Positions 1 through 64,000 of a DNA stretch of 64,000 bases are shown piece by piece (the first letter of the stretch is position 1; each line of letters opens with the position of its first letter). The stretch lies in the NCBI RefSeq assembly GCF_009389715.1, contig NC_052395.1, positions 20,239,993-20,303,992 of the forward strand, written 5' to 3'. Origin of the DNA: Phoenix dactylifera. Taxonomy: Eukaryota > Streptophyta > Magnoliopsida > Arecales > Arecaceae. A program made the translations under genes and the position numbers. Under the pieces are notes generated by a model. It was not told the origin of the DNA. It made no database searches and saw nothing but the letters and a program-made list of their open reading frames with translations.

Positions 1-1395
1 ATTACGGGGGAAATCCGGTGTCTCGCATAGGCGGCGGGGGTCGGAAGAAGTCCCGACCCTCAATTTCCATCAGGATCTCGGCCCGGGGGGCGTTGACGGG
101 GTGTATAGTTCTCGTACTTTCCCCGGGTACGTCCGAGGCCGCGGTGGGGACCTCGGTCGAGGAGGGGTCCTCTGCTGAGGTCGCCCCTGCTGACGGGGCG
201 GGCTCCTCAGTCTGAGGAGATTCTTCTCATGGCGAGGGGATCGGCTCCTCTGTTGGCCGCGCTCCTCGGCGGCGCTTCTTCTGCTTCTTAGAGGCGGGCT
301 CGATTGCTCCCCGCCTAGAGGCAACTGCCTCCTCGGCCTTGGCATACTTCCGGGCCCGGGCCAACATTTCGGTGAAGTCGGCCGGGAAGCTCTTCTCGAT
401 GGAGAAGAGGAATCGGTAGGAGCGAACCCCAGTCTTCAGAGCCGACATGGCTATCCGACTGGTCTAGCTCGCGGACCTCCCATGTGGCGGCGGTGAAGCG
501 GTCCAGGTATTTCCTTGAGGGACTCCCCTCTTTCTGTTTGATGTCGAGGAGGGAGTCTGACGTCCGTTGCTGGCGCCGGCTGGCAGCAAAGTTGGTGGCG
601 AACTGCCTGCCGAGTTGCCTCAAAAGAGGACACCGGTGTTCGGCTTCAGTCCAGAAAACCCAAAGCCGAGCGGTCCCTCGGAGGGTTTCTGGGAAGGCCT
701 TGCAAAGTATGGCCCTCCGAGGACCCTTGTAGGGGCCATGAGGGCCCGATTAGCATCTCCAAGTGGTCGAAGGGGTCGGTGATTCCGCTGTACAGGGCTC
801 CACCTGAGGCATTTTGACCTTGCGGGAACCGGCTCATCCTCCGATTCCGGCAGGGAGAAGGGGGACTTGGTAGTGAAGCTCAACGTCTCCCTCCTGCGGA
901 GTCGCCTTCTTTACTGTGAGAGCGCTGCATTTTGGCGTCCAAGTGCCTCAACTTTCTGTCCGAGCTTCACCCCCACCCCAGCGGGTTGTCGCCGCGGTTT
1001 GCGCCGGCTCACGGCGGTCCGGGGCTGACTCAGCCTCAGAGGGCTGGAGTCCTTCTGTTGAGAGCCTCCCCGGTAGCTCTCTCTGGGGGGAAGTCCGTTC
1101 TTCGTTATTGGCTCTGGAGGAGCCATGTAGATTCTGGCCGGGGAGAACCGGGCCGTTGGGAAGAAATTCCGGCGGGACCTGGGCCCGCGGGGGAAGCGTT
1201 GGTAAAGCTTCCTCGCGTCGCAGGCCCTGAACGGCGGCGGCAAGGGCCTGGACTTGCTGTACTAAGGCGTTGAACTGTTCCGGCTGGACCCTGAGGAACT
1301 GGGTCAGCCGGAGTTGGAGAATTCTGGACAGAGCGTCCAGGACTTTGCGGGGGACGCCGGGAGACGTTGGAGGCTCCCTTACTTCTCAACTTCAT
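1..1395 (-). pseudogene. Ty3/gypsy gag polyprotein, frameshifted, cut by the window edge
   Basis: Minus-strand coding begins at an ATG at 1395, just inside the LTR and primer-binding region, and runs off the left edge. The product is the capsid-type gag of a plant Ty3/gypsy retrotransposon. Recognisable segments are scattered over frames: a motif of the type TDPFDHLE near 760-790, a stretch containing QLGRQFATNFAASRRQQ near 560-615, KYLDRFTAATWEVR near 475-520, and a basic tail KKQKKRRRG near 255-275. The frame is lost at least twice. One break, near 450, looks like a single extra base between the DQS and MSALKTG segments. The region is far more GC-rich than its surroundings. The pol genes would lie left of the window. 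The family call is from motif recognition only. Confidence 0.75.
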
Positions 1396-1428
1396 GACTG
1401 CTACTCGGGCCCTTCCTCTAGCGCCAAC

Positions 1429-2466
1429 TGTTGCTGGAAATTGGACCCGGGGGCAATCTTCGGTCGAGGGAGAGGGAGCTGCGGGTCACCACGGCGGGGC
1501 GGCGACCAGTCCGGCGGGCGGCGTCCTTCGTCTGGGGTGGCCGGAGAGAGGGAGCTGGGGATCCTCACGGCGGGGCAGCGATCCGTCAGCGGGCGGCGTC
1601 CTCCGTCTGGGTGCCTGCAGACAAGCGGTGGCCGGGTTTTCCGGCGCCGGCCCTCCGACGCTCAAGTCAGGGAGGGGGCAGATAGTGTAAGGAGGAGATG
1701 AACAGTGGCTTGTAAGGCGCGGAATTTCCCAACCCCCTCCTGAGAAGCTAAGGCTCCCTTTTATAGGTGGGGGTCGGTTTACCTGTGATGTAACAGGGCG
1801 AGGCCATAGTACGGCTCGGCATGTGGCTCAGGTCGGCGCACGATCAGGCGAATCATTGTGCTGATGTCGGCGGTGAGGGCGTCGTACGACCCGAACCAGT
1901 ACGCTACCAGGCGAATCATTGCATTGGTGTCGGAGGTATGGCCGAGATCAGAGACTTATCATGGTTGACCAGACTCTGCTGGGCTAACTTGCCGTGGAGA
2001 GCCGAGGATCCGTAGATGTCAGGAGCCATGCGCATTAATTGTGGAGTAAGCCGGAGATCCGCAATAATGGTGGAGTAAGCCGGAGATCCGCATTAATGGT
2101 GGAGTAAGCCGGAGATCCGCATTAATGGTGGAGTAAGCCGGAGATCCGCATTAATGGTGGAGTAAGCCGGAGATCCGCATTAATGGTAGAGTGAACCGGA
2201 GGGTTACAGCGGCCACGCGCAATAAATGCGGAAGCAGTGGCAGGGCATGGTCCTCAGTTGGACCTCGGAGGAGTACGGCCGTAGTAGGTGGCTGACAAGG
2301 GTAGACCTTGAGCGTCAGGATTTTCCTAGGTCGGAGGTCTCGAGGTCGGATGTCTTGAGGTCGGGCGTTCCGAGGTCGGACGCCGATTTCAGCTGTTCAG
2401 GGTCGGCGATTGTGCGGCTTCTTGGGGCATTTGTGTCACTTGGGGAAAAATCTTATTTCCCCAACA
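1429..2466 (-). repeat. 5' LTR of the Ty3/gypsy element
   Basis: On the minus strand this block starts TGTTGGGG (ending at 2466) and ends CAGCAACA (at 1429), the TG...CA boundary and short inverted termini expected of an LTR. Immediately inside it on the minus strand is a TTGGCGCTAGAGGAAGGG segment (about 1408-1426) in the primer-binding position, followed by the gag ATG at 1395. The LTR is about 1,038 bp and carries a 29-bp tandem array. The partner LTR is outside the window, so the boundaries rest on structure alone. Confidence 0.65.
2040..2200. repeat. 29-bp tandem repeat array inside the gypsy LTR
   Basis: About five and a half head-to-tail copies of a 29-bp unit. Each contains GGTGGAGTAAGCCGGAGATC followed by CGCATTAAT. 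The middle copies are identical. The first has CAATAAT for CATTAAT, and the last is diverged (GGTAGAGTGAACCGGA). Near identity of the central copies suggests recent expansion by slippage or unequal exchange within the LTR. Confidence 0.9.
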
Positions 2467-3396
2467 ATACCTATAATGGTTATTTTCTTGCACTCAAAAG
2501 GTGATAAACAGGATAGGTGCCGCCAGCTGATAGCAGGAATGTATCTATCAAGTTACATAAATAATAGAAAATATCTTTAAAAGATAGATAACATCCATCC
2601 ATGTTTCCTCTCACATACATCATATGAACCTAAGAGTGGTAGTAATTATTAAGTTGAATACATGAATGAGAAATCACAATTTCCCTTTGTGGTTCCACTA
2701 ATATCTTTCATCTTTCACAACTTTCACCACAGTCACGTTTAGGTTGACAGGAGTTTCCATGCATTGAATCCCAACAAATTAAATCTCTCATAGAAGATCA
2801 ATAACACACACCATGCTGCATAGATAGATTCCCTCTATAGACCAGGCCATCTCAACCCTAAGAAGTGTCTATTTTACCAAGATATATGGTGTAAAATTTT
2901 TCTTGTAATGTTGTTCAAACTGTTGATGCCTTCAACATCACTAAAATTATTATGATTCTACCCACTAACATAGACACTGAGAAACTAAGACTAGTTGATT
3001 AGAAGAATTTTGCAGTTAGGATGGCTAACAAGAGCCAATGAAGAATATAAATACTAATTCCAACTACACTAACAAAAGCCTAACTCTTGCAGTTATTCAA
3101 GTCCACACTCAACTTTGTTCTACCTTTATCATGCTTGCTTAAGCAACAATTCTTGTATGCTGTTTTCTCCTAGTAAACACTCAAGTAGTGCTTTTCAGTG
3201 CAGCAGCCAATGTGCATAGCAATCCTTCATATAGGACTTAAATTTTGATGCCAGAAAAGAAAGTCTCAAAGTTATTCACCGCTGCTGACTACGCCCCTTA
3301 GCAAACTAAACCATACTAGGTTTTGGACGCATATGGCTTACAATATTGATGCTTTTAGGATAGAAAGAGCTGAAAAAGCTAAAGATACCATGAAAT
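2467..3396. other. Intron/intergenic sequence between two retrotransposons
   Basis: AT-rich sequence with no convincing coding potential on either strand. It lies between the gypsy LTR and copia-1, probably inside the last intron of the minus-strand gene whose first exon is at 12951. The missing final exon of that gene was looked for here and not seen. Confidence 0.5.
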
Positions 3397-3716
3397 TGTT
3401 GGAAGTTAATGCAACTTAGAGCTTGTTTTTAATTACTGTTATGTTTCCTATGGCAGTCCAAGTTGTATGGGTCAATGTTGTCTCTTCATTTCTCTATGAT
3501 CATGTCTGCTCTCTTTAATGTTCCAGAACTGTTCAAGTGTGTTTTAAGAAAATTTGTAAGCCCTGCTGTCTTGGAAGGAAGTCTAAAAGATATAAGAAAA
3601 ATCCCTTCAGAATATTGCCTCTGTTACTCTCTGCACATCTGATTTGTGAGCTCTACTGTAGCAACTCAAGTTTGATTAAATTAGAAACTTTATTCAGGTT
3701 CTTTAGACAACCAACA
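3397..3716 (+). repeat. copia-1 5' LTR
   Basis: 320 bp beginning TGTTGGAAG and ending CCAACA. It is seven bases longer than the 3' copy, and every length difference is an extra base on this side, mostly next to runs of the same base. Confidence 0.95.
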
Positions 3717-3718
3717 AC

Positions 3719-3730
3719 TGGTATCAGAGC
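3719..3730 (+). other. copia-1 primer-binding site
   Basis: TGGTATCAGAGC, two bases inside the 5' LTR, is the complement of the 3' end of plant initiator tRNA-Met, the usual minus-strand primer of copia elements. Confidence 0.9.
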
Positions 3731-3796
3731 AGTGTTTCGATAGATATATCTAGGCGTATTTCTCCCACAAAAGAAGACAGCAACTACAGGACCAGA

Positions 3797-4815
3797 TGGC
3801 TTCCTCTGCTGCAGAAAATCCTGCTTCTTCTTTCTCTGTTATTCCAGTTTTTGGAGGTGAAAAATTATGAATTTTGGAAGGTGAAAATGAGGACTTTGCT
3901 CTTGTCTGAGGTCTTGGAACATTGTTGAAAAAGGTTTCAAAGATCCTGATGATGAGAGTGGACTTTCTAATGCCCAAAGGAAGAGACTTGATGCAAACAG
4001 AATGACAGATGCTAGAGCCTTCTCCAAGATTCAAAATGGAGTTTCTCCAACCATTTTTCCAAGAATCATCAGAGCCAATACAGCCAAACAAGCCTGGGAG
4101 ACCTTGCAACGGGAGTTTCAAGGTGACAGTAAGGCCATAACAGTAAAACTCCAATTCTTACGAAGGGAGTTTGAAAATTTAAAAATGAAGCAATCTGAAT
4201 CTGTAAAAGATTATTTCTCCAGAGTCATTAAGGTGGTCAATCAGATTGAAGACGTATGGTGAAGATATTTCTGATCAGAAGATAGTTGAGAAAATCTTAA
4301 TCAGCTTGCCGGAAAAATATGATTACATTGTTGCAGCAATTGAAGAGTCAAAGGATCTCAGCACCTTGTCCGTTGAGCAATTGATGGGTTCCTTGGAGTC
4401 TCATGAGCAGAGGAGACAATGGCATTCAGACCAATCGATTGAAAGTGCTTTTCAATCAAAGCTCAACTTGAAGCCTCAAAGATCCTTCAAGAAAGGTGAT
4501 TCAAGCAATCAACAAAGAAGATGGAAGAAGAATGACTCAAAGAAGGAAGAAAGAAAATATGAGAAAGGTATGTTCTCCAATGACTCTAAAATGTTATATA
4601 AGATTTGCAAAAAGACAAACCATGATACCTCAAGTTGCTGGCATCGTGGAAAAGCCTCAATGCAATCACTGTAAGAAGTTTGGGCATATTGAAAAAAATT
4701 GCAGATTTAAGACAAACAATCAAGCTAACTTCACTGAGCAAAAGGATGATGATGAAGGAAATTTATTTTATGCTTGCCAAGTAGCTTGTGAAGAAAGAAT
4801 AGTGTATGGTACCTA
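3797..4815 (+). pseudogene. copia-1 gag and protease region, frameshifted
   Basis: The gag start is probably the ATG at 3797 (product begins MASSAAENP). Capsid-type (UBN2-like) sequence continues through QAWETLQREFQGDSK (about 4090-4135) and LPEKYDYIVAAIEESK (about 4310-4350). A CX2CX4HX4C zinc knuckle (CNHCKKFGHIEKNC) lies at about 4662-4703. The aspartic protease signature, LDSGCSNHM-like, spans the stop near 4816. The frame is lost near 3863, 3915, 4255, 4655 and 4805. Most breaks look like a single added base. The product would be the virus-like particle protein and its processing protease, but it is not translatable as written. Confidence 0.85.
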
Positions 4816-4836
4816 GATAGTGGGTGTAGTAATCAT

Positions 4837-5929
4837 ATGTCACCAAATGAAAAAATATTAGTTGGTATTGATACTACAGTCACACCTAAGGTACGGTTGG
4901 AAAATGGAGCTATTGTTCAAGCCAAAGGAAAAGGAAGCATTGCTGTTGAAACTAGAAAAGGAACGAAGCATGTTCATGATGTTTTGCTTGTTCCTAACCT
5001 TGAACAGAACTTGCTAAGTGTTGGGCAACTAGTGGAGAATGGCTATTGTCTCTGCTTTGAAGATGATGGCTGCATAATTTATGATCGAAAAAATAAGACT
5101 ATGGCAATTGCATCTGTCAAGATGACCAAGAACAGAAATTTTTTTATTGAATTCAAGTATGAATCAGTTTCAGCTTTTAAAGGAGAAGTTGTTGAAGATT
5201 CTTGGCTATGGCATAAAAGATTTTGTCATCTAAACTTCCATAGGCTAAAGCTATTAAAGCAGAAAAAATATGGTGAATGGGCTGCCTGACATTGAAATCA
5301 GTTTGGATCCATGTGAAGGGTGTATAATGGGCAAGCAGCATCGTGGATCATTTCCAAAACAAAGCTCATGGAGAGCAAAGGCACCATTGGAGCTTATACA
5401 CACGGATATATGTGGACAAATGAGAACTCCCTTTTTGAATCACTACAGGTACTTTCTTATTTTTGTTGATGATTTCTCTCGAATGACCTGGGTTTATTTT
5501 TTGAAAGAAAAATCAGAGGCCTTTCTTGTATTCAAGAAATTCAAGGCATTCGTTGAGAAACAAAGTGCAAGACTATTAAGACTATTCGAAGTGACAGGGG
5601 AGGTGAGTACACTTCAGAAAATTTTGAAGAATATTGCAAAGATGAAGGTATTTGGAAGCAATTGACAGCAGGGATATAGCCCACAGCAAAATGGAGTAGC
5701 TGAGCGCAATAACTGGACTCTTGTGAAGATGGCTACCTCAATGTTAAATGAGAAAGGCTTACCAAAAACCTTCTGGGCTGAAGCTGTTCATACAGCAGCT
5801 TATATTCTCAACAGAAGTCCAACAAAGGCAGTGAAGAACAAGACTCCAATTGAAGCTTGGTGTGGAATCAAGCCATCGGTAAGGCATTTCAAAGTTTTTC
5901 GGTTGCATTTGCTACTCACACATTCCTAG
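4837..5929 (+). pseudogene. copia-1 integrase region, frameshifted
   Basis: Gag-pre-integrase sequence is seen at about 5200-5350 (SWLWHKRFCHLNFHRL, then CEGCIMGKQHRGSFPK). The integrase core follows: HTDICGQM carries the first catalytic Asp, and FVDDFSRMTWVYF lies near 5460-5500. The PQQNGVAERNN segment with the catalytic Glu is at about 5680-5712 in another frame. Frame breaks lie near 5265, 5570, 5667, 5898 and 5965. Integrase would insert the cDNA, but this copy is not translatable as written. Confidence 0.85.
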
Positions 5930-5970
5930 TGTGAAGAGAGCAAAGTTTGATATGAAAATGTAAAATGTAT

Positions 5971-7786
5971 CTTTGTTGGATATAGCTCGGAGACAAAAGG
6001 GTATCGGCTTTATAATATTGAAACTAAAAAATTAATCATCAGTAGAGATGTTATTTTTGATGAAAAAGCTTCATGGGAGTGGACTAACAATAGAGTGCAG
6101 GAGATTCCATCTAAAACATGTGAAGTGGAGCACAATACTCCAGAAATTTCAGATGATGGAGCTTCCTCTCAGTCATTTACAGCCCCATCAAATCCAAGCT
6201 CAAGCTCGGGATTGTCTTCTCCCATCAACTCTTCAGCTGAAAGTCCTCCAAGAAGGATGCGAAGTCTGAGTGAAGTGTATGAGGCATGCAATTTTTCTGT
6301 CCTAGAACCTGGAAGCTTTGAAGAAGCAAAACAGCAAGAAGTTTGGGTCAAAGTAATGGAAGCAGAGATGGGTATGATAGAAAAAAACCATACATGGGAG
6401 CTTGTTGATCGGCCTAAAGGAAGAGATGTACAAAAGCACAAAGCAAGGCTTGTCGCCAAAGGATTCGCGCAAAAGCCAGGTATTGACTTCTATGAAACTT
6501 TTGCACCAGTTGCAAGACTTGAAACTATAAGAACTATCATTGCTCTTCCTGCTCAAAGATGCTGGAAAATATACCAGCTTGATGTTAAATCTGCTTTTTT
6601 AAATGGGACACTTGAAGAAGAGATATATGTTGAGCAACCACCGGGATTCTTGGTGAATGGGGGGGAACATAAAGTGTACAAACTGAAAAAGGCCCTTTAT
6701 GGGCTGAAGCAAGCTCCACGGACTTGGTATAGTGAGATAGACAAGTACTTCACCAAGAAGGGCTTTGAGAAAAGCCAAAGTGAACCCACTCTCTATGTCA
6801 TAAAGAAAAAAGCTTCCATGTTGATAGTCTTAATTTATGTTGATGACTTAATCTTTACTGGTGATGATGAGAGATTGATTCAAGAGTTCAAAAGAGATAT
6901 GATGCTGGCTTATGCAATGAGTGACATGGGGCTAATGCATTATTTTTTGGGAATTGAAGTATCCCAAACACAAAATGGCATTTTCATTTCTCAAAAGAAG
7001 TATGCAGAAGGCATTATTAAAAAATTCAAAATGGACAGATGCAAGTCAGTTTCTACTCCCTTGGTTCCAAATGAAAAGTTGAAGAAGGATGATGGTGCTA
7101 AGAAGGCAGATGCTAAAATGTATAAAAGTTTAGTTGGTAGCCTCTTGTATCTTATAGCCACTAGACCAGACATAATGTTTGCTGCAAATTTACTTTCCCG
7201 CTACATGCAAGAACCAAGTCAGAACCATTATGGAGCTGGGAAAAGAGTTCTTAGATACTTGAGAGGCACTCTTGATTATGGGATTTTTTACAAGGCTGGA
7301 GAATGTGCAAGTTTAATTGGTTACAGTGACAGTGATTGGGCTGGTTGTTTGGATGATATGAAGAGCACAAGTGGCTATGTTTTTTCTCTTGGTTCAGGCA
7401 TATGTTCATGGGCATCTAAGAAGCAAAACATTGTGGCGCAATCTTCAGCAGAAGCAGAATATGTGGTTGCAGCAAAAGCAACTTCACAAGCTGTGTGGCT
7501 GCGAAGAATTCTTGAAGACATTGGAGAAAGACAGGAAGAAGAAACCATATTGTTTTGTGACAACAAATCAGCCATTGCTATTGGGAAAAATCCAATCAGT
7601 CATGATCATACCAAGTATATTGCAATCAAATACCATTTCATAAGGGAAGCTATAGAGAATGGTGAAATTCAGCACAAGTATTGCAAGAGTGAAGAGCAGC
7701 TAGCAGATATACTGACAAAAGCACTCCCAAAGAACAAGTTTTGTTATCTCAGAAATCTCATTGGAGTTGTGAAGAAAGTGCATTAA
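5971..7786 (+). CDS. copia-1 reverse transcriptase and RNase H, intact reading frame
   Basis: The frame is open from about 5971; the first in-frame ATG of the long stretch is 6095 and the TAA is at 7784-7786. The first part is the C-terminal integrase extension ([14 protein letters not shown]). The reverse transcriptase follows: [17 protein letters not shown] near 6440-6490, [11 protein letters not shown] near 6578-6610, and the catalytic YVDDLIF near 6836-6856. RNase H motifs are [10 protein letters not shown] (7329-7358), SAEAEYV (about 7447-7467) and [10 protein letters not shown] (about 7556-7585). All catalytic signatures are visible. It would normally be part of one Gag-Pol polyprotein, so this is the undamaged tail of a broken polyprotein, not a gene with its own start. 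Confidence 0.9.
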
Positions 7787-7793
7787 GGGGGAG

Positions 7794-8106
7794 TGTTGGA
7801 AGTTAATGCACTTAGAGCTTGTTTTAATTACTGTTATGTTTCCTTTGCAGTCCAAGTTGTATGGTCAATATGTCTCTTCATTTCTCTATGATCATGTCTG
7901 CTCTCTTTAATGTTCCAGAACTGTTCAATGTGTTTTAAGAAAATTTGTAAGCCCTGCTGTCTTAGAAGGAAGTCTAAAAGACATAAGAAAAATCCTTCAG
8001 AATATTGCCTCTGTTACTCTCTGCACATCTGATTTGTGAGCTCTGCTGTAGCAACTCAAGTTTGATTAAATTAGAAACTTTATTCAGGTTCTTTAGACAA
8101 CCAACA
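7794..8106 (+). repeat. copia-1 3' LTR and polypurine tract
   Basis: 313 bp, TGTTGGAAG...CCAACA, preceded by the polypurine tract AAGGGGGAG at 7785-7793, which overlaps the RNase H stop codon. It is followed directly by the target-site duplication GAAAT. Confidence 0.95.
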
Positions 8107-8595
8107 GAAATATGTGATGGTATTTAACAACAAGGGGTAAAATACATGCATCTAATGATCAGCTTTATACTAGATCAATCAAATATCTTTATAGTGGGAA
8201 CATGAAAAATTAAATAAAGCCCCCACTTTCCCTTAGGGAACAAGAATGCATCTGACACATTCATTTTCTCAGAACAGATCATTGGGGTCAAAGCCATAAA
8301 CACAGTGTTCATAAAACTTGAAAGAAGTAAATTATAACCATCTATAGCATGCTTCATAAAGAACATGTACCTTCAACTTAAACAGAAAATATAACGATAT
8401 TCTGACATCTTGATGTAAAGAATTATTTCAAAAATCAAAAAAATAAATGACAGTATGAAGCATGTGAAGTTTTTAGTTTTCTATGTTTGTCATGGATCAA
8501 GGATGCACCCATGGATTCATGACAAATATGAATGCGACAAAAATGTTGAAACAAGGTCACAAACAGAAGGACAAGTTATGAGAAAGAAACACTAC

Positions 8596-11500
8596 CCCCA
8601 ATGTAACTTCCGTCTCTTCCTTGAGTCTGGATTTGTTTTTTCTACCTGATGAAATGAGAAAAAAGAGTTAGGTCCAATAAGTCAACTGGGAATTTTTTTG
8701 AGTGACAAAAATAGACTTGAAGCAACCTGCCATTCAAATATAAAGATTTGAAGTATTAGTAAAACTAATTACCCAAAATCCTACAGCCTCGCCTCATTAA
8801 TAAATAGCATAAGAAACAATATTATTAATTTTATGGTAAACTAATCCTGATTAATTTGTATATCTGAAGATACTGGAGGGTGCCTTTTATCTATTTTCTT
8901 TTTTGCAATCTGAAAAAAACTGTTTAATTCATTCACGCATATCCACAAATTTATTCCAGAGCCAGCAGATGTATCATGATTATCATGATTAAGCATAGAC
9001 CGATCCTTTAAATTGCTACAAAGAAATTACACAAAGATGATCACAAGAATTAAGAAGTGACATGGACTTTAAATGTTTATTAATCAAGAAAAGAAAAAGC
9101 AGTTTGTTGCACTTACCAAGCAAGTATTCTCTTTTAATTTGGAAACATTTGAATCTTCAGTGTCACCAGATGCAGATATATCTTTACCATCCTTAATGTC
9201 AAGCTCCTCCAAGCACAGATTCGCATCCCTACCAGAATTCCCTGAAGAAATCACAAAAATATGAATGAACTGATTATGATAACAAAAGGTTAGAGATCAG
9301 AAGGTACCTTTAAATTTTGCTTTATCCTTTGTTTTTTCCTTTTAACAACAATCGTTTATTGTGTAGTTCCTGTAGAATGCAACAATAACAACAAATAAGA
9401 ATGAGAGCTGTAATAATATAATGAGAATGTGATAAACCACACCTATGGAAGATTCAAGAGCCCCGCCTGATGATTCGACTCTGAATATGTGGGGAAACAT
9501 ATAGAGCACAGAAAGGAAACATTAGACAGATCATGGTTTCAAGTCTATCTATAACTCTAAAAATAAAACTAAAATATGTTCACATCAACCAAAGGCAATT
9601 TGGAATTCGGGTTAGTTTCATAATTTCAACTACAACTAACTTATGGGGCCAAATTTATTGTATATACGGTCCAAAATGTCTTAAGCAATAATCTTAATTT
9701 GAGGCTTGTTATTTTTCATTCTTTTTGAGATTGTTCTTGTGTGATATATTAAGCCTCTCAAAAGCCTTTTTTGCAAGATTGAATTCAAAATTTACAATTT
9801 TTAAGTAGAATTACAAGCAAGTAGGTGTTGGTTTGCATTTTTTTTCCTAGGATACGCTATTATTCTGTAAACCTAATCAAAAAGTGCAATATCTTGTAAA
9901 CCTTGCTCACAACTTGTAAAGTATCACAGAAAACAGTAAAAATCACAAACTATGATATGTTTTTGTAAAATGTTAAAAAAACATTTTTTTTATTTCAACA
10001 ACATTAATTTATATTGTTGGTGTAGAAGATTCTCACTAAACAACATACTATCACTTTAATATTTTGTCTGATCTATTGGTGTAATTTGTGATATCTTCTC
10101 TTATTCTTTTTCTAATTCCTAGGCTTTATTTTTATTCTTACAGTTTCTAAAAGGTGTCAAATAATTCAAATTACATTAAAAACAACTGAAGGTTCAAAAT
10201 CATACAATATACTCTCCACTGATATCTGAATGTTGTTCTCTTCTATTTATATTTTTCTATTTCTTTAGGACTTCAGACCAAAACTCTGAAATTTGCATCT
10301 GAACAGCCAAAATTGTTGAAACAACTCTTTGACTTTGCCCAAGCCAAATAATTGAATCTTTAAGAGCCTTTGTAAGGAAGAACAGATTAAGATAAAAATC
10401 AAGGATTCATAAGAGGGTTAAGCAAGCAGGAGAAAAATAGTTGAATCCATCACAAAAAGTTTATTTCTCAAGATCTCAAACTTCGTAATCATGGCCCTAC
10501 TCTTGAAAGCTTACATAGATCCCCAACAAAACTAAGTTTAGAAAACTTTTAATAACAAACTTGATTCTAAAGTATAAAACTATTATCATGATTAGAATAC
10601 TATTTTTACGTAATGAATATTTAGCCGACGGCCATGAGAGATTGATCCTAAAATCAAAAAAAAAAAAAAAAATCCCAAAAACCTAAATTTGCCAAATTCC
10701 AACAATTGAGCGAGAACTTTTGCATTCTAGGAGCTTTCAACTCTCTTAGAGATTCATGTTTTGTCCACACAATCTAAAATATTTCTAAATCCGAGCCACA
10801 TCAAACTCCCCCTTTTGAGAACTTGTCCCTTGTTATAAAGGGCGGCCCTATGCACCAGGCTCTTGCCATTGTGGGGTTTGGGGAGGGTCAAATGCGTGCG
10901 ACATTACCTCTATGTGCAGAGAGGCTATTTCCATAGAGCTTATCCACAATTCAAAGGTTATTTCCATAGAACTTATCCGCAATTCAAAAACAAAAATTAG
11001 AACCTTTATGATAAAGAAGAGCTAAAGACAAAGTTAAATAAGAGAGCATACGAGGAGGGTTAAAAGAGAAGAGAAGATGAGTCGTGAAATCCACCACAAA
11101 GGAATATTTATCATCTCAAAAAAAACAAATATTTTGATGATAGTGTTTCTCTTAAAAGTGTAAATAGATCTATAATAATACAAAACCGAGAACTTTTTTT
11201 AATAAGTGTGAACTAGAGAATTCCTATTATAACTAAAATACTGTTAACCTAAGGTTGCTCAAAAAAAAATCAGCAATTGGGGAAAAATTCATGATTAAGT
11301 TACAGTATAATTTTGACCAAACCCTTACCTCTAAATGAGATATCAATCCTAAATCTTCCAAAGACCCTTCCAACAAATAAAATATCACAGAAATCCAATA
11401 TTGAATGAAAAGTTCAGCCTTCATGAAGCCCGTTAGCTACAGTGCAGTAAATTTCATCCATTCAATCTAACGAATCACCAAAATTATGCCGCATGAGAAC

Positions 11501-12951
11501 ACAATGAGTAGAGTATTCTTGGATAATATTGAGCTTTATTCTTACCCAGCACATCACATGCTATATCGAGCTCGAGAAGACTTCAAAGACTCTTAACAAA
11601 AATTTACTGTGGCTTCAAAGAGTGCAACCATAATGGTGACTAGGCTGACAAATTTTCAAGAAGAACATGCAAGGGTAAAAAGTTATCAAGGGAGTCAGTT
11701 GAAAGTGTTGATGATGATGCAGCTAATCATGCTCCCAATGAGGAATCAAACTCAGATTCTGATTAGCTGAATGACTATCAATTTCAGAGATACAATTTCG
11801 ATGACTACAGCCAAAAAATAATTAAAGGCATCAAAAAATATAAAGAAAAAAATTCAGAAAAGTTCAAAATAGGAAAAAAAGACAAATTCAAATGTAATTA
11901 TTTCAAGAACATTTGCAGTTCATGGATCCTTGAATGCACAGTTTTGGCAGTATCAGAGTAAAACCAATTAGCAGCATATAAAATAATTCTAAAAAAATGT
12001 TAAAAACATCCTTCTTCACAACATTTTGGAGTGCTGGATCTAATCTAACACTTGACAATCTAATTGTCTACAAAAGCATGACCTAATTTCATTAAAAAAT
12101 ATGAAAATTTTGTTCAGAAAAAATCATGATATAACTAGAAGTATTTGCAAAATTTGTACTGAAACATGAAAAATCAACAGGGCATCATGAAATATTAAGA
12201 AAATGTCCAAGGAACTTCTGCGGTTCAAACCCAGGATCATAAAGAATAACATATGATATCAGATTTCATAACTCCGAGCTTAATGCCCTCTAGAAGGTTT
12301 TCTTTCCTTTAGTTTTGACCTTGACCTTTATACAACGGCAGGATCTAGGCCAAGAATCTTTATGATGAGGTATAGGATACACATTGCCCATTATAGAACA
12401 CCTTATGGAAGTTATCCCCAAACTGTTCCGTGTGAGCATTCGAGGATGCCACCAGTAATCTGAGAAAAGTAGAAAAATAACACCTTGATAGCAACCAAAA
12501 AAAAAAAAGAAGAAGAAGAAAAAGAAAGAAAGAGAATTCTTGGATGAAGGGAAACGTTGCTCTGAAGCAGAAAAAGATTATACCATCTTTCCCAATCAAG
12601 TTTCAATTATCAGTTATATCCGTTTCTTGTACACTTCTTAATATTATTTTCCGTGTATCCAGAGCCATGTAGCACACATCTTTGATGATATTGAATCAAA
12701 TCTAAGCGGAAATTTTTCTCGGGAAGCTGTATAAAAACAGGAATTCCCATCATTGAAATTAACAGCATAGAAAAGAAAAAATAAACAGTAGAAAGATTTC
12801 GGAACTTATCCAGAGAAAGAGAGGGGAAATCTACCCGGAACTTGTCGAGCTGAGACTGGGTGACCTTCGAAGATTTGAAATTGGTTTGGAGGAGTGGCGT
12901 TGCAGCCAACGCAGCCTCCCTCCTCGCGTTCTCCTCCTCCTCCTCTCCCAT
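8596..12951 (-). CDS. Conserved plant protein ending in a KLHWG motif; partial gene, last exon outside window
   Basis: Exons recognised on the minus strand: 12835-12951 (start ATG at 12951, 39 codons, product begins MGEEEEENARREAALAATPL and later has VTQSQLDKFR), 9443-9480 (38 bp, VESSGGALESSI), 9117-9241 (125 bp, containing LCLEELDIKDGKDISASGD) and 8596-8645 (50 bp, ending RKRRKLHWG). All have AG/GT borders, and the last three are mutually in phase (1+36+1, 2+123, 48+2). From memory of the family, QLDKFRELHxRRLQIK should follow exon 1 and LDTKERWERKANM should follow KLHWG; neither is clearly found. A Lys-rich second exon may be decayed near 12300. The final exon probably lies left of the window, beyond the gypsy and copia-1 insertions, making the last intron over 8.5 kb. 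Function unknown. It is divergent to AP-3 delta. Confidence 0.6.
9481..12834. other. Intron sequence of the KLHWG-protein gene
   Basis: About 3.35 kb of AT-rich sequence with poly(A) runs (10656-10673) and no clear gene. A minus-strand stretch at about 12300-12345 reads RCIKVKVKTKGK and may be a decayed second exon. A plus-strand acidic ORF end at about 11650-11765 may be transposon debris. Confidence 0.45.
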
Positions 12952-13842
12952 GGCGTCCTTGAGAACATAAGCTAGGGGCAAGGGAGAAAATATAAAGCCG
13001 TCCTAAATCTGGTGCCCCCAACCCAAAAAAAAAAAAAGAAAGAAAAAAGAAAAAAAAAGAAATGGAGGACCTCGGCCTCCATGGGCCGGCCGATGCCGAC
13101 ATGGACCGAAATCTCGGTACATGTATCTCGGCCCAGAAGGAATAAACATATCTATATAGTGACATATTTGGCGAGGACAGATTAGAGATATTTCGACGAT
13201 TGAGTAAATTAGATATTAGCTGTTATTTTAAGCATTGATTTGAATATTGAATAATTAAAGATTCATTTAGGATGTTGGCCAGAAAAGATAATTTAGGACA
13301 CTGAAAGACTGACCGGAAAATCTAAGACAGGATTTTGATATAGTGCTGGGCTGTGTGAGATGGGTGTAATGACATGAGAGGAAAGATAAGATTTTGATAA
13401 GATCTCTTAGCAAATGCACTCGTTGTTTTCTGAATTTGGACAGAGGTTGGATGACAAACCGTTTAGCACATACCTATATGTCATGGTAGAGAAAAGGTCA
13501 TGGGGCATACAAAAAAAAACACAAATTGTTTTTGGCAAGATTTTATTCAGCACATATCTATATTTTATTTATTGTATTAAGATTTTCTTTTGGCACGTTT
13601 ACTTTTCGTTTTTACCTTCGATTAACTCATGTTCAATATTACCATTGAAATTTTTCTCTCCGGCACGCCCTGCGGTGTGGTTCAGGATTTCACTGTAGCA
13701 CGTGAGAGTGGGAGACGCAGATGTCAGGTTGATTGGCTTTGGCTATCGGAATCATGGCTTCCGAGATCTATACGACCTGATAGGGACGCAAATTCCCAGT
13801 CCTGGACGTCAAATCGCATCATCCGTTTATGTGAGATCGCCC
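12952..13842. promoter_or_regulatory. Divergent promoter region between KLHWG-protein gene and AP-3 delta
   Basis: 891 bp separate the two divergently oriented start codons. The left part has A-rich runs (13025-13061). Short upstream ATGs occur on both sides, including an in-frame one 141 bp upstream of the AP-3 delta start. No unambiguous TATA box was identified for either gene, so the shared promoter is inferred from spacing and orientation. Confidence 0.45.
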
Positions 13843-16743
13843 ATGGCGGGGGGCTCCTCCTCCTCCTCCTCCTCCTTCTCGACCGCCCCCGCCCCATCCC
13901 TCGTGGACTCGCTGTTCCAGCGCTCTCTGGACGACCTGATCAAGGCCCTCCGCTCCCAGCCCGCCGGGGCCGAGCCCTCCCTCCTCTCCCGCGCCGTCGC
14001 CGAGATCCGCCGCGAGATCCGCTCGCCGGACCCCGACACCAAAGCTGTCGCCCTCCAGAAGCTCACCTACCTCTCCTCCCTCCACGGCCTCGACGCCTCC
14101 TGGGCCGCCTTCCACGCCCTCGAGCTCCTCCCCTCCCCCTCCCCCCTTCATAAGCGCCTCGCCTACGTCGCCGCCTCCCTCTCCTTCCACCCCTCCACCA
14201 CTGACGTCCTCCCCCTCTCCACCCACCAGCTCCGCAAGGACCTCTCCCCCTCCTCCCCTCCCCCCTTCTCCTCCCTCGCCCTCCACCTTCTCTCCCTCTC
14301 CGCCTCGCCCGACCTCGCCCTCCACCTCGCGCCCGACCTCCTCCCCCTCCTCTCCCCTCGCAGTTCTCCCTCCTCTCCTCTCCGCCCCAAGGCCGCTGCC
14401 GCTGCCCTCCGCACCCTCTCCGTCTGCCCCGACGTCGCCCCCCTCCTCTTCAAGCCCCTCGTTGACTGCCTCTCCTCCCCCGACCTCCGCGTCGTCTCCG
14501 CCGCCGTCGGCGCCTTCGCCGAGCTCGCCTCATCCGGTGACCCCACCCCCTACCTCCCCCTCGCCCCCGAGTTCTACCGCGTCCTCGCCGAGTCCGGCAG
14601 CAACTGGATCCTCATCAAGCTCCTCAAGATCTTCACCCGCCTCGCCCCTCTCGAGCCCCGCCTCGCTGCCCGCCTCGTCGACCCCCTCTGCGACCTCCTC
14701 CGCCGCTCCTCCGCCCAGTCCCTTGTCTTCGAGTGCGTCCGCACCGTCTTCTCTGGCCTCCCCGACCACGACCGCGCCGTCCGCCTCGCCGTCGACAAGG
14801 TCAGGGAGTTCCTCGCCAGCGCCGATGACCCCAACCTCCGCTACCTCGGGCTGCGCGCCCTCTCCATGCTCGGCCCGCGGCACTCCTGGGCCGTGGAGGA
14901 GAGCCGGGAGGCGGTGATCCGGTCCCTCGCCGACCCCGACCCCAACATACGCCGCGAGGCCCTGCACCTCATCATGGTGATGGTGTTTGACAGCAACGTC
15001 GTCGAGATCTCCGTTCTCCTGGTCAACTACGCCATGAAGTCCGACCCCATTTTCGCCAACGAACTACTCGACGCAGTGCTCACCACCTGCCGGAGGAACG
15101 TGTACGAGCTGATCGTGGATTTCGATTGGTATGTCTCGCTCCTCGGGGAGATGGCCAGGAACCCGCACTGCACCCGGGGGGAGGAGATCGAGCGGCAGAT
15201 CGTGGATATCGGGCTGAGGGTCAGGGATGCGAGGCCGGAGCTCGTCCGCGTGGCTCGAGGTCTCTTGATTGATCCTGCTCTGCTTGGGAACCCGTTTCTC
15301 TGCAGGATACTGTCTGCGGCTGCTTGGGTTTCGGGGGAGTATGTCGAGTTCTCAAGGAATCCGTTGGAGCTTGTCGAGGCACTGCTGCAGCCGAGGACTA
15401 GTCTTCTCCCTCCTTTGGTGAGAGCTGTTTATATTCAAGCAGTGTTTAAAGTTCTCGCCTTTTGTTTCAGTACATATATCGATCAACTGGAAATCAGTCA
15501 ACTTTCATCCCTTGGCAATTCAACCACTGGAGGTGCGTCCTCCATTGTAGAATCTAACACTGCTGCTGCTGCTAGTTGCATAGCGGATGGAATTGCTGGG
15601 ATGGAGAGCACTGATGGCATTGCTACTGGTGACAAGCCAGCCTCGTTATTCAGTTCGATAGAGAACAAAGATCCCTTTACATGTGAATCTCTTACAAAAT
15701 TGTTAATTTTGATTGAAACGGCAGTGGGTCCACTATCAGAGAATGATGAAGTGGAAGTTCATGGGCGGGCAAGGAATCTGCTTGGTTTGATTCACATGTT
15801 ACGGGAGATTCTAACTTGGAAGACTGAGGAGCAGGGCTTTATAAAAGATAACAGGATTGGTGAAATTGTGAACCTTCTGCAATCAATGTTTTCTGAAGAG
15901 CTAGGTCCGGTTTCTGTGAATGCTCAGAATAGAGTTCCTGTACCTGAGGGTCTTGTTCTTGAGGAAAATCTTGCTGATCTTGCCTGGACTTTAACTGAGG
16001 ATGATACCGCTCCATCCATGTCAATTTCATTTTCCCTTCGAAGTCATCAACATGGGAAGACAAAGGATGCTGCTGCATCATCAGTTCGGTCAGCATCTCT
16101 GCTTGCTGAACACCGTAAACGGCATGGATTGTATTACCTTCCTACAGAGAAAGATGAGACTGAATCGAATGATTACCCACGTGCCAACGATCCTCTGTTG
16201 CCAGCCAGTCAAGGTGATGTACCTGAGGACCTTGTAAAGCTCACCAAGCAATCACTGATTCCCAGAAAGGTAAAGCACACAAAGCCACGCCCTGTAGTGA
16301 TAAAACTGGATGAAGGTGATGGAGTCTCAACTTTTCCTTCGACAACAGTGAAGGAATCAAAAGATGATTTGCTATCTGGTGCAATACATGATGCTCTTTT
16401 GGGAGAAGGCAAACCATCATCATCACAAAAAAGGTATTCGGACAAGTCATCCCGAGGAAGAGTCAAAGATATAGCAGATACTGGTGAATCTGTTTCTCAG
16501 TCAAAAGAAAATCTAGAGTCGGGTAATAGAGAACATCGGAGTTCAGGTTCTAAGAGTAAACATCGTGGTCATGGTAAAGAAAGACATAGAAGCCCTCAGA
16601 AGAATGAGGAGAAGGAAGAGAAAAATCATAGGAACTCAGCAAGGAGCAGTCATCATCATGAAAGACATAAGCATAGGCCAAGAGGGGAGGCTCTTCTAAA
16701 TGTAGCTCCACGGGCACCAGTTATCCAACATTTCCTTTTGTGA
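13843..16743 (+). CDS. AP3D: AP-3 complex subunit delta (delta adaptin)
   Basis: Intronless 966-codon frame. It encodes the large delta subunit of the AP-3 adaptor, which sorts cargo from endosome/Golgi membranes to the vacuole; in Arabidopsis this subunit is needed for protein-storage and lytic vacuole function. The N-terminus SLVDSLFQRSLDDLIKALR (residues about 19-37) matches the family start. An adaptin N-terminal HEAT trunk then fills about residues 30-600 (for example HGLDASWAAFHALE near 80-95, DPNIRREALHLIMVMVFDSN near 365-385). The tail (about 730-966) is disordered and Lys/Ser/His-rich, ending APRAPVIQHFLL. I chose the ATG at 13843 because family members begin close to the LFQRSL motif; an in-frame ATG at 13702 would add 47 unconserved residues. 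The first ~1.1 kb is extremely C-rich, falling to ordinary GC by 15.4 kb. The Arabidopsis protein is somewhat shorter. Confidence 0.95.
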   Translation: MAGGSSSSSSSFSTAPAPSLVDSLFQRSLDDLIKALRSQPAGAEPSLLSRAVAEIRREIRSPDPDTKAVALQKLTYLSSLHGLDASWAAFHALELLPSPSPLHKRLAYVAASLSFHPSTTDVLPLSTHQLRKDLSPSSPPPFSSLALHLLSLSASPDLALHLAPDLLPLLSPRSSPSSPLRPKAAAAALRTLSVCPDVAPLLFKPLVDCLSSPDLRVVSAAVGAFAELASSGDPTPYLPLAPEFYRVLAESGSNWILIKLLKIFTRLAPLEPRLAARLVDPLCDLLRRSSAQSLVFECVRTVFSGLPDHDRAVRLAVDKVREFLASADDPNLRYLGLRALSMLGPRHSWAVEESREAVIRSLADPDPNIRREALHLIMVMVFDSNVVEISVLLVNYAMKSDPIFANELLDAVLTTCRRNVYELIVDFDWYVSLLGEMARNPHCTRGEEIERQIVDIGLRVRDARPELVRVARGLLIDPALLGNPFLCRILSAAAWVSGEYVEFSRNPLELVEALLQPRTSLLPPLVRAVYIQAVFKVLAFCFSTYIDQLEISQLSSLGNSTTGGASSIVESNTAAAASCIADGIAGMESTDGIATGDKPASLFSSIENKDPFTCESLTKLLILIETAVGPLSENDEVEVHGRARNLLGLIHMLREILTWKTEEQGFIKDNRIGEIVNLLQSMFSEELGPVSVNAQNRVPVPEGLVLEENLADLAWTLTEDDTAPSMSISFSLRSHQHGKTKDAAASSVRSASLLAEHRKRHGLYYLPTEKDETESNDYPRANDPLLPASQGDVPEDLVKLTKQSLIPRKVKHTKPRPVVIKLDEGDGVSTFPSTTVKESKDDLLSGAIHDALLGEGKPSSSQKRYSDKSSRGRVKDIADTGESVSQSKENLESGNREHRSSGSKSKHRGHGKERHRSPQKNEEKEEKNHRNSARSSHHHERHKHRPRGEALLNVAPRAPVIQHFLL

Positions 16744-16918
16744 TTGATTTTAACTTGTTTGGTGCATTGTTTATCTAGTCACAGTTTTGGAGGAATTTAG
16801 ATGATGCGGTGTAATATTGTTTGTTGCCCTTCTTGCTGAGGTCAGGCCTAGTGCTTTCTCCTTTTCTTTTGCGGTGCATATCTTTGTATATATTCTAGTA
16901 TTATATGAATTTGTTTCA

Positions 16919-17175
16919 GGGTTTGAATCAAGGTTCATCGTACCGGTACTAGACCGTGTACCGGTGCCACATTAGCATGGTGTCAGTACGGTACGATATG
17001 AAATTTTTTTGGCGTACCGAGGGTCGGTATGCCATCCGTATCGGTATCGGTATCGGTACCAAACCGGTCGGTAATTATGCCACCCGTATCAATACCGATA
17101 CTGGTACCAAACCGATACGGTACGCTCAGTACCAACCGGTACAGTATGGTATGGCATACCATGGTTTGAATCCTG
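16919..17175. repeat. GGTACCGG-motif repeat block
   Basis: About 250 bp made largely of degenerate, often palindromic GGTACCG/GGTATCGG motifs on both strands. It is bounded on the left by GAATCAAGGTTC and on the right by CCATGGTTTGAATCC. It looks like a non-autonomous transposable element with a self-complementary interior; the class is not established. Confidence 0.55.
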
Positions 17176-18294
17176 TATACTATCTTACAGAATAAATCTC
17201 ATTAAGATACTCCGCGAAATACTATCTTGTATTCACTTGTTGTAACTGTCATAAATTTAGATCAGGATTTTTTTTGTCCGGATGAAGAATATTAAACTTG
17301 TTCAAATTTAAGAAGGACATCTTGATAATGCCTTATATTTTCAAAAGAACTAGGAGAGAAATGTTGGAGGAAAAACAACAATGGTATAATAGGTTTAGGC
17401 ATTTAGCAAAAGGCGAAATGAAATTCAGATAGTAGCATGCCATGTTTGCATAGTAGATATTTTACCAAATATAAATAACCAGTTAGTCTGTACTCCTGTT
17501 TTGAAAATACAAATCTCCCTTTGACTACTTATTTCAATTTGTCAGGGTACTCTTAAAGACATAAAAGCCCATTAGGTCGATACAAATAGTAAATTTTGGG
17601 ATTTAAAAACAAGAGTAATTTAACCATAACCCTCATGATTTTTATCCATATTGTACAAATGGATGCAAGAATCTCACCGTACCTTCTCCAGGAATAAACT
17701 TTTGATGAAGAAAGGAGCAAAATATTGGAACTTCATGTCATCTTCATCTAGATCAAGATTTTAAGTATTGGTTTCGGTGCTCATACCGGTTCGCAACTAG
17801 TAAAATGTTGAGTATTGTGCATTTCTTCATACAAAACTTCAGTACAAGGGGCATACTGGGTATTTTATCCCTACCAGTATGGTATGGTATCCCTAGTATG
17901 GACTGGTATGTTGGTACTTAAAACAATGGTCTGGATTCATATGCGGGAGGTATGGCTTTCAGTTCTTATGATGGCGAGTCTACCTTCTTGATAAAATCAG
18001 GGGAAAAAAAAATTGGGTGAACTCAGACCCTCGATGACCAACATATGATGGCTTCCTGAACATAATAATGTGAAGGCCCCTTTAGCACCTCCTATTTTAT
18101 TTCATACGTACTACACTTTTGGTCTGATTTGAAGTGTTCTTATTCTTTTATGTTTTCCTTTCTGTTCGCATTTGGAACCACTTATTAAATTTATTCACAT
18201 CCATAATTGTTTGACACACATGAAAAATGCTAGCCAAATGTCTACTTCATCAAAATGAAGGACGTAAGTTTCAGCTAAAACCTCAAACAGATCT

Positions 18295-19550
18295 ATCCTA
18301 ATTTAATCAATTTTTTTGGTTTTGGTCGGTTTAAGCCAAAACTAATTGGTCGCGGTCTAGTTTTACCGGTTTTGGCCAGTCTTGGCCAAAATTGATTATT
18401 ACGTGTTATTTCTGTTCATAATATATTGATAATTTTATGATTTTGGGCCCATTTTTGTTTTTATTTTAGGTTGATGTCATCATGAGTTCATTTCTACATT
18501 TCTCTAAGTAAATTCAACTAACTAGTGTCGGTTTTGGGCCATCTTTTCATTCTTGAGTTGAAAGTAAAAATACTTATGGATGATAAATCTAACCTACAAG
18601 TAAACCAAATGCACTTTTTAATAGCAATTATATAGTTTATTGGGTTTATAAAAAATTAAATGCATTGGGCTCTTTCAATATAAGAAATTTAATAAAAGAT
18701 AGATTTTTATAGATACTTGAGATTTTCACCATTACTTTCTAAAGTAAAACATGAGAAACAAGATCTATGAGCAAGATTTAAGCTTGCATTTTCTAGATCT
18801 TAGTTTAAGTCCCCAAGGCATTTTCATGAGGTATATCTAATCACTGTCTTTTTCATACTTAATAGCGAGGTCCGTCGTACCGGTATCGGTCGGCATACCG
18901 GTGGCGGTCCGTATCGGTCCGTACCGATCCCGTATCGGTCCGTACTGATCTCATATCGGTCCGTACCGATCCCGTATCGGTATGGCAGTCGTACCGGCCG
19001 GTTTTTCAATGAAAAGCTCTCGATACCGGATCTCACGCTGATCCGGTACCGGTCCCTGTCCGGACCGGTACGGCATACCCTGCTTGATATATTATAAACT
19101 ATATGCCAATAATTGGTTCTCTGTAGGATGGTAATTATTATATCATGTTTCATACATATATGCACTTCTGTTTTGTATTTTCACTATTATATTTATAGTA
19201 CTAGGCATTCAAGAATTAGGTTATTGACATATTATCGGAAAATAATTACTTGACATCTCATCCATTTCCACATATTTTTATATTTCTTTCTACTTTCTGG
19301 CTTTCATCTTTCTGAAACACACAATCCCCAAATTTGATGATTGAAAACGATACATTGTGCTCCAAAACTATGTAGTAGATGTTTCCTTGGCTTATTTTTT
19401 TCTTATTTTTTGAATCATTATCAGTTTTTCTTAGTTTTGGCTGAAACTTTGAAACTTGAGCAAACATAGCGAAACAGCCAAAACTGCTGAAGACAAAACT
19501 GGAAAAGCCTGATTGAAACTGAAACTAACTTTTCCAACCTTGATCAAAAC
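18295..19550. repeat. GGTTTTGGTC-motif repeat, probably interrupted by a GGTACCGG block
   Basis: The left end (18310-18400) has repeated GGTTTTGGTCGGTTT and TTTTGGCCA motifs on both strands. The right end (about 19425-19545) has TTTTGGCTGAAAC, CAGCCAAAACTG and GAAACTGAAACTAAC. A related block is at 61770-61930. The grouping into one element is inferred. Confidence 0.35.
18865..19085. repeat. Second GGTACCGG-motif repeat block
   Basis: Repeated TCGGTCCGTACCGATCCCGT units, including near-identical tandem copies between about 18904 and 18985, then a palindromic GATCCGGTACCGGTCC segment. It has the same vocabulary as the block at 16919-17175 but a different arrangement. A weaker relative is visible at about 17770-17915. 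Confidence 0.55.
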
Positions 19551-22500
19551 TATGTAGCTCTTATTGACCACAACTGTATGCTGATGTGTTGCTGATTTAG
19601 TCCTTGTTAGGGTCAAAGGATAGCACTCTTCTACTCTCCAGAGCCAAAAAAGCATCTTTGTCATCTTGAAATGGACTTGCTAGATAAGCTATGAACTTTG
19701 TTGTCTCCACTTTCTTTATCTTTGTAGACACCCGTCAAGAGAATTAACATGCTGGTGTTGTATGTCACTTTCTAGCTGGAATCTTCTACTTATGGTGCGA
19801 CATGTTGGAAATTCTTTGGGATATTACTCTTTTACCTGCTTCTCAAGCACTTCCTGAATGTAAAATATTAATAAGAATCTGTCTTCCTTGCTCCTGCACT
19901 TAAATTTTGTCCCCATACTTGCTCCTGATTCTGGTAACTAAGATTTGTCAGCACTCTGATCCCCTGGATGCGAAGAGTTGAGGCTGGTGAATAACTTTTG
20001 CTGGTAGTACTAGGAAAATGCTTAAATTTCATTTTGTCCAGCTGTTTTGCCTCTTTCACGCTATTGCATCAATTTTGTTTCTTGTGAACAGCTATCTCAA
20101 CAGGTTGTGCAAACAAACTATTTACTCTTCACAGTCATTCAAGGAAGAATATGGACTTAATATTCCTCTGGAACTTGGAAGTGAAACTTCGTCCCTTTTT
20201 CAGTTATAGATGATGAATTTTACAGAGTTAGTGCTCAAAATGCTTCAGGTGCTTCTCTTGAGTTGTAATGGCCATGTTGTAGATTGGTTTATGAACTGCA
20301 AATGAATCAGTATCTTGCTGTCCTTGATAGTCAAGTTTAGATCGTTTCACTTTGTGATATTTAAAATTGAGCATTAATAGTTAGATTTTCTCTGAATTCG
20401 TGCCTTGCTGTAAAAGAAGGGAAAGTAGAAAAATTTCAATCTTTGCTTTAGGTTGATCATTCAGTTAGAATATGCGGGGCTTCTTCAATAATTTGCAATG
20501 CTACGTTGCCTGGCATTTTATCATTTTTCAGTGTGCATTGTTTTTTAGCTGCATGCGTCAAAATCTGCTAATTTACGAGGGAGGCAAAATCTTCATGACT
20601 TAAAAGAGGAATTGGTCTATGGATGCATGGATGGATCACAAACAGGAGCTCTTAAAAGAAACGCCGGCTTGCCTCTGAATCTGTACTTCTTTGAAGAATG
20701 TTGAACTGTTGCTATCAATTGGAAGGGTAGGTGGAAACTTATTGGAAGGATTAAAAAGGATGGGAGGTAATTGACTTTCAAAGTTTAAGAAGAAGGTGGC
20801 GTAGAATATTTGAAAACTTGCAAAGCATATTTTCTCTTGCAAAGCAAGACAAATGAAGGTTACACATGTGAATTATGGAAAAGGACTAAGAAGTGTGCCT
20901 CTGATAGGATCATGATAATATTACTGTAATCTTTAACAAGGAGCAAAGTAGCTGAAGGATAACAGGACCATATAAAAGAGGTATCTACATCTTTCTCAGT
21001 GAAGGATGATATACTAATGACGATAACAGGGCCATATAAAAGAGGCTATGATTTTGGATGTTCCCCCCAGGAAGTCCACAGAGAAAAGGCTAAAGTTTTT
21101 CTTCTTAAATTTAACTGGTTAGAAAATGAAGCTGCTATAATTATAAATAATCATCTGGGTCAATGAACTATGATATAAGATACACCTTAGGATAGAAAAT
21201 ATCATTAATAGCGAGGCGGAGCAAGTATGTTCGGAAACAATGCAGTGTGAAACGTTCAAGTAAATTGAGAGGCTAACAGATAAAAGGGCTTTGGATTAGC
21301 ATTAGGTGATTACTGTCAAAAATAATCAACTCTGTGATAGGATCAGTGGCAGAACTCACACGAACGTTGAGATTTATGGCTGAGCTATGGTGAGGAGAGT
21401 GACTGCTGGATGAGAAAGGACGATATGAATAGGAACAGATTTTTGCTACAGCTGCTAAGGATGGTAAACTTGATCATAGTTTCATTTTTGCCTCTACTGT
21501 TATTTTTAATTTTATGGTTATTGACTAAGAGAGGATGGATATAAATAAGGTAAAAGAAGAGGTCTAGGAGGTTTTTTACTACTAATGCTTCGATACTGAA
21601 GTTGCATATGAAAAATATTTGGATGCATCGATCCCCGTATTAAGTATTTGTGTGCATATATTAACAGTGTAAGTAGTGATTCTTGACCAGATGAGATTTT
21701 AGTGCAATAATCTCGTCTGACTGGGATCATTTGTTTAATTGTAAAATATGTTGATTAGGTAACTTGAAGTGCTTATTATTTTCTAATTTACAAAAATATC
21801 TTAAAAGTCTTTTATTATTAATCACTTCTACAACAATTTGGTTTAGAAATTTCTATGGTTTCGTATATGCAAGCCTTTGAATTCATGGCAGAGGTAGATC
21901 ATTCTTACTTTAAGGATCATATATATATATATATATGCCTTGCTGCTTTGCTCATGCCTCATTCGGTTTTAATTTTTGCACAGCAAAATGCTTGCTTCCT
22001 CTTCATGGTCGGCAGATTCTTTTTTCCAGATGTTTGTGCAAGATGGTTGATTTCAGTATTCTCTTGGAAAATGAGTTGAAATGGTTTGTGGAAAAAATTT
22101 TGGGACTAGGCATGAACATTCATTTGAACAAGGCATTTCTTTAGCAGTTATTTAGCTTAAAGCTCATAAATGGATGCATCATGTACTGATATATTTGGAT
22201 TTAGTCATATTTTAATTGGATAGACTCCATAGCGAAGGATGAATGTCACCACTGCTAATGTCTAGTGGCCTATAATGCTAATGTCTAATGGGATTTCTAA
22301 GGGCGAGATGATAACATGAGAAGGATATTTTGAAGCTTGAAGTTTTCCATGCAACTACAGGTGCCTCTTACACGAGAAATTATATTCTCCATGACGGGCA
22401 CTTGATGAATGAATTCCATAGAAACGAGCAGCTATGATTTACAGCGTTCATGCCGCCTTGGATATACTTTCCTGCAGCTGTGATTGGTCCTCTATTTTTT

Positions 22501-23219
22501 TTCGAAAAAGTCTTCGAAAATAATAGCTAATGCACTTGCCATGAAAGTTTGTATTGTGGAAGGGAGGAGAGTGTGGATAAGGATAAGGTAGAAGCTAGAG
22601 CGGATTAAGCCTCTCCTTTGGGAAAGGATATCAGGAAACTAAATTCTATGGCGCACATAAATGCCACTCATGAAATATTAGGCTTTCAAATATGTTAGTG
22701 GATCCGAGACTTGTCTACGAACTTTTGAAGGCTCGGTTGCCACGTACACACGTGTTAGCTTCCGGGAAGCAAGCGGGAATAAAGCAACTCATCCCATGGT
22801 GTTCTCCCCCACTTTCGTAGCAATTCTACCGTCCCTGCCACCATCATGGGCCCAAGTTGAATTCAGGTGAGCAAGTACAGCTTGGCCGGTCGGTCAGCTT
22901 GACCGCTAAAGCCATGCAAGTGCAACCCACTCAAATGTCTCTTCCAGTTCCAATCCCATCTAACTGCGAAAGTTCCTACTTAAACGATAATTAGGTTGAC
23001 TTTGAAAATGTAAGACTCAAGGCTAGAACCTCCTAAATCTAGGAGGAAAGGTGTGTCTGTCCCAAATTTTGTACAAAATTCTTGAAACAATAGTTCATGG
23101 GTACTATTATCCCACTGTTCTTTGCTCAGGGATTGGTGCAGTACACAGCAGGTGCATGGACATCTGTAATGGTTGTGCTGAATGCTGATCGCCAGCTTCC
23201 CTAGCAATGGACACGCTGA

Positions 23220-23345
23220 TTGGCATCACAAGTTGGTGCCTATGCATGGAAGCAAAGGAATAATAGGATATTCCGTCTCCAAGCTTTGGCCATTACTGAG
23301 GTAGCAAAAATGGCGGCCTTCCTTCTTAAGGAATATTGGACTAAG
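23220..23345 (+). pseudogene. Possible LINE 3'-end remnant
   Basis: The plus-strand translation includes AYAWKQRNNRIFRLQALAI followed by an alpha-helical stretch. It resembles the W-x-I-WKERNRRIF segment after the zinc-binding reverse-transcriptase domain in plant LINEs and their host-derived relatives. The piece is about 40 codons, with no flanking reverse transcriptase motifs, so it is at most a fragment. Confidence 0.35.
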
Positions 23346-23663
23346 AACAGTAGACTGGTTATCCTCCTTATCCTCCCAGCTCAACCCGAAAGGTTTCGTC
23401 TTGATGGAGGCAACAGCCAATGGCAAGACCACGTTTCTTCCGGGTAGAAGGGGAAAGGACCATGATGGTAATTATCCTACATGGGGAGTGCACAAGGTCC
23501 AACCTGAGGTCTCTTGGTTTTGCACCAATTATCCCATCTACATCACTGTAGCTGAATACTACCACTCATTTCAGGAAAATACGTACCTACCACTTTTTTA
23601 ATAATTTCAGCACAGCACGGAAGTGTCTTACTAACTTTATTTTTCCCAAAAAAAAAATATTAA

Positions 23664-24060
23664 GGACTTGTTTGTGTCGCTTCACAAAAAAAAAAAGGTT
23701 AAAAAAATAAAAAAATACTTCTTATTTAATTGAAAGTTTTTTAAAAAAATAAAAAAATATTATTATAAAAATAAAATTTTTATATTTTATAAAAAAATAT
23801 TTATGAAGTACATGGAGAAGCTATTTTTTTTGAAATTTGTTTTCAAAAATACTTTTAAGGCATCAAAACTTATAGATAATTTTTTTTATTAAGAGTATAG
23901 TATGTATTTTATAAAATTTTTTTAAAGAAAGTAGATGTTTAATTAAACCTAAGCTATTTTGAAATATATTATTTTTTTTCCGATCAATCAAATATATTAA
24001 AATTATTTTTTAAAAAAATATTTCAGCCAGAAAGAATGTTTTGGCAAACCAAACGAGCCG
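23664..24060. mobile_element. MITE-like element
   Basis: About 400 bp of very AT-rich DNA. The left end is GGACTTGTTTGTGTCGC. The right end, reversed, is CGGCTCGTTTGGTTTGCC, giving imperfect terminal inverted repeats. Its right end closely matches the right end of an element near 47505-47752, which supports a family. It ends less than 400 bp upstream of the first CBP60 start codon. Confidence 0.45.
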
Positions 24061-24135
24061 TGAACGAGAAGGAAAGCATCTTTTTGCAGCTCGGAAGACA
24101 GGCGAAGGCACCTCACCAGCCAGGGGGCCGGCGTT

Positions 24136-24159
24136 GGTCAACGTGAGAATATGACGTCA
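24136..24159. promoter_or_regulatory. W-box and TGACGTCA element upstream of CBP60 copy 1
   Basis: GGTCAA at 24136-24141 is a W-box (TTGACC) on the minus strand. TGACGTCA at 24152-24159 is the palindromic TGA-bZIP site, overlapping a further GTCAAC. They lie 130-150 bp upstream of the TATA-like TATTTAAA at 24290-24297. WRKY and TGA factors regulate the Arabidopsis defence members of this family; use of these sites here is inferred. Confidence 0.45.
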
Positions 24160-24425
24160 ACTGCGTTGTGTCATTGCAAACCTCCTCGCCGAGTACTTCA
24201 TCGACAAGCCATCCTTCCACCCTCCTTCCACGAACCTGCAGGGAAATTTCTTATGAGGAAAAGAACGCTTCCCTTGCGGCTATGTCACATATTTAAAGCC
24301 CTCGCCAACCTCCTCTCTTTCTCCCAACATTCTCCTCCTTATAGACTCCAAACCTTTAGCTTGCTCTTGCTGCCTGCTGAACCACTTAATTTCTCTCACA
24401 TTTTCCAATAAAGATTAAACTAAAC

Positions 24426-27400
24426 ATGGCAGTTAGCAAGCTCCGTGCAGAAGATGAGAGTGATCCAGACCAACCCGTGGCCAAACGGCTGAGATCTGTG
24501 CCTTCCTTCGCATCGTAAGGAATCCTGACCAACTTATTCTTTCGTTTGGTCTTAGTTCTTGTGTTTTCTCCTCGGCAAAAGCATAATACTAATTATAAAG
24601 CAGCTATCTTTAGTTTTTTTTATTGCTTAATATCATGAACTACTCCCTTATAAATTGTTCTATTGATAAGCGTCCACAACTTCTATGTTTTATCTTAGTA
24701 AGAAACATGAACTTCATCATCATGGTCTAAATCAAGTGCAATACTTGTGGTGATTTAGTTGTAAACAAGTATATATAGTGTTCAAGTGTTACTATGGTTA
24801 GATCGTTAAATTTGCTTAATGTTTGCTGCTGATAAGGTCTGTGTAAATTCCACCTGACTTCTTTACTTTTTTTGGTTGTTGACAGTGTTATCAGAGAAGC
24901 GGTGGTGGCAAAATCCTTACAGAACGTCTGTTTTGCGTTGGAACCACTGCTTCGGAGGGTGGTAAGCTGAAATCTTTTACAAGCCAAGCTTGATTCATGA
25001 TTGCGTTCTTTTTTTTTTCCTCCTCTAATTCCAACCTTTTGTTTGTGGTAAATGCATAAATTTTTTGTTGTTTTCTCACATTGACGTGCAAGCAAGCATT
25101 CTTGGTTGGTCAAGGACATCTTCTTTCTTTGAAATACTAATTGGAAGGCATAGTTTTTTGATTGGGGGTGCAAGGATTAGAATAAATTATAAAAAAAATT
25201 TAAGATTAGGGGTAAATTATACTTATACCCAATAATTTGAAAAACATATACATACTCTCTTGACATTTATTTTATTCGACACTTTAACTCATAACTTAAC
25301 TGATCATTAGTCAAACTATTAACCTTAAATGAGATCTAAATGCCATATCAGAAAAAAAAATTCAAAAATAACTAAAATAATCTTAAGTGACATAACAGCC
25401 ACTCAAGGACATAAAAAAATGTGTTTTTTACACGAGGTAAATGGTTTCGCTAACATCATTAACTTAACTACTAGGTATAAGTATTGGTTTTGCAAACTGT
25501 TGAGTCTAGGCGTAATAAATATAAACTTTAGGAGAGTTTTTGTAGTTTACTCTTCTTATATTATAGTTTAATGATTATAAATGTTATTTCTAAGCATAAG
25601 ATTTAATGTAATTTAAATTATGCATATCCAACAAAAAACTTCTCCTCTGCCCCAAATAAAGATGGAATTATGAATCAAGTGAGACAACTTTCTGAACTTG
25701 TGCACCATAATATGCTCTTTATGGTGATCTATTAAGATGTTTGTAGTTTCAACTTTAATTGTTGCTAGTTTACGTTAAACAAGCATGATGTGCTCGTACA
25801 GGTGCATGAGGAGGTGGAGCGTGGACTGGTTCATGTCATGCAACCACCATTAAGGTAGGAAATATGCAGCTTCTTTTAGTACCTGATGTTCCCAGCATGC
25901 ATGTCCATAAGTTGATAATATGAGGCAGAACTAATGTTGATCCTTGTCTTGTAAAGTCCAAAGATCTATGAGACTCGAGCAGTCATTAGTACAAGCATAA
26001 AGTTAGATTTTCCCTCATTTATTAATCCCAAAGTTTCAATCTAATATGCATTGCTTTCCAGATCTCCGCAGATGTGCATTGAAGAGGTGGAGCCATCATC
26101 ATGCTTGCAACTCGCATTCGCTCGACTGCTCTCACGCCCAATCTTTACCGGCAGCAGGATAGAAGACAAGGAGAAGAATGCACTTCAAATCCTGCTTACA
26201 GACACTCGAACCGGCGAAAGATCGCCAACCCTGCTCAAAATCGAAATAGTGGTCCTTGATGGAGATTTTCCTTCTGGGGATCAAGAGCAGTGGACCAGTG
26301 ATGAGTTCAACGGTCGAATTGTCAAAGAACGGGAAGGGAAGAGGCCATTACTCATTGGGGAGCACACTGTAACATTACGAGATGGAATGGCTCACATTGG
26401 AGAACTCATGTTTACAGACAATTCAAGTTGGATAAGGAGCAGGAAATTCAGACTTGGTGCAAGAGTTTTCCCTGGAAGCTATGACGGACCAAGGATTAAA
26501 GAAGCACTGACAGAAAGTTTCACAGTTAAAGATCACCGGGGAGAATGTAAGCCTGTTAAGAATCCAGCTTCTTAATTCGAAGTCACGTAGCAATACATTC
26601 TTTAATTTTTCATATTATACAACAATGATGCATCTTAAACCATGCATGCCATGAAAACATATTCTACCAACAGTAGGAAGAATTTGATGTGCATCATAGC
26701 GATCGAAATTATTTAAATATGGAAGCAAGATAGGTGCATGATTTCTGTAGTAAGATATATATTGAATTAGTATTTGCAAGATTGTTGCAGCGTATAAGAA
26801 GCATTATCCACCATCCCTTGGCGACAAGGTCTGGAGGCTAGAGAAGATAGGGAAGGGTGGAGCTTTCGACAGGAGGCTGGCTGCTGCAGGAATTAAAACC
26901 GTCCAAGAGTTCTTGAAGCAATTGGTCATCGATCCCTGCCGCCTGCGCAGTGTAAGCACAATTCTAATTGAAACCTGCAAACATCCTAAGATCTTCATTT
27001 CTTTATGACACCCACCTTTCTGAAATAATCAGATACTGGGGCCGGGGATGTCAGACAGGCAGTGGGAAAGATCTATAAACCATGCAAGGACCTGCACCAT
27101 AGGGGAGCAGCGATACATGTATCGCAGGCAAGCTTATGCTGTCATCATGAACCCTATCTGCGAGGTCGTAGGAATCATGATTAATGATGTTGTATCAACT
27201 CCGCAGCACCTTAGCCAACAGCAGATGGTAAGGATTCAGTTCAGAAATCTCTGCTTCTGGCCATCATGATTGTGGGCATTCTAACTTACATCTGCATGCA
27301 ATTCTTTGTTGCAGGCTGATTTTCAGCAGCTGATCCTGGAGGCATACCACCATTGCGATAAATTGGAGAAAGTTGATGGGATGTCATTCGATGCAAGAAC

Positions 27401-27696
27401 TTCTCTGCAACCAAGTAGATACCTGGTTCTTCCCTTTCTCCATTTTTTTTTGTTTTCCTGAGTTGCAATGGACTGTTCTATTTTATATTGCTTCATTCAC
27501 AGATGATCCAATGGATGCAGGTGTGATAGGTTCCTCCACTTGGTATTCCAATCATCACGAGAGCTTGCGCTCGCAGTATCCAAATGAGGGGATTTTTGAG
27601 TTGGGAACTACTCCCAGCACTCTGCAGTTGGGATCTAATAACTGGATCCAAAACACGATGCTTGACACCCCTGATCAACTTCATGAGGGATACTGA
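24426..27696 (+). CDS. CBP60: Calmodulin-binding protein 60 family transcription factor, copy 1
   Basis: Eight exons: 24426-24514, 24886-24961, 25802-25854, 26062-26546, 26791-26951, 27033-27227, 27315-27414, 27503-27696. All introns are GT-AG and all junctions are in phase, giving 450 aa. CBP60 proteins are plant nuclear DNA-binding regulators, several of which control salicylic acid synthesis and immunity. The N-terminus has a nuclear-localisation-like AKRLRS, then [15 protein letters not shown] (residues about 41-55). The CBP60 core spans exons 3-6, with [94 protein letters not shown] and [11 protein letters not shown]. Residues from about 388 on are a diverged, probably disordered tail. 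Calmodulin binding cannot be judged from the sequence. Its tandem paralogue starts 3.8 kb downstream. The exact clade (CBP60a-f, CBP60g or SARD1) is undecided. Confidence 0.9.
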
Positions 27697-28136
27697 GGAA
27701 ACGATCAGGGATCCTAACAAGTTTTGATGTACTTTTCAGTTTGTAAGTGCTAATATGCATGGTAAGGTATATACTAATTGCCTTGCACATGTAACCTATT
27801 GTTTGGATTGTTTATCCATTTACAGCCCCTGATTGCTTAAGTGAGAGGATGCAAATCAAGCAAAAAGAGGCTTTTCTCTAAGAGAGAGTAAAAAAGAGCT
27901 TTTCTGTATATTGGTTGAATCAGAGAGGGTTGTACATAAGGGAGGCATATTGCAGACCTATGCAGTTCATCTTCTTTTTTCATCTTCTTCTTTTGAATAG
28001 AAACGGAGGAGAAACTCCAGCTAAATTCATTGAGATATTGAAAAGAGCAACAGAGTGAAAATAAGGGGAGAACAATTTCTCCATCAAAGAAAATAGAGAA
28101 GTGATGTGAGGATCTATGCAGGCGTCTGCTTAGTTC

Positions 28137-28510
28137 CATATCGGTTATGCATTGAATAGATCTTGGGCACTTCTATAAGACCAAATAATCCAAATAATAC
28201 TTTCCGACTAGTCTTTTTAGATAAGGTTTTGAGTTGTTGCAAATTGTGTGAGAGCAATCCGGGCCATAACCTATATGAACTAGGCGATACTGCAATATAA
28301 GTTTATTTGGATTGACAATGAGTCAATCGTAGTGTTTGTGAGTGGATTTGAATGGATTTGGTCCCTTAGCCTGATATGGAAGTCAGAGCTTAAATGGAGG
28401 GAGTATGTGAGGGGGGTGTTCTTAGTCTATATCGGTTATGCATTAGGTAGATTTTGAGCATTAATACCTTTTAATTAGCCTTTTTGGGTGAGGTCCGAGT
28501 TGTTGCAAGT
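28137..28510. repeat. Direct repeat pair, ATATCGGTTATGCATT family
   Basis: Two related copies (28137-28252 and 28423-28510) share CATATCGGTTATGCATT or TATATCGGTTATGCATT, then AGTCTTTTTAGATAAGG or GCCTTTTTGGGTGAGG, and end GAGTTGTTGCAA. A third partial copy lies at 30527-30612 (CAGTCATTTTGGATGAAG, then GAGTTGTTG). It is a dispersed repeat of unknown class. Confidence 0.5.
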
Positions 28511-29369
28511 GAGGAAAAGGGCAAAACTACAAAGAAAAGAAAAAGTAGAATAGAGATACAAAGGAAGGCTTGATGCTATTGTGTTCCGAACAGCTCCGAC
28601 CAGATAAACCTGCACATGATGACAACAAGAATGTCCCAACCTTTCTTTGAATTCTTGATTTATTTTCACCTCCAAGGGACCAGAGCAAGGAGGGAGGATT
28701 AGCAATGCGTCCATGTTGTCTATATTTTCTTTTAGAAAGACATATATGAAGTCCGTTGTACAAAATTTTCGGTTCAACCATCCAGTTTGTAGAAAACAAT
28801 CTAATTTTGGGGTCGAAAGCAAATCATAAGCCAAGTTTCAGCTTATCTTATTTTCTTTCTTCATAATTATTACATAGGGGGATTCTGTAGCTTTTTAACC
28901 ACGATAGCCGATTCTTTTTTTTTTTTAATTTTATTTTAAAGACAGCAAATGAAATGTAGTGTTCCTAGTTCGAAACAAGATGAGAATCTTTAAGGAACAA
29001 AACATAATTTCTACTTGTTGAGTCACTAAAACAATTACATTTGCATGCGTGGAGGCATAAACCTATGTCTGAAAAATATGAAGAAGACTCTTTTAAGGAA
29101 CAAAACATACCGTACAAACCCATAATTTCTAGTTTCACTCCGCAAGGGATTGTTTAAGTCTCTTGCATCATTAGATAAAATGGTATTTGATGCCCTCCAC
29201 TTTGCCCACAAAATTTAGACTATAATAACAATTATAAATCAAGACTCTAATTATAATTAGATAGTTCGTGCATTAAATTATCGATTAGCTCCACTTGTGC
29301 TTCGATTTAGTTCTATAATTTCGTAAAGTGCATAACAATTGAGATTGGTTGGTAGCTTTATCAGGGACG

Positions 29370-29660
29370 GTTATGGGCCAAGACAGGCATGGGCTCTCAA
29401 GCCTGGATTCTAGAGCTCAAAGTCAACCCAGGCCCGGCCCGAAAAAAGTCCAATGGTATCAGCCTCAGGTCCGATACCGACCCCTGTAGCCGGGCCGAGC
29501 CCACTTTAGTCCGGTTCTGGGCCGGAATAAAAGTCTGAGCCCAAGCCCTGTTTTCTTTGGGTTGAGCACTAGGCTGATCGAGCCAGTCCGGCCCATTGCA
29601 GATCTGGTTATCCCCCGTTGTGTCTGCTACTTGCCTACGATTAGGGCTATCAAACAAGGG
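29370..29660. repeat. GGCCCGG-motif repeat block
   Basis: Locally GC-rich stretch made of GGCCCGG, GGGCCGG and GAGCCC words on both strands (for example CAGGCCCGGCCCGA near 29430), in otherwise AT-rich DNA. It is built like the GGTACCGG and GGGTCGG blocks of this window and is probably a non-autonomous element. The minus-strand ORF through it has no recognisable domain. Confidence 0.4.
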
Positions 29661-30335
29661 AGCCATTTGTGAAAAGCTCATGTTTGGCTCAGATCACTTG
29701 CCTTCTTCATTGAGCTCGGATCACTTGAGAGAAGGTTGTTATCTATAATTTATTAGTCAAGCTATTGTTTAAATGACAATACATAACTTTATAGATTGAT
29801 CAAAGATGGAAATGATTTACACTTACGATCTTGATAAAAAAGAGTTGATTTCAACATCAAAATTGAGATTCATGATGAAAATTATTATCTTAACATTCAC
29901 GAGCATTTCGAGCTCGGCCTCTTCGCTGAAATGCCGAGCTCATATATTTGTGCTAGGTGGTTGGGGTCTAGTTAGGTTAAGTGATCTGGGATACTTTTGG
30001 TTTGATGGATATAAGTTAGAAAATTAACTGGTTGGGCTAGGCTGGATGGGTCCATCATCCAATCCAGCTCATCACCAATTTTAAAGTCAGCAGAAGGACA
30101 AGTCCGTGCGGACACAAAGAAAACAAAGCTCAGCAAACCGACCACTTACTCCCGGTCTTCTCGTCCAAACGCGCACAAACGACTTACATGGTCGTTACCA
30201 TGAACTCCTTCCATTAATTTTTCGAGCAAAACTGCGATTAGTACTGCGTATCTAACCGTTTGTGTTTTTTATTTTGTGTACCTTGACCGTTCTACGCGCA
30301 AAATTAAGAATATTCAGAGTCTAGTCCACGTATGC

Positions 30336-30372
30336 GTCAACCGTGGGTTGTTAGTCAGCAGTCAACAGTCAA
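30336..30372. promoter_or_regulatory. Cluster of three W-box cores upstream of CBP60 copy 2
   Basis: GTCAA (TTGAC on the minus strand) occurs at 30336-30340, 30361-30365 and 30368-30372, about 1.1 kb upstream of the start codon. Closer in, ACGTC/TGACG-type cores occur at about 31180-31255. Clustered TTGAC cores are typical WRKY targets in defence promoters; occupancy here is inferred. Confidence 0.4.
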
Positions 30373-31357
30373 CACGAAAACATGAGGTCCCACCGTGTCG
30401 GGCGAATATGCTTCACCATCCGACAAAGCCAATGTATCAAACCCTGCACAATTAAAAAAAAAACAAGTTAACGCCGGTGCCGGAATGGAAGCAATGTTAC
30501 TCTAAAAGTTCGTCGAGAATATCTGGGATACTTACTCATACATAACTAAAAAATCTAAAAAAAATACTTTCTGATCAGTCATTTTGGATGAAGTCCTGAG
30601 TTGTTGTAGCTACAACAATCTCTTTCGTAGTAATGGAACTCTTAAGTATTTCACTTAGCTTTTTTTATAAAAAAAAATAAAAGGCCAAAAGTTCTTTCTA
30701 GTATTGCAAATTTTCATATTAATGACTTGACAAATATAATCAATCAAGTTGAATAAAATCTGGTTATATATTATTAACCTTTTCAAAAAAAAAAATGATA
30801 TTTTTGCCTTGAAGTACTGCTATGTTTTTTTTGTTAAATGCTCCACATATTTGACGTAAAGGCCGTTTTTGGTGCTATATAGAAAGACTGGGTGTCAAAT
30901 TGACACCATAATGCAAATTAAATCCTCGGAACTTCCAGAAATTTTTTTTTTCAAAGATAATATGATCGCTCAAGACTCGCTCAGGACTGTGGGAAAATGA
31001 TATTTTTCTTTTTCTGCTCCCTTTTATTTTTTAATGAATACGGGTAGTCATGGCCTTCTTCATTCCCCCAATGAGATCCTCATTCCATGTGGTGCATGAG
31101 CTTAATCAAGCACTTTGGTTCCTTTTTTTTTCTTCTTTTTCCTGACAGAACTGTTTTATAGGAAAAGACGTTAAATGTTAACGACGTCCACTGAATGGTG
31201 GTAGTTGGCAGTAGTTGAAGTTTCAACCGGATGACGTCCGCTTTCTCTACGTCAGTCTTACCTTTCCTCTCATCTTCCAAACACGCGCTCTGCACCTTCT
31301 GCGCTCGTAGTTATTGTAATACACGTAACGGTCCCATTCCAACAGCTCAGTTCTCCA

Positions 31358-31365
31358 TATAAATA
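31358..31365 (+). promoter_or_regulatory. TATA box of CBP60 copy 2
   Basis: TATAAATA, 118 bp upstream of the start codon, leaving room for a 5' UTR of about 90 bp. Confidence 0.55.
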
Positions 31366-31482
31366 CAATGCCTGTCCTTCCCATGGCTTCTGTGACCCCT
31401 TCCTGCTGCTCTCATCTTCTCCTTCTCTGAATTTGCTCGCTGAAATCTTCCATCGAACAAACCATTCTACTAGAGTGCCAAA

Positions 31483-31806
31483 ATGGCAGGCAAAAGGCTC
31501 CGCGATGCATCCGGTCACGAGCTCGACCCAAAGGAGGACAAACGGATGCGATCCCCGTCTTCTTTCTCGACGTCCGTAGCCAGCTCTCATAACGTCTAAA
31601 TATTCCATATGGATGAACACACATGCACAGTGAATCATGGCTTGCAGTTTAAAGAGGCCTAACAACCTCAGATTTTCAGTGACCAAATTGAACATTTCAA
31701 TACCCAAGAAGCTCTCCTCCTCTTCTTCTTCTTCTTCTTCTTCTTCTTGCTTAGAACCATGACCTTCATCTTGCAATTAAATTATATATATATGTATATG
31801 TGTGTG

Positions 31807-31890
<84 letters not shown>

Positions 31891-34800
31891 TTAGAGATGG
31901 AACCTGAAGCCAGAGAGCAAAACAAACATGGGCACTTACCTGGACGGGGTCATTGGGTCATCAAGAAATTAAAGTTCCTCATGCAGTGCTTTTTAGATCA
32001 TCGATATCTTTTAGATCTCTCGAGCTTCTATCTGAGATTATGAAATATAGGTTATATGGGTCGTGTATATTATTTTACAGGCCTGAAATTAATCAAATTA
32101 TAACTAGAGATAAATTTCATGGAAATTATCTTAGAGCATTGGTTTTATGAATTGTGATATTACTCTGTGATGTTTCAACTGTATATAAGTTTCTATATAT
32201 CATTGTCATATCACTTGTTCATATCACTTTCTTTTTTTTTTAAGAATAGCTTGTTAATATCTTTTCATATTGCTTGCATGACATTTTGTATTGTTTTGTT
32301 CCCTCCTGCCCTTAACAGTATAATTGGGGAAGCTGTGAAGGCACAATCGGTGCAGAATTTCTGTATGGCTTTGGAACCCTTGCTTCGAAGAGTGGTATGA
32401 CAAAATTCTCATATTTAATCCTGTTTTCTTCGTTATCTTCTATTCCTATAATTAGTTGGGGAGTTGGATTTATAGTCCTCCTGTCAGGAAATCATCTGAT
32501 TGTTTATGCTGAGTCAACTGGCCTTATTCTGGTTATTTCCCAATTTGTTGGAGATTAATAGTCCTTTTTAGATTTAGATGCTTAACCTTTTGTCAATAGC
32601 TAGAAACAGAATATTAGCAAATCACTTCTGTTGCATTTTCTTTACGTGAGAATTCAAGAAGTAATGATAAATATTCCTCAACTTAGCTCTTTGCAATTTG
32701 TTGATAATTAGCCAAAAGGTTTCTTGAATTTGTGGTGTTATATTTCTTTTCATCTTCCTTGTTCTTTGGAGAATAGCGTTAGATTTCCATGATTTGGAAC
32801 AAGTTAATCAATGCAAGTTCATTGTAGTATTAAAATTAAGCTGAAAAATATATGCTGGAGAATAAACAATCTTCATTGCATGAATTTTAGTTGTCCAATT
32901 GTCCGTTTTGTAAGAATCTTCTATTTGTTTAGGTTAAAGAGGAGGTGGAGCATGCACTATTTCAAGGTGCCCAAGCACTTCAGAGGTACAATTATTGACA
33001 CTCTCTTTAGCACTATTAGTTTGATTGCACTTCTTCTAGGAGCTTTCTTTCAGCTACCATTCAGTGACTCAATTTATTAATCTAATTAGTAATCTCTCTC
33101 TAACTACACAATCCATATTTCGAGAATATATATATATATATATTGAGATGTAAGTGAGAGGAGTTGCCAAAGTTCCAGAATATAGCTAACATGAGCAATA
33201 AAAATAACATTTTGATTGTCTTATATCTTTCCAGATCTCCTCAAATGCAAGTCCAAGTAGCAGAATCATCATCAAGCTTCAAGCTTATTTTCAATAAACC
33301 ACTTTCACTCCCAATCTTCACAGGGAGCAAGATAGAAGATGAAGATAATAATCCACTCCAAATCCTCCTCATAGACACAAAAAATGGGAAAAGGCCCCTC
33401 AACCCACTACCATCATCCATGAAAGTAGAAATAGTGGTCCTTGACGGAGATTTTCCTTCGGAGTATCATGAGGATTGGACCAGTGAAGAGTTCAAGAACA
33501 GCATCATTAGAGAAAGATCAGGGAAAAGACCATTGCTTATCGGGGATGTTCTCGTCAACTTAAGAGATGGGATTGCTTCCATTGGAGAACTTGCTTTCAC
33601 GGATAATTCAAGCTGGATAAGGAGCAGAAACTTCAGACTTGGTGCCAGAATTGTGCTGGGGAGTAAGGAAGGACCAAGGATTAAAGAAGCAATGACAGAA
33701 CCTTTTGTCGTCAAAGATCATCGAGGAGAACGTGAGTATAATTTTAAACTTGTTTGCCATTCATGTTATAGTGATATCTCTATAGTATTGAATGGTCATT
33801 TAAAGACCATCCATGGCTTAAGATGTTATAATCATATTATCCAAGTATTTTACCCATCAAATTAATACAAACTCCATTTTTTTTTTATCCATATGGTGAT
33901 GAATAGTTCTTTTATATTTCATAAAATAATCAGGGTTATAATGTGATAGCATCGGACAAATTTGTTTTTTTTTTTACGATTTTTGCTTGCAGTTCTGGCC
34001 TTTTCAATCAACATCGTAATTGCACAAATCTTAATTTAAAAACAATGGTTAAACAAATTAATAAGAATTGATTTTCAGAAACATTGACAAACTAAATTTG
34101 AAATTCTCAACCCAAATCATAGCGAGTAATTTATCTTTAGCATCAAGAAGACAGATAATCTACCTAATTGGCTTATCGAAAATAAATGAGTTTTAGTACA
34201 TGTGGCACTGATTATAAGCACCTAAACTATAATTGCACCAGTTCAAGTCTTAGGTGGACTTTGAAATTCTTGGAAGACTCATGGTCTATTCTTTGAATTC
34301 TATAATCAAAGCTGTTGGGCCCCAGTTGACATTAAGAAATCAACTTAATATATGCTACTTTTTTCTAAAGTAATGTGTGATCAGCTTCAACCAGATTCAT
34401 TCAAATCGAGTTCCTATTCATTGGATATGCTTTGACCATCAAACAGAAGACCTACCCATGACTATTTTACATGATGTTTCCGAAATGCTAAGACTATTGC
34501 CACAATACTTTTCTTGCAATGTCGACATTCCATGTGGCGCTAGGGGATTGGAGCTCTATATAATTAACCAATCTCTGTGAAGTGGCTTACTATGGTACAC
34601 CTAAGTATACCAAAAATTTTGGTCCATCCATGTCATTTTCTGTTAATATATAGATAACTACAAGCAAAATACACCCTTGTGCAAAAACTTTTAAGTACTA
34701 GGTTTTAGCCACTATTTATTATTAAAGGATACAATCTTTGTCATTGCAAGTGTTTTTATTTATCTCTTTGTTTTTCCATTGTTCGTTATTATTCATGTGC

Positions 34801-35918
34801 AAGTAATCAAATGTTTATTCAGTATCAATTGCTATTTTGTTTTCCTTTTCTTTTCCCGGTTTTCAACTCCTTCCATAGCTCCTTCCAACTAATATGACTT
34901 AACCAATTCCAAATCTATCTAGTGTACAGAAAGCACCACCCACCAACTCTTGGAGATGAGGTTTGGCGACTGGAGAAGATAGGGAAGGATGGGGCCTTTC
35001 ATAGGAGGCTAGCTTCCAAGGGCATCAACACGGTCCAAGACTTGTTGAAGTTATGGTCTTTGGATCCTCATCACCTCCGACAGGCAAGCACTATCCTAAT
35101 TAAACTTCCATTTTTCATGCTTCCAAGTTCCCAAACTTCATTCTTGGACTACTGCAATCATAGCAAATGCATACATTGTGTCCTATAAAGCTATGCAATA
35201 TCTAACTTCTTGAATTCAACCAGACGCTCGGAATGGGGATGTCGGATCGAATGTGGGAAGTAACAATCAATCATGCGAGGACTTGCGACATCGGTGACAG
35301 GCAATACTTGTTTCGCGCGTCTAATTGCGCTGTTCTATTGAACCCCATATGCCAAGTCATGGGGGCTGTTTTTGATGGATTAACATGCTGGCCAAACCAG
35401 TTTACTCATATGCAGAAAGTGAGTTTCTGATTCAGTGCCCATGCCCAATATGAGACTGTAGGTCTTTTGACACTTCTAACAGTGTCCCTAAAAACTGATG
35501 CAGAGTTATGTAGAACAGCTGGTCTTAGAAGCATACAGGCACTGGGATAGGGTGGAAGAGGTTGATGGATCCTTCAATACGTATAGTGCTTTATTGCATG
35601 GTACCAAGTTCCCTTCCTCATCCCCAAGTAACATTTAACTGTCTTCTTATTGTTCATTGGTCTAATGTCTTGAAGTTGTCTGCAGATGAGCCAGCCCAGC
35701 AAGTTGTTATGGGGTCCTCCAGGTATTCAGGTCATCAAGAGAGCATGCGACCAGACTACAAAAATTTGGAATTCAATCAAGTAGGAGGTCTTGTGAACAA
35801 TCCTCAAGTGGAAGCAAGTTGCTGGCTGCAAACAACAACAGAAATTCGACAGCCAACAGTTCAACAAGGCGATGCCTGCGATATGTCAGACTTGTCATCA
35901 GACACAACTCTGTCTTAG
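31483..35918 (+). CDS. CBP60: Calmodulin-binding protein 60 family transcription factor, copy 2
   Basis: Eight exons: 31483-31571, 32319-32394, 32933-32985, 33235-33731, 34923-35083, 35224-35418, 35504-35600, 35686-35918; 466 aa. Exons 1, 2, 3, 5 and 6 have exactly the lengths of copy 1 (89, 76, 53, 161, 195), which fixes the boundaries. The exon 1 donor reads GTCCGT. The exon 5 donor is GC (CAG|GCAAGC at 35084), since no in-frame GT donor fits. CBP60 core motifs are all present: [118 protein letters not shown] and [11 protein letters not shown]. The tail is diverged from copy 1. It is presumably a nuclear regulator of defence or salicylate genes; the clade is unresolved. Intron 1 holds a long TG/TA microsatellite. 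Confidence 0.9.
31783..31887. repeat. Compound (TA)n(TG)n(TA)n microsatellite
   Basis: Short TA run, then about eight TG units, then about 35 TA units, within intron 1 of CBP60 copy 2. Likely length-polymorphic. Confidence 0.95.
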
Positions 35919-36654
35919 ATTTAGTTCAGGCCATCTCCATTTGAATTTGAGCTAGAGACTGTAGGAAGGCAGTGTGCTAAGAGGATACTTTGCTACTTGT
36001 ATAGAGAAGGGTGTATAAAATCCCTCTCCAAAACACACTAGACAAAATTGTGTTAACAACCCCTTTGCACTGCCCTGGTTGCCTATTCTCAGATATAAGC
36101 AAATAAAACATGGTGTGTTTGTGTTGGTGTGCCCAAGTGTTCGCCATTATTTGTGATACAAACCCCTCAGCTCTAATATTACAATGATGAAAGTCAGTGT
36201 TCTTATTAGACCTTTCGGATCCACCTAAGAAACCAAGAAAAATTGTCTTATTACAGTCTTTTGGCATGAAATTTACTCATCGAAGTGGAGGAAAATATCT
36301 TTTCACTACGTATGGTTACTTGCTATACAACACCAGAGACTTTTCACTTTTTTTTTTTTTAACCTTAGTGGGCGCCTCACAGTACACGAGTATGGACGTA
36401 CCCAATAAAATCAGAAAACAAAATATCACGGAGAGACTTTTCATTCTTCATTTACTAAAAGTTGCATTTAGATGTACCATATAATCATGCTATTTTGTAA
36501 TTGGAGAAATTATAGTATATTATTATGGAATATGTCTATTTGATTATTTGTAGAAATTTACATTTTTCTAAAATCTAGAATTGAAAATTTTAATTTTAGT
36601 AGAGTTGCTAAAGTTTGTAGCTTTCTACTTCTATTATGTTATTAACTTTGGTGA

Positions 36655-36740
36655 ACTGCCATAGCGGTCAAATGTGAGGTTCCGAGTTCGATTACTGGAT
36701 GATGCATCCCGAAATGGACTTGGACAATTATAGTATGGCC
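36655..36740 (+). repeat. Possible tRNA-derived SINE fragment
   Basis: GAGGTTCCGAGTTCGATTAC at about 36681-36700 resembles a diverged pol III B box (GGTTCGANTCC) and is followed by GATGCATCCCGAAATGG. No clear A box or poly(A) end confirms it. Confidence 0.25.
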
Positions 36741-36994
36741 AGTCTCCCTCCTTTCCTTTTAAAATTAAAACAATGAAACATCTTTGAAAATTCTAAATTA
36801 TTAAAAAAATAAAAATTTTGAACCAACTAAAAGCAAAGTCATGACTTTAAGATTTAAAATTTTCAAATGTTGTCTTAATGAATGACTTCATGGGAGTTCT
36901 TTTTTTTTGTGGTAAAATGGGAGTTCATTTTCATGACCCATAATTGTTCATAAAATTAGATAACTTTGAAGAACTCTTGGCTTGTCTTGAATAA

Positions 36995-37513
36995 GGTTGG
37001 CAATTTATGATCCGACCTATCAATCTGACTCACAAACGGCCTGCTTTAAGTATATTTAGATTTAACATAAGCAGGTTTCAATCAACTTGTCTAGATATGT
37101 TTATTAAATGGGTTAAGTTTATGTTTAGATCTTTGACCCGTTTAATAATTGGGTCGGATCATTATCCGACCCATTTAACCTATTTAAAATCTGTTTAACA
37201 TGTTTGAAATCTACTTAATTTGTTTTTAACATGTTTAATCCGATTCGCTTAACCTGTTTAAATCTATTTAATCCATTCAAAATCTATTTAACATGACTTG
37301 ACCTGTTTAATAATTAGTTATGTGGGTTGGGTCAGGTTATTTGTTTAATAAATAGTTATGTGGGTAAGATTATTTTTTTAATAAATAGGTCGGATTCAGA
37401 TCCAAAATTTTAAACTATTTAATAATCAAGCTGGGTTTAGGTTGATAAATTTTTGACCCAACCCATATCCGACCCAACCCGTATCTGATCCAACCAAACT
37501 CAATTGCCACCCC
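36995..37513. mobile_element. GGGTCGG-motif non-autonomous transposon-like element
   Basis: The left end is GGTTGGCAATTTATGATCC. The right end, reversed, is GGGGTGGCAATTGAGTTTGG, giving imperfect terminal inverted repeats. The interior repeats GTTTAA and GGGTCGGAT/ATCCGACCC words, many of them inverted. There is no transposase. A target-site duplication was looked for and not recognised. Confidence 0.5.
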
Positions 37514-37525
37514 GAATCTCCTAAT

Positions 37526-37807
37526 GTGCCTACTTCCACATTTGTGAAGCCTAAGCTCAAGATAATGGAAGGAACATCTTATTTAGGTTATAAAGTACAA
37601 AGAAGTGTTCGTTTAAGGGATAACGAGGCTAAGATGCTTGGACTTGATGATAAGGCATTTGGTTCTGAAAAGTTGATGATTCTGAATTCCCTTGCATCTA
37701 AAGATCTGCCCAATCTTGGCATCAGACATGGACTGCTTTTGGTGCATGAAGGCCTTTTGGATGCAGCTGGGAAGCCGAAAAAATTGAAAGTGGAAGAGTG
37801 TAACTAA
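37526..37807 (+). pseudogene. Orphan coding fragment of an unrecognised gene
   Basis: A 93-codon frame ending in TAA, with normal amino-acid composition and no low complexity. It includes GTSYLGYKVQRSVRLRDNEA, MLGLDDKAFGSEKLMILNSL and LGIRHGLLLVHEGLLDAAGK. The codon use and mixed helix-like pattern look like genuine coding DNA rather than a chance ORF. Codons also remain open a short way upstream (PESPNVPTSTFVKPK) to the edge of the transposon-like element at 37513. No family is recognised. It may be a terminal exon, a captured gene fragment or a processed pseudogene; no neighbouring exon was found. Confidence 0.4.
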
Positions 37808-38706
37808 GTTTTCTTGTGCGTTTTGGCAGGACCTAATGTTGGTTAGAAATTTAGAATAACTAAAGTGAGGCATATGCAATGCATAATGTTTATGAAACTT
37901 GGAGTCATAGATCTTCTCTATCCACTGTAGGTCAAGAGTGGGATATCAACAAGCCAAACACCAATTGAGCAAGGTCTAGCCCTAGGTTGGCTTCTTTAAT
38001 AATTGAAGCCGAACCTTAGGTAGCTCATTTAATTTGTAGCCGGGCTTGAGCTATACAAGAACAGCTTATGTGAAAAATCTGGTAAAAGTTTAAAATTATC
38101 CAAGACTTCTTTTGATATATTTGAAGTAATAATATTGATTATGTTTTAATTTTTTAATCGAAATACCTTTTATTCTATATTATCAAAATTAATTTATAAT
38201 AGATAATTATAAAATAATTATCTATATAAATAATAATAACTAAAATAATATATAATATATTCAAATTATTTATATACTAGTATTTTGAGTTAGTTCAAGC
38301 ATAGCTAGAAGTTAGCTTTTGAATAGATTGTCAAGAAAGGAGAAGCAAGGATGGGAGTTTGCATTTTATGTAACACTGAGTGTTCGATGTGCAATGCACA
38401 TGTTTATAGAAAATAAGATAATAAATTTCAGGGAAAGGGTATAAACGTAGGTTAGCAACGTAATTCTCCAATTAATCAAAATTTAGGGCAGGGTTGGGGA
38501 AATGTGATCCACGGAAAGTGGATGAAGAGTGGGAAAACACGTGGAAACACAAGCATCATGAAAGGCCTCATGACCAGAGTTATCGTTATAATATTAATAG
38601 ATAAAGATTAGTACTCAGCATGTGTAACACATAATTTGAACCATGATGAAACGCTTTGATTCCATGGCCACCAGGCTAATGTGGGCGTTCCCATCATACA
38701 GTATAG

Positions 38707-39374
38707 AACCATAGATATTGTCAATTTTATACCAATCATTTTAATTTTATGTTTTACCTGTTTGGTATACCTAGTAGTAAAATTATCCAATAATATATAT
38801 TATTTAGGGTCTGTTTGGGAAATTCAGTAAGTTTGGATTGGATTTCCTATAGAAATCAGACTTGCTAGCATCCATTTTCTTCAAAAATTCAGTCATAGTT
38901 TTGGTCTAAATCTCAAGGCATGTTGGACTGTATCCTCCCACAAGATTTGGTCTATAGAGGAATTGGATTGATATGGGCTTTATTTAAAAAGACTGTATAA
39001 TTTAAGATTCTATGGGAAATTTAGAGGGATTAGGCAATAAAACCATAGATATTGTCAATTTTATACCAATCATTTTAATTTTATGTTTTACCTGTTTGGT
39101 ATACCTAGTAGTAAAATTATCCAATAATATATATTATTTAGGGTCTGTTTGGGAAATTCAGTAAGTTTGGATTGGATTTCCTATAGAAATCAGACTTGCT
39201 AGCATCCATTTTCTTCAAAAATTCAGTCATAGTTTTGGTCTAAATCTCATCTATAGGCATGTTGAACTGTATCCTCCCACAAGATTTGGTCTATAGAGGA
39301 ATTGGATTGATATGGGCTTTATTTAAAAAGACTGTATAATTTAAGATTCTATGGGAAATTTAAAAGGATTAGGC
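38707..39374. repeat. Tandem duplication of a 334-bp unit
   Basis: 38707-39040 and 39041-39374 are nearly identical. Each begins AACCATAGATATTGTC and contains TTAGGGTCTGTTTGGGAAAT, a start typical of plant MITEs, and TATGGGAAATTTA. The second copy has five extra bases (TCTAT inserted before AGGCATGTTG) and a few substitutions. The unit appears to include the end of a transposable element plus its flank. Confidence 0.9.
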
Positions 39375-39657
39375 TGATCTGACTGAATTTCTTACAGAAA
39401 TCCAACCTATTAGCCTTTTTAGGCCATATTCTTCTAAAAGTCCATCATAATCTTAATCTAAATCCGATGTGGGAGTATGTTGGGCTGCAAGAAGAAGAAA
39501 AAGAAACCTATAGGGCCTATTTAGATATTGGGCTGAAAATCTTGTACAATTTGTAAAATTTGTGGATTAGGTCAATGGACCAGTAAGATGATCTTAAGCT
39601 GGGCTAGACCTATGTGTATAAATATTCAGAAATTGAAGTGGACTGGCCTAAATCCCC

Positions 39658-39659
<2 letters not shown>

Positions 39660-39689
<30 letters not shown>
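39660..39689. repeat. (AG)n microsatellite
   Basis: About 14 uninterrupted AG units. Confidence 0.9.
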
Positions 39690-39695
<6 letters not shown>

Positions 39696-40139
39696 TGTTG
39701 AAGTTTTTTTCTTCCTATAGTATTCCGACCTGCCCACTCTAAAATTATTTTTGGATATTTTATGAATACAGGCCTAGCGATTGTAGCCTATAATTGTGTG
39801 AGTCTAACTTATAAATTTTATAAAATTTTCAGTTTAATTTTATAGAAAAATTTAAACAAATTATAGAGATTTTTTTTCTCCCCTAAAATTTAGGCCAGAT
39901 AGGGCATGTATTTATATAGACCTTATGAATCCAAAAATCTAGTTTAATTTTACTGATAGATTGATGGACCCTCAGGCGAAAAAAATCTACTGTTTTCTTA
40001 AATTTTGATGCTAGACTATTATCTTGGTTTCTTTCCTCCGTCCCCGGAGCCTGTCAAGTGGTTGTGGGGTTTTCACTTGTGAGATATTTAGGTAGCAGAG
40101 AGGAAGCACCAAGAAGGCTCTGTTTATCCTAAGTTTCCA

Positions 40140-43100
40140 ATGCCTCCTTCCGCCCTCTTCTTTTCCTCTCTCGCGTCTTCCAAACCTTGCCCTCCTCACC
40201 GTCCAGATAATCTCCAATCCCTCTCCCCGAGCACTGCTTTCTCCTCCTCCGCCAAACCCCTCAACTCTCCTCCTCCCCCTCTCAAGCTCATCCCCCAAGA
40301 TAAAGCCCAGAGCCCTCTGTCTTCGGAGAAGCCACCATGGCCGCTCGCCGGCGCCGTCAAGATGCCTAGTGCCCCCTGGATGAGAGGCCCCCTCCTCCTC
40401 CCCGCCGACCAAGTCCTCGACCTCTCCAATCCCCACAAGAAGAAGCCCCGCGGCGAGGGCGGCGACGGCGGCCGAGGCGACGACGACCCCGCCCGGGACC
40501 GCTCCCTCACCGACAAGGTCCGCAGCGGTAGAAGCCGGCAAGCCATGCGCGGCATCATCAGAAGCATCACCAAACTTCAAGAAATCCATCCCATGGAGGG
40601 AGAAGAGAATGCAACAGGCGAAGCCGAGTCGCCTGAGTTCAGCGTTCCTCTCAACATCAGCGATGGCGAAGCGCGGTGGCGACCGTCCAGGAGGTCGCCG
40701 TGGGTGGGGGTGGAGAAGAAGCTCGTCTTCAGGAGGGAGAAGAAGGCGAGGCAGCCCACGGCTGCGGAGCTGACCCTTACGGGGGACGTGCTGGCCAGGC
40801 TGCGCGGCGAGGCGAGGAGGATGAAGAAATGGGTGAAGGCGAAGAAGGCCGGGGTGACGCAGGAGGTGGTCGATGAGATTCGGAGAACTTGGAGCAAGGG
40901 GGAGCTTGCGATGGTTAAGTTTGTCGAGCCGTTGCGGCGGAACATGGACAGAGCTCATGAGATTCTTGAGGTCAGTTGCTCGCCAATTTTCTGCTTTTAT
41001 GATTGTTTTTTGGGGGTCACTTCAATCTAGTTTTTGGTAATTGGATTCATTATTTTTTACGATCTCAATTACGTGGAAACAAATTGCAATAAAATTTGAT
41101 TCGATGCAGTATCGAGCTATCAGATCAGGCATCTGTTCCTACATCTATAAATATATATTCAGCCTACAAAATAAAAGCCTCCATTTTGGAGATGATTCTT
41201 GCAATTACACACCATCAGCTTGGTGATGTCCTATAACTGTCTGTGCCTAGTGGTTTTTGGAAGTGAACTGTGGGGATCTGGTATTTGATCTCCCACAAAA
41301 TTCATAAACTGTTTGAGAATTAAAATCTAAGATTTTGTGTCTTGATCCATGTTTTTTCTGATCACTTCGCTGAAAATCAGCAAGTAGGAAATGACAATGC
41401 ACTTCAGAGGCAATTCCACAACTCTAGAATTTGAAGACAATCAATCCAATGTGAATATTGTTCTTGTTTTATGCTCTACTTGAATGTAGCACATTCAATA
41501 TATTAATTACCTTCTCTATCTTCTGCTATAAGTTTTGACCTTGTTATGATAGTTAAATAGTCTTCATGATCTCACAAAATTTGACATCAAGCTGGACATG
41601 ACGTTCCAGTTAAATATTGCTGAGTAAATCTAATTTGTTCTCGTCACATACATTAGTTATTCTTATAACCCGCCCCCAGTTAGTTATGTATAGTAATACC
41701 TGGTGATGTCCTGTGAATATTATATGCGTGGCTGCAATCTCCTTTATTTAACACGTACTATGATGTTATGAATATTATCTCAGTTTTGATGGGTGTGAGT
41801 TTTAATTGAACTTAGCTTCCAACTGCTCGTAATCTTTATATTCTGCTATTTCATATAGTTTATTTTCTGTTCATATATTGGGCAGACAAAGACTGGTGGC
41901 TTGGTTGTTTGGCACAGAAGAGATACCCTTGTTGTTCACAGAGGAAGTAACTATTCATTGGTTCCAGAAGCATCTCATAATTCAGCCATTACCATTGGAG
42001 GGGAAGCATCTTCATCAAAACTTAACCTTGGCATATCTGAAGATGGTGGTGCAATTCCGCCAACAAAATGCGATGAAATCACAAACATATCTGTCATCCA
42101 GCAGGATGGAGACATAGAGAATACTCATACATCCAATATGGAGTGGGAAATACAAAATGCTGCTGAAGCAATCAAAGGAACACTTTATGAGAGAGAAGTT
42201 GACAGATTGTTGGATGGATTAGGTCCTCGTTTTATTGACTGGTGGTGGCGAAAACCATTACCGGTAGATGCTGACTTACTTCCAGAATTTGTCCCCAATT
42301 TCAGGCCGCCATTTAGGCTGTGCCCTCCCTTGATGAAAGCTAAGCTAACAGATGAGGAATTGACATACCTACGGAAGCTTGCACATCCTTTACCTACTCA
42401 TTTTGCCCTTGGTAATTTTACTTACACCAAATTGGGTTCTAGTTTCATAGGATTTGTATTTTTGTATGCCATAAAGAGGTTACATGCTTTTGGACATTGG
42501 TTATGCAGCAGAATTTCTGTTTTCTGTTTCTATTCATTCAGTGATCTATCAATCTGTCTGAGTATGCACAATCACAAACAAACGCAATAAGAAAATTAGA
42601 TGTTTTAGAATCTTAGAGTTCTAACTGTTTTGTCTTTTCTTAATTTATGAAAGGAAAAATTAGAAAACTTCAAGGCTTGGCTGCTGCTATTATAAAGCTT
42701 TGGGAGAAAAGTCTTATAGCCAAGATTGCAGTAAAAGTGGGAATTCCAAACATCAACAACAAGCAGATGTCATGTGAGCTCAAGGCAAGTTTTTTTTTCC
42801 CACTTATTTTCAATGTGATAAAAAGAAATAACATGTCGAGTGGATACTTTAGAATGCTTGGTTGAAAATGGAATATTAGTTTTGCATTTGTTGTTGCAAA
42901 CATATACTTCGTGCCTGATGGTGTATGATGTTACATTAGGATTAGTTTTGCAATGGATTCTCACAAGATAACAAAGATCAAATTCTAATGAAATGCAAGA
43001 GCCAGTACCTCTTCTAAAATTAGGGTTTTCCTCTTTCATCTCTATAATAATGCCTTAAAGTACATTCTGAATCCTTTCACACCTTTTTATTTTTTTTTCT

Positions 43101-46100
43101 AAGAACCTTTTACTTGAATTATTTAATCAACAATCTTCCTATGTGCTGTACTCAGCATGCTGTAGAACATATGTTTTTATTATGACTAACCTTCATGTTT
43201 GGAAGAGCAATCATATGAATAAAGATTATTTTGATTGATACTTCGACTGTTGATTAGTGATGTTTACAAATTGTCAAAGATCAATAAGATCCGTCTTCCC
43301 TAAACTATAAAAAAATACATACAGCACAAACAGATGCACGATGCGCATGCCCCATGTTTATGTCCACACACATGCAAGCATGCTATTGCACATGCACAAG
43401 CACATAAATGCACTAGTGCACATATGCGGGCATGCACACACATATGCATATGCATGCATAGATGCATGCACAAGCATCCAAGCAGATGCAAATCCATGTG
43501 CGGACGCATGCAAAAAAACACATGCTGATTCAACCCCTTAGCACGAGAGATGCAAGTATATACATGTAACTGAAATAACTTCCAGATCTAGATAAATCTG
43601 AATAGTGTCTTTATAAACAATAACAACAATGAGAAAAAGAGTAAAAGGAGGGGAGACAGAAGAAAAGAGGGTGGAATAGATGAGGAGAAAACTGAAAAGA
43701 CAAAATTGACAATATGAAGGGAAAGAAAGAAGTCCACAGGGGGGATACATTCAATATAATATAAATATAAAAACTTTGTTACTGGTGATGGACCCATATC
43801 TGTAGGCACTCAAATATTAGACAATCTAAAGAAATATTCTTGAATCATAAAAGGATTCCCAACTTATATAGTGGATCTGGACTCTAATTTGCACAGCTAA
43901 CTCGAAATATGTCCTAATTAACCTAAAACTCCATTGTTATCAAAACTGCTTATTTTCCAAACAAATGGATAATCAAAAACCTTCCAAAAGTAGTAAATTT
44001 CATTCCGTGAAATATTGCACACAAAATTATAGAGATCACTTCAAAACACAAAAATAACGACTGAAATCCTTCTCTAACCCAACCTAGACCTAGAATCAGA
44101 ATTGCAGACAAATTCTACATAATATAATATTCCTGACCCTCTATGAAAAATAACCCCATAAATTAGTTACAGGAATGCTAGGATACATAAAGATAAAAGT
44201 ATGTAAACTTGAATTATAATATAAATTTTTGTGATTTAAGTCTTCAAATCCAAATTGTATCACAGCATGCATGGACAAATGCACAAATAGATAGACAGAC
44301 AAACAGACACAAAACAAAGCAAAGAAGCCCCACTTACACATTACTATACATGTTTCCTTTAGATTAAATCTACTTCTACATGCTCTGGTTAGAACATTAA
44401 AGTATCATGTTTTACGAACTTAGTTGCAGGATGTTTCCTCCAAATGGACCTGGAGAAACCCTCTGTTAAAATGTGAGAGATGTTTATTTGCAAACATCTA
44501 AGTTCTACTTCTTACCTTCAAAATTACTAGAGATTGTTTAATAAACTTCAAAAGGATGTCAATGTTTTTCTTTAATAATTTTTTAGTATATGTTGCAAAT
44601 GTCTTGAGTTTATTGAAAGTTCTGTCCTCATGAACAAATCTTCTTTCTCTGAAGCTTCCTCATGTGCTTGACGGTGAAGCTCGTGAATGCAGCGTCTAAC
44701 AGGAGGAGTTCTGATATTAAGAAACAAGGACTTTATCATCCTGTATAGAGGCAAAGATTTTCTATCTGCTCGAGTTGCAAGTTCAATTGCTGAGCGAGAA
44801 ACTGAGATCTGTGGCCAACAACTAAAGGAAGAACTAGCTCGAACAAATGCAATCAACTTGTTTTCTGATATTGACGAATTCCTGTACAGCACAGGCACTG
44901 TTGGAACTTATACAGAATTTCAAGACATTCAATCTAAATATACTGCTGTAAACAGTGGAATCTCTGAGGAAAAGATTCAATTCGAAGCTGAGAGAGCAAA
45001 ACTGGAGAAGGAAATTAGGAAGAAAGAACGCGAACTTTTTATTGTATTATTCGTCATCATTATAAGCATTCTTGGAAGCTATTCACAAATGGAACTTCTG
45101 ATGCAAATTTGTTTTTTTTTGTTTGTTTTTCTGATCCACAGATTAAGCGGAAGATTGAGAAGTCTGAGAAGGAGTTGGCTAAGCTTAATTCTCAATGGAG
45201 TCCCTCAGAGGAGGCTGCAGACCAGGAACTCTTGATGGAAGAGGAAAGGCAAACTTTCCGAAACATAGGTCTAAAAATGGATGAATTGCTGTTGTTGGGT
45301 ATGGAGCAAACCTAGAAACTACTTGCCTTTGTAATCTGTGGAACTGTTATTCTTTCAGCCAGTTGCTGCAATTCTTTCCTGCTGATAGATGCATCTGTAT
45401 ATTTTTTCTTTTTTTCCCCTTTTCAATATTTTAGGTTTATCTTGGTAAACTATTCTTTTCCTGAACTTATCTGGAAATTCTGGATGTAAATATAGTCATT
45501 TCTAGATTCCTCTTACAGGTAGGCGTGGTATCTATGATGGCGTAATTGGAAACATTCACCAGCACTGGAAGCATAAAGAAGTTGTAAAAGTAATTACAAA
45601 GCAGCAAGATTTTCATCAAATAACCTATACAGCACAGCTGCTTGAAATCGAAAGTGGTGGGATATTAGTTGCAATAGAGAAGCTAAGAAGTACTCATGCC
45701 ATAATTCTTTACCGTGGGAAGAACTATGGACGCCCTTTAAAGCTCCTACCTGACAATCTCCTGACAAAAAGAGAAGCTTTCCAGAGATCTATTGAAATTC
45801 AACGACGAGGGGTAATGATTGATGCATTTATGTTTTTATCTCTTTCATTGTTTATCATTTCATTATTGACTCTATTAATCTTCTTCCCCTTCTTTTTGTT
45901 CAAGTCACTCAAATACTTTGCCCGTCAGAGACAAAAATCAATCTGCGCATTGAAACAGAGAGTGGTGCGTTATTTCCATCACCTTTCTATGTCTAACTGG
46001 TTCAAGGCTATAGTTTGATTATAGCATTGGTTCGGTTAACATTCTTAGAGGACTATTTTTTATTTTGCAATTAGAACTCTGCTTTTTCTGGAAGTCTGGA

Positions 46101-46351
46101 AATATAGCAAGCTAATTTGAATAAACTGATTTTGCAGAGAGATTTAAAGACAAGAACCAAGAAAATGATTTCTAGAAAACTCCAGTGCCCAAATGGTGTT
46201 GGAAGTGCAGGCAGCGGTATAGTTATTTGTGGAGGCAAAGGGGCATATATTGTAGTAGGTTTCCATTTTTTTCTTGATAACATAATTGCAAACTTAATGG
46301 ATTTGTCATTCTTTCGCTCTGCAGGATGACTCTCATATGGGCCGCTCTTAG
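40140..46351 (+). CDS. CRS1: CRS1-type chloroplast group II intron splicing factor (three CRM domains)
   Basis: Nine exons: 40140-40970, 41886-42411, 42654-42784, 44693-45043, 45142-45298, 45519-45811, 45905-45964, 46138-46254, 46325-46351; about 830 aa. In maize and Arabidopsis, CRS1 binds the plastid atpF group IIA intron and promotes its splicing. The Ser/Pro-rich N-terminus fits a chloroplast transit peptide, followed by family motif [18 protein letters not shown] (residues 79-96) and [16 protein letters not shown] (122-137). CRM1 spans about 207-305 ([20 protein letters not shown], then [12 protein letters not shown]), CRM2 about 430-525 ([20 protein letters not shown]), and CRM3 about 645-745 ([20 protein letters not shown], then [10 protein letters not shown]). 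A coiled coil lies between CRM2 and CRM3. Intron 3 uses a GC donor (AAG|GCAAGT at 42785). The end of exon 8 could be 46251 or 46254; both keep frame. It is longer than the roughly 720-aa known orthologues. Confidence 0.9.
43321..43532. repeat. CA/GCATG-rich degenerate repeat in CRS1 intron 3
   Basis: About 210 bp of alternating purine-pyrimidine words such as CACATGCAC, GCATGCAC and CACACATATGCATATGCATG, without a strict period. Such tracts can adopt Z-DNA. The chance ORFs through it in both directions are Cys/His-rich artefacts of the ACATGC words. Confidence 0.7.
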
Positions 46352-48439
46352 ACCCCACTGCAACAGAAGAAGGTTGATCAAGTAGTGCGTTTCATATGTT
46401 TGTAGCCCAAGGAGAGAATATATACAAAGGAAAATTTGCACCAGTTGGTGCTTTCTGCTGAGGATGCACTCTTGCCATTCTGTTGCCTGTTTCAGTTCTC
46501 TCTAGATTACAAATTTTGCTTTGCAACCTAAAATAGTGGAATCTACAGATTGATGTTTTAATGCAAAATTTCTTTACTCCGTTCTTTCCTGTCTATTGCC
46601 ATTGTCAAAGGCTATGGTTAATTGGCTATGACGGTGATTCAGGTCATTCAGGTTTCACACGCATAGATGCTCTGTATGTGATCATCTTCATTTATATGAG
46701 TCAGCTGTCTGCTAAGACGCTAGTTATAGAATGAACACTTGGACGAAGGTTAGTATTTATTTTTTAGGAAAATTTTGCATTCGTTGTGTTTAAGAATGAA
46801 TAAATCTCTTTAACATTTGGTATCCACCTACCACCTTTGACAGCATTTTTTATTTATTTTTATTTATTTTATTTTATTTTATTATTTTTTATGATGATGG
46901 TGAAAACAGCTTGTCTGTTTCTACAAGGCAATTTGGGCGCGAAGAAGGGCTGCCCATGGGTTGACTCCACCTGTGTCCTGGCTTGGTTCAGTCTAATCAG
47001 ACCTGATATCTTTAACCTGTTAGTCCTAGGTCTGAATTATGAAACTTTTACCAAAAAAACCGGGTCAGTTTTGAATCATGTATTTTCCCGTCTTTTTTCT
47101 CAAAAGTAGAGGTCAAAAATTTGATGCCTTGGTCCAGTCCATCCTTGATTTATTCGACCAAACACTAAATTCCATGGCTTCAGCGTTTTTTTCTTTTAAG
47201 AATGACATTTATAATCTCTCTAACACTTATTTGGGTTGATGGATTGGGTATGCAGACTATTAATTTGCAGGTGGAACGCTCGATCGAGATTATGGGTCTA
47301 AAATATTTTCCAAGAACCCAAACAAACTTATCTTGGTTAGCCATTGGACTGTGCTAAACTCGACCAGGTTTGGGCTTAGATCATGAGAGACGTTTTCTGA
47401 ATCTGACTTTGTTGCAGTCCTAGCAACAAGTGATTAAGGTGCTACTTAACAGGAGGAAAATAGCCGAACCAGTTGGTTAAGATACATAATAAGACTGAAA
47501 ATTAAGATTATTTTTTTTAAAAAATACTTTTAAACTTTTAAATAGAATGGGACAAGATTATAAAAAATATTTTATACAATTTTTTCAAAAAAAGAAATAG
47601 TCAATTGAACATAAATCATTTTAGAATGTCATTTTTTTTTATAATCAAAACATGTAAAAACCCATTTTATTAGACATCATATATCTAGGCATCGGCTTTC
47701 TAGAAAAAAATATTTCAGTAGCAAAATTATTTTTACAAACCAAACGAGTCCTAAACCTATAGTTCAATATACTTGTTACATGAGAATTACCATAAAGCAT
47801 GATCATTTATTTTTCACTATATTTGCTTCTTCCATACACGAGAAAATTTGTTGTGCCAAAAATAGCAAAGCCCAGTAAACTTTTTTTTTTATACAAGAAG
47901 CCAAATATAAACAGAACACAAGAACGGTAATTTGCACAAACGGAAATGATGTGACATATTTGTTGTCTCAATTATACTGCCTTGGTGTCTTCAGCTTCAT
48001 CACAGCATCCCACACAATGTTAGAGATGTGACATTTTCCTCTTTTTCTTTTGGTGGAAGAGCCAAAGCCTAGGCTTTCTAAGATCTGCCTACTGAACTGA
48101 AAATACCTGTTTGGAGAGTCATCTTCAACGTACTTTGAGAAAATCAAAAGGTAATGAAAGAGTCCTTCTGATGACTTTCTATGTAGAGAGCAAGATTTAA
48201 ATTATTCTGAACAAGCAAAAAAAAAGGATGTACAGAACAACGATGAGCCATGTAGAGCCATCTCGACAATCATCCTCTCTACCAATAATTTAACTTGGCC
48301 ATTTGATGGATACGGCAGCAGCAATGATATTTTCTGATACTGCAAATCAAGTTGTACATGCTGAAAGGGTGATCAATTGCAATTATCATAAAACTGATTT
48401 GCAGAGCCTGCATAGGAACTTTCTTCAAATTCTATTCAG
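46352..48439. other. Intergenic region between CRS1 and the convergent minus-strand gene
   Basis: The start is CRS1 3' UTR. A TTTATTTTATTTT-rich tract lies at 46848-46889. A MITE-like sequence is present at about 47505-47752. No gene was found. Confidence 0.55.
47505..47752. mobile_element. MITE-like element, second family copy
   Basis: The AT-rich block ends AAATATTTCAGTAGC...TTTTACAAACCAAACGAGTC, matching the right end of the element at 23664-24060 (AAATATTTCAGCCAG...GGCAAACCAAACGAGCC). The left boundary is uncertain. Confidence 0.4.
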
Positions 48440-51400
48440 TCATGGCTCTGAAGTTCCCTTTCTCGGCCTCGGGGGCATGGTTTTGGGATTGGTAAACCAG
48501 GTAGTATAGAGGAATTGCTTGTGAGATCCATCATGATTACAGATTAACCGCAGCTTCTGCCTCTCCCTCATCCATCTCAATAGTATCTTCATATGCCTTT
48601 TGCTAGTCAACCCTCTCAAACCAACACCCTGAAATAAGTTTACACAGACGACAGTTAAAGGTTGCATCATTGGCCAGCCAAATTTGGTATTATAAGAAAA
48701 ATCATTTGAACTGTTAGAAAGAAAAAAAATCACACATGATGGGAATCAACTTAACAGTACTGAAGTCAAAATTCTTTAACATCAACAGAACTCTCTTTCC
48801 TTTTGCTTCTTAAGTTCACCACATCACTGCTTCCACTCACTGCAAAAAATGTGAAGGATTTCCCGATACTCACTTCCTGAAAATGCAGTATTGATTTGAA
48901 AATGCACTCACTTAAAACTCTTTTCACCCACCTTATTTATCAAATTCTGACTCTACAAGTAGTGCCACCCTAATTACTAAGCTTGAGATATGAAGGCCAC
49001 CATATAGGGACAATTAACACGTTTATTTTATTCAGAAAAAAACAAGAACAGAGGGGAAAAGATATACACACATGCACACATAAGCAACAACAAGAAAAAC
49101 GAAAAATGAGACAATAAAGCAAATGGAATGGGTGGGAACAAAAATTATATACTGTTGTACAAAATACAGGATCCAAACGACAAACAGAACAATGCACAGA
49201 ATTAAAAGAAAAAGAGAAAGAAGAAGAGAACATAGAAATTTACGTGGTTCGGCAATGTGCCTACGTCCACGGGAGCGAAACGGCCGTAACTTTTACTATC
49301 ACCAAATAACAAGGATTACAAGATATTTATAGCTAAACCCTAACCCTAGAGTCCCAATCCCTATCAGCATCCCTGGTAAAATAAAATATTACATAATTAT
49401 CCCAAAGATAAATATATCCCGTCGCTCCGCTCCGCTCCGTTAGAATACTAGTGTACCACTCAAATAAGAATACTACTTAATATAAGCCACTTATTCTAAC
49501 AATCTCCACCTTGGCGAATATTCACCCTTTAGAAGAAAAATAACCTGGGACACCACCTGACGCTGATAGGTTGGAACACATCCTCTCTAGCACCTAGAGA
49601 AGTTAACCAAGTCCAAGCAATGCTTGAACTTGTCTGCAGTAACGGGTTTTGTCAACATGTCTGCTGCATTTTCAGAAGTGCGAATTTTCTCAAGCAATAT
49701 ATCACCGGAAGAAACCAACTCCCTGATCTTGTGATACCTCACATCTATGTGCTTGGTTCTCGCATGATACACCTGATTCTTCGCCAAATAGATCGCACTC
49801 TGACTGTTACAATGCAACTGAACTCCATTGTTTGATTCAATAGTGTTTTGCACACAACACATAAGTATTAGTATAGTAAGTAAAGTACTTTTTGAGTATT
49901 TTCATTTTTCATTTCATTTTATTTTTGATTTATATTAATAATATTTCTATTAATATGAAATATTAAATAATATTATTAAAATTGAAATAATTTAACGACG
50001 AGATTTATTGTCGTTTCTTGCATGTCTCGCGAAAGTCAGAGTAGGCGCGAAGTCTCCCAATTTGTGACCTACCATACGATCTTATATATAAAGTCAGTCT
50101 AAAATGTTCCTACTCCACCTTGCTGAACACCCAGCTCTTTGACTAATCCCGTCAACCACAATGCTTCCTTGGCAGCCTCAGCCACTGCCATATACTCGGA
50201 CTCAGTCGTAAATATTGCAACTAGAGACTGAACCATGGACCTCCAACTGATAGGCCCTCCTGCAAAAGTGAATACATAGCCTGTAGTCGACCTCCTGTCA
50301 TCCAAGTCCCCTGCATAATCTGCATCAACATACCCCACGACTGAAGGATCATCTTGCTGTCTAACAAATATGATACCATGGTCTGTAGTACTCCTCAAGT
50401 ATCTGAAAATCCACTTGACTACATCCCAATGATGTCTCCCTGGATTCGCCATAAACTTGCTCACTGCACTAACTGCATGCGCTAAATCCGGCCTAGTACA
50501 AACCATAGCATACATCAGACACCCCACTGCACTAGCATATGGAACCTTTGACATGTCTTCAATTTCTTTTTCTATCTTTGGGCACTGTGAGGTAGACAAT
50601 CTGAAATGATTCGCTAAAGGTGTGCTCACTGGCTTCGTATTACCCATGCTGAACCTCTCCAACATCTTTTGTATATAACTACCCTGAGATAACCACAATT
50701 TTCTGGAATCTCTATCCCAAGAATCTTCTTGGCCGCGCCCAAATCCTTCATGTCAAACTCTCTACTCAACAAAGTCTTCAACTTGTTGACTTCATTTATA
50801 CTCTTCGCAGCAATCAGCATATCATCCACATACAGTAACAGAAAAATAAAAGAACCATCATCAAGGCTCCTCACATAAACACAACAGTCATACTCACATC
50901 TCCTGTAGCCAATCCGAATCATGTAGGAGTCAAAACGCTTGTACCACTGCCTCGGAGACTGCTTTAGCCTATAAAGTGACTTCCTCAATTTACAGACTAA
51001 GTGCTCCTATCCAGGTTCTGAAAATCCTTCTGGCTGCTGCATGTAAATCTGCTCCTCCAACTCACCATGAAGAAAAGCTGTCTTTACATCCATCTGCTCT
51101 ACTCCATATTGTAATATGCTATCAATGCCAACACTATCCTGATGGAAGTATGTCTGACCATTGGGGAGAAAATCTCATCATAGTCAATCCCAGCTCTCTG
51201 TGAATATCCCTTTGCTACCAGACGTGTCCTGAACTTTTTTCCTTCTTTTTCTGATACTGCTTCCTTTTTCTTGAACACCCACTTGCATCCTATCGCTCTC
51301 TTCCCCTCTGGAAGCTCCACCAACTTTCATGTCTGATTTTTATTCAAAGATTCCATCTCCTCCATCATAGCACCCATCCATCTACTCTTCTTCTGGCTGT

Positions 51401-54400
51401 GAACTACCTCATGAAAAGTAGTAGAATCTCCACTGCTAGTGATTAATGCATAGGAAACCAAATCTTCGAAACCATACCTAGTTGGTGGCTTGATAATACG
51501 CTTGGGTCTGTCTGTGGTTATATTATATTGCTCTTGATCGGTTGAGGTAGAAGTCTCTGTATCCTGAACATTATTTTTCTTGACAGAACTCTCTAACTCC
51601 ACCTGCATCACCTGCTTATTGCTGCTGCAACTTTCTAGCACCTGCTTCTCTTCCTGAGTACTCTTCAATATCTCTTTCTCATCAAAAACCACATCTCTGC
51701 TGATCACCACCTTGTTTGCCTTCGGATCCCAAAGTTTGTATCCTTTCACCCCTTTCTGATACCCCAGAAAGATACACTGTCTAGACTTCGGGTCTAGCTT
51801 TGACCTCTCCTCACTAGGAATATGCACATAGGCAGGACATCCAAATACTCTCAAACCTGAGTAGTCTACCTCATTACCTGTCCATACCTCCTCTGCAACC
51901 TTACCATCTAGTGCTGCCCTCGGTGACCTGTTAATCAAGAAGCATGCCATATTCACTACCTCTGCCCAGAAGTTCTTTGCAAGCCCTGCATTTAACCTGA
52001 GACACTATGCTCTTTCAGCTATAGTCCTGTTCGTCCTTTCCGCCACATCGTTCTGCTGAGGTGTCTTGCGTACTGTGAAGTGTCTCTTAATCCCATGCTG
52101 CTCACAAAACTCTATGAACTTTGAGTCTGTGTACTCAGTCCCATTATCTGATCTGAGACATTTGACCTTTCTCCCTGTCTGATTCTTTACTTCAGCTTTC
52201 CACAACTTAAACTTGGCAAACGTTTCTGACTTGTGCTGCATGAAGTATACCCAGACCTTTCTCGAGAAATCATCAATAAAAGTTACGAAATATGTATGTC
52301 CACCCCGTGATGCTACTCTGACTGGTTCCCAAACATCTGTATGAATATAGTCAAGAATACCCTCTGTCTTGTGCGTGGCAGTCCTGAATTGAACCTTGTT
52401 CTATTTTCCAAGAACACAATACTTGCAAAAATCCAGTTTGCAAGTTTTAACACCCTACAAAAAATTTCTTTTATACAGTTCCAGCATACCACGTTCACTC
52501 ATATGACCCAAATGCATATGCCACAAAACTGTATTATCAGACTCAAGACTCTGCAGCAGCAACTCTACCTACAACAGTAGTATCTATCAACCTGTAGATG
52601 TTTCCTGCTACTTTCTGCCCCTTCATCACTGTCATAGCACCTCTACTAATCTTCATTACTCCATCTTGAGACTTGTAACAAAACCCATTAGAGTCTAAGG
52701 CACCCAATAAAATTAGATTATTTCTCAAATCTGGAACATGTCTAACATCACACAACGTTCTAACCACACCATCAAACATAGTAATTCTGATATTCCCTAT
52801 TCCAATGACTTTGCAAGATGCATCATTATCCCTCAAAATGGAACCAGAATTAACTAACCTGTAGGTGTCAAACCAATCTTTATTGGGCGTCATGTGATAG
52901 GAACATGCTGAATCCAGAATCCAAGAATCAGCGAGATGATCTGAACTGGACGAAACTGAAAGTATGTCACCGTCACTGCTCTCTGTATCTTCTTTCACTA
53001 TATTTGCAGACTTGGACTCTTCAGATCTGTCATCATCTTTATCCTTCCTTTTTTCCGGACAATTCCGCTTTATGTGACCCTATTTTCCACACTTGTAGCA
53101 CGTTATGCTCTTCTTTTTCCTGGATTTAGACCGAGATTTACTGCGATTTGATCCATTCCTTGTGTTGCTTCTTCCACGCTCCTGGTTACCCTTCACCACT
53201 AAGCCTTCTCCTTGAGAACTCTCAACACTGGCTTTCTTCCTCTGATGAAAACCTAACAAGGCTCCAATGACGTCCTCTAACTCTAGGGTCTCTTTTTCCC
53301 ACGTCAAAGTTGTAACTAAATTTTCGTACGTAGGAGAAGCGGATAAAGAATGCAATAACATCAACACTTTGTCTTCGACTTCGAACTTCACATCAACTCG
53401 CTGCAGATCACTGATAATCTGATTGAACACGTTGATATGTTGGCTTAAATCAGCACCCTCTGTCATCTTAAGACCGTACAGTTTCTGCTTAAGATAGAGC
53501 TTGTTCGTCAACGACTTGGACATGTACCGACTCTCCAATTTTGACCAAATTGCTGCCGGCGATTCCTCGTCCATGACATAATACATCACGTCATCAGCCA
53601 GACAAAGTCGTATATTTGAAACAGCCTTCGCCTCCAATTCCTTGCACTCTGCATTACCCATGTCATCTGGTTTCTTTTCGTACAGGGCCTTTACCATACC
53701 CTGCGATACTAACAGATCCTTCACCCTCCTCTGCCATAGCCCAAAATTTCCAGTTCCATCGAACTTTATCACATCAAACTTCGCAGAAGACATCCCTGCA
53801 ACTTTATCTTTTTTTTGCAAAATAAAATAGAGAAAAATAGGATCTGATGAAAAATAAGAGAAAATGCCAAACACGCCCCTCCTCTCAGGATCTGTCCACG
53901 GACGGCCGCAGATGCGCGTTGGCAGGTGCAGACGGTGCTCCTCCTCCGAGTCTATCCACGTGCGGCAACGGGCGCGAACGCACGGGAGGTCCTCTTCCCT
54001 GGTTCTGGCCACGAACGGCAGAGATCCTCTCCTCCCTTTCACACGGGATCAGGCGCGTGACGATGGATGCGGACGCTGATGGGAGGACATGGCGGTGGAG
54101 ACAAACGGCTCCTCTTCTCTCGGCTGGATCTAGGTGCGTGACGGTGCGCGACAATGGAAGGACACGGCGGATCTCCTCTCCGCCGCTGAATCAGAATCTC
54201 CTCCTTTGTTCACCTCCAGCCGGTCGTCACAGGGGCCTTTCTCCTTCCTTCCGCTCGGGAGCTGTCGGAAGAACAGAAGACGAGAACGTTTTCGGCTTTG
54301 GGAAGAAGAAAACGTCAAAACCAAAAACTCCCCCTTCTGCGTGAAGAAAACCACCCACGGCTTGGGAAGAGGGCCTTGGGAGAGAGGACACAAACCCCTC

Positions 54401-57400
54401 AGCCCCCCACGTGAAACAGAGAAAACAAATCTCCCTTCCCTTCACGTGAACCACCTCCCACGGCTTGGAACAACCCCTTTCTCTTCTCTTGGTTCTTCAC
54501 GGCGTTTGAGAGAGAACCCACCGGGAGAAAACAAAAAAACAAACCCTCTTGCGTTTCCTCATCTTGGGAGAAGATGCCTCTGATCTCCCCATGACGTGAC
54601 CTTCCATGGCACAATAGAACCCACGTGAAGAAGGAAACCACCCACGGAATCCTGATGCTCTGATACCAATTGTTGTGCAAAATACAGGATCCAAACGACG
54701 AACAGAACAATGCACAGAATTAAAAGAAAAAGAGAAAGAAGAAGAGCACAGAAATTTACGTGGTTCGGCAATATACCTACGTCCATGGGAGCGAAACGGC
54801 CGTAACTTTCACTATCACCAAATAACAAGGATTACAAGATATTTATAGCTAAACCCTAACCCTAGAGTCCCAATCCCTATCAGCATCCCTGGTAAAATAA
54901 AATATTACATAATTATCCCAAAGATAAATATATCCCGTCGCTTCGCTCCGCTCCGTTAGAACCAGAGTACCACTCAAATAAGAATACCACTTAATATGAG
55001 CCACTTATTCTAACATATACCTACTTAGATATATTTGTAAGTGAATGCATGCATAGAGAGAGAAAGAGAGAGAGAGAGAGACTATGCTCTAAAGCATTAA
55101 AAAGAATATTCCTTCTAATGCATCAAACACTTATGAAGAAAGTATTCTTCTGAAACGCTTAAAGACCAGAAAACTGAAGAATAACATATTCCAAGGGAGA
55201 AACCAAACTGTTAATCATAATCTACACTACTTAAAATGCCTAAAAGCAAAAACATAAACCATCTAGAAGGTTTATTACAAAGAGTGGTCATGAAACAGAT
55301 GGTTAACAGTGAATTTGGTTTTAAGAAAAATTATAATGATCCATATAAATCATTAATCCAAGCCCTCGTCCAATTGATAACCTCACAATTTCCTCATCTT
55401 TAATGACCTTATCCTCCATCACTGTTTTGCTTTTAACTTCAGTCTTGCCTTTCTTTTTCTTGAGCCCTCAAGACAACTCAAAGTCACAATTCCTACTACA
55501 AGTTTTTTAAATCTATTTTGTGCATGCCCATCCCAACTCATGGGTCTCAAAAAATCAATCTTTAACTAATTAACTCATATAGTTCCAATATGTTATTATT
55601 TCTAACCTTAATTTGTTTCAATACTTAACCTGCTTTAGTATTCTTCTAGCTGCACTCATCTAACATGATTGGACCTACCTTTTTTTCCCCCAACATTCTT
55701 TCTGATCAATGCAGCGTCACAAGCCTACTTGTTTCTGATAAATTACTTTTATTAAGCATCAAAGCAATATACTGACACCAGGATGTACATCTCCACTACA
55801 TGCATCCTGGTAAACAAATTATGTGTCTTTGCTTAGATTTCAATTCTTTGCATAAAATATATAAAATACAACACAGTCATTTCAACCAATTTTTCTTATA
55901 TGTACTTGTTTTCTATTACAAATCTACAGTTTCCTCGTCATAATTCTAATTTCATGATCAATTTATTTTCCATCCCATTACCTAACAATAGAAGTATGCA
56001 AGAATCATACACCGTGGCCTCATGAATATCAACAACATCAACTTAGACATGTATATTGTATAAAAAGGATATCGACTAAGGGCTTATCTGTATTGTTGGC
56101 AAAATATAACCAAAAATTGATTATCATGCCACTTTTAATGCCGGCCACCCCTACCTCGTACACAGTTCAACACTTCAACTACTTTTCAAATACCCTTCAT
56201 GCACCAGTTTCTTCCTTGTCCCACCAAATTATTACTCATTGTATCCAACCACATGCTTGTCAAGGTCACTAAGAATGCGTCTAGCTTCTTTCTCTTCTTC
56301 CTAAATTGCATTCATGAGTTCTCAAAGCAAGACGGTGATCCCTGTGATGGATCATCCTGGCATAAATTCAGGTTAGTCAGAAAAAATGTTGTAATTCTTC
56401 TTAGATTAAAGCTTCATATTAGTCAGAAAAAAATTATAATTTTTCTTAGCTTAAGCTTCCTTTCATGTTATAATCTGGCTTATAATTTTAGGTTCACGAG
56501 TACTGTACAGTCTGTACTATTATAAAATCACCATTAAACTAATAAATATGGTCATTTCTACATCAATAATTCAGAAGTACCATTATATTCGTGATAGAAT
56601 CTGAAAGCTATTTGATCAAATTAAACTAGCTTCTCTTTCAATTCATCAAACCACAGATTGCATTTCATCTAGCTTCCACACTATTGCAGCTTCCCAAAGC
56701 TGTCTCCATTTAAATTGACAATATATCAAGAGTTAATGAGGGTACAACTACATATGCAGCCTCCCTAATTATGCTTCTTCTGATAAACTTATCAAAGCAA
56801 GGCCCTATCCGGCAACTCTTACCATCTTTCACCTAAATTCTATTAAACACAATATTGCAATGATTTGATCTATTTCTCCTTTACTCACCGTTGATCTAAA
56901 TCTAACATAATGATCACTCAAAGCAGCACAATTAGTACTCTTGCAGCCCATTATGACTTTTTATTATATTTCAAAATCCTGTATATCATATGTTCATCCA
57001 TTTTCTCTGTGACCACATTTTCTGATTTTGGAAGCCAAATAGCCACCACCAAGTTCTTTGGTACACCATACTTATGCATAGATTTCTCAGAACTTCTTAA
57101 AAGATACTTTGGTATATGATCCCACATGACATTTAGTGCAGTAATTAGAAGCCAAAATTTCATATTTGAAAATTTTCTACAAATTCTCATACAGTCCCTA
57201 TGAATTCACTACTGAAACTGTAGGAATCCTATAATCTCTCCCTCTTCTTTTTTGCATCAAGTGTTCAAAAATGTTCAACTCCACTAACATGTCTAGGAGG
57301 GCCTTATGTTTTCCTTATAACACCTCACCATTTATGCCTATCAATCTCTCTCTATCTCTCTCTCCCCTGATAACAGGAGAAAACAATCAATATACAACCC

Positions 57401-58954
57401 ATTTGATCCACTCTAACAAGTTAGTGAGACTCTTCCTAATATATGGGGTTGAGAAAGCTAAATTACACACATTACATGCTAAAACATGTAAGCTCTCATG
57501 TGCTTGTCCCACATGTGTTCATAAGTTAGCATTTCCTTATCATGAGTGCACCTAAAACTTACTCTAATTAAGTGTCTGTTCCATCTTTTAGGGCGCGATA
57601 GTGGTTTTTCGCTAGAGCATCAATAACCATTAACATTAAATGATAATAGATCAGAAAGCTTAAAGTCATTATTTGGTATAGTTTTCTCAATAAGCACGCT
57701 CCTCAGATCGTTAGAACCTGTTTGGATGTTGGGTAAGTTATCCACTGATATATTGGCCCGGTGAGGTGATGAAGCAGAAAGAGAATCAAGTTTGCGCAAT
57801 AGGAAAAGGTTTTGGAGGAGTTTAGGAGCACATTCTCCCTGATCTTTTCGGATAATTGATTCCAATAGAAAGGTGGTTTACAATATCTCTAAACTTTAGG
57901 GATAATAAATTATTTAGCTCCCAAGGATCCAATGTATTCTTCCTAAACAGGACTCCTCACAATACTTTGCGTCACCGTACACATAATTTATCAGAGAATA
58001 ACTTATGCAAACATCCAAAACGGCCTTGGTTGCTGATTATTTCATAATTTTAGCTCGTCTGTTTCTTTTTTTTTTTTTAAAAAAAAGGTAGTAATTTATA
58101 AGATGATAAAAAGCTCACCACATCACCAAGCATCAAAAATACTGTTGATAAAACTCCAACAAAAGCACTTAGCCAAGTAAGAAATAGCCCACGAGCATGC
58201 GATGTGACTAGCAAACTCTAAAATACCCAACATGAATTGCTCTAGCTTTATCTACTTACTAAGTATGAAATCTATCAACAATCTCGTTCTTCTGATGCTC
58301 ACCTTGAATGGTAACAGCTCTAGCTACATCCAGAGCCAGAGGCATTACAATTATAACTCCTTGCTTGTTTGATTTTGACACAGTATACTATGGCGACTTC
58401 TATTTTGTTTCTTACTCCTTAAACTTGCAGCTTGCAAGATACCTATACATTTTCCCATATACATATCATACATCACTCACATGGAGTATGCGGTGACAAC
58501 AACTCGATTGTCAAACCCCCTCCATAAGCCTTAACGAATCTAACACCCTAAATCGGAAACAAGCATGATTGTTTATTTGCAACCTCAATTAATCATAAGC
58601 TCCATCAAATGTGTCGACATTATCCGAAAAGATTACTAAATTATGGCCACCTCAAACTTGCCTTATGAAAAAAATCACATTTTGAAGGGATGGGCCACAA
58701 GAGGTTCATGTTGAAACGAAATCAGCGATTAGAAAAGAAAAGGAAGTGTAAGGGAGGAGGAGGAGGAGGAGGAGAGAGAGAGAGACCTTGAGGTGTTCCC
58801 AGGTTTCAGCGATGGTGAGAGGGCCGTGCTCCTTGACGATGTCGAAGATGGTGCGGCTAACGGTCTGTACCTGTTCAGGCGGCATCCGTGGCTCGATAGG
58901 CTTCATCTTCGGTTTCGGCTTCTTCGCCATCCACCGGGCTAGCGTTGCGAACAT
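48440..58954 (-). CDS. Small conserved plant protein, probably organellar; two exons with a ~10-kb intron
   Basis: Exon 1 is 58787-58954 (56 codons, product begins MFATLARWMAKKPKPKMKPI, then VQTVSRTIFDIVKEHGPLTI). Exon 2 is 48440-48628 (62 codons plus stop, with GLTSKRHMKILLRWMRERQK and HKQFLYTTWFTNP). The donor is AAG|GTCTCT, the acceptor TTTCAG|GGTG, and phase 0 is kept, giving 118 aa. The two halves join within a winged-helix-like segment: HGPLTIAETWEHLK leads into GVGLRGLTSKRHMKILLRWM, as in homologues I remember from other plants. The basic N-terminus suggests mitochondrial targeting. It may correspond to the Arabidopsis mitochondrial protein NOXY2, but this is recollection only. In-frame ATGs further upstream exist up to 59281 and look unconserved. 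The intron contains the whole of copia-2, inserted in the same orientation as the gene. Confidence 0.75.
49153..49501 (-). repeat. copia-2 3' LTR
   Basis: 349 bp, plus-strand TGTTGTACAAAAT...TTATTCTAACA, with a GCTCCGCTCCGCTCC run near 49425-49438. It matches 54671-55015 along its whole length. Confidence 0.95.
49587..49825 (-). pseudogene. copia-2 RNase H C-terminal part, separated by the insertion
   Basis: The minus-strand frame resumes with NGVQLHCNSQSAIYLAKNQV and continues through TKHIDVRYHKIRELV and ADMLTKP to a stop at 49587. It is the direct continuation of the RNase H sequence that stops at about 50115, showing that 49826-50112 was inserted into a once continuous domain. Confidence 0.85.
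49826..50112. other. Insertion in copia-2 RNase H containing chloroplast-derived DNA
   Basis: About 285 bp between the two halves of RNase H. The right part is the 3' end of chloroplast rps19. The remainder (about 49860-49990) is very AT-rich and could be the plastid spacer that follows rps19. The outermost 30-40 bp on each side match neither and may be filler or target-site material. This is a nuclear plastid DNA fragment (NUPT) within a retrotransposon. Confidence 0.7.
49992..50081 (-). pseudogene. rps19: Chloroplast rps19 3' end (NUPT fragment)
   Basis: The minus strand reads DRMVGHKLGDFAPTLTFARH then ARNDNKSRR and a TAA stop. That is the last 29 codons of plastid ribosomal protein S19, whose usual C-terminus is DRMVGHKLGEFxPT...RNDNKSRR. 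Just upstream, TTTATATATAA resembles the preceding IYIT codons with a small deletion. Glu-to-Asp and Gly-to-Arg changes relative to the usual plastid sequence fit nuclear decay. The fragment lacks a start and is non-functional. Confidence 0.85.
50115..53079 (-). pseudogene. copia-2 protease, integrase, reverse transcriptase and part of RNase H, multiply broken
   Basis: Segments appear in copia order on the minus strand. Protease is WILDSACSYHMTP near 52880-52920. The C-terminal integrase core has SDNGTEYTDSKF near 52100-52170 and PQQNDVAERTNRT near 52020-52065. Reverse transcriptase has KGYSQRAGIDYDEIFSPMVR near 51160-51225 and catalytic YVDDMLIAAK near 50800-50830. RNase H begins with the YVDADYAGDLDDRRS segment near 50285-50335. 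Stops lie near 52005 and 51325, with frame changes near 52542, 51100 and 50690. Confidence 0.85.
53080..53793 (-). pseudogene. copia-2 gag, stopped in the zinc knuckle
   Basis: The UBN2-type gag begins MSSAKFDVIKFDGTGNFGLW at 53793 and keeps frame to 53080. The frame is interrupted by a TAG at the position between CYKCGK and GHIKRNC of the CX2CX4HX4C zinc knuckle. Downstream sequence continues in the same frame, so this is a nonsense change rather than a frameshift. The long GC-rich leader (about 53800-54655) contains no conserved coding. Confidence 0.85.
54671..55015 (-). repeat. copia-2 5' LTR
   Basis: 345 bp, plus-strand TGTTGTGCAAAAT...TTATTCTAACA, adjacent on its inner side to the primer-binding site at 54657-54668. 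Confidence 0.95.
55016..58786. other. Remaining intron sequence of the small-protein gene
   Basis: AT-rich intron DNA on the exon-1 side of copia-2, with short chance ORFs only. A short AG microsatellite lies at 55056-55081. A MITE with good terminal inverted repeats lies at 57714-58027. Confidence 0.5.
57714..58027. mobile_element. MITE with terminal inverted repeats
   Basis: The left end is AACCTGTTTGGATGTTGGGT followed by AAGTTATC. The right end, reversed, is AAGGCCGTTTTGGATGTTTG followed by CATAAGTTATTC. The GTTTGGATGTT and AAGTTAT words match across both ends. It is about 314 bp with no transposase. Confidence 0.6.
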
Positions 58955-60446
58955 CTCCTCCCCGAGTTTTCTTCCCTCCACCCTAGCCGAGGTGGGTGGT
59001 GATACGACCGCCAGCCACGGAGGGCGGGAGCGCCGCGCCGGGGTGGTGCTGTTTCGCGAGAGGTGAACCAGGGCTTGTCCACGGTCACGCTGAGGCGCGA
59101 AAGGCTCGAGGTCCAGCCCACGGTCGCGCTTGGTAGCATATAATCGGGTCGAGCCCCCCTTTCGAAAGAAAGATTGGCTAGGGAGGTGGCTACCTGGTAA
59201 TAAGAGGGCGGTCGTTCCGTTCAAGTTATCCAAATTCGAAATGTACGGATATTGATTAAATTCGAGAACCGAATACTTCATGCTTTGATCGCTTGTTGGC
59301 GATTATGCTTTTCTTCCGCTTGTAGCTTGGTTGTGCCAGGTATGACGTACTTATCTTCGAATGGAAAGGATATGAGTAAAACATAGTCTACCCGTATCGA
59401 ACATTTTTCCGACGAGGCGGAGGCCCAGTGGAAGCTACTACACGGAGGTGGGCTGGTCCCTTCCTCCCTCCTACCTTTCTTTTTTAGCAAAAAAAAAGAG
59501 AAAGAAAGAAAGAAAGAAAGAAAGAAAATTATGATTGATTGATTCAATAAGATTTGAAGACGGTGGCGGTTTGTATTAGTATAGATTAATTTTTCGTCAA
59601 TTGATTTAGAGATTTGATGCTCCAACTGAAAAGAAAATAACCGCTGCATCATATACTCGTACACGGAACGATTTTTTACAGTTTGTTTCTAGAATCTCCT
59701 GTTGCACGAAGGAAGACAGATAATATTGTGTATTTTTTATTTTTTTTTAAAAAAAAGACTCAAACATGCACTCTTTACTATGAACTCTTCTAAGAGAGTT
59801 TAGAGCAATCTGATCTTTCAGCTTCTTGCATATTTCTTTACTCATGGTTCATTTCCATTCACAGACAAAGCAGTGGGAAGAGCTCATCGGGCCAACTGAC
59901 CCATTCACACTAAACGAATCACGTCTAACATCACGGTGGATTCTGCTATTATGAGTGTCTTCTTTTGAATGGGGGCAGCTTAATTCACCCACTGGAATGA
60001 GAAACAGGTTGAGACGTATTTCACCGGACACAAAGTTATCCCGGGGTAAAGGGAAAATTAAGCATGGAGCAGGAAATCGAACGTTTGAACATCACTTTAA
60101 CAACAAATTTTTCTGAATCACAAATAAAAACAGTTTATTCCCTGCTATAAAGGACGAGAACAACTAATCATGATAAACTAATATTAGAACAAATACAATA
60201 ATTAAATACTCATTGCCGATATATGTAACTTGCCAACTAGTACAGCAATTTGTTAGGAGGGAAAATCAAATTCAAATAACATAAATCACCGCTGGAGTCA
60301 CGTTCCTTTTACAGGTATATTACATACATGGGTGCCTCATTCCTCCCCAAAGTCAAACAATCACGCAGCCCGCAAAAATTGGCAGCAAATTAAATTCAAA
60401 GAACAAAATAATCGAATGGGGACAATGCGAGGGGAAAGGAGAGAAG
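58955..60446. other. Region between two minus-strand genes
   Basis: It includes the probable promoter and 5' UTR of the small-protein gene, a (GAAA)n tract at 59499-59527, and the 3' flank of the next gene. No further coding sequence is supported. Confidence 0.5.
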
Positions 60447-60666
60447 CTATAGCACTTTCACTCCACTAGGGCGTTTTCCTTCCATTGCATCCTTTTTGTT
60501 GCGGCAATCAGCACATAGGAAGGGGCCTTCCCATGGCTTTGAGCTGGTGGAGAAGAGGGAACCAGCATGCACAGATATGCCCTCGCTGGGAGCAAGGTCG
60601 ACCTGGCAGATAGCACATGTGAACAGGCCTGAAGTTGTTTGCCCTGCTGATGAGTCATTCCCTAGC
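60447..60666 (-). CDS. Terminal exon of a gene for a CxxC zinc-binding-like protein; 5' part not found
   Basis: The minus-strand exon starts after TTTTCAG at 60666 and ends with TAG at 60447. One base completes a codon, then 72 codons follow. The product has FTCAICQVDLAPSEGISVHA and later GPFLCADCRNKKDAMEGKRP, ending SGVKVL. The two CxxC pairs, spaced about 40 residues apart, suggest a single zinc site. I do not recognise the family. The longer ORF in a neighbouring frame (60458-60658) is a shadow of this exon. Upstream exons must lie to the right; none was identified with confidence before 64000. Confidence 0.6.
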
Positions 60667-61769
60667 CTGAAAATTTGAGGAGAAATAGAATACCTTCAGC
60701 ATTGAAAAAGACTGGCATGCAATGGACACATGATTGTGCAATCAAATCAGCTTAAAATCTGTAATCTGTCAAAAACAGCAGACACTCACTGAAAAGTAGA
60801 GCCAGCTGCAAAATACCCTCAGGCAACCCCATAATTGTATTCAATGTTAAGCAGCCTCTTAATAGGAAAATGAACTACATTAACCAGATTAAGATGAAAT
60901 ATTGATGAAGTAAGCTATCAATATGCCGCTGAATATTACTGGGTCGATTACACTTCAACAGGCAGTCATAGCAAGAAAGTAGAAAAAGAAAGACGTCCAA
61001 TTTACCAAGAATCAAGATCCTGACAAATGAAGAAGGTATGAGACCATGTGAAACAACAATAACAAGAAGCAACATGCATGCTGTGGATCAAGTTGCAAAC
61101 AGAAACATGGCTGTAAGTTTCAGCTGAAAAATCCAGAACCAAAACTGAAACATTCAGTTTTCAGCTGCAAGCAATCTAAAACTAACCATGGTTTTCCAGA
61201 GATTTGTTTTGTCATAGACTTGTTTATGGCCCAACCTTACTGTACATATCAGCCATCAATGCTAATCTTTGTCTTTATGATTAGGTTCAAAATCCATTAA
61301 GTTCTATGAGAACTTGGAACCATTGTGCTATTGGATTCCAAAGAAAACCAAGTGAATAACTCGAAGGACTTGGCAAGCCCGGAGCTCAACTGATTTATCA
61401 ATTTTCATGTATTATTTTGTCAATAAACAAAAAAATGATGTATTACACTCTTAAATTATAATTGATATGGTTATCGACAAATTTCTTGTTTACATCCAAA
61501 AAATTGGTGAATGGTGATTTTATCACAAAGAACTGGTGTAAACATCAAGAATGATATGCATGTACTTTTATTAACTTAGTTGTTATGACAGTGCCATATG
61601 AGGTCACTTTATATCAGTTGGCAACAAAAACCATTAAAATAAATCTGACAAGTATATAGAAAGGCAGTGAGAACTGAATAACCATAAAAAGAGAGATTTT
61701 AAAAAATTAAATCTTTTATAGACTTGCACTGAAGGCTGCCTTGAGGTTCTTGCCCCTGCAAATTTGTTA

Positions 61770-61930
61770 TAATCAAGGTTTGTAGTTTTGGCCAACATCG
61801 ATCTATTTCAGTCAAGACTGAGACGAAATCAACGGTTCAATTATGGTTTTGGCCAGTTTCAGTAGGTTGGAGCCAAGACCAGCTGGTTTCGGTCAGTTTA
61901 AATCAGTTTCAACCGAAAATGACTGAAAAC
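61770..61930. repeat. GGTTTTGGCC-motif repeat block
   Basis: Starts AATCAAGGTTTGTAGTTTTG and contains GGTTTTGGCCAGTTTCAG and GGTTTCGGTCAGTTT words. It has the same vocabulary as the block around 18310-18400. Confidence 0.45.
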
Positions 61931-63935
61931 ACCTGAAATCCTTCTTATGTTTCTGTGTTTAAAATCCTTATCTCTTGTTTCTCAGCCTTGGACACCATTT
62001 TTCGGACTTGATTCAATCTTAGATTGTTCTAAAACCTTCACTTCCTAAATATTCTTAAACTTCACTAATAAGAGTTAAATGTGGTTACTGATTCCTTTGT
62101 TCTGATTAATGGTTGACTAATTGAGCGGACTGCTACAGGCCATTTATTAGATCTCCAAAGAAGATTTAATGAACACTTAGTTTGCTGAAATCACAATCGA
62201 CTTTACTCGTGTTCTTGATTCTAAATCTACCTGATATGCTATTGCCATTGTTTAATTGTTTGAAATTACCTGAAGCTGAGTTCACTTTTTATGTGGAATA
62301 CTCAAAATCTACTCTACATAGGACAAAGTAAAACCTAGATAAATTAATATAAAAGGTGCATTGGCACATCTCCAGCTTCAAACAAATGGTGTAATGGGAC
62401 AGCAATAAATTGGTGATTTCAGCAAAACTTAGTCAATTGGCATAGGTCATTAGCACCTTTGGCCCCTTAATGGGACAAAGCCTCCACAAAGAGCACTGTT
62501 ATTAGTAAAACAATTCCATGAGAAATAATTCTCAGACTATTAACAATTATATATAATACACCAACAGAACAACAAAAAAGAGGATCTTTTGTATAAATAT
62601 AAGATTTTACAACCATATGCATCAAATGAAATGGCATAAGTAACCTCGAACTATGTAAAGGACATTCTCAAATTCGCCATGTCCACAAGTTCTATTCAAA
62701 AAGATGCAGAAAAGGATTTTAATGCACAAGGCACTAACAACTACTATCGAATAAAATGAATTTTTAACATGTAAAGTTTGAAAGGAGAAAATAATATATG
62801 TTTCACAATATAATTCATCATTAAAATGAAATTTACTTAAGATCACCAAAAATGCAAAGGTGTATAATGACTATAGAGATACAATAGAGCATAGATCTTA
62901 ATATCAAATCTTGAGTAATTTTTAACTCCTATTTTCAAAACACTTAATTGAATTTCAAAGAATTCACTTGAAGTTAGCTTCACCATCTAATGCTAAACAG
63001 TAAATGTCTAAGAATTGAAGTTTCAAATGAAATTTTTCACAGATGAAAGTTATAGGGCATCAAAAGTTTACCCCACAAATCTGCGTAATACATTTCGATA
63101 AATTATATGTATTGATTTGCGACTAAGGGAACTTGTTATGCTCTGGAAGCCAGGCGCAAGGCTAACGATGTCAATAACCAGACAAAAATCAAAGAAAAGA
63201 AAGAAGATCAGAAACAAGAAAATCTAGAATTTTCAATTCAGGGTCATCATAATGTTCATAATCTAGAAATGTTAAATTCAAGGTCATCATAATCTAGAAA
63301 CGTTCATAAAACTTTGTTCCTCCTTTTTAAGCTCTGAAGAAAAAATATCAAAATAATCCTACAGAAAGTTGGACCTCATAACAAATCCTAAGGTGGAGAA
63401 AAGGAAGAAAAATATTGCTTTTGATGGTCAAACAAAAAAAGGGCTGACAGATGGTGTGGATGACCTGCTTTTTTCATATTCCCTACTTTTTTTACCTTTC
63501 CTTCTTTCTTTTCTCCACCCTCCTCATTCCCGTTGGTTAACACTTAATACCCTGTATGTCGCACCTGTAACCAATTTTTAAGTTGCCCAATTTTGCATGA
63601 CAATTGGATGAAAATCCAATCAAAAGGGAGATGGGTGGAACAAAAGTTTCAGTCCAGGTTTATGGTATGACTGTTTTTCTTCTTTTCTTTTTTTCTTTTT
63701 CTTCTTCTCCTACTTTTTAGGCACCAAAAAGGAACCAAATGCTTCCCAGCCCAAAACAGATAGCTTCCTCTCCTTTTGTTCTCCGTCGTGTGGTAAGTGA
63801 TTGGCCACATCGCTAGTTGATTTGGACTTCCAAAGACTGAAAAAGGAAAGATAAGGCTACCACAAGATCTAATCTCCTCCATCTAACCAAAATTTAACTT
63901 CAAACTTGCAAAACCCCCATCCCCCGACCCCCACC

Positions 63936-63937
<2 letters not shown>

Positions 63938-63967
<30 letters not shown>

Positions 63968-63969
63968 GA
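63938..63969. repeat. (GA)n microsatellite
   Basis: About 16 GA units with one interruption, close to the right edge. Confidence 0.9.
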
Positions 63970-64000
63970 CTTCTAAAGTTATATAAACAACTTCTCAAAA

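Follow-up and report, generated by a model that had tools for sequence, protein, structure and literature searches.

In this study, we identified a 284-bp plastid-derived insert inside one copy of a copia LTR retrotransposon that itself lies in an intron of a nuclear gene of date palm. The window, that is, the whole stretch of 64,000 nucleotides analysed here, corresponds to C4:20239993-20303992 of a 773-Mb assembly, in which stretches reading N were not visible to the searches. The insert occupies positions 49828-50111 of the window (minus strand), and its best match elsewhere in the genome is another plastid-derived fragment, at C2:20364950. Taken together, our data suggest that a break in the integrated copia was probably repaired by end joining, with the 284 bp coming from a nuclear plastid fragment, either that at C2:20364950 or a sister of it. 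An event of this kind is ordinary; its anatomy is unusually clear.

Translation of the minus strand at 49995-50081 gave 29 residues, DRMVGHKLGDFAPTLTFARHARNDNKSRR, followed by a stop codon at 49992-49994; the last 29 codons and the stop codon of plastid rps19 thus occupy 49992-50081. The piece matched the C-terminal end of ribosomal protein S19 in both Pfam PF00203 (profile positions 63-81 of 81, E = 3e-5, 24.2 bits against a cut-off of 27 bits) and NCBIfam rpsS_bact (positions 64-92 of 92, E = 3.3e-8, 33.7 bits against a cut-off of 89.35), both scores lying below the curated whole-protein cut-offs, as is to be expected of a piece of only 29 residues. An earlier note on this DNA, made from its letters, had recognized the rps19 tail, and the profile matches bear this out. 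The two strongest PF00203 matches in the genome, on C8 and C16, were taken for putative other S19 genes. At its rps19 end, the insert begins with 30 bases, AGGAACATTTTAGACTGACTTTATATATAA (50082-50111, minus strand), that are unreadable as S19, with stops in the S19 frame shortly before DRMVG; the same scrambled stretch, except for two bases, is present in the C2 copy.

The rps19 stop codon is followed on the minus strand by an AT-rich plastid spacer (49883-49991), the putative end of the inverted repeat, and then by the psbA-side flank of the plastid junction (49828-49882). The spacer boundary was placed by the branching of other copies: at this point the copies L002 and L048 run on towards psbA, and L005, L007 and L017 run into another sequence, which we take to be the rpl22 side. 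The psbA-side flank lies within an 86-bp stretch (49823-49908) identical to a mosaic on C6, and the flank is identical to the C2 copy too. Among the fetched loci, only the C2 copy, besides the window, holds the rps19 end, the spacer and the psbA side in one piece, and the same order is backed by overlapping pieces at other loci, in agreement with the suggestion that the AT-rich tail was plastid spacer. We infer the plastid state of the sequence from these other nuclear copies. With an rps19 C-terminus, and nuclear copia and gene sequence on both sides, the insert is plastid-derived sequence in nuclear DNA (NUPT). The interval 49826-50112 given in the earlier note does locate it; the exact bounds are those stated above, with flanking repeats at 49822-49827 and 50112-50117. 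Two of the branching copies, at C15:10591574 (L007) and C15:11505227 (L005), are old plastid fragments that are nearly identical to each other, lie on the same contig and have flanks in common; from their sequences, a plastid fragment seems to have been duplicated within the nucleus.

The host copia (49153-55015) is bounded by the target duplication TATAC at 49148-49152 and 55016-55020. Alignment of its 3′ LTR (49153-49501, 349 bp) with its 5′ LTR (54671-55015, 345 bp), both on the minus strand, covered 345 bases and revealed 11 transitions and 1 transversion (K2P 0.036). Between them, pieces of gag, integrase, SH3-like and reverse transcriptase domains (50629-54048, minus strand; Pfam Retrotran_gag_2, rve, SH3_retrovirus and RVT_2) occupy separate open stretches. 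The two LTRs, the target duplication and the gag-integrase-reverse transcriptase order identify the element as a copia LTR retrotransposon. At the insert site, the two putative RNase H halves gave no Pfam match and no meaningful NCBIfam match, and the first half gave no meaningful PDB match; from its motifs and its position beside the matched reverse transcriptase, the site is presumably in the copia RNase H region.

Consecutive parts of an mL80-like mitoribosomal protein gene flank the element. The upstream exon part (58787-58948, minus strand, ending AAG/GT) matched the PDB chains 6xyw_AM (E = 4.6e-6) and 9evs_1r (mL80; E = 1.3e-5) over query residues 119-170, and the next exon part (48484-48628, minus strand, starting TTTCAG/GG) matched the residues that follow in the same two chains (E = 3.9e-12 and 1.7e-11). 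On plant mL80, the upstream stretch covers chain residues 28-79 or 32-83 and the downstream stretch 70-132 or 84-129. The copia-bearing intron is 48629-58786 (10,158 bp), and with splice sites at both of its ends the earlier placement of the copia in a gene intron stands. A piece of a CRM-domain (CRS1_YhbY) protein gene adjoins the mL80-like gene (45506-46015, plus strand). Comparison of the window with itself also revealed head-to-tail repeats at 38703-39374 (units of ~335 bp) and 2028-2201 (units of ~29 bp).

Other copies of the copia family retain the empty site. The copia flanks on each side of the insert were searched separately, and the best 40 of 700 and the best 40 of 254 candidates were scored. 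Pairing by coordinate revealed that 36 of the 40 first-side places have a partner on the other side among the matches listed. In 33 of these paired copies the two sides are 2 bases apart, and in 2 they are 3 bases apart; only in the window is the gap 292 bases. Among the matches listed, 35 of the 36 are therefore empty and uninterrupted at the site, and the only filled copy is that of the window. The junction is printed without a break in all 29 other-copy loci that were fetched, differing by 0-2 substitutions or a single deleted base. It is these printed letters that carry the point, the limit of 4 edits being non-discriminating, as the window's own filled locus (L051) passed it with 4 edits. 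That the insert interrupts a copia copy, as had been proposed, is thus confirmed, and the possibility that most family copies carry it was checked, with 1 of the 36 paired copies doing so. Travel of the insert with the element family is ruled out by the same count among the matches listed. Beside the insert (49785-49820), the host copia reads HCNSQS; the sister copies are printed mostly with GAC at that codon (HCDSQS).

A whole-genome search with 49826-50112 returned 27 places, of which, besides the window, only C2:20364950 covers nearly the whole query (93% identity over 289 alignment columns). Plastid-like sequence in the C2 copy extends beyond the shared part by ~88 bp on the rps19 side and by ~95 bp on the psbA side. 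The C2 copy is therefore not derivable from the window copy; the window piece is then either a sub-fragment of the C2 fragment or, like it, derived from a third or sister copy. The scrambled stretch ties the two together: when as many as 3 mismatches are allowed, GACTGACTTTATATATAAGATCGTATGGTAGG has exactly two occurrences in the assembly, at C2 and in the window, and the reversed control has none. For the readable form of the stretch, there is one exact occurrence and one with 3 mismatches. In translatable form it is found in full at C1:14137886 (L027), the one nuclear copy on which the full-length comparison rests, and in part at L026, up to TATATAACA, and at L041, up to TTTACC. In the earlier note, plastid DNA invaded the copia directly. 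This account fits poorly with a scrambled stretch confined to the insert and C2:20364950 and readable in full at C1:14137886; the distribution points instead to a non-plastid intermediate, probably, and most simply, an older nuclear plastid fragment, and to straight transfer from the chloroplast as unlikely. Direct insertion of plastid DNA could still account for the locus if gene conversion with the C2 fragment had afterwards supplied the scrambled stretch, or if the stretch had arisen twice. Much of the spacer does agree with the recent-looking copies L012, L046 and L081; however, two events are needed, and AAATCAAAAA, common to C2 and the window, is missing in L012 and L081, so that we regard this course as very improbable.

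Comparison with the empty sites resolved both joins. The empty site reads GGTGGAGTTCAG, and the filled site consists of GGTGGAGT, the 284 bp and TGGAGTTCAG, with zero copia bases lost. On the minus strand, a first copy of TGGAGT lies at the rps19-side join (50112-50117) and a second at the psbA-side join (49822-49827). At the place corresponding to the psbA-side join, the C2 fragment reads CAAACAATGGAGCAATACC, and TGGAG is common to both. In random joins of these two sequences, at least 5 bp of shared bases arise in 0.56% of cases per join. At the rps19-side join, there are 0 shared bases, or one T of unexplained origin. Since TGGAG also stands at the corresponding place in the C2 fragment, a true 6-bp target-site duplication is indistinguishable from 5 shared bases plus one T. 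The joins had been described as carrying unmatched bases at both sides, with filler at ragged ends. This description does not hold: the bases on the rps19 side match the C2 fragment with two differences, TGGAGT flanks both sides, and at most one T is unaccounted for. Filler DNA was ruled out by lining up the empty sites. According to the available text of PMC6215612, organelle DNA caught by end joining is marked by microhomology of 1-7 bp or by blunt joins. Set against the C2 fragment, the insert has TGGAG at one join and 0-1 bp at the other. Nor do the joins look like an assembly artefact in which unrelated reads were put together: behind the insert, the sequence resumes with the copia base that follows directly in the empty site, which is not expected of a misjoin, and the nearest copy is only 93% identical, where exact identity to some other place would be expected of a misjoin. 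We consider such an artefact hardly credible.

Between the insert and the C2 copy, 13 of 282 positions differ, compared with 12 of 345 between the two LTRs, which is not a significant difference (Fisher p = 0.54); judged by these counts, the insert is not measurably younger than the copia landing. For substitution rates between 2.6e-9 and 1.3e-8 per site and year, the LTR divergence would put the copia landing at about 1.4 to 6.9 million years ago. The lack of a significant difference between the two divergences is also what would be seen if the insert had arrived with the copia, the reverse transcriptase having switched at TGGAG onto a putative RNA of the C2 fragment or a sister and back again. 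The privacy of the insert to the window copy among the 36 paired copies, the short run of shared bases at one join and the rps19 sense, which is that of the copia, are likewise consistent with such a capture. However, the agreement in orientation has a one-in-two chance, and the switch on the rps19 side would have taken place without a shared base, leaving this course improbable. If it were true, plastid relics could spread in the nucleus as passengers of retrotransposon particles and the LTR clock would date the capture.

Some features of the sequence do not fit one clean duplication. The spacer groupings conflict: the window agrees with C3 at 150/153, C2 agrees with C3 at 135/141, and both C at 134 and AAATCAAAAA are common to the window and C2. 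In addition, all 13 substitutions between the window and C2 lie outside the last ~85 bp, which has a chance of ~0.8% if substitutions are uniform. A lost organelle intermediate or gene conversion would explain better than a single clean duplication both the conflicting sites and the substitution-free ~85 bp. The scrambled rps19-psbA sequence may, for example, once have been carried by a variant plastid or, as an insert of plastid origin, by the mitochondrial genome, with the C2 and C4 fragments being independent transfers; the conflicting sites and the substitution-free end would then be snapshots of an evolving organelle sequence. In the available text of PMC3360038, 10.3% of date palm mitochondrial DNA is plastid-derived, and psbA and trnH are among the genes of plastid origin, as this course would have it; rps19 is absent from the plastid-origin genes named there. 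The mosaic on C6 joins a 124-bp plastid piece of the same region to seven mitochondrial pieces, which means that mitochondrial and plastid DNA do enter together in this genome. Against an organelle origin, a first-look search of the mitochondrial contig C2390 (715,001 bp) gave no match to the insert or to the scrambled stretch, and a working plastid should not carry a stretch that breaks the S19 frame. On balance, a source of this kind seems unlikely, though worth keeping in view.

The source sequence was thus not found by the first-look search of the one mitochondrial contig, C2390, and a mitochondrial identity of the insert was rejected for want of a match there; the S19 match on this contig was judged, from its sequence, to be mitochondrial. 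Palm-like plastid sequence outside the genome was sought in the plasmid collection (distant mode), the viral contigs and the genome contigs, with no match. In the C6 chain (L046/L008, C6:9336567-9337317), the mitochondrial pieces are 63-83 bp long and 98-100% identical to C2390, and the plastid piece is 98% identical to the C2 copy. The chain lies directly behind what we take, from its motifs, to be the RNase H end of a different copia-like element.

Repair of the integrated copia by end joining therefore remains the reading that we favour. A double-strand break would have struck the RNase H region of one copia after its integration, and end joining would have taken in 284 bp copied or broken from a nuclear plastid fragment, that at C2:20364950 or a sister. 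The donor would thus have been nuclear rather than a lost mitochondrial copy, and the event would have been a break repair that followed the copia landing. The order of gene, copia and insert proposed earlier is supported by the insert being private among the 36 paired copies, which suggests that insertion came after the copia landing. No hint of a function for the insert came up in these analyses.

In a limited search of the best-ranked open-licence literature, no earlier description of this insert locus of date palm was found. The available text of PMC3989485 includes a methods line on nearby transposable elements, and that of PMC12572781 reports an association of NUPTs with retrotransposons and suggests post-insertion duplication of NUPTs. 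How the many NUPTs of plant genomes divide between fresh transfers and duplicates of older nuclear fragments is currently debated (PMC12572781, available text). One case can be told apart here by means of its empty site, a candidate donor, the LTR clock and a shared scar that is diagnostic. The locus is a good calibration example and involves no new mechanism.

The insert resembles NUPTs end-joined at double-strand breaks in being a short plastid-derived piece with shared bases or near-blunt joins and no loss of target sequence. It differs from them in that the nearest relative found is another plastid fragment in the nucleus, which has the scrambled stretch in common with it, and not the readable plastid form. 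It is similar to the mosaic "numins" in the available text of PMC6215612 only through its C6 relative (L046), in which seven mitochondrial pieces are chained to one of plastid origin; the window insert, unlike numins, is a single plastid-derived piece. As in the post-insertion duplication suggested in PMC12572781, so far as its available text goes, one nuclear fragment apparently gave rise to another elsewhere. That text points to copying by retrotransposons as a route by which NUPTs spread, whereas here the retrotransposon is the landing site, the other paired copies being free of the insert.
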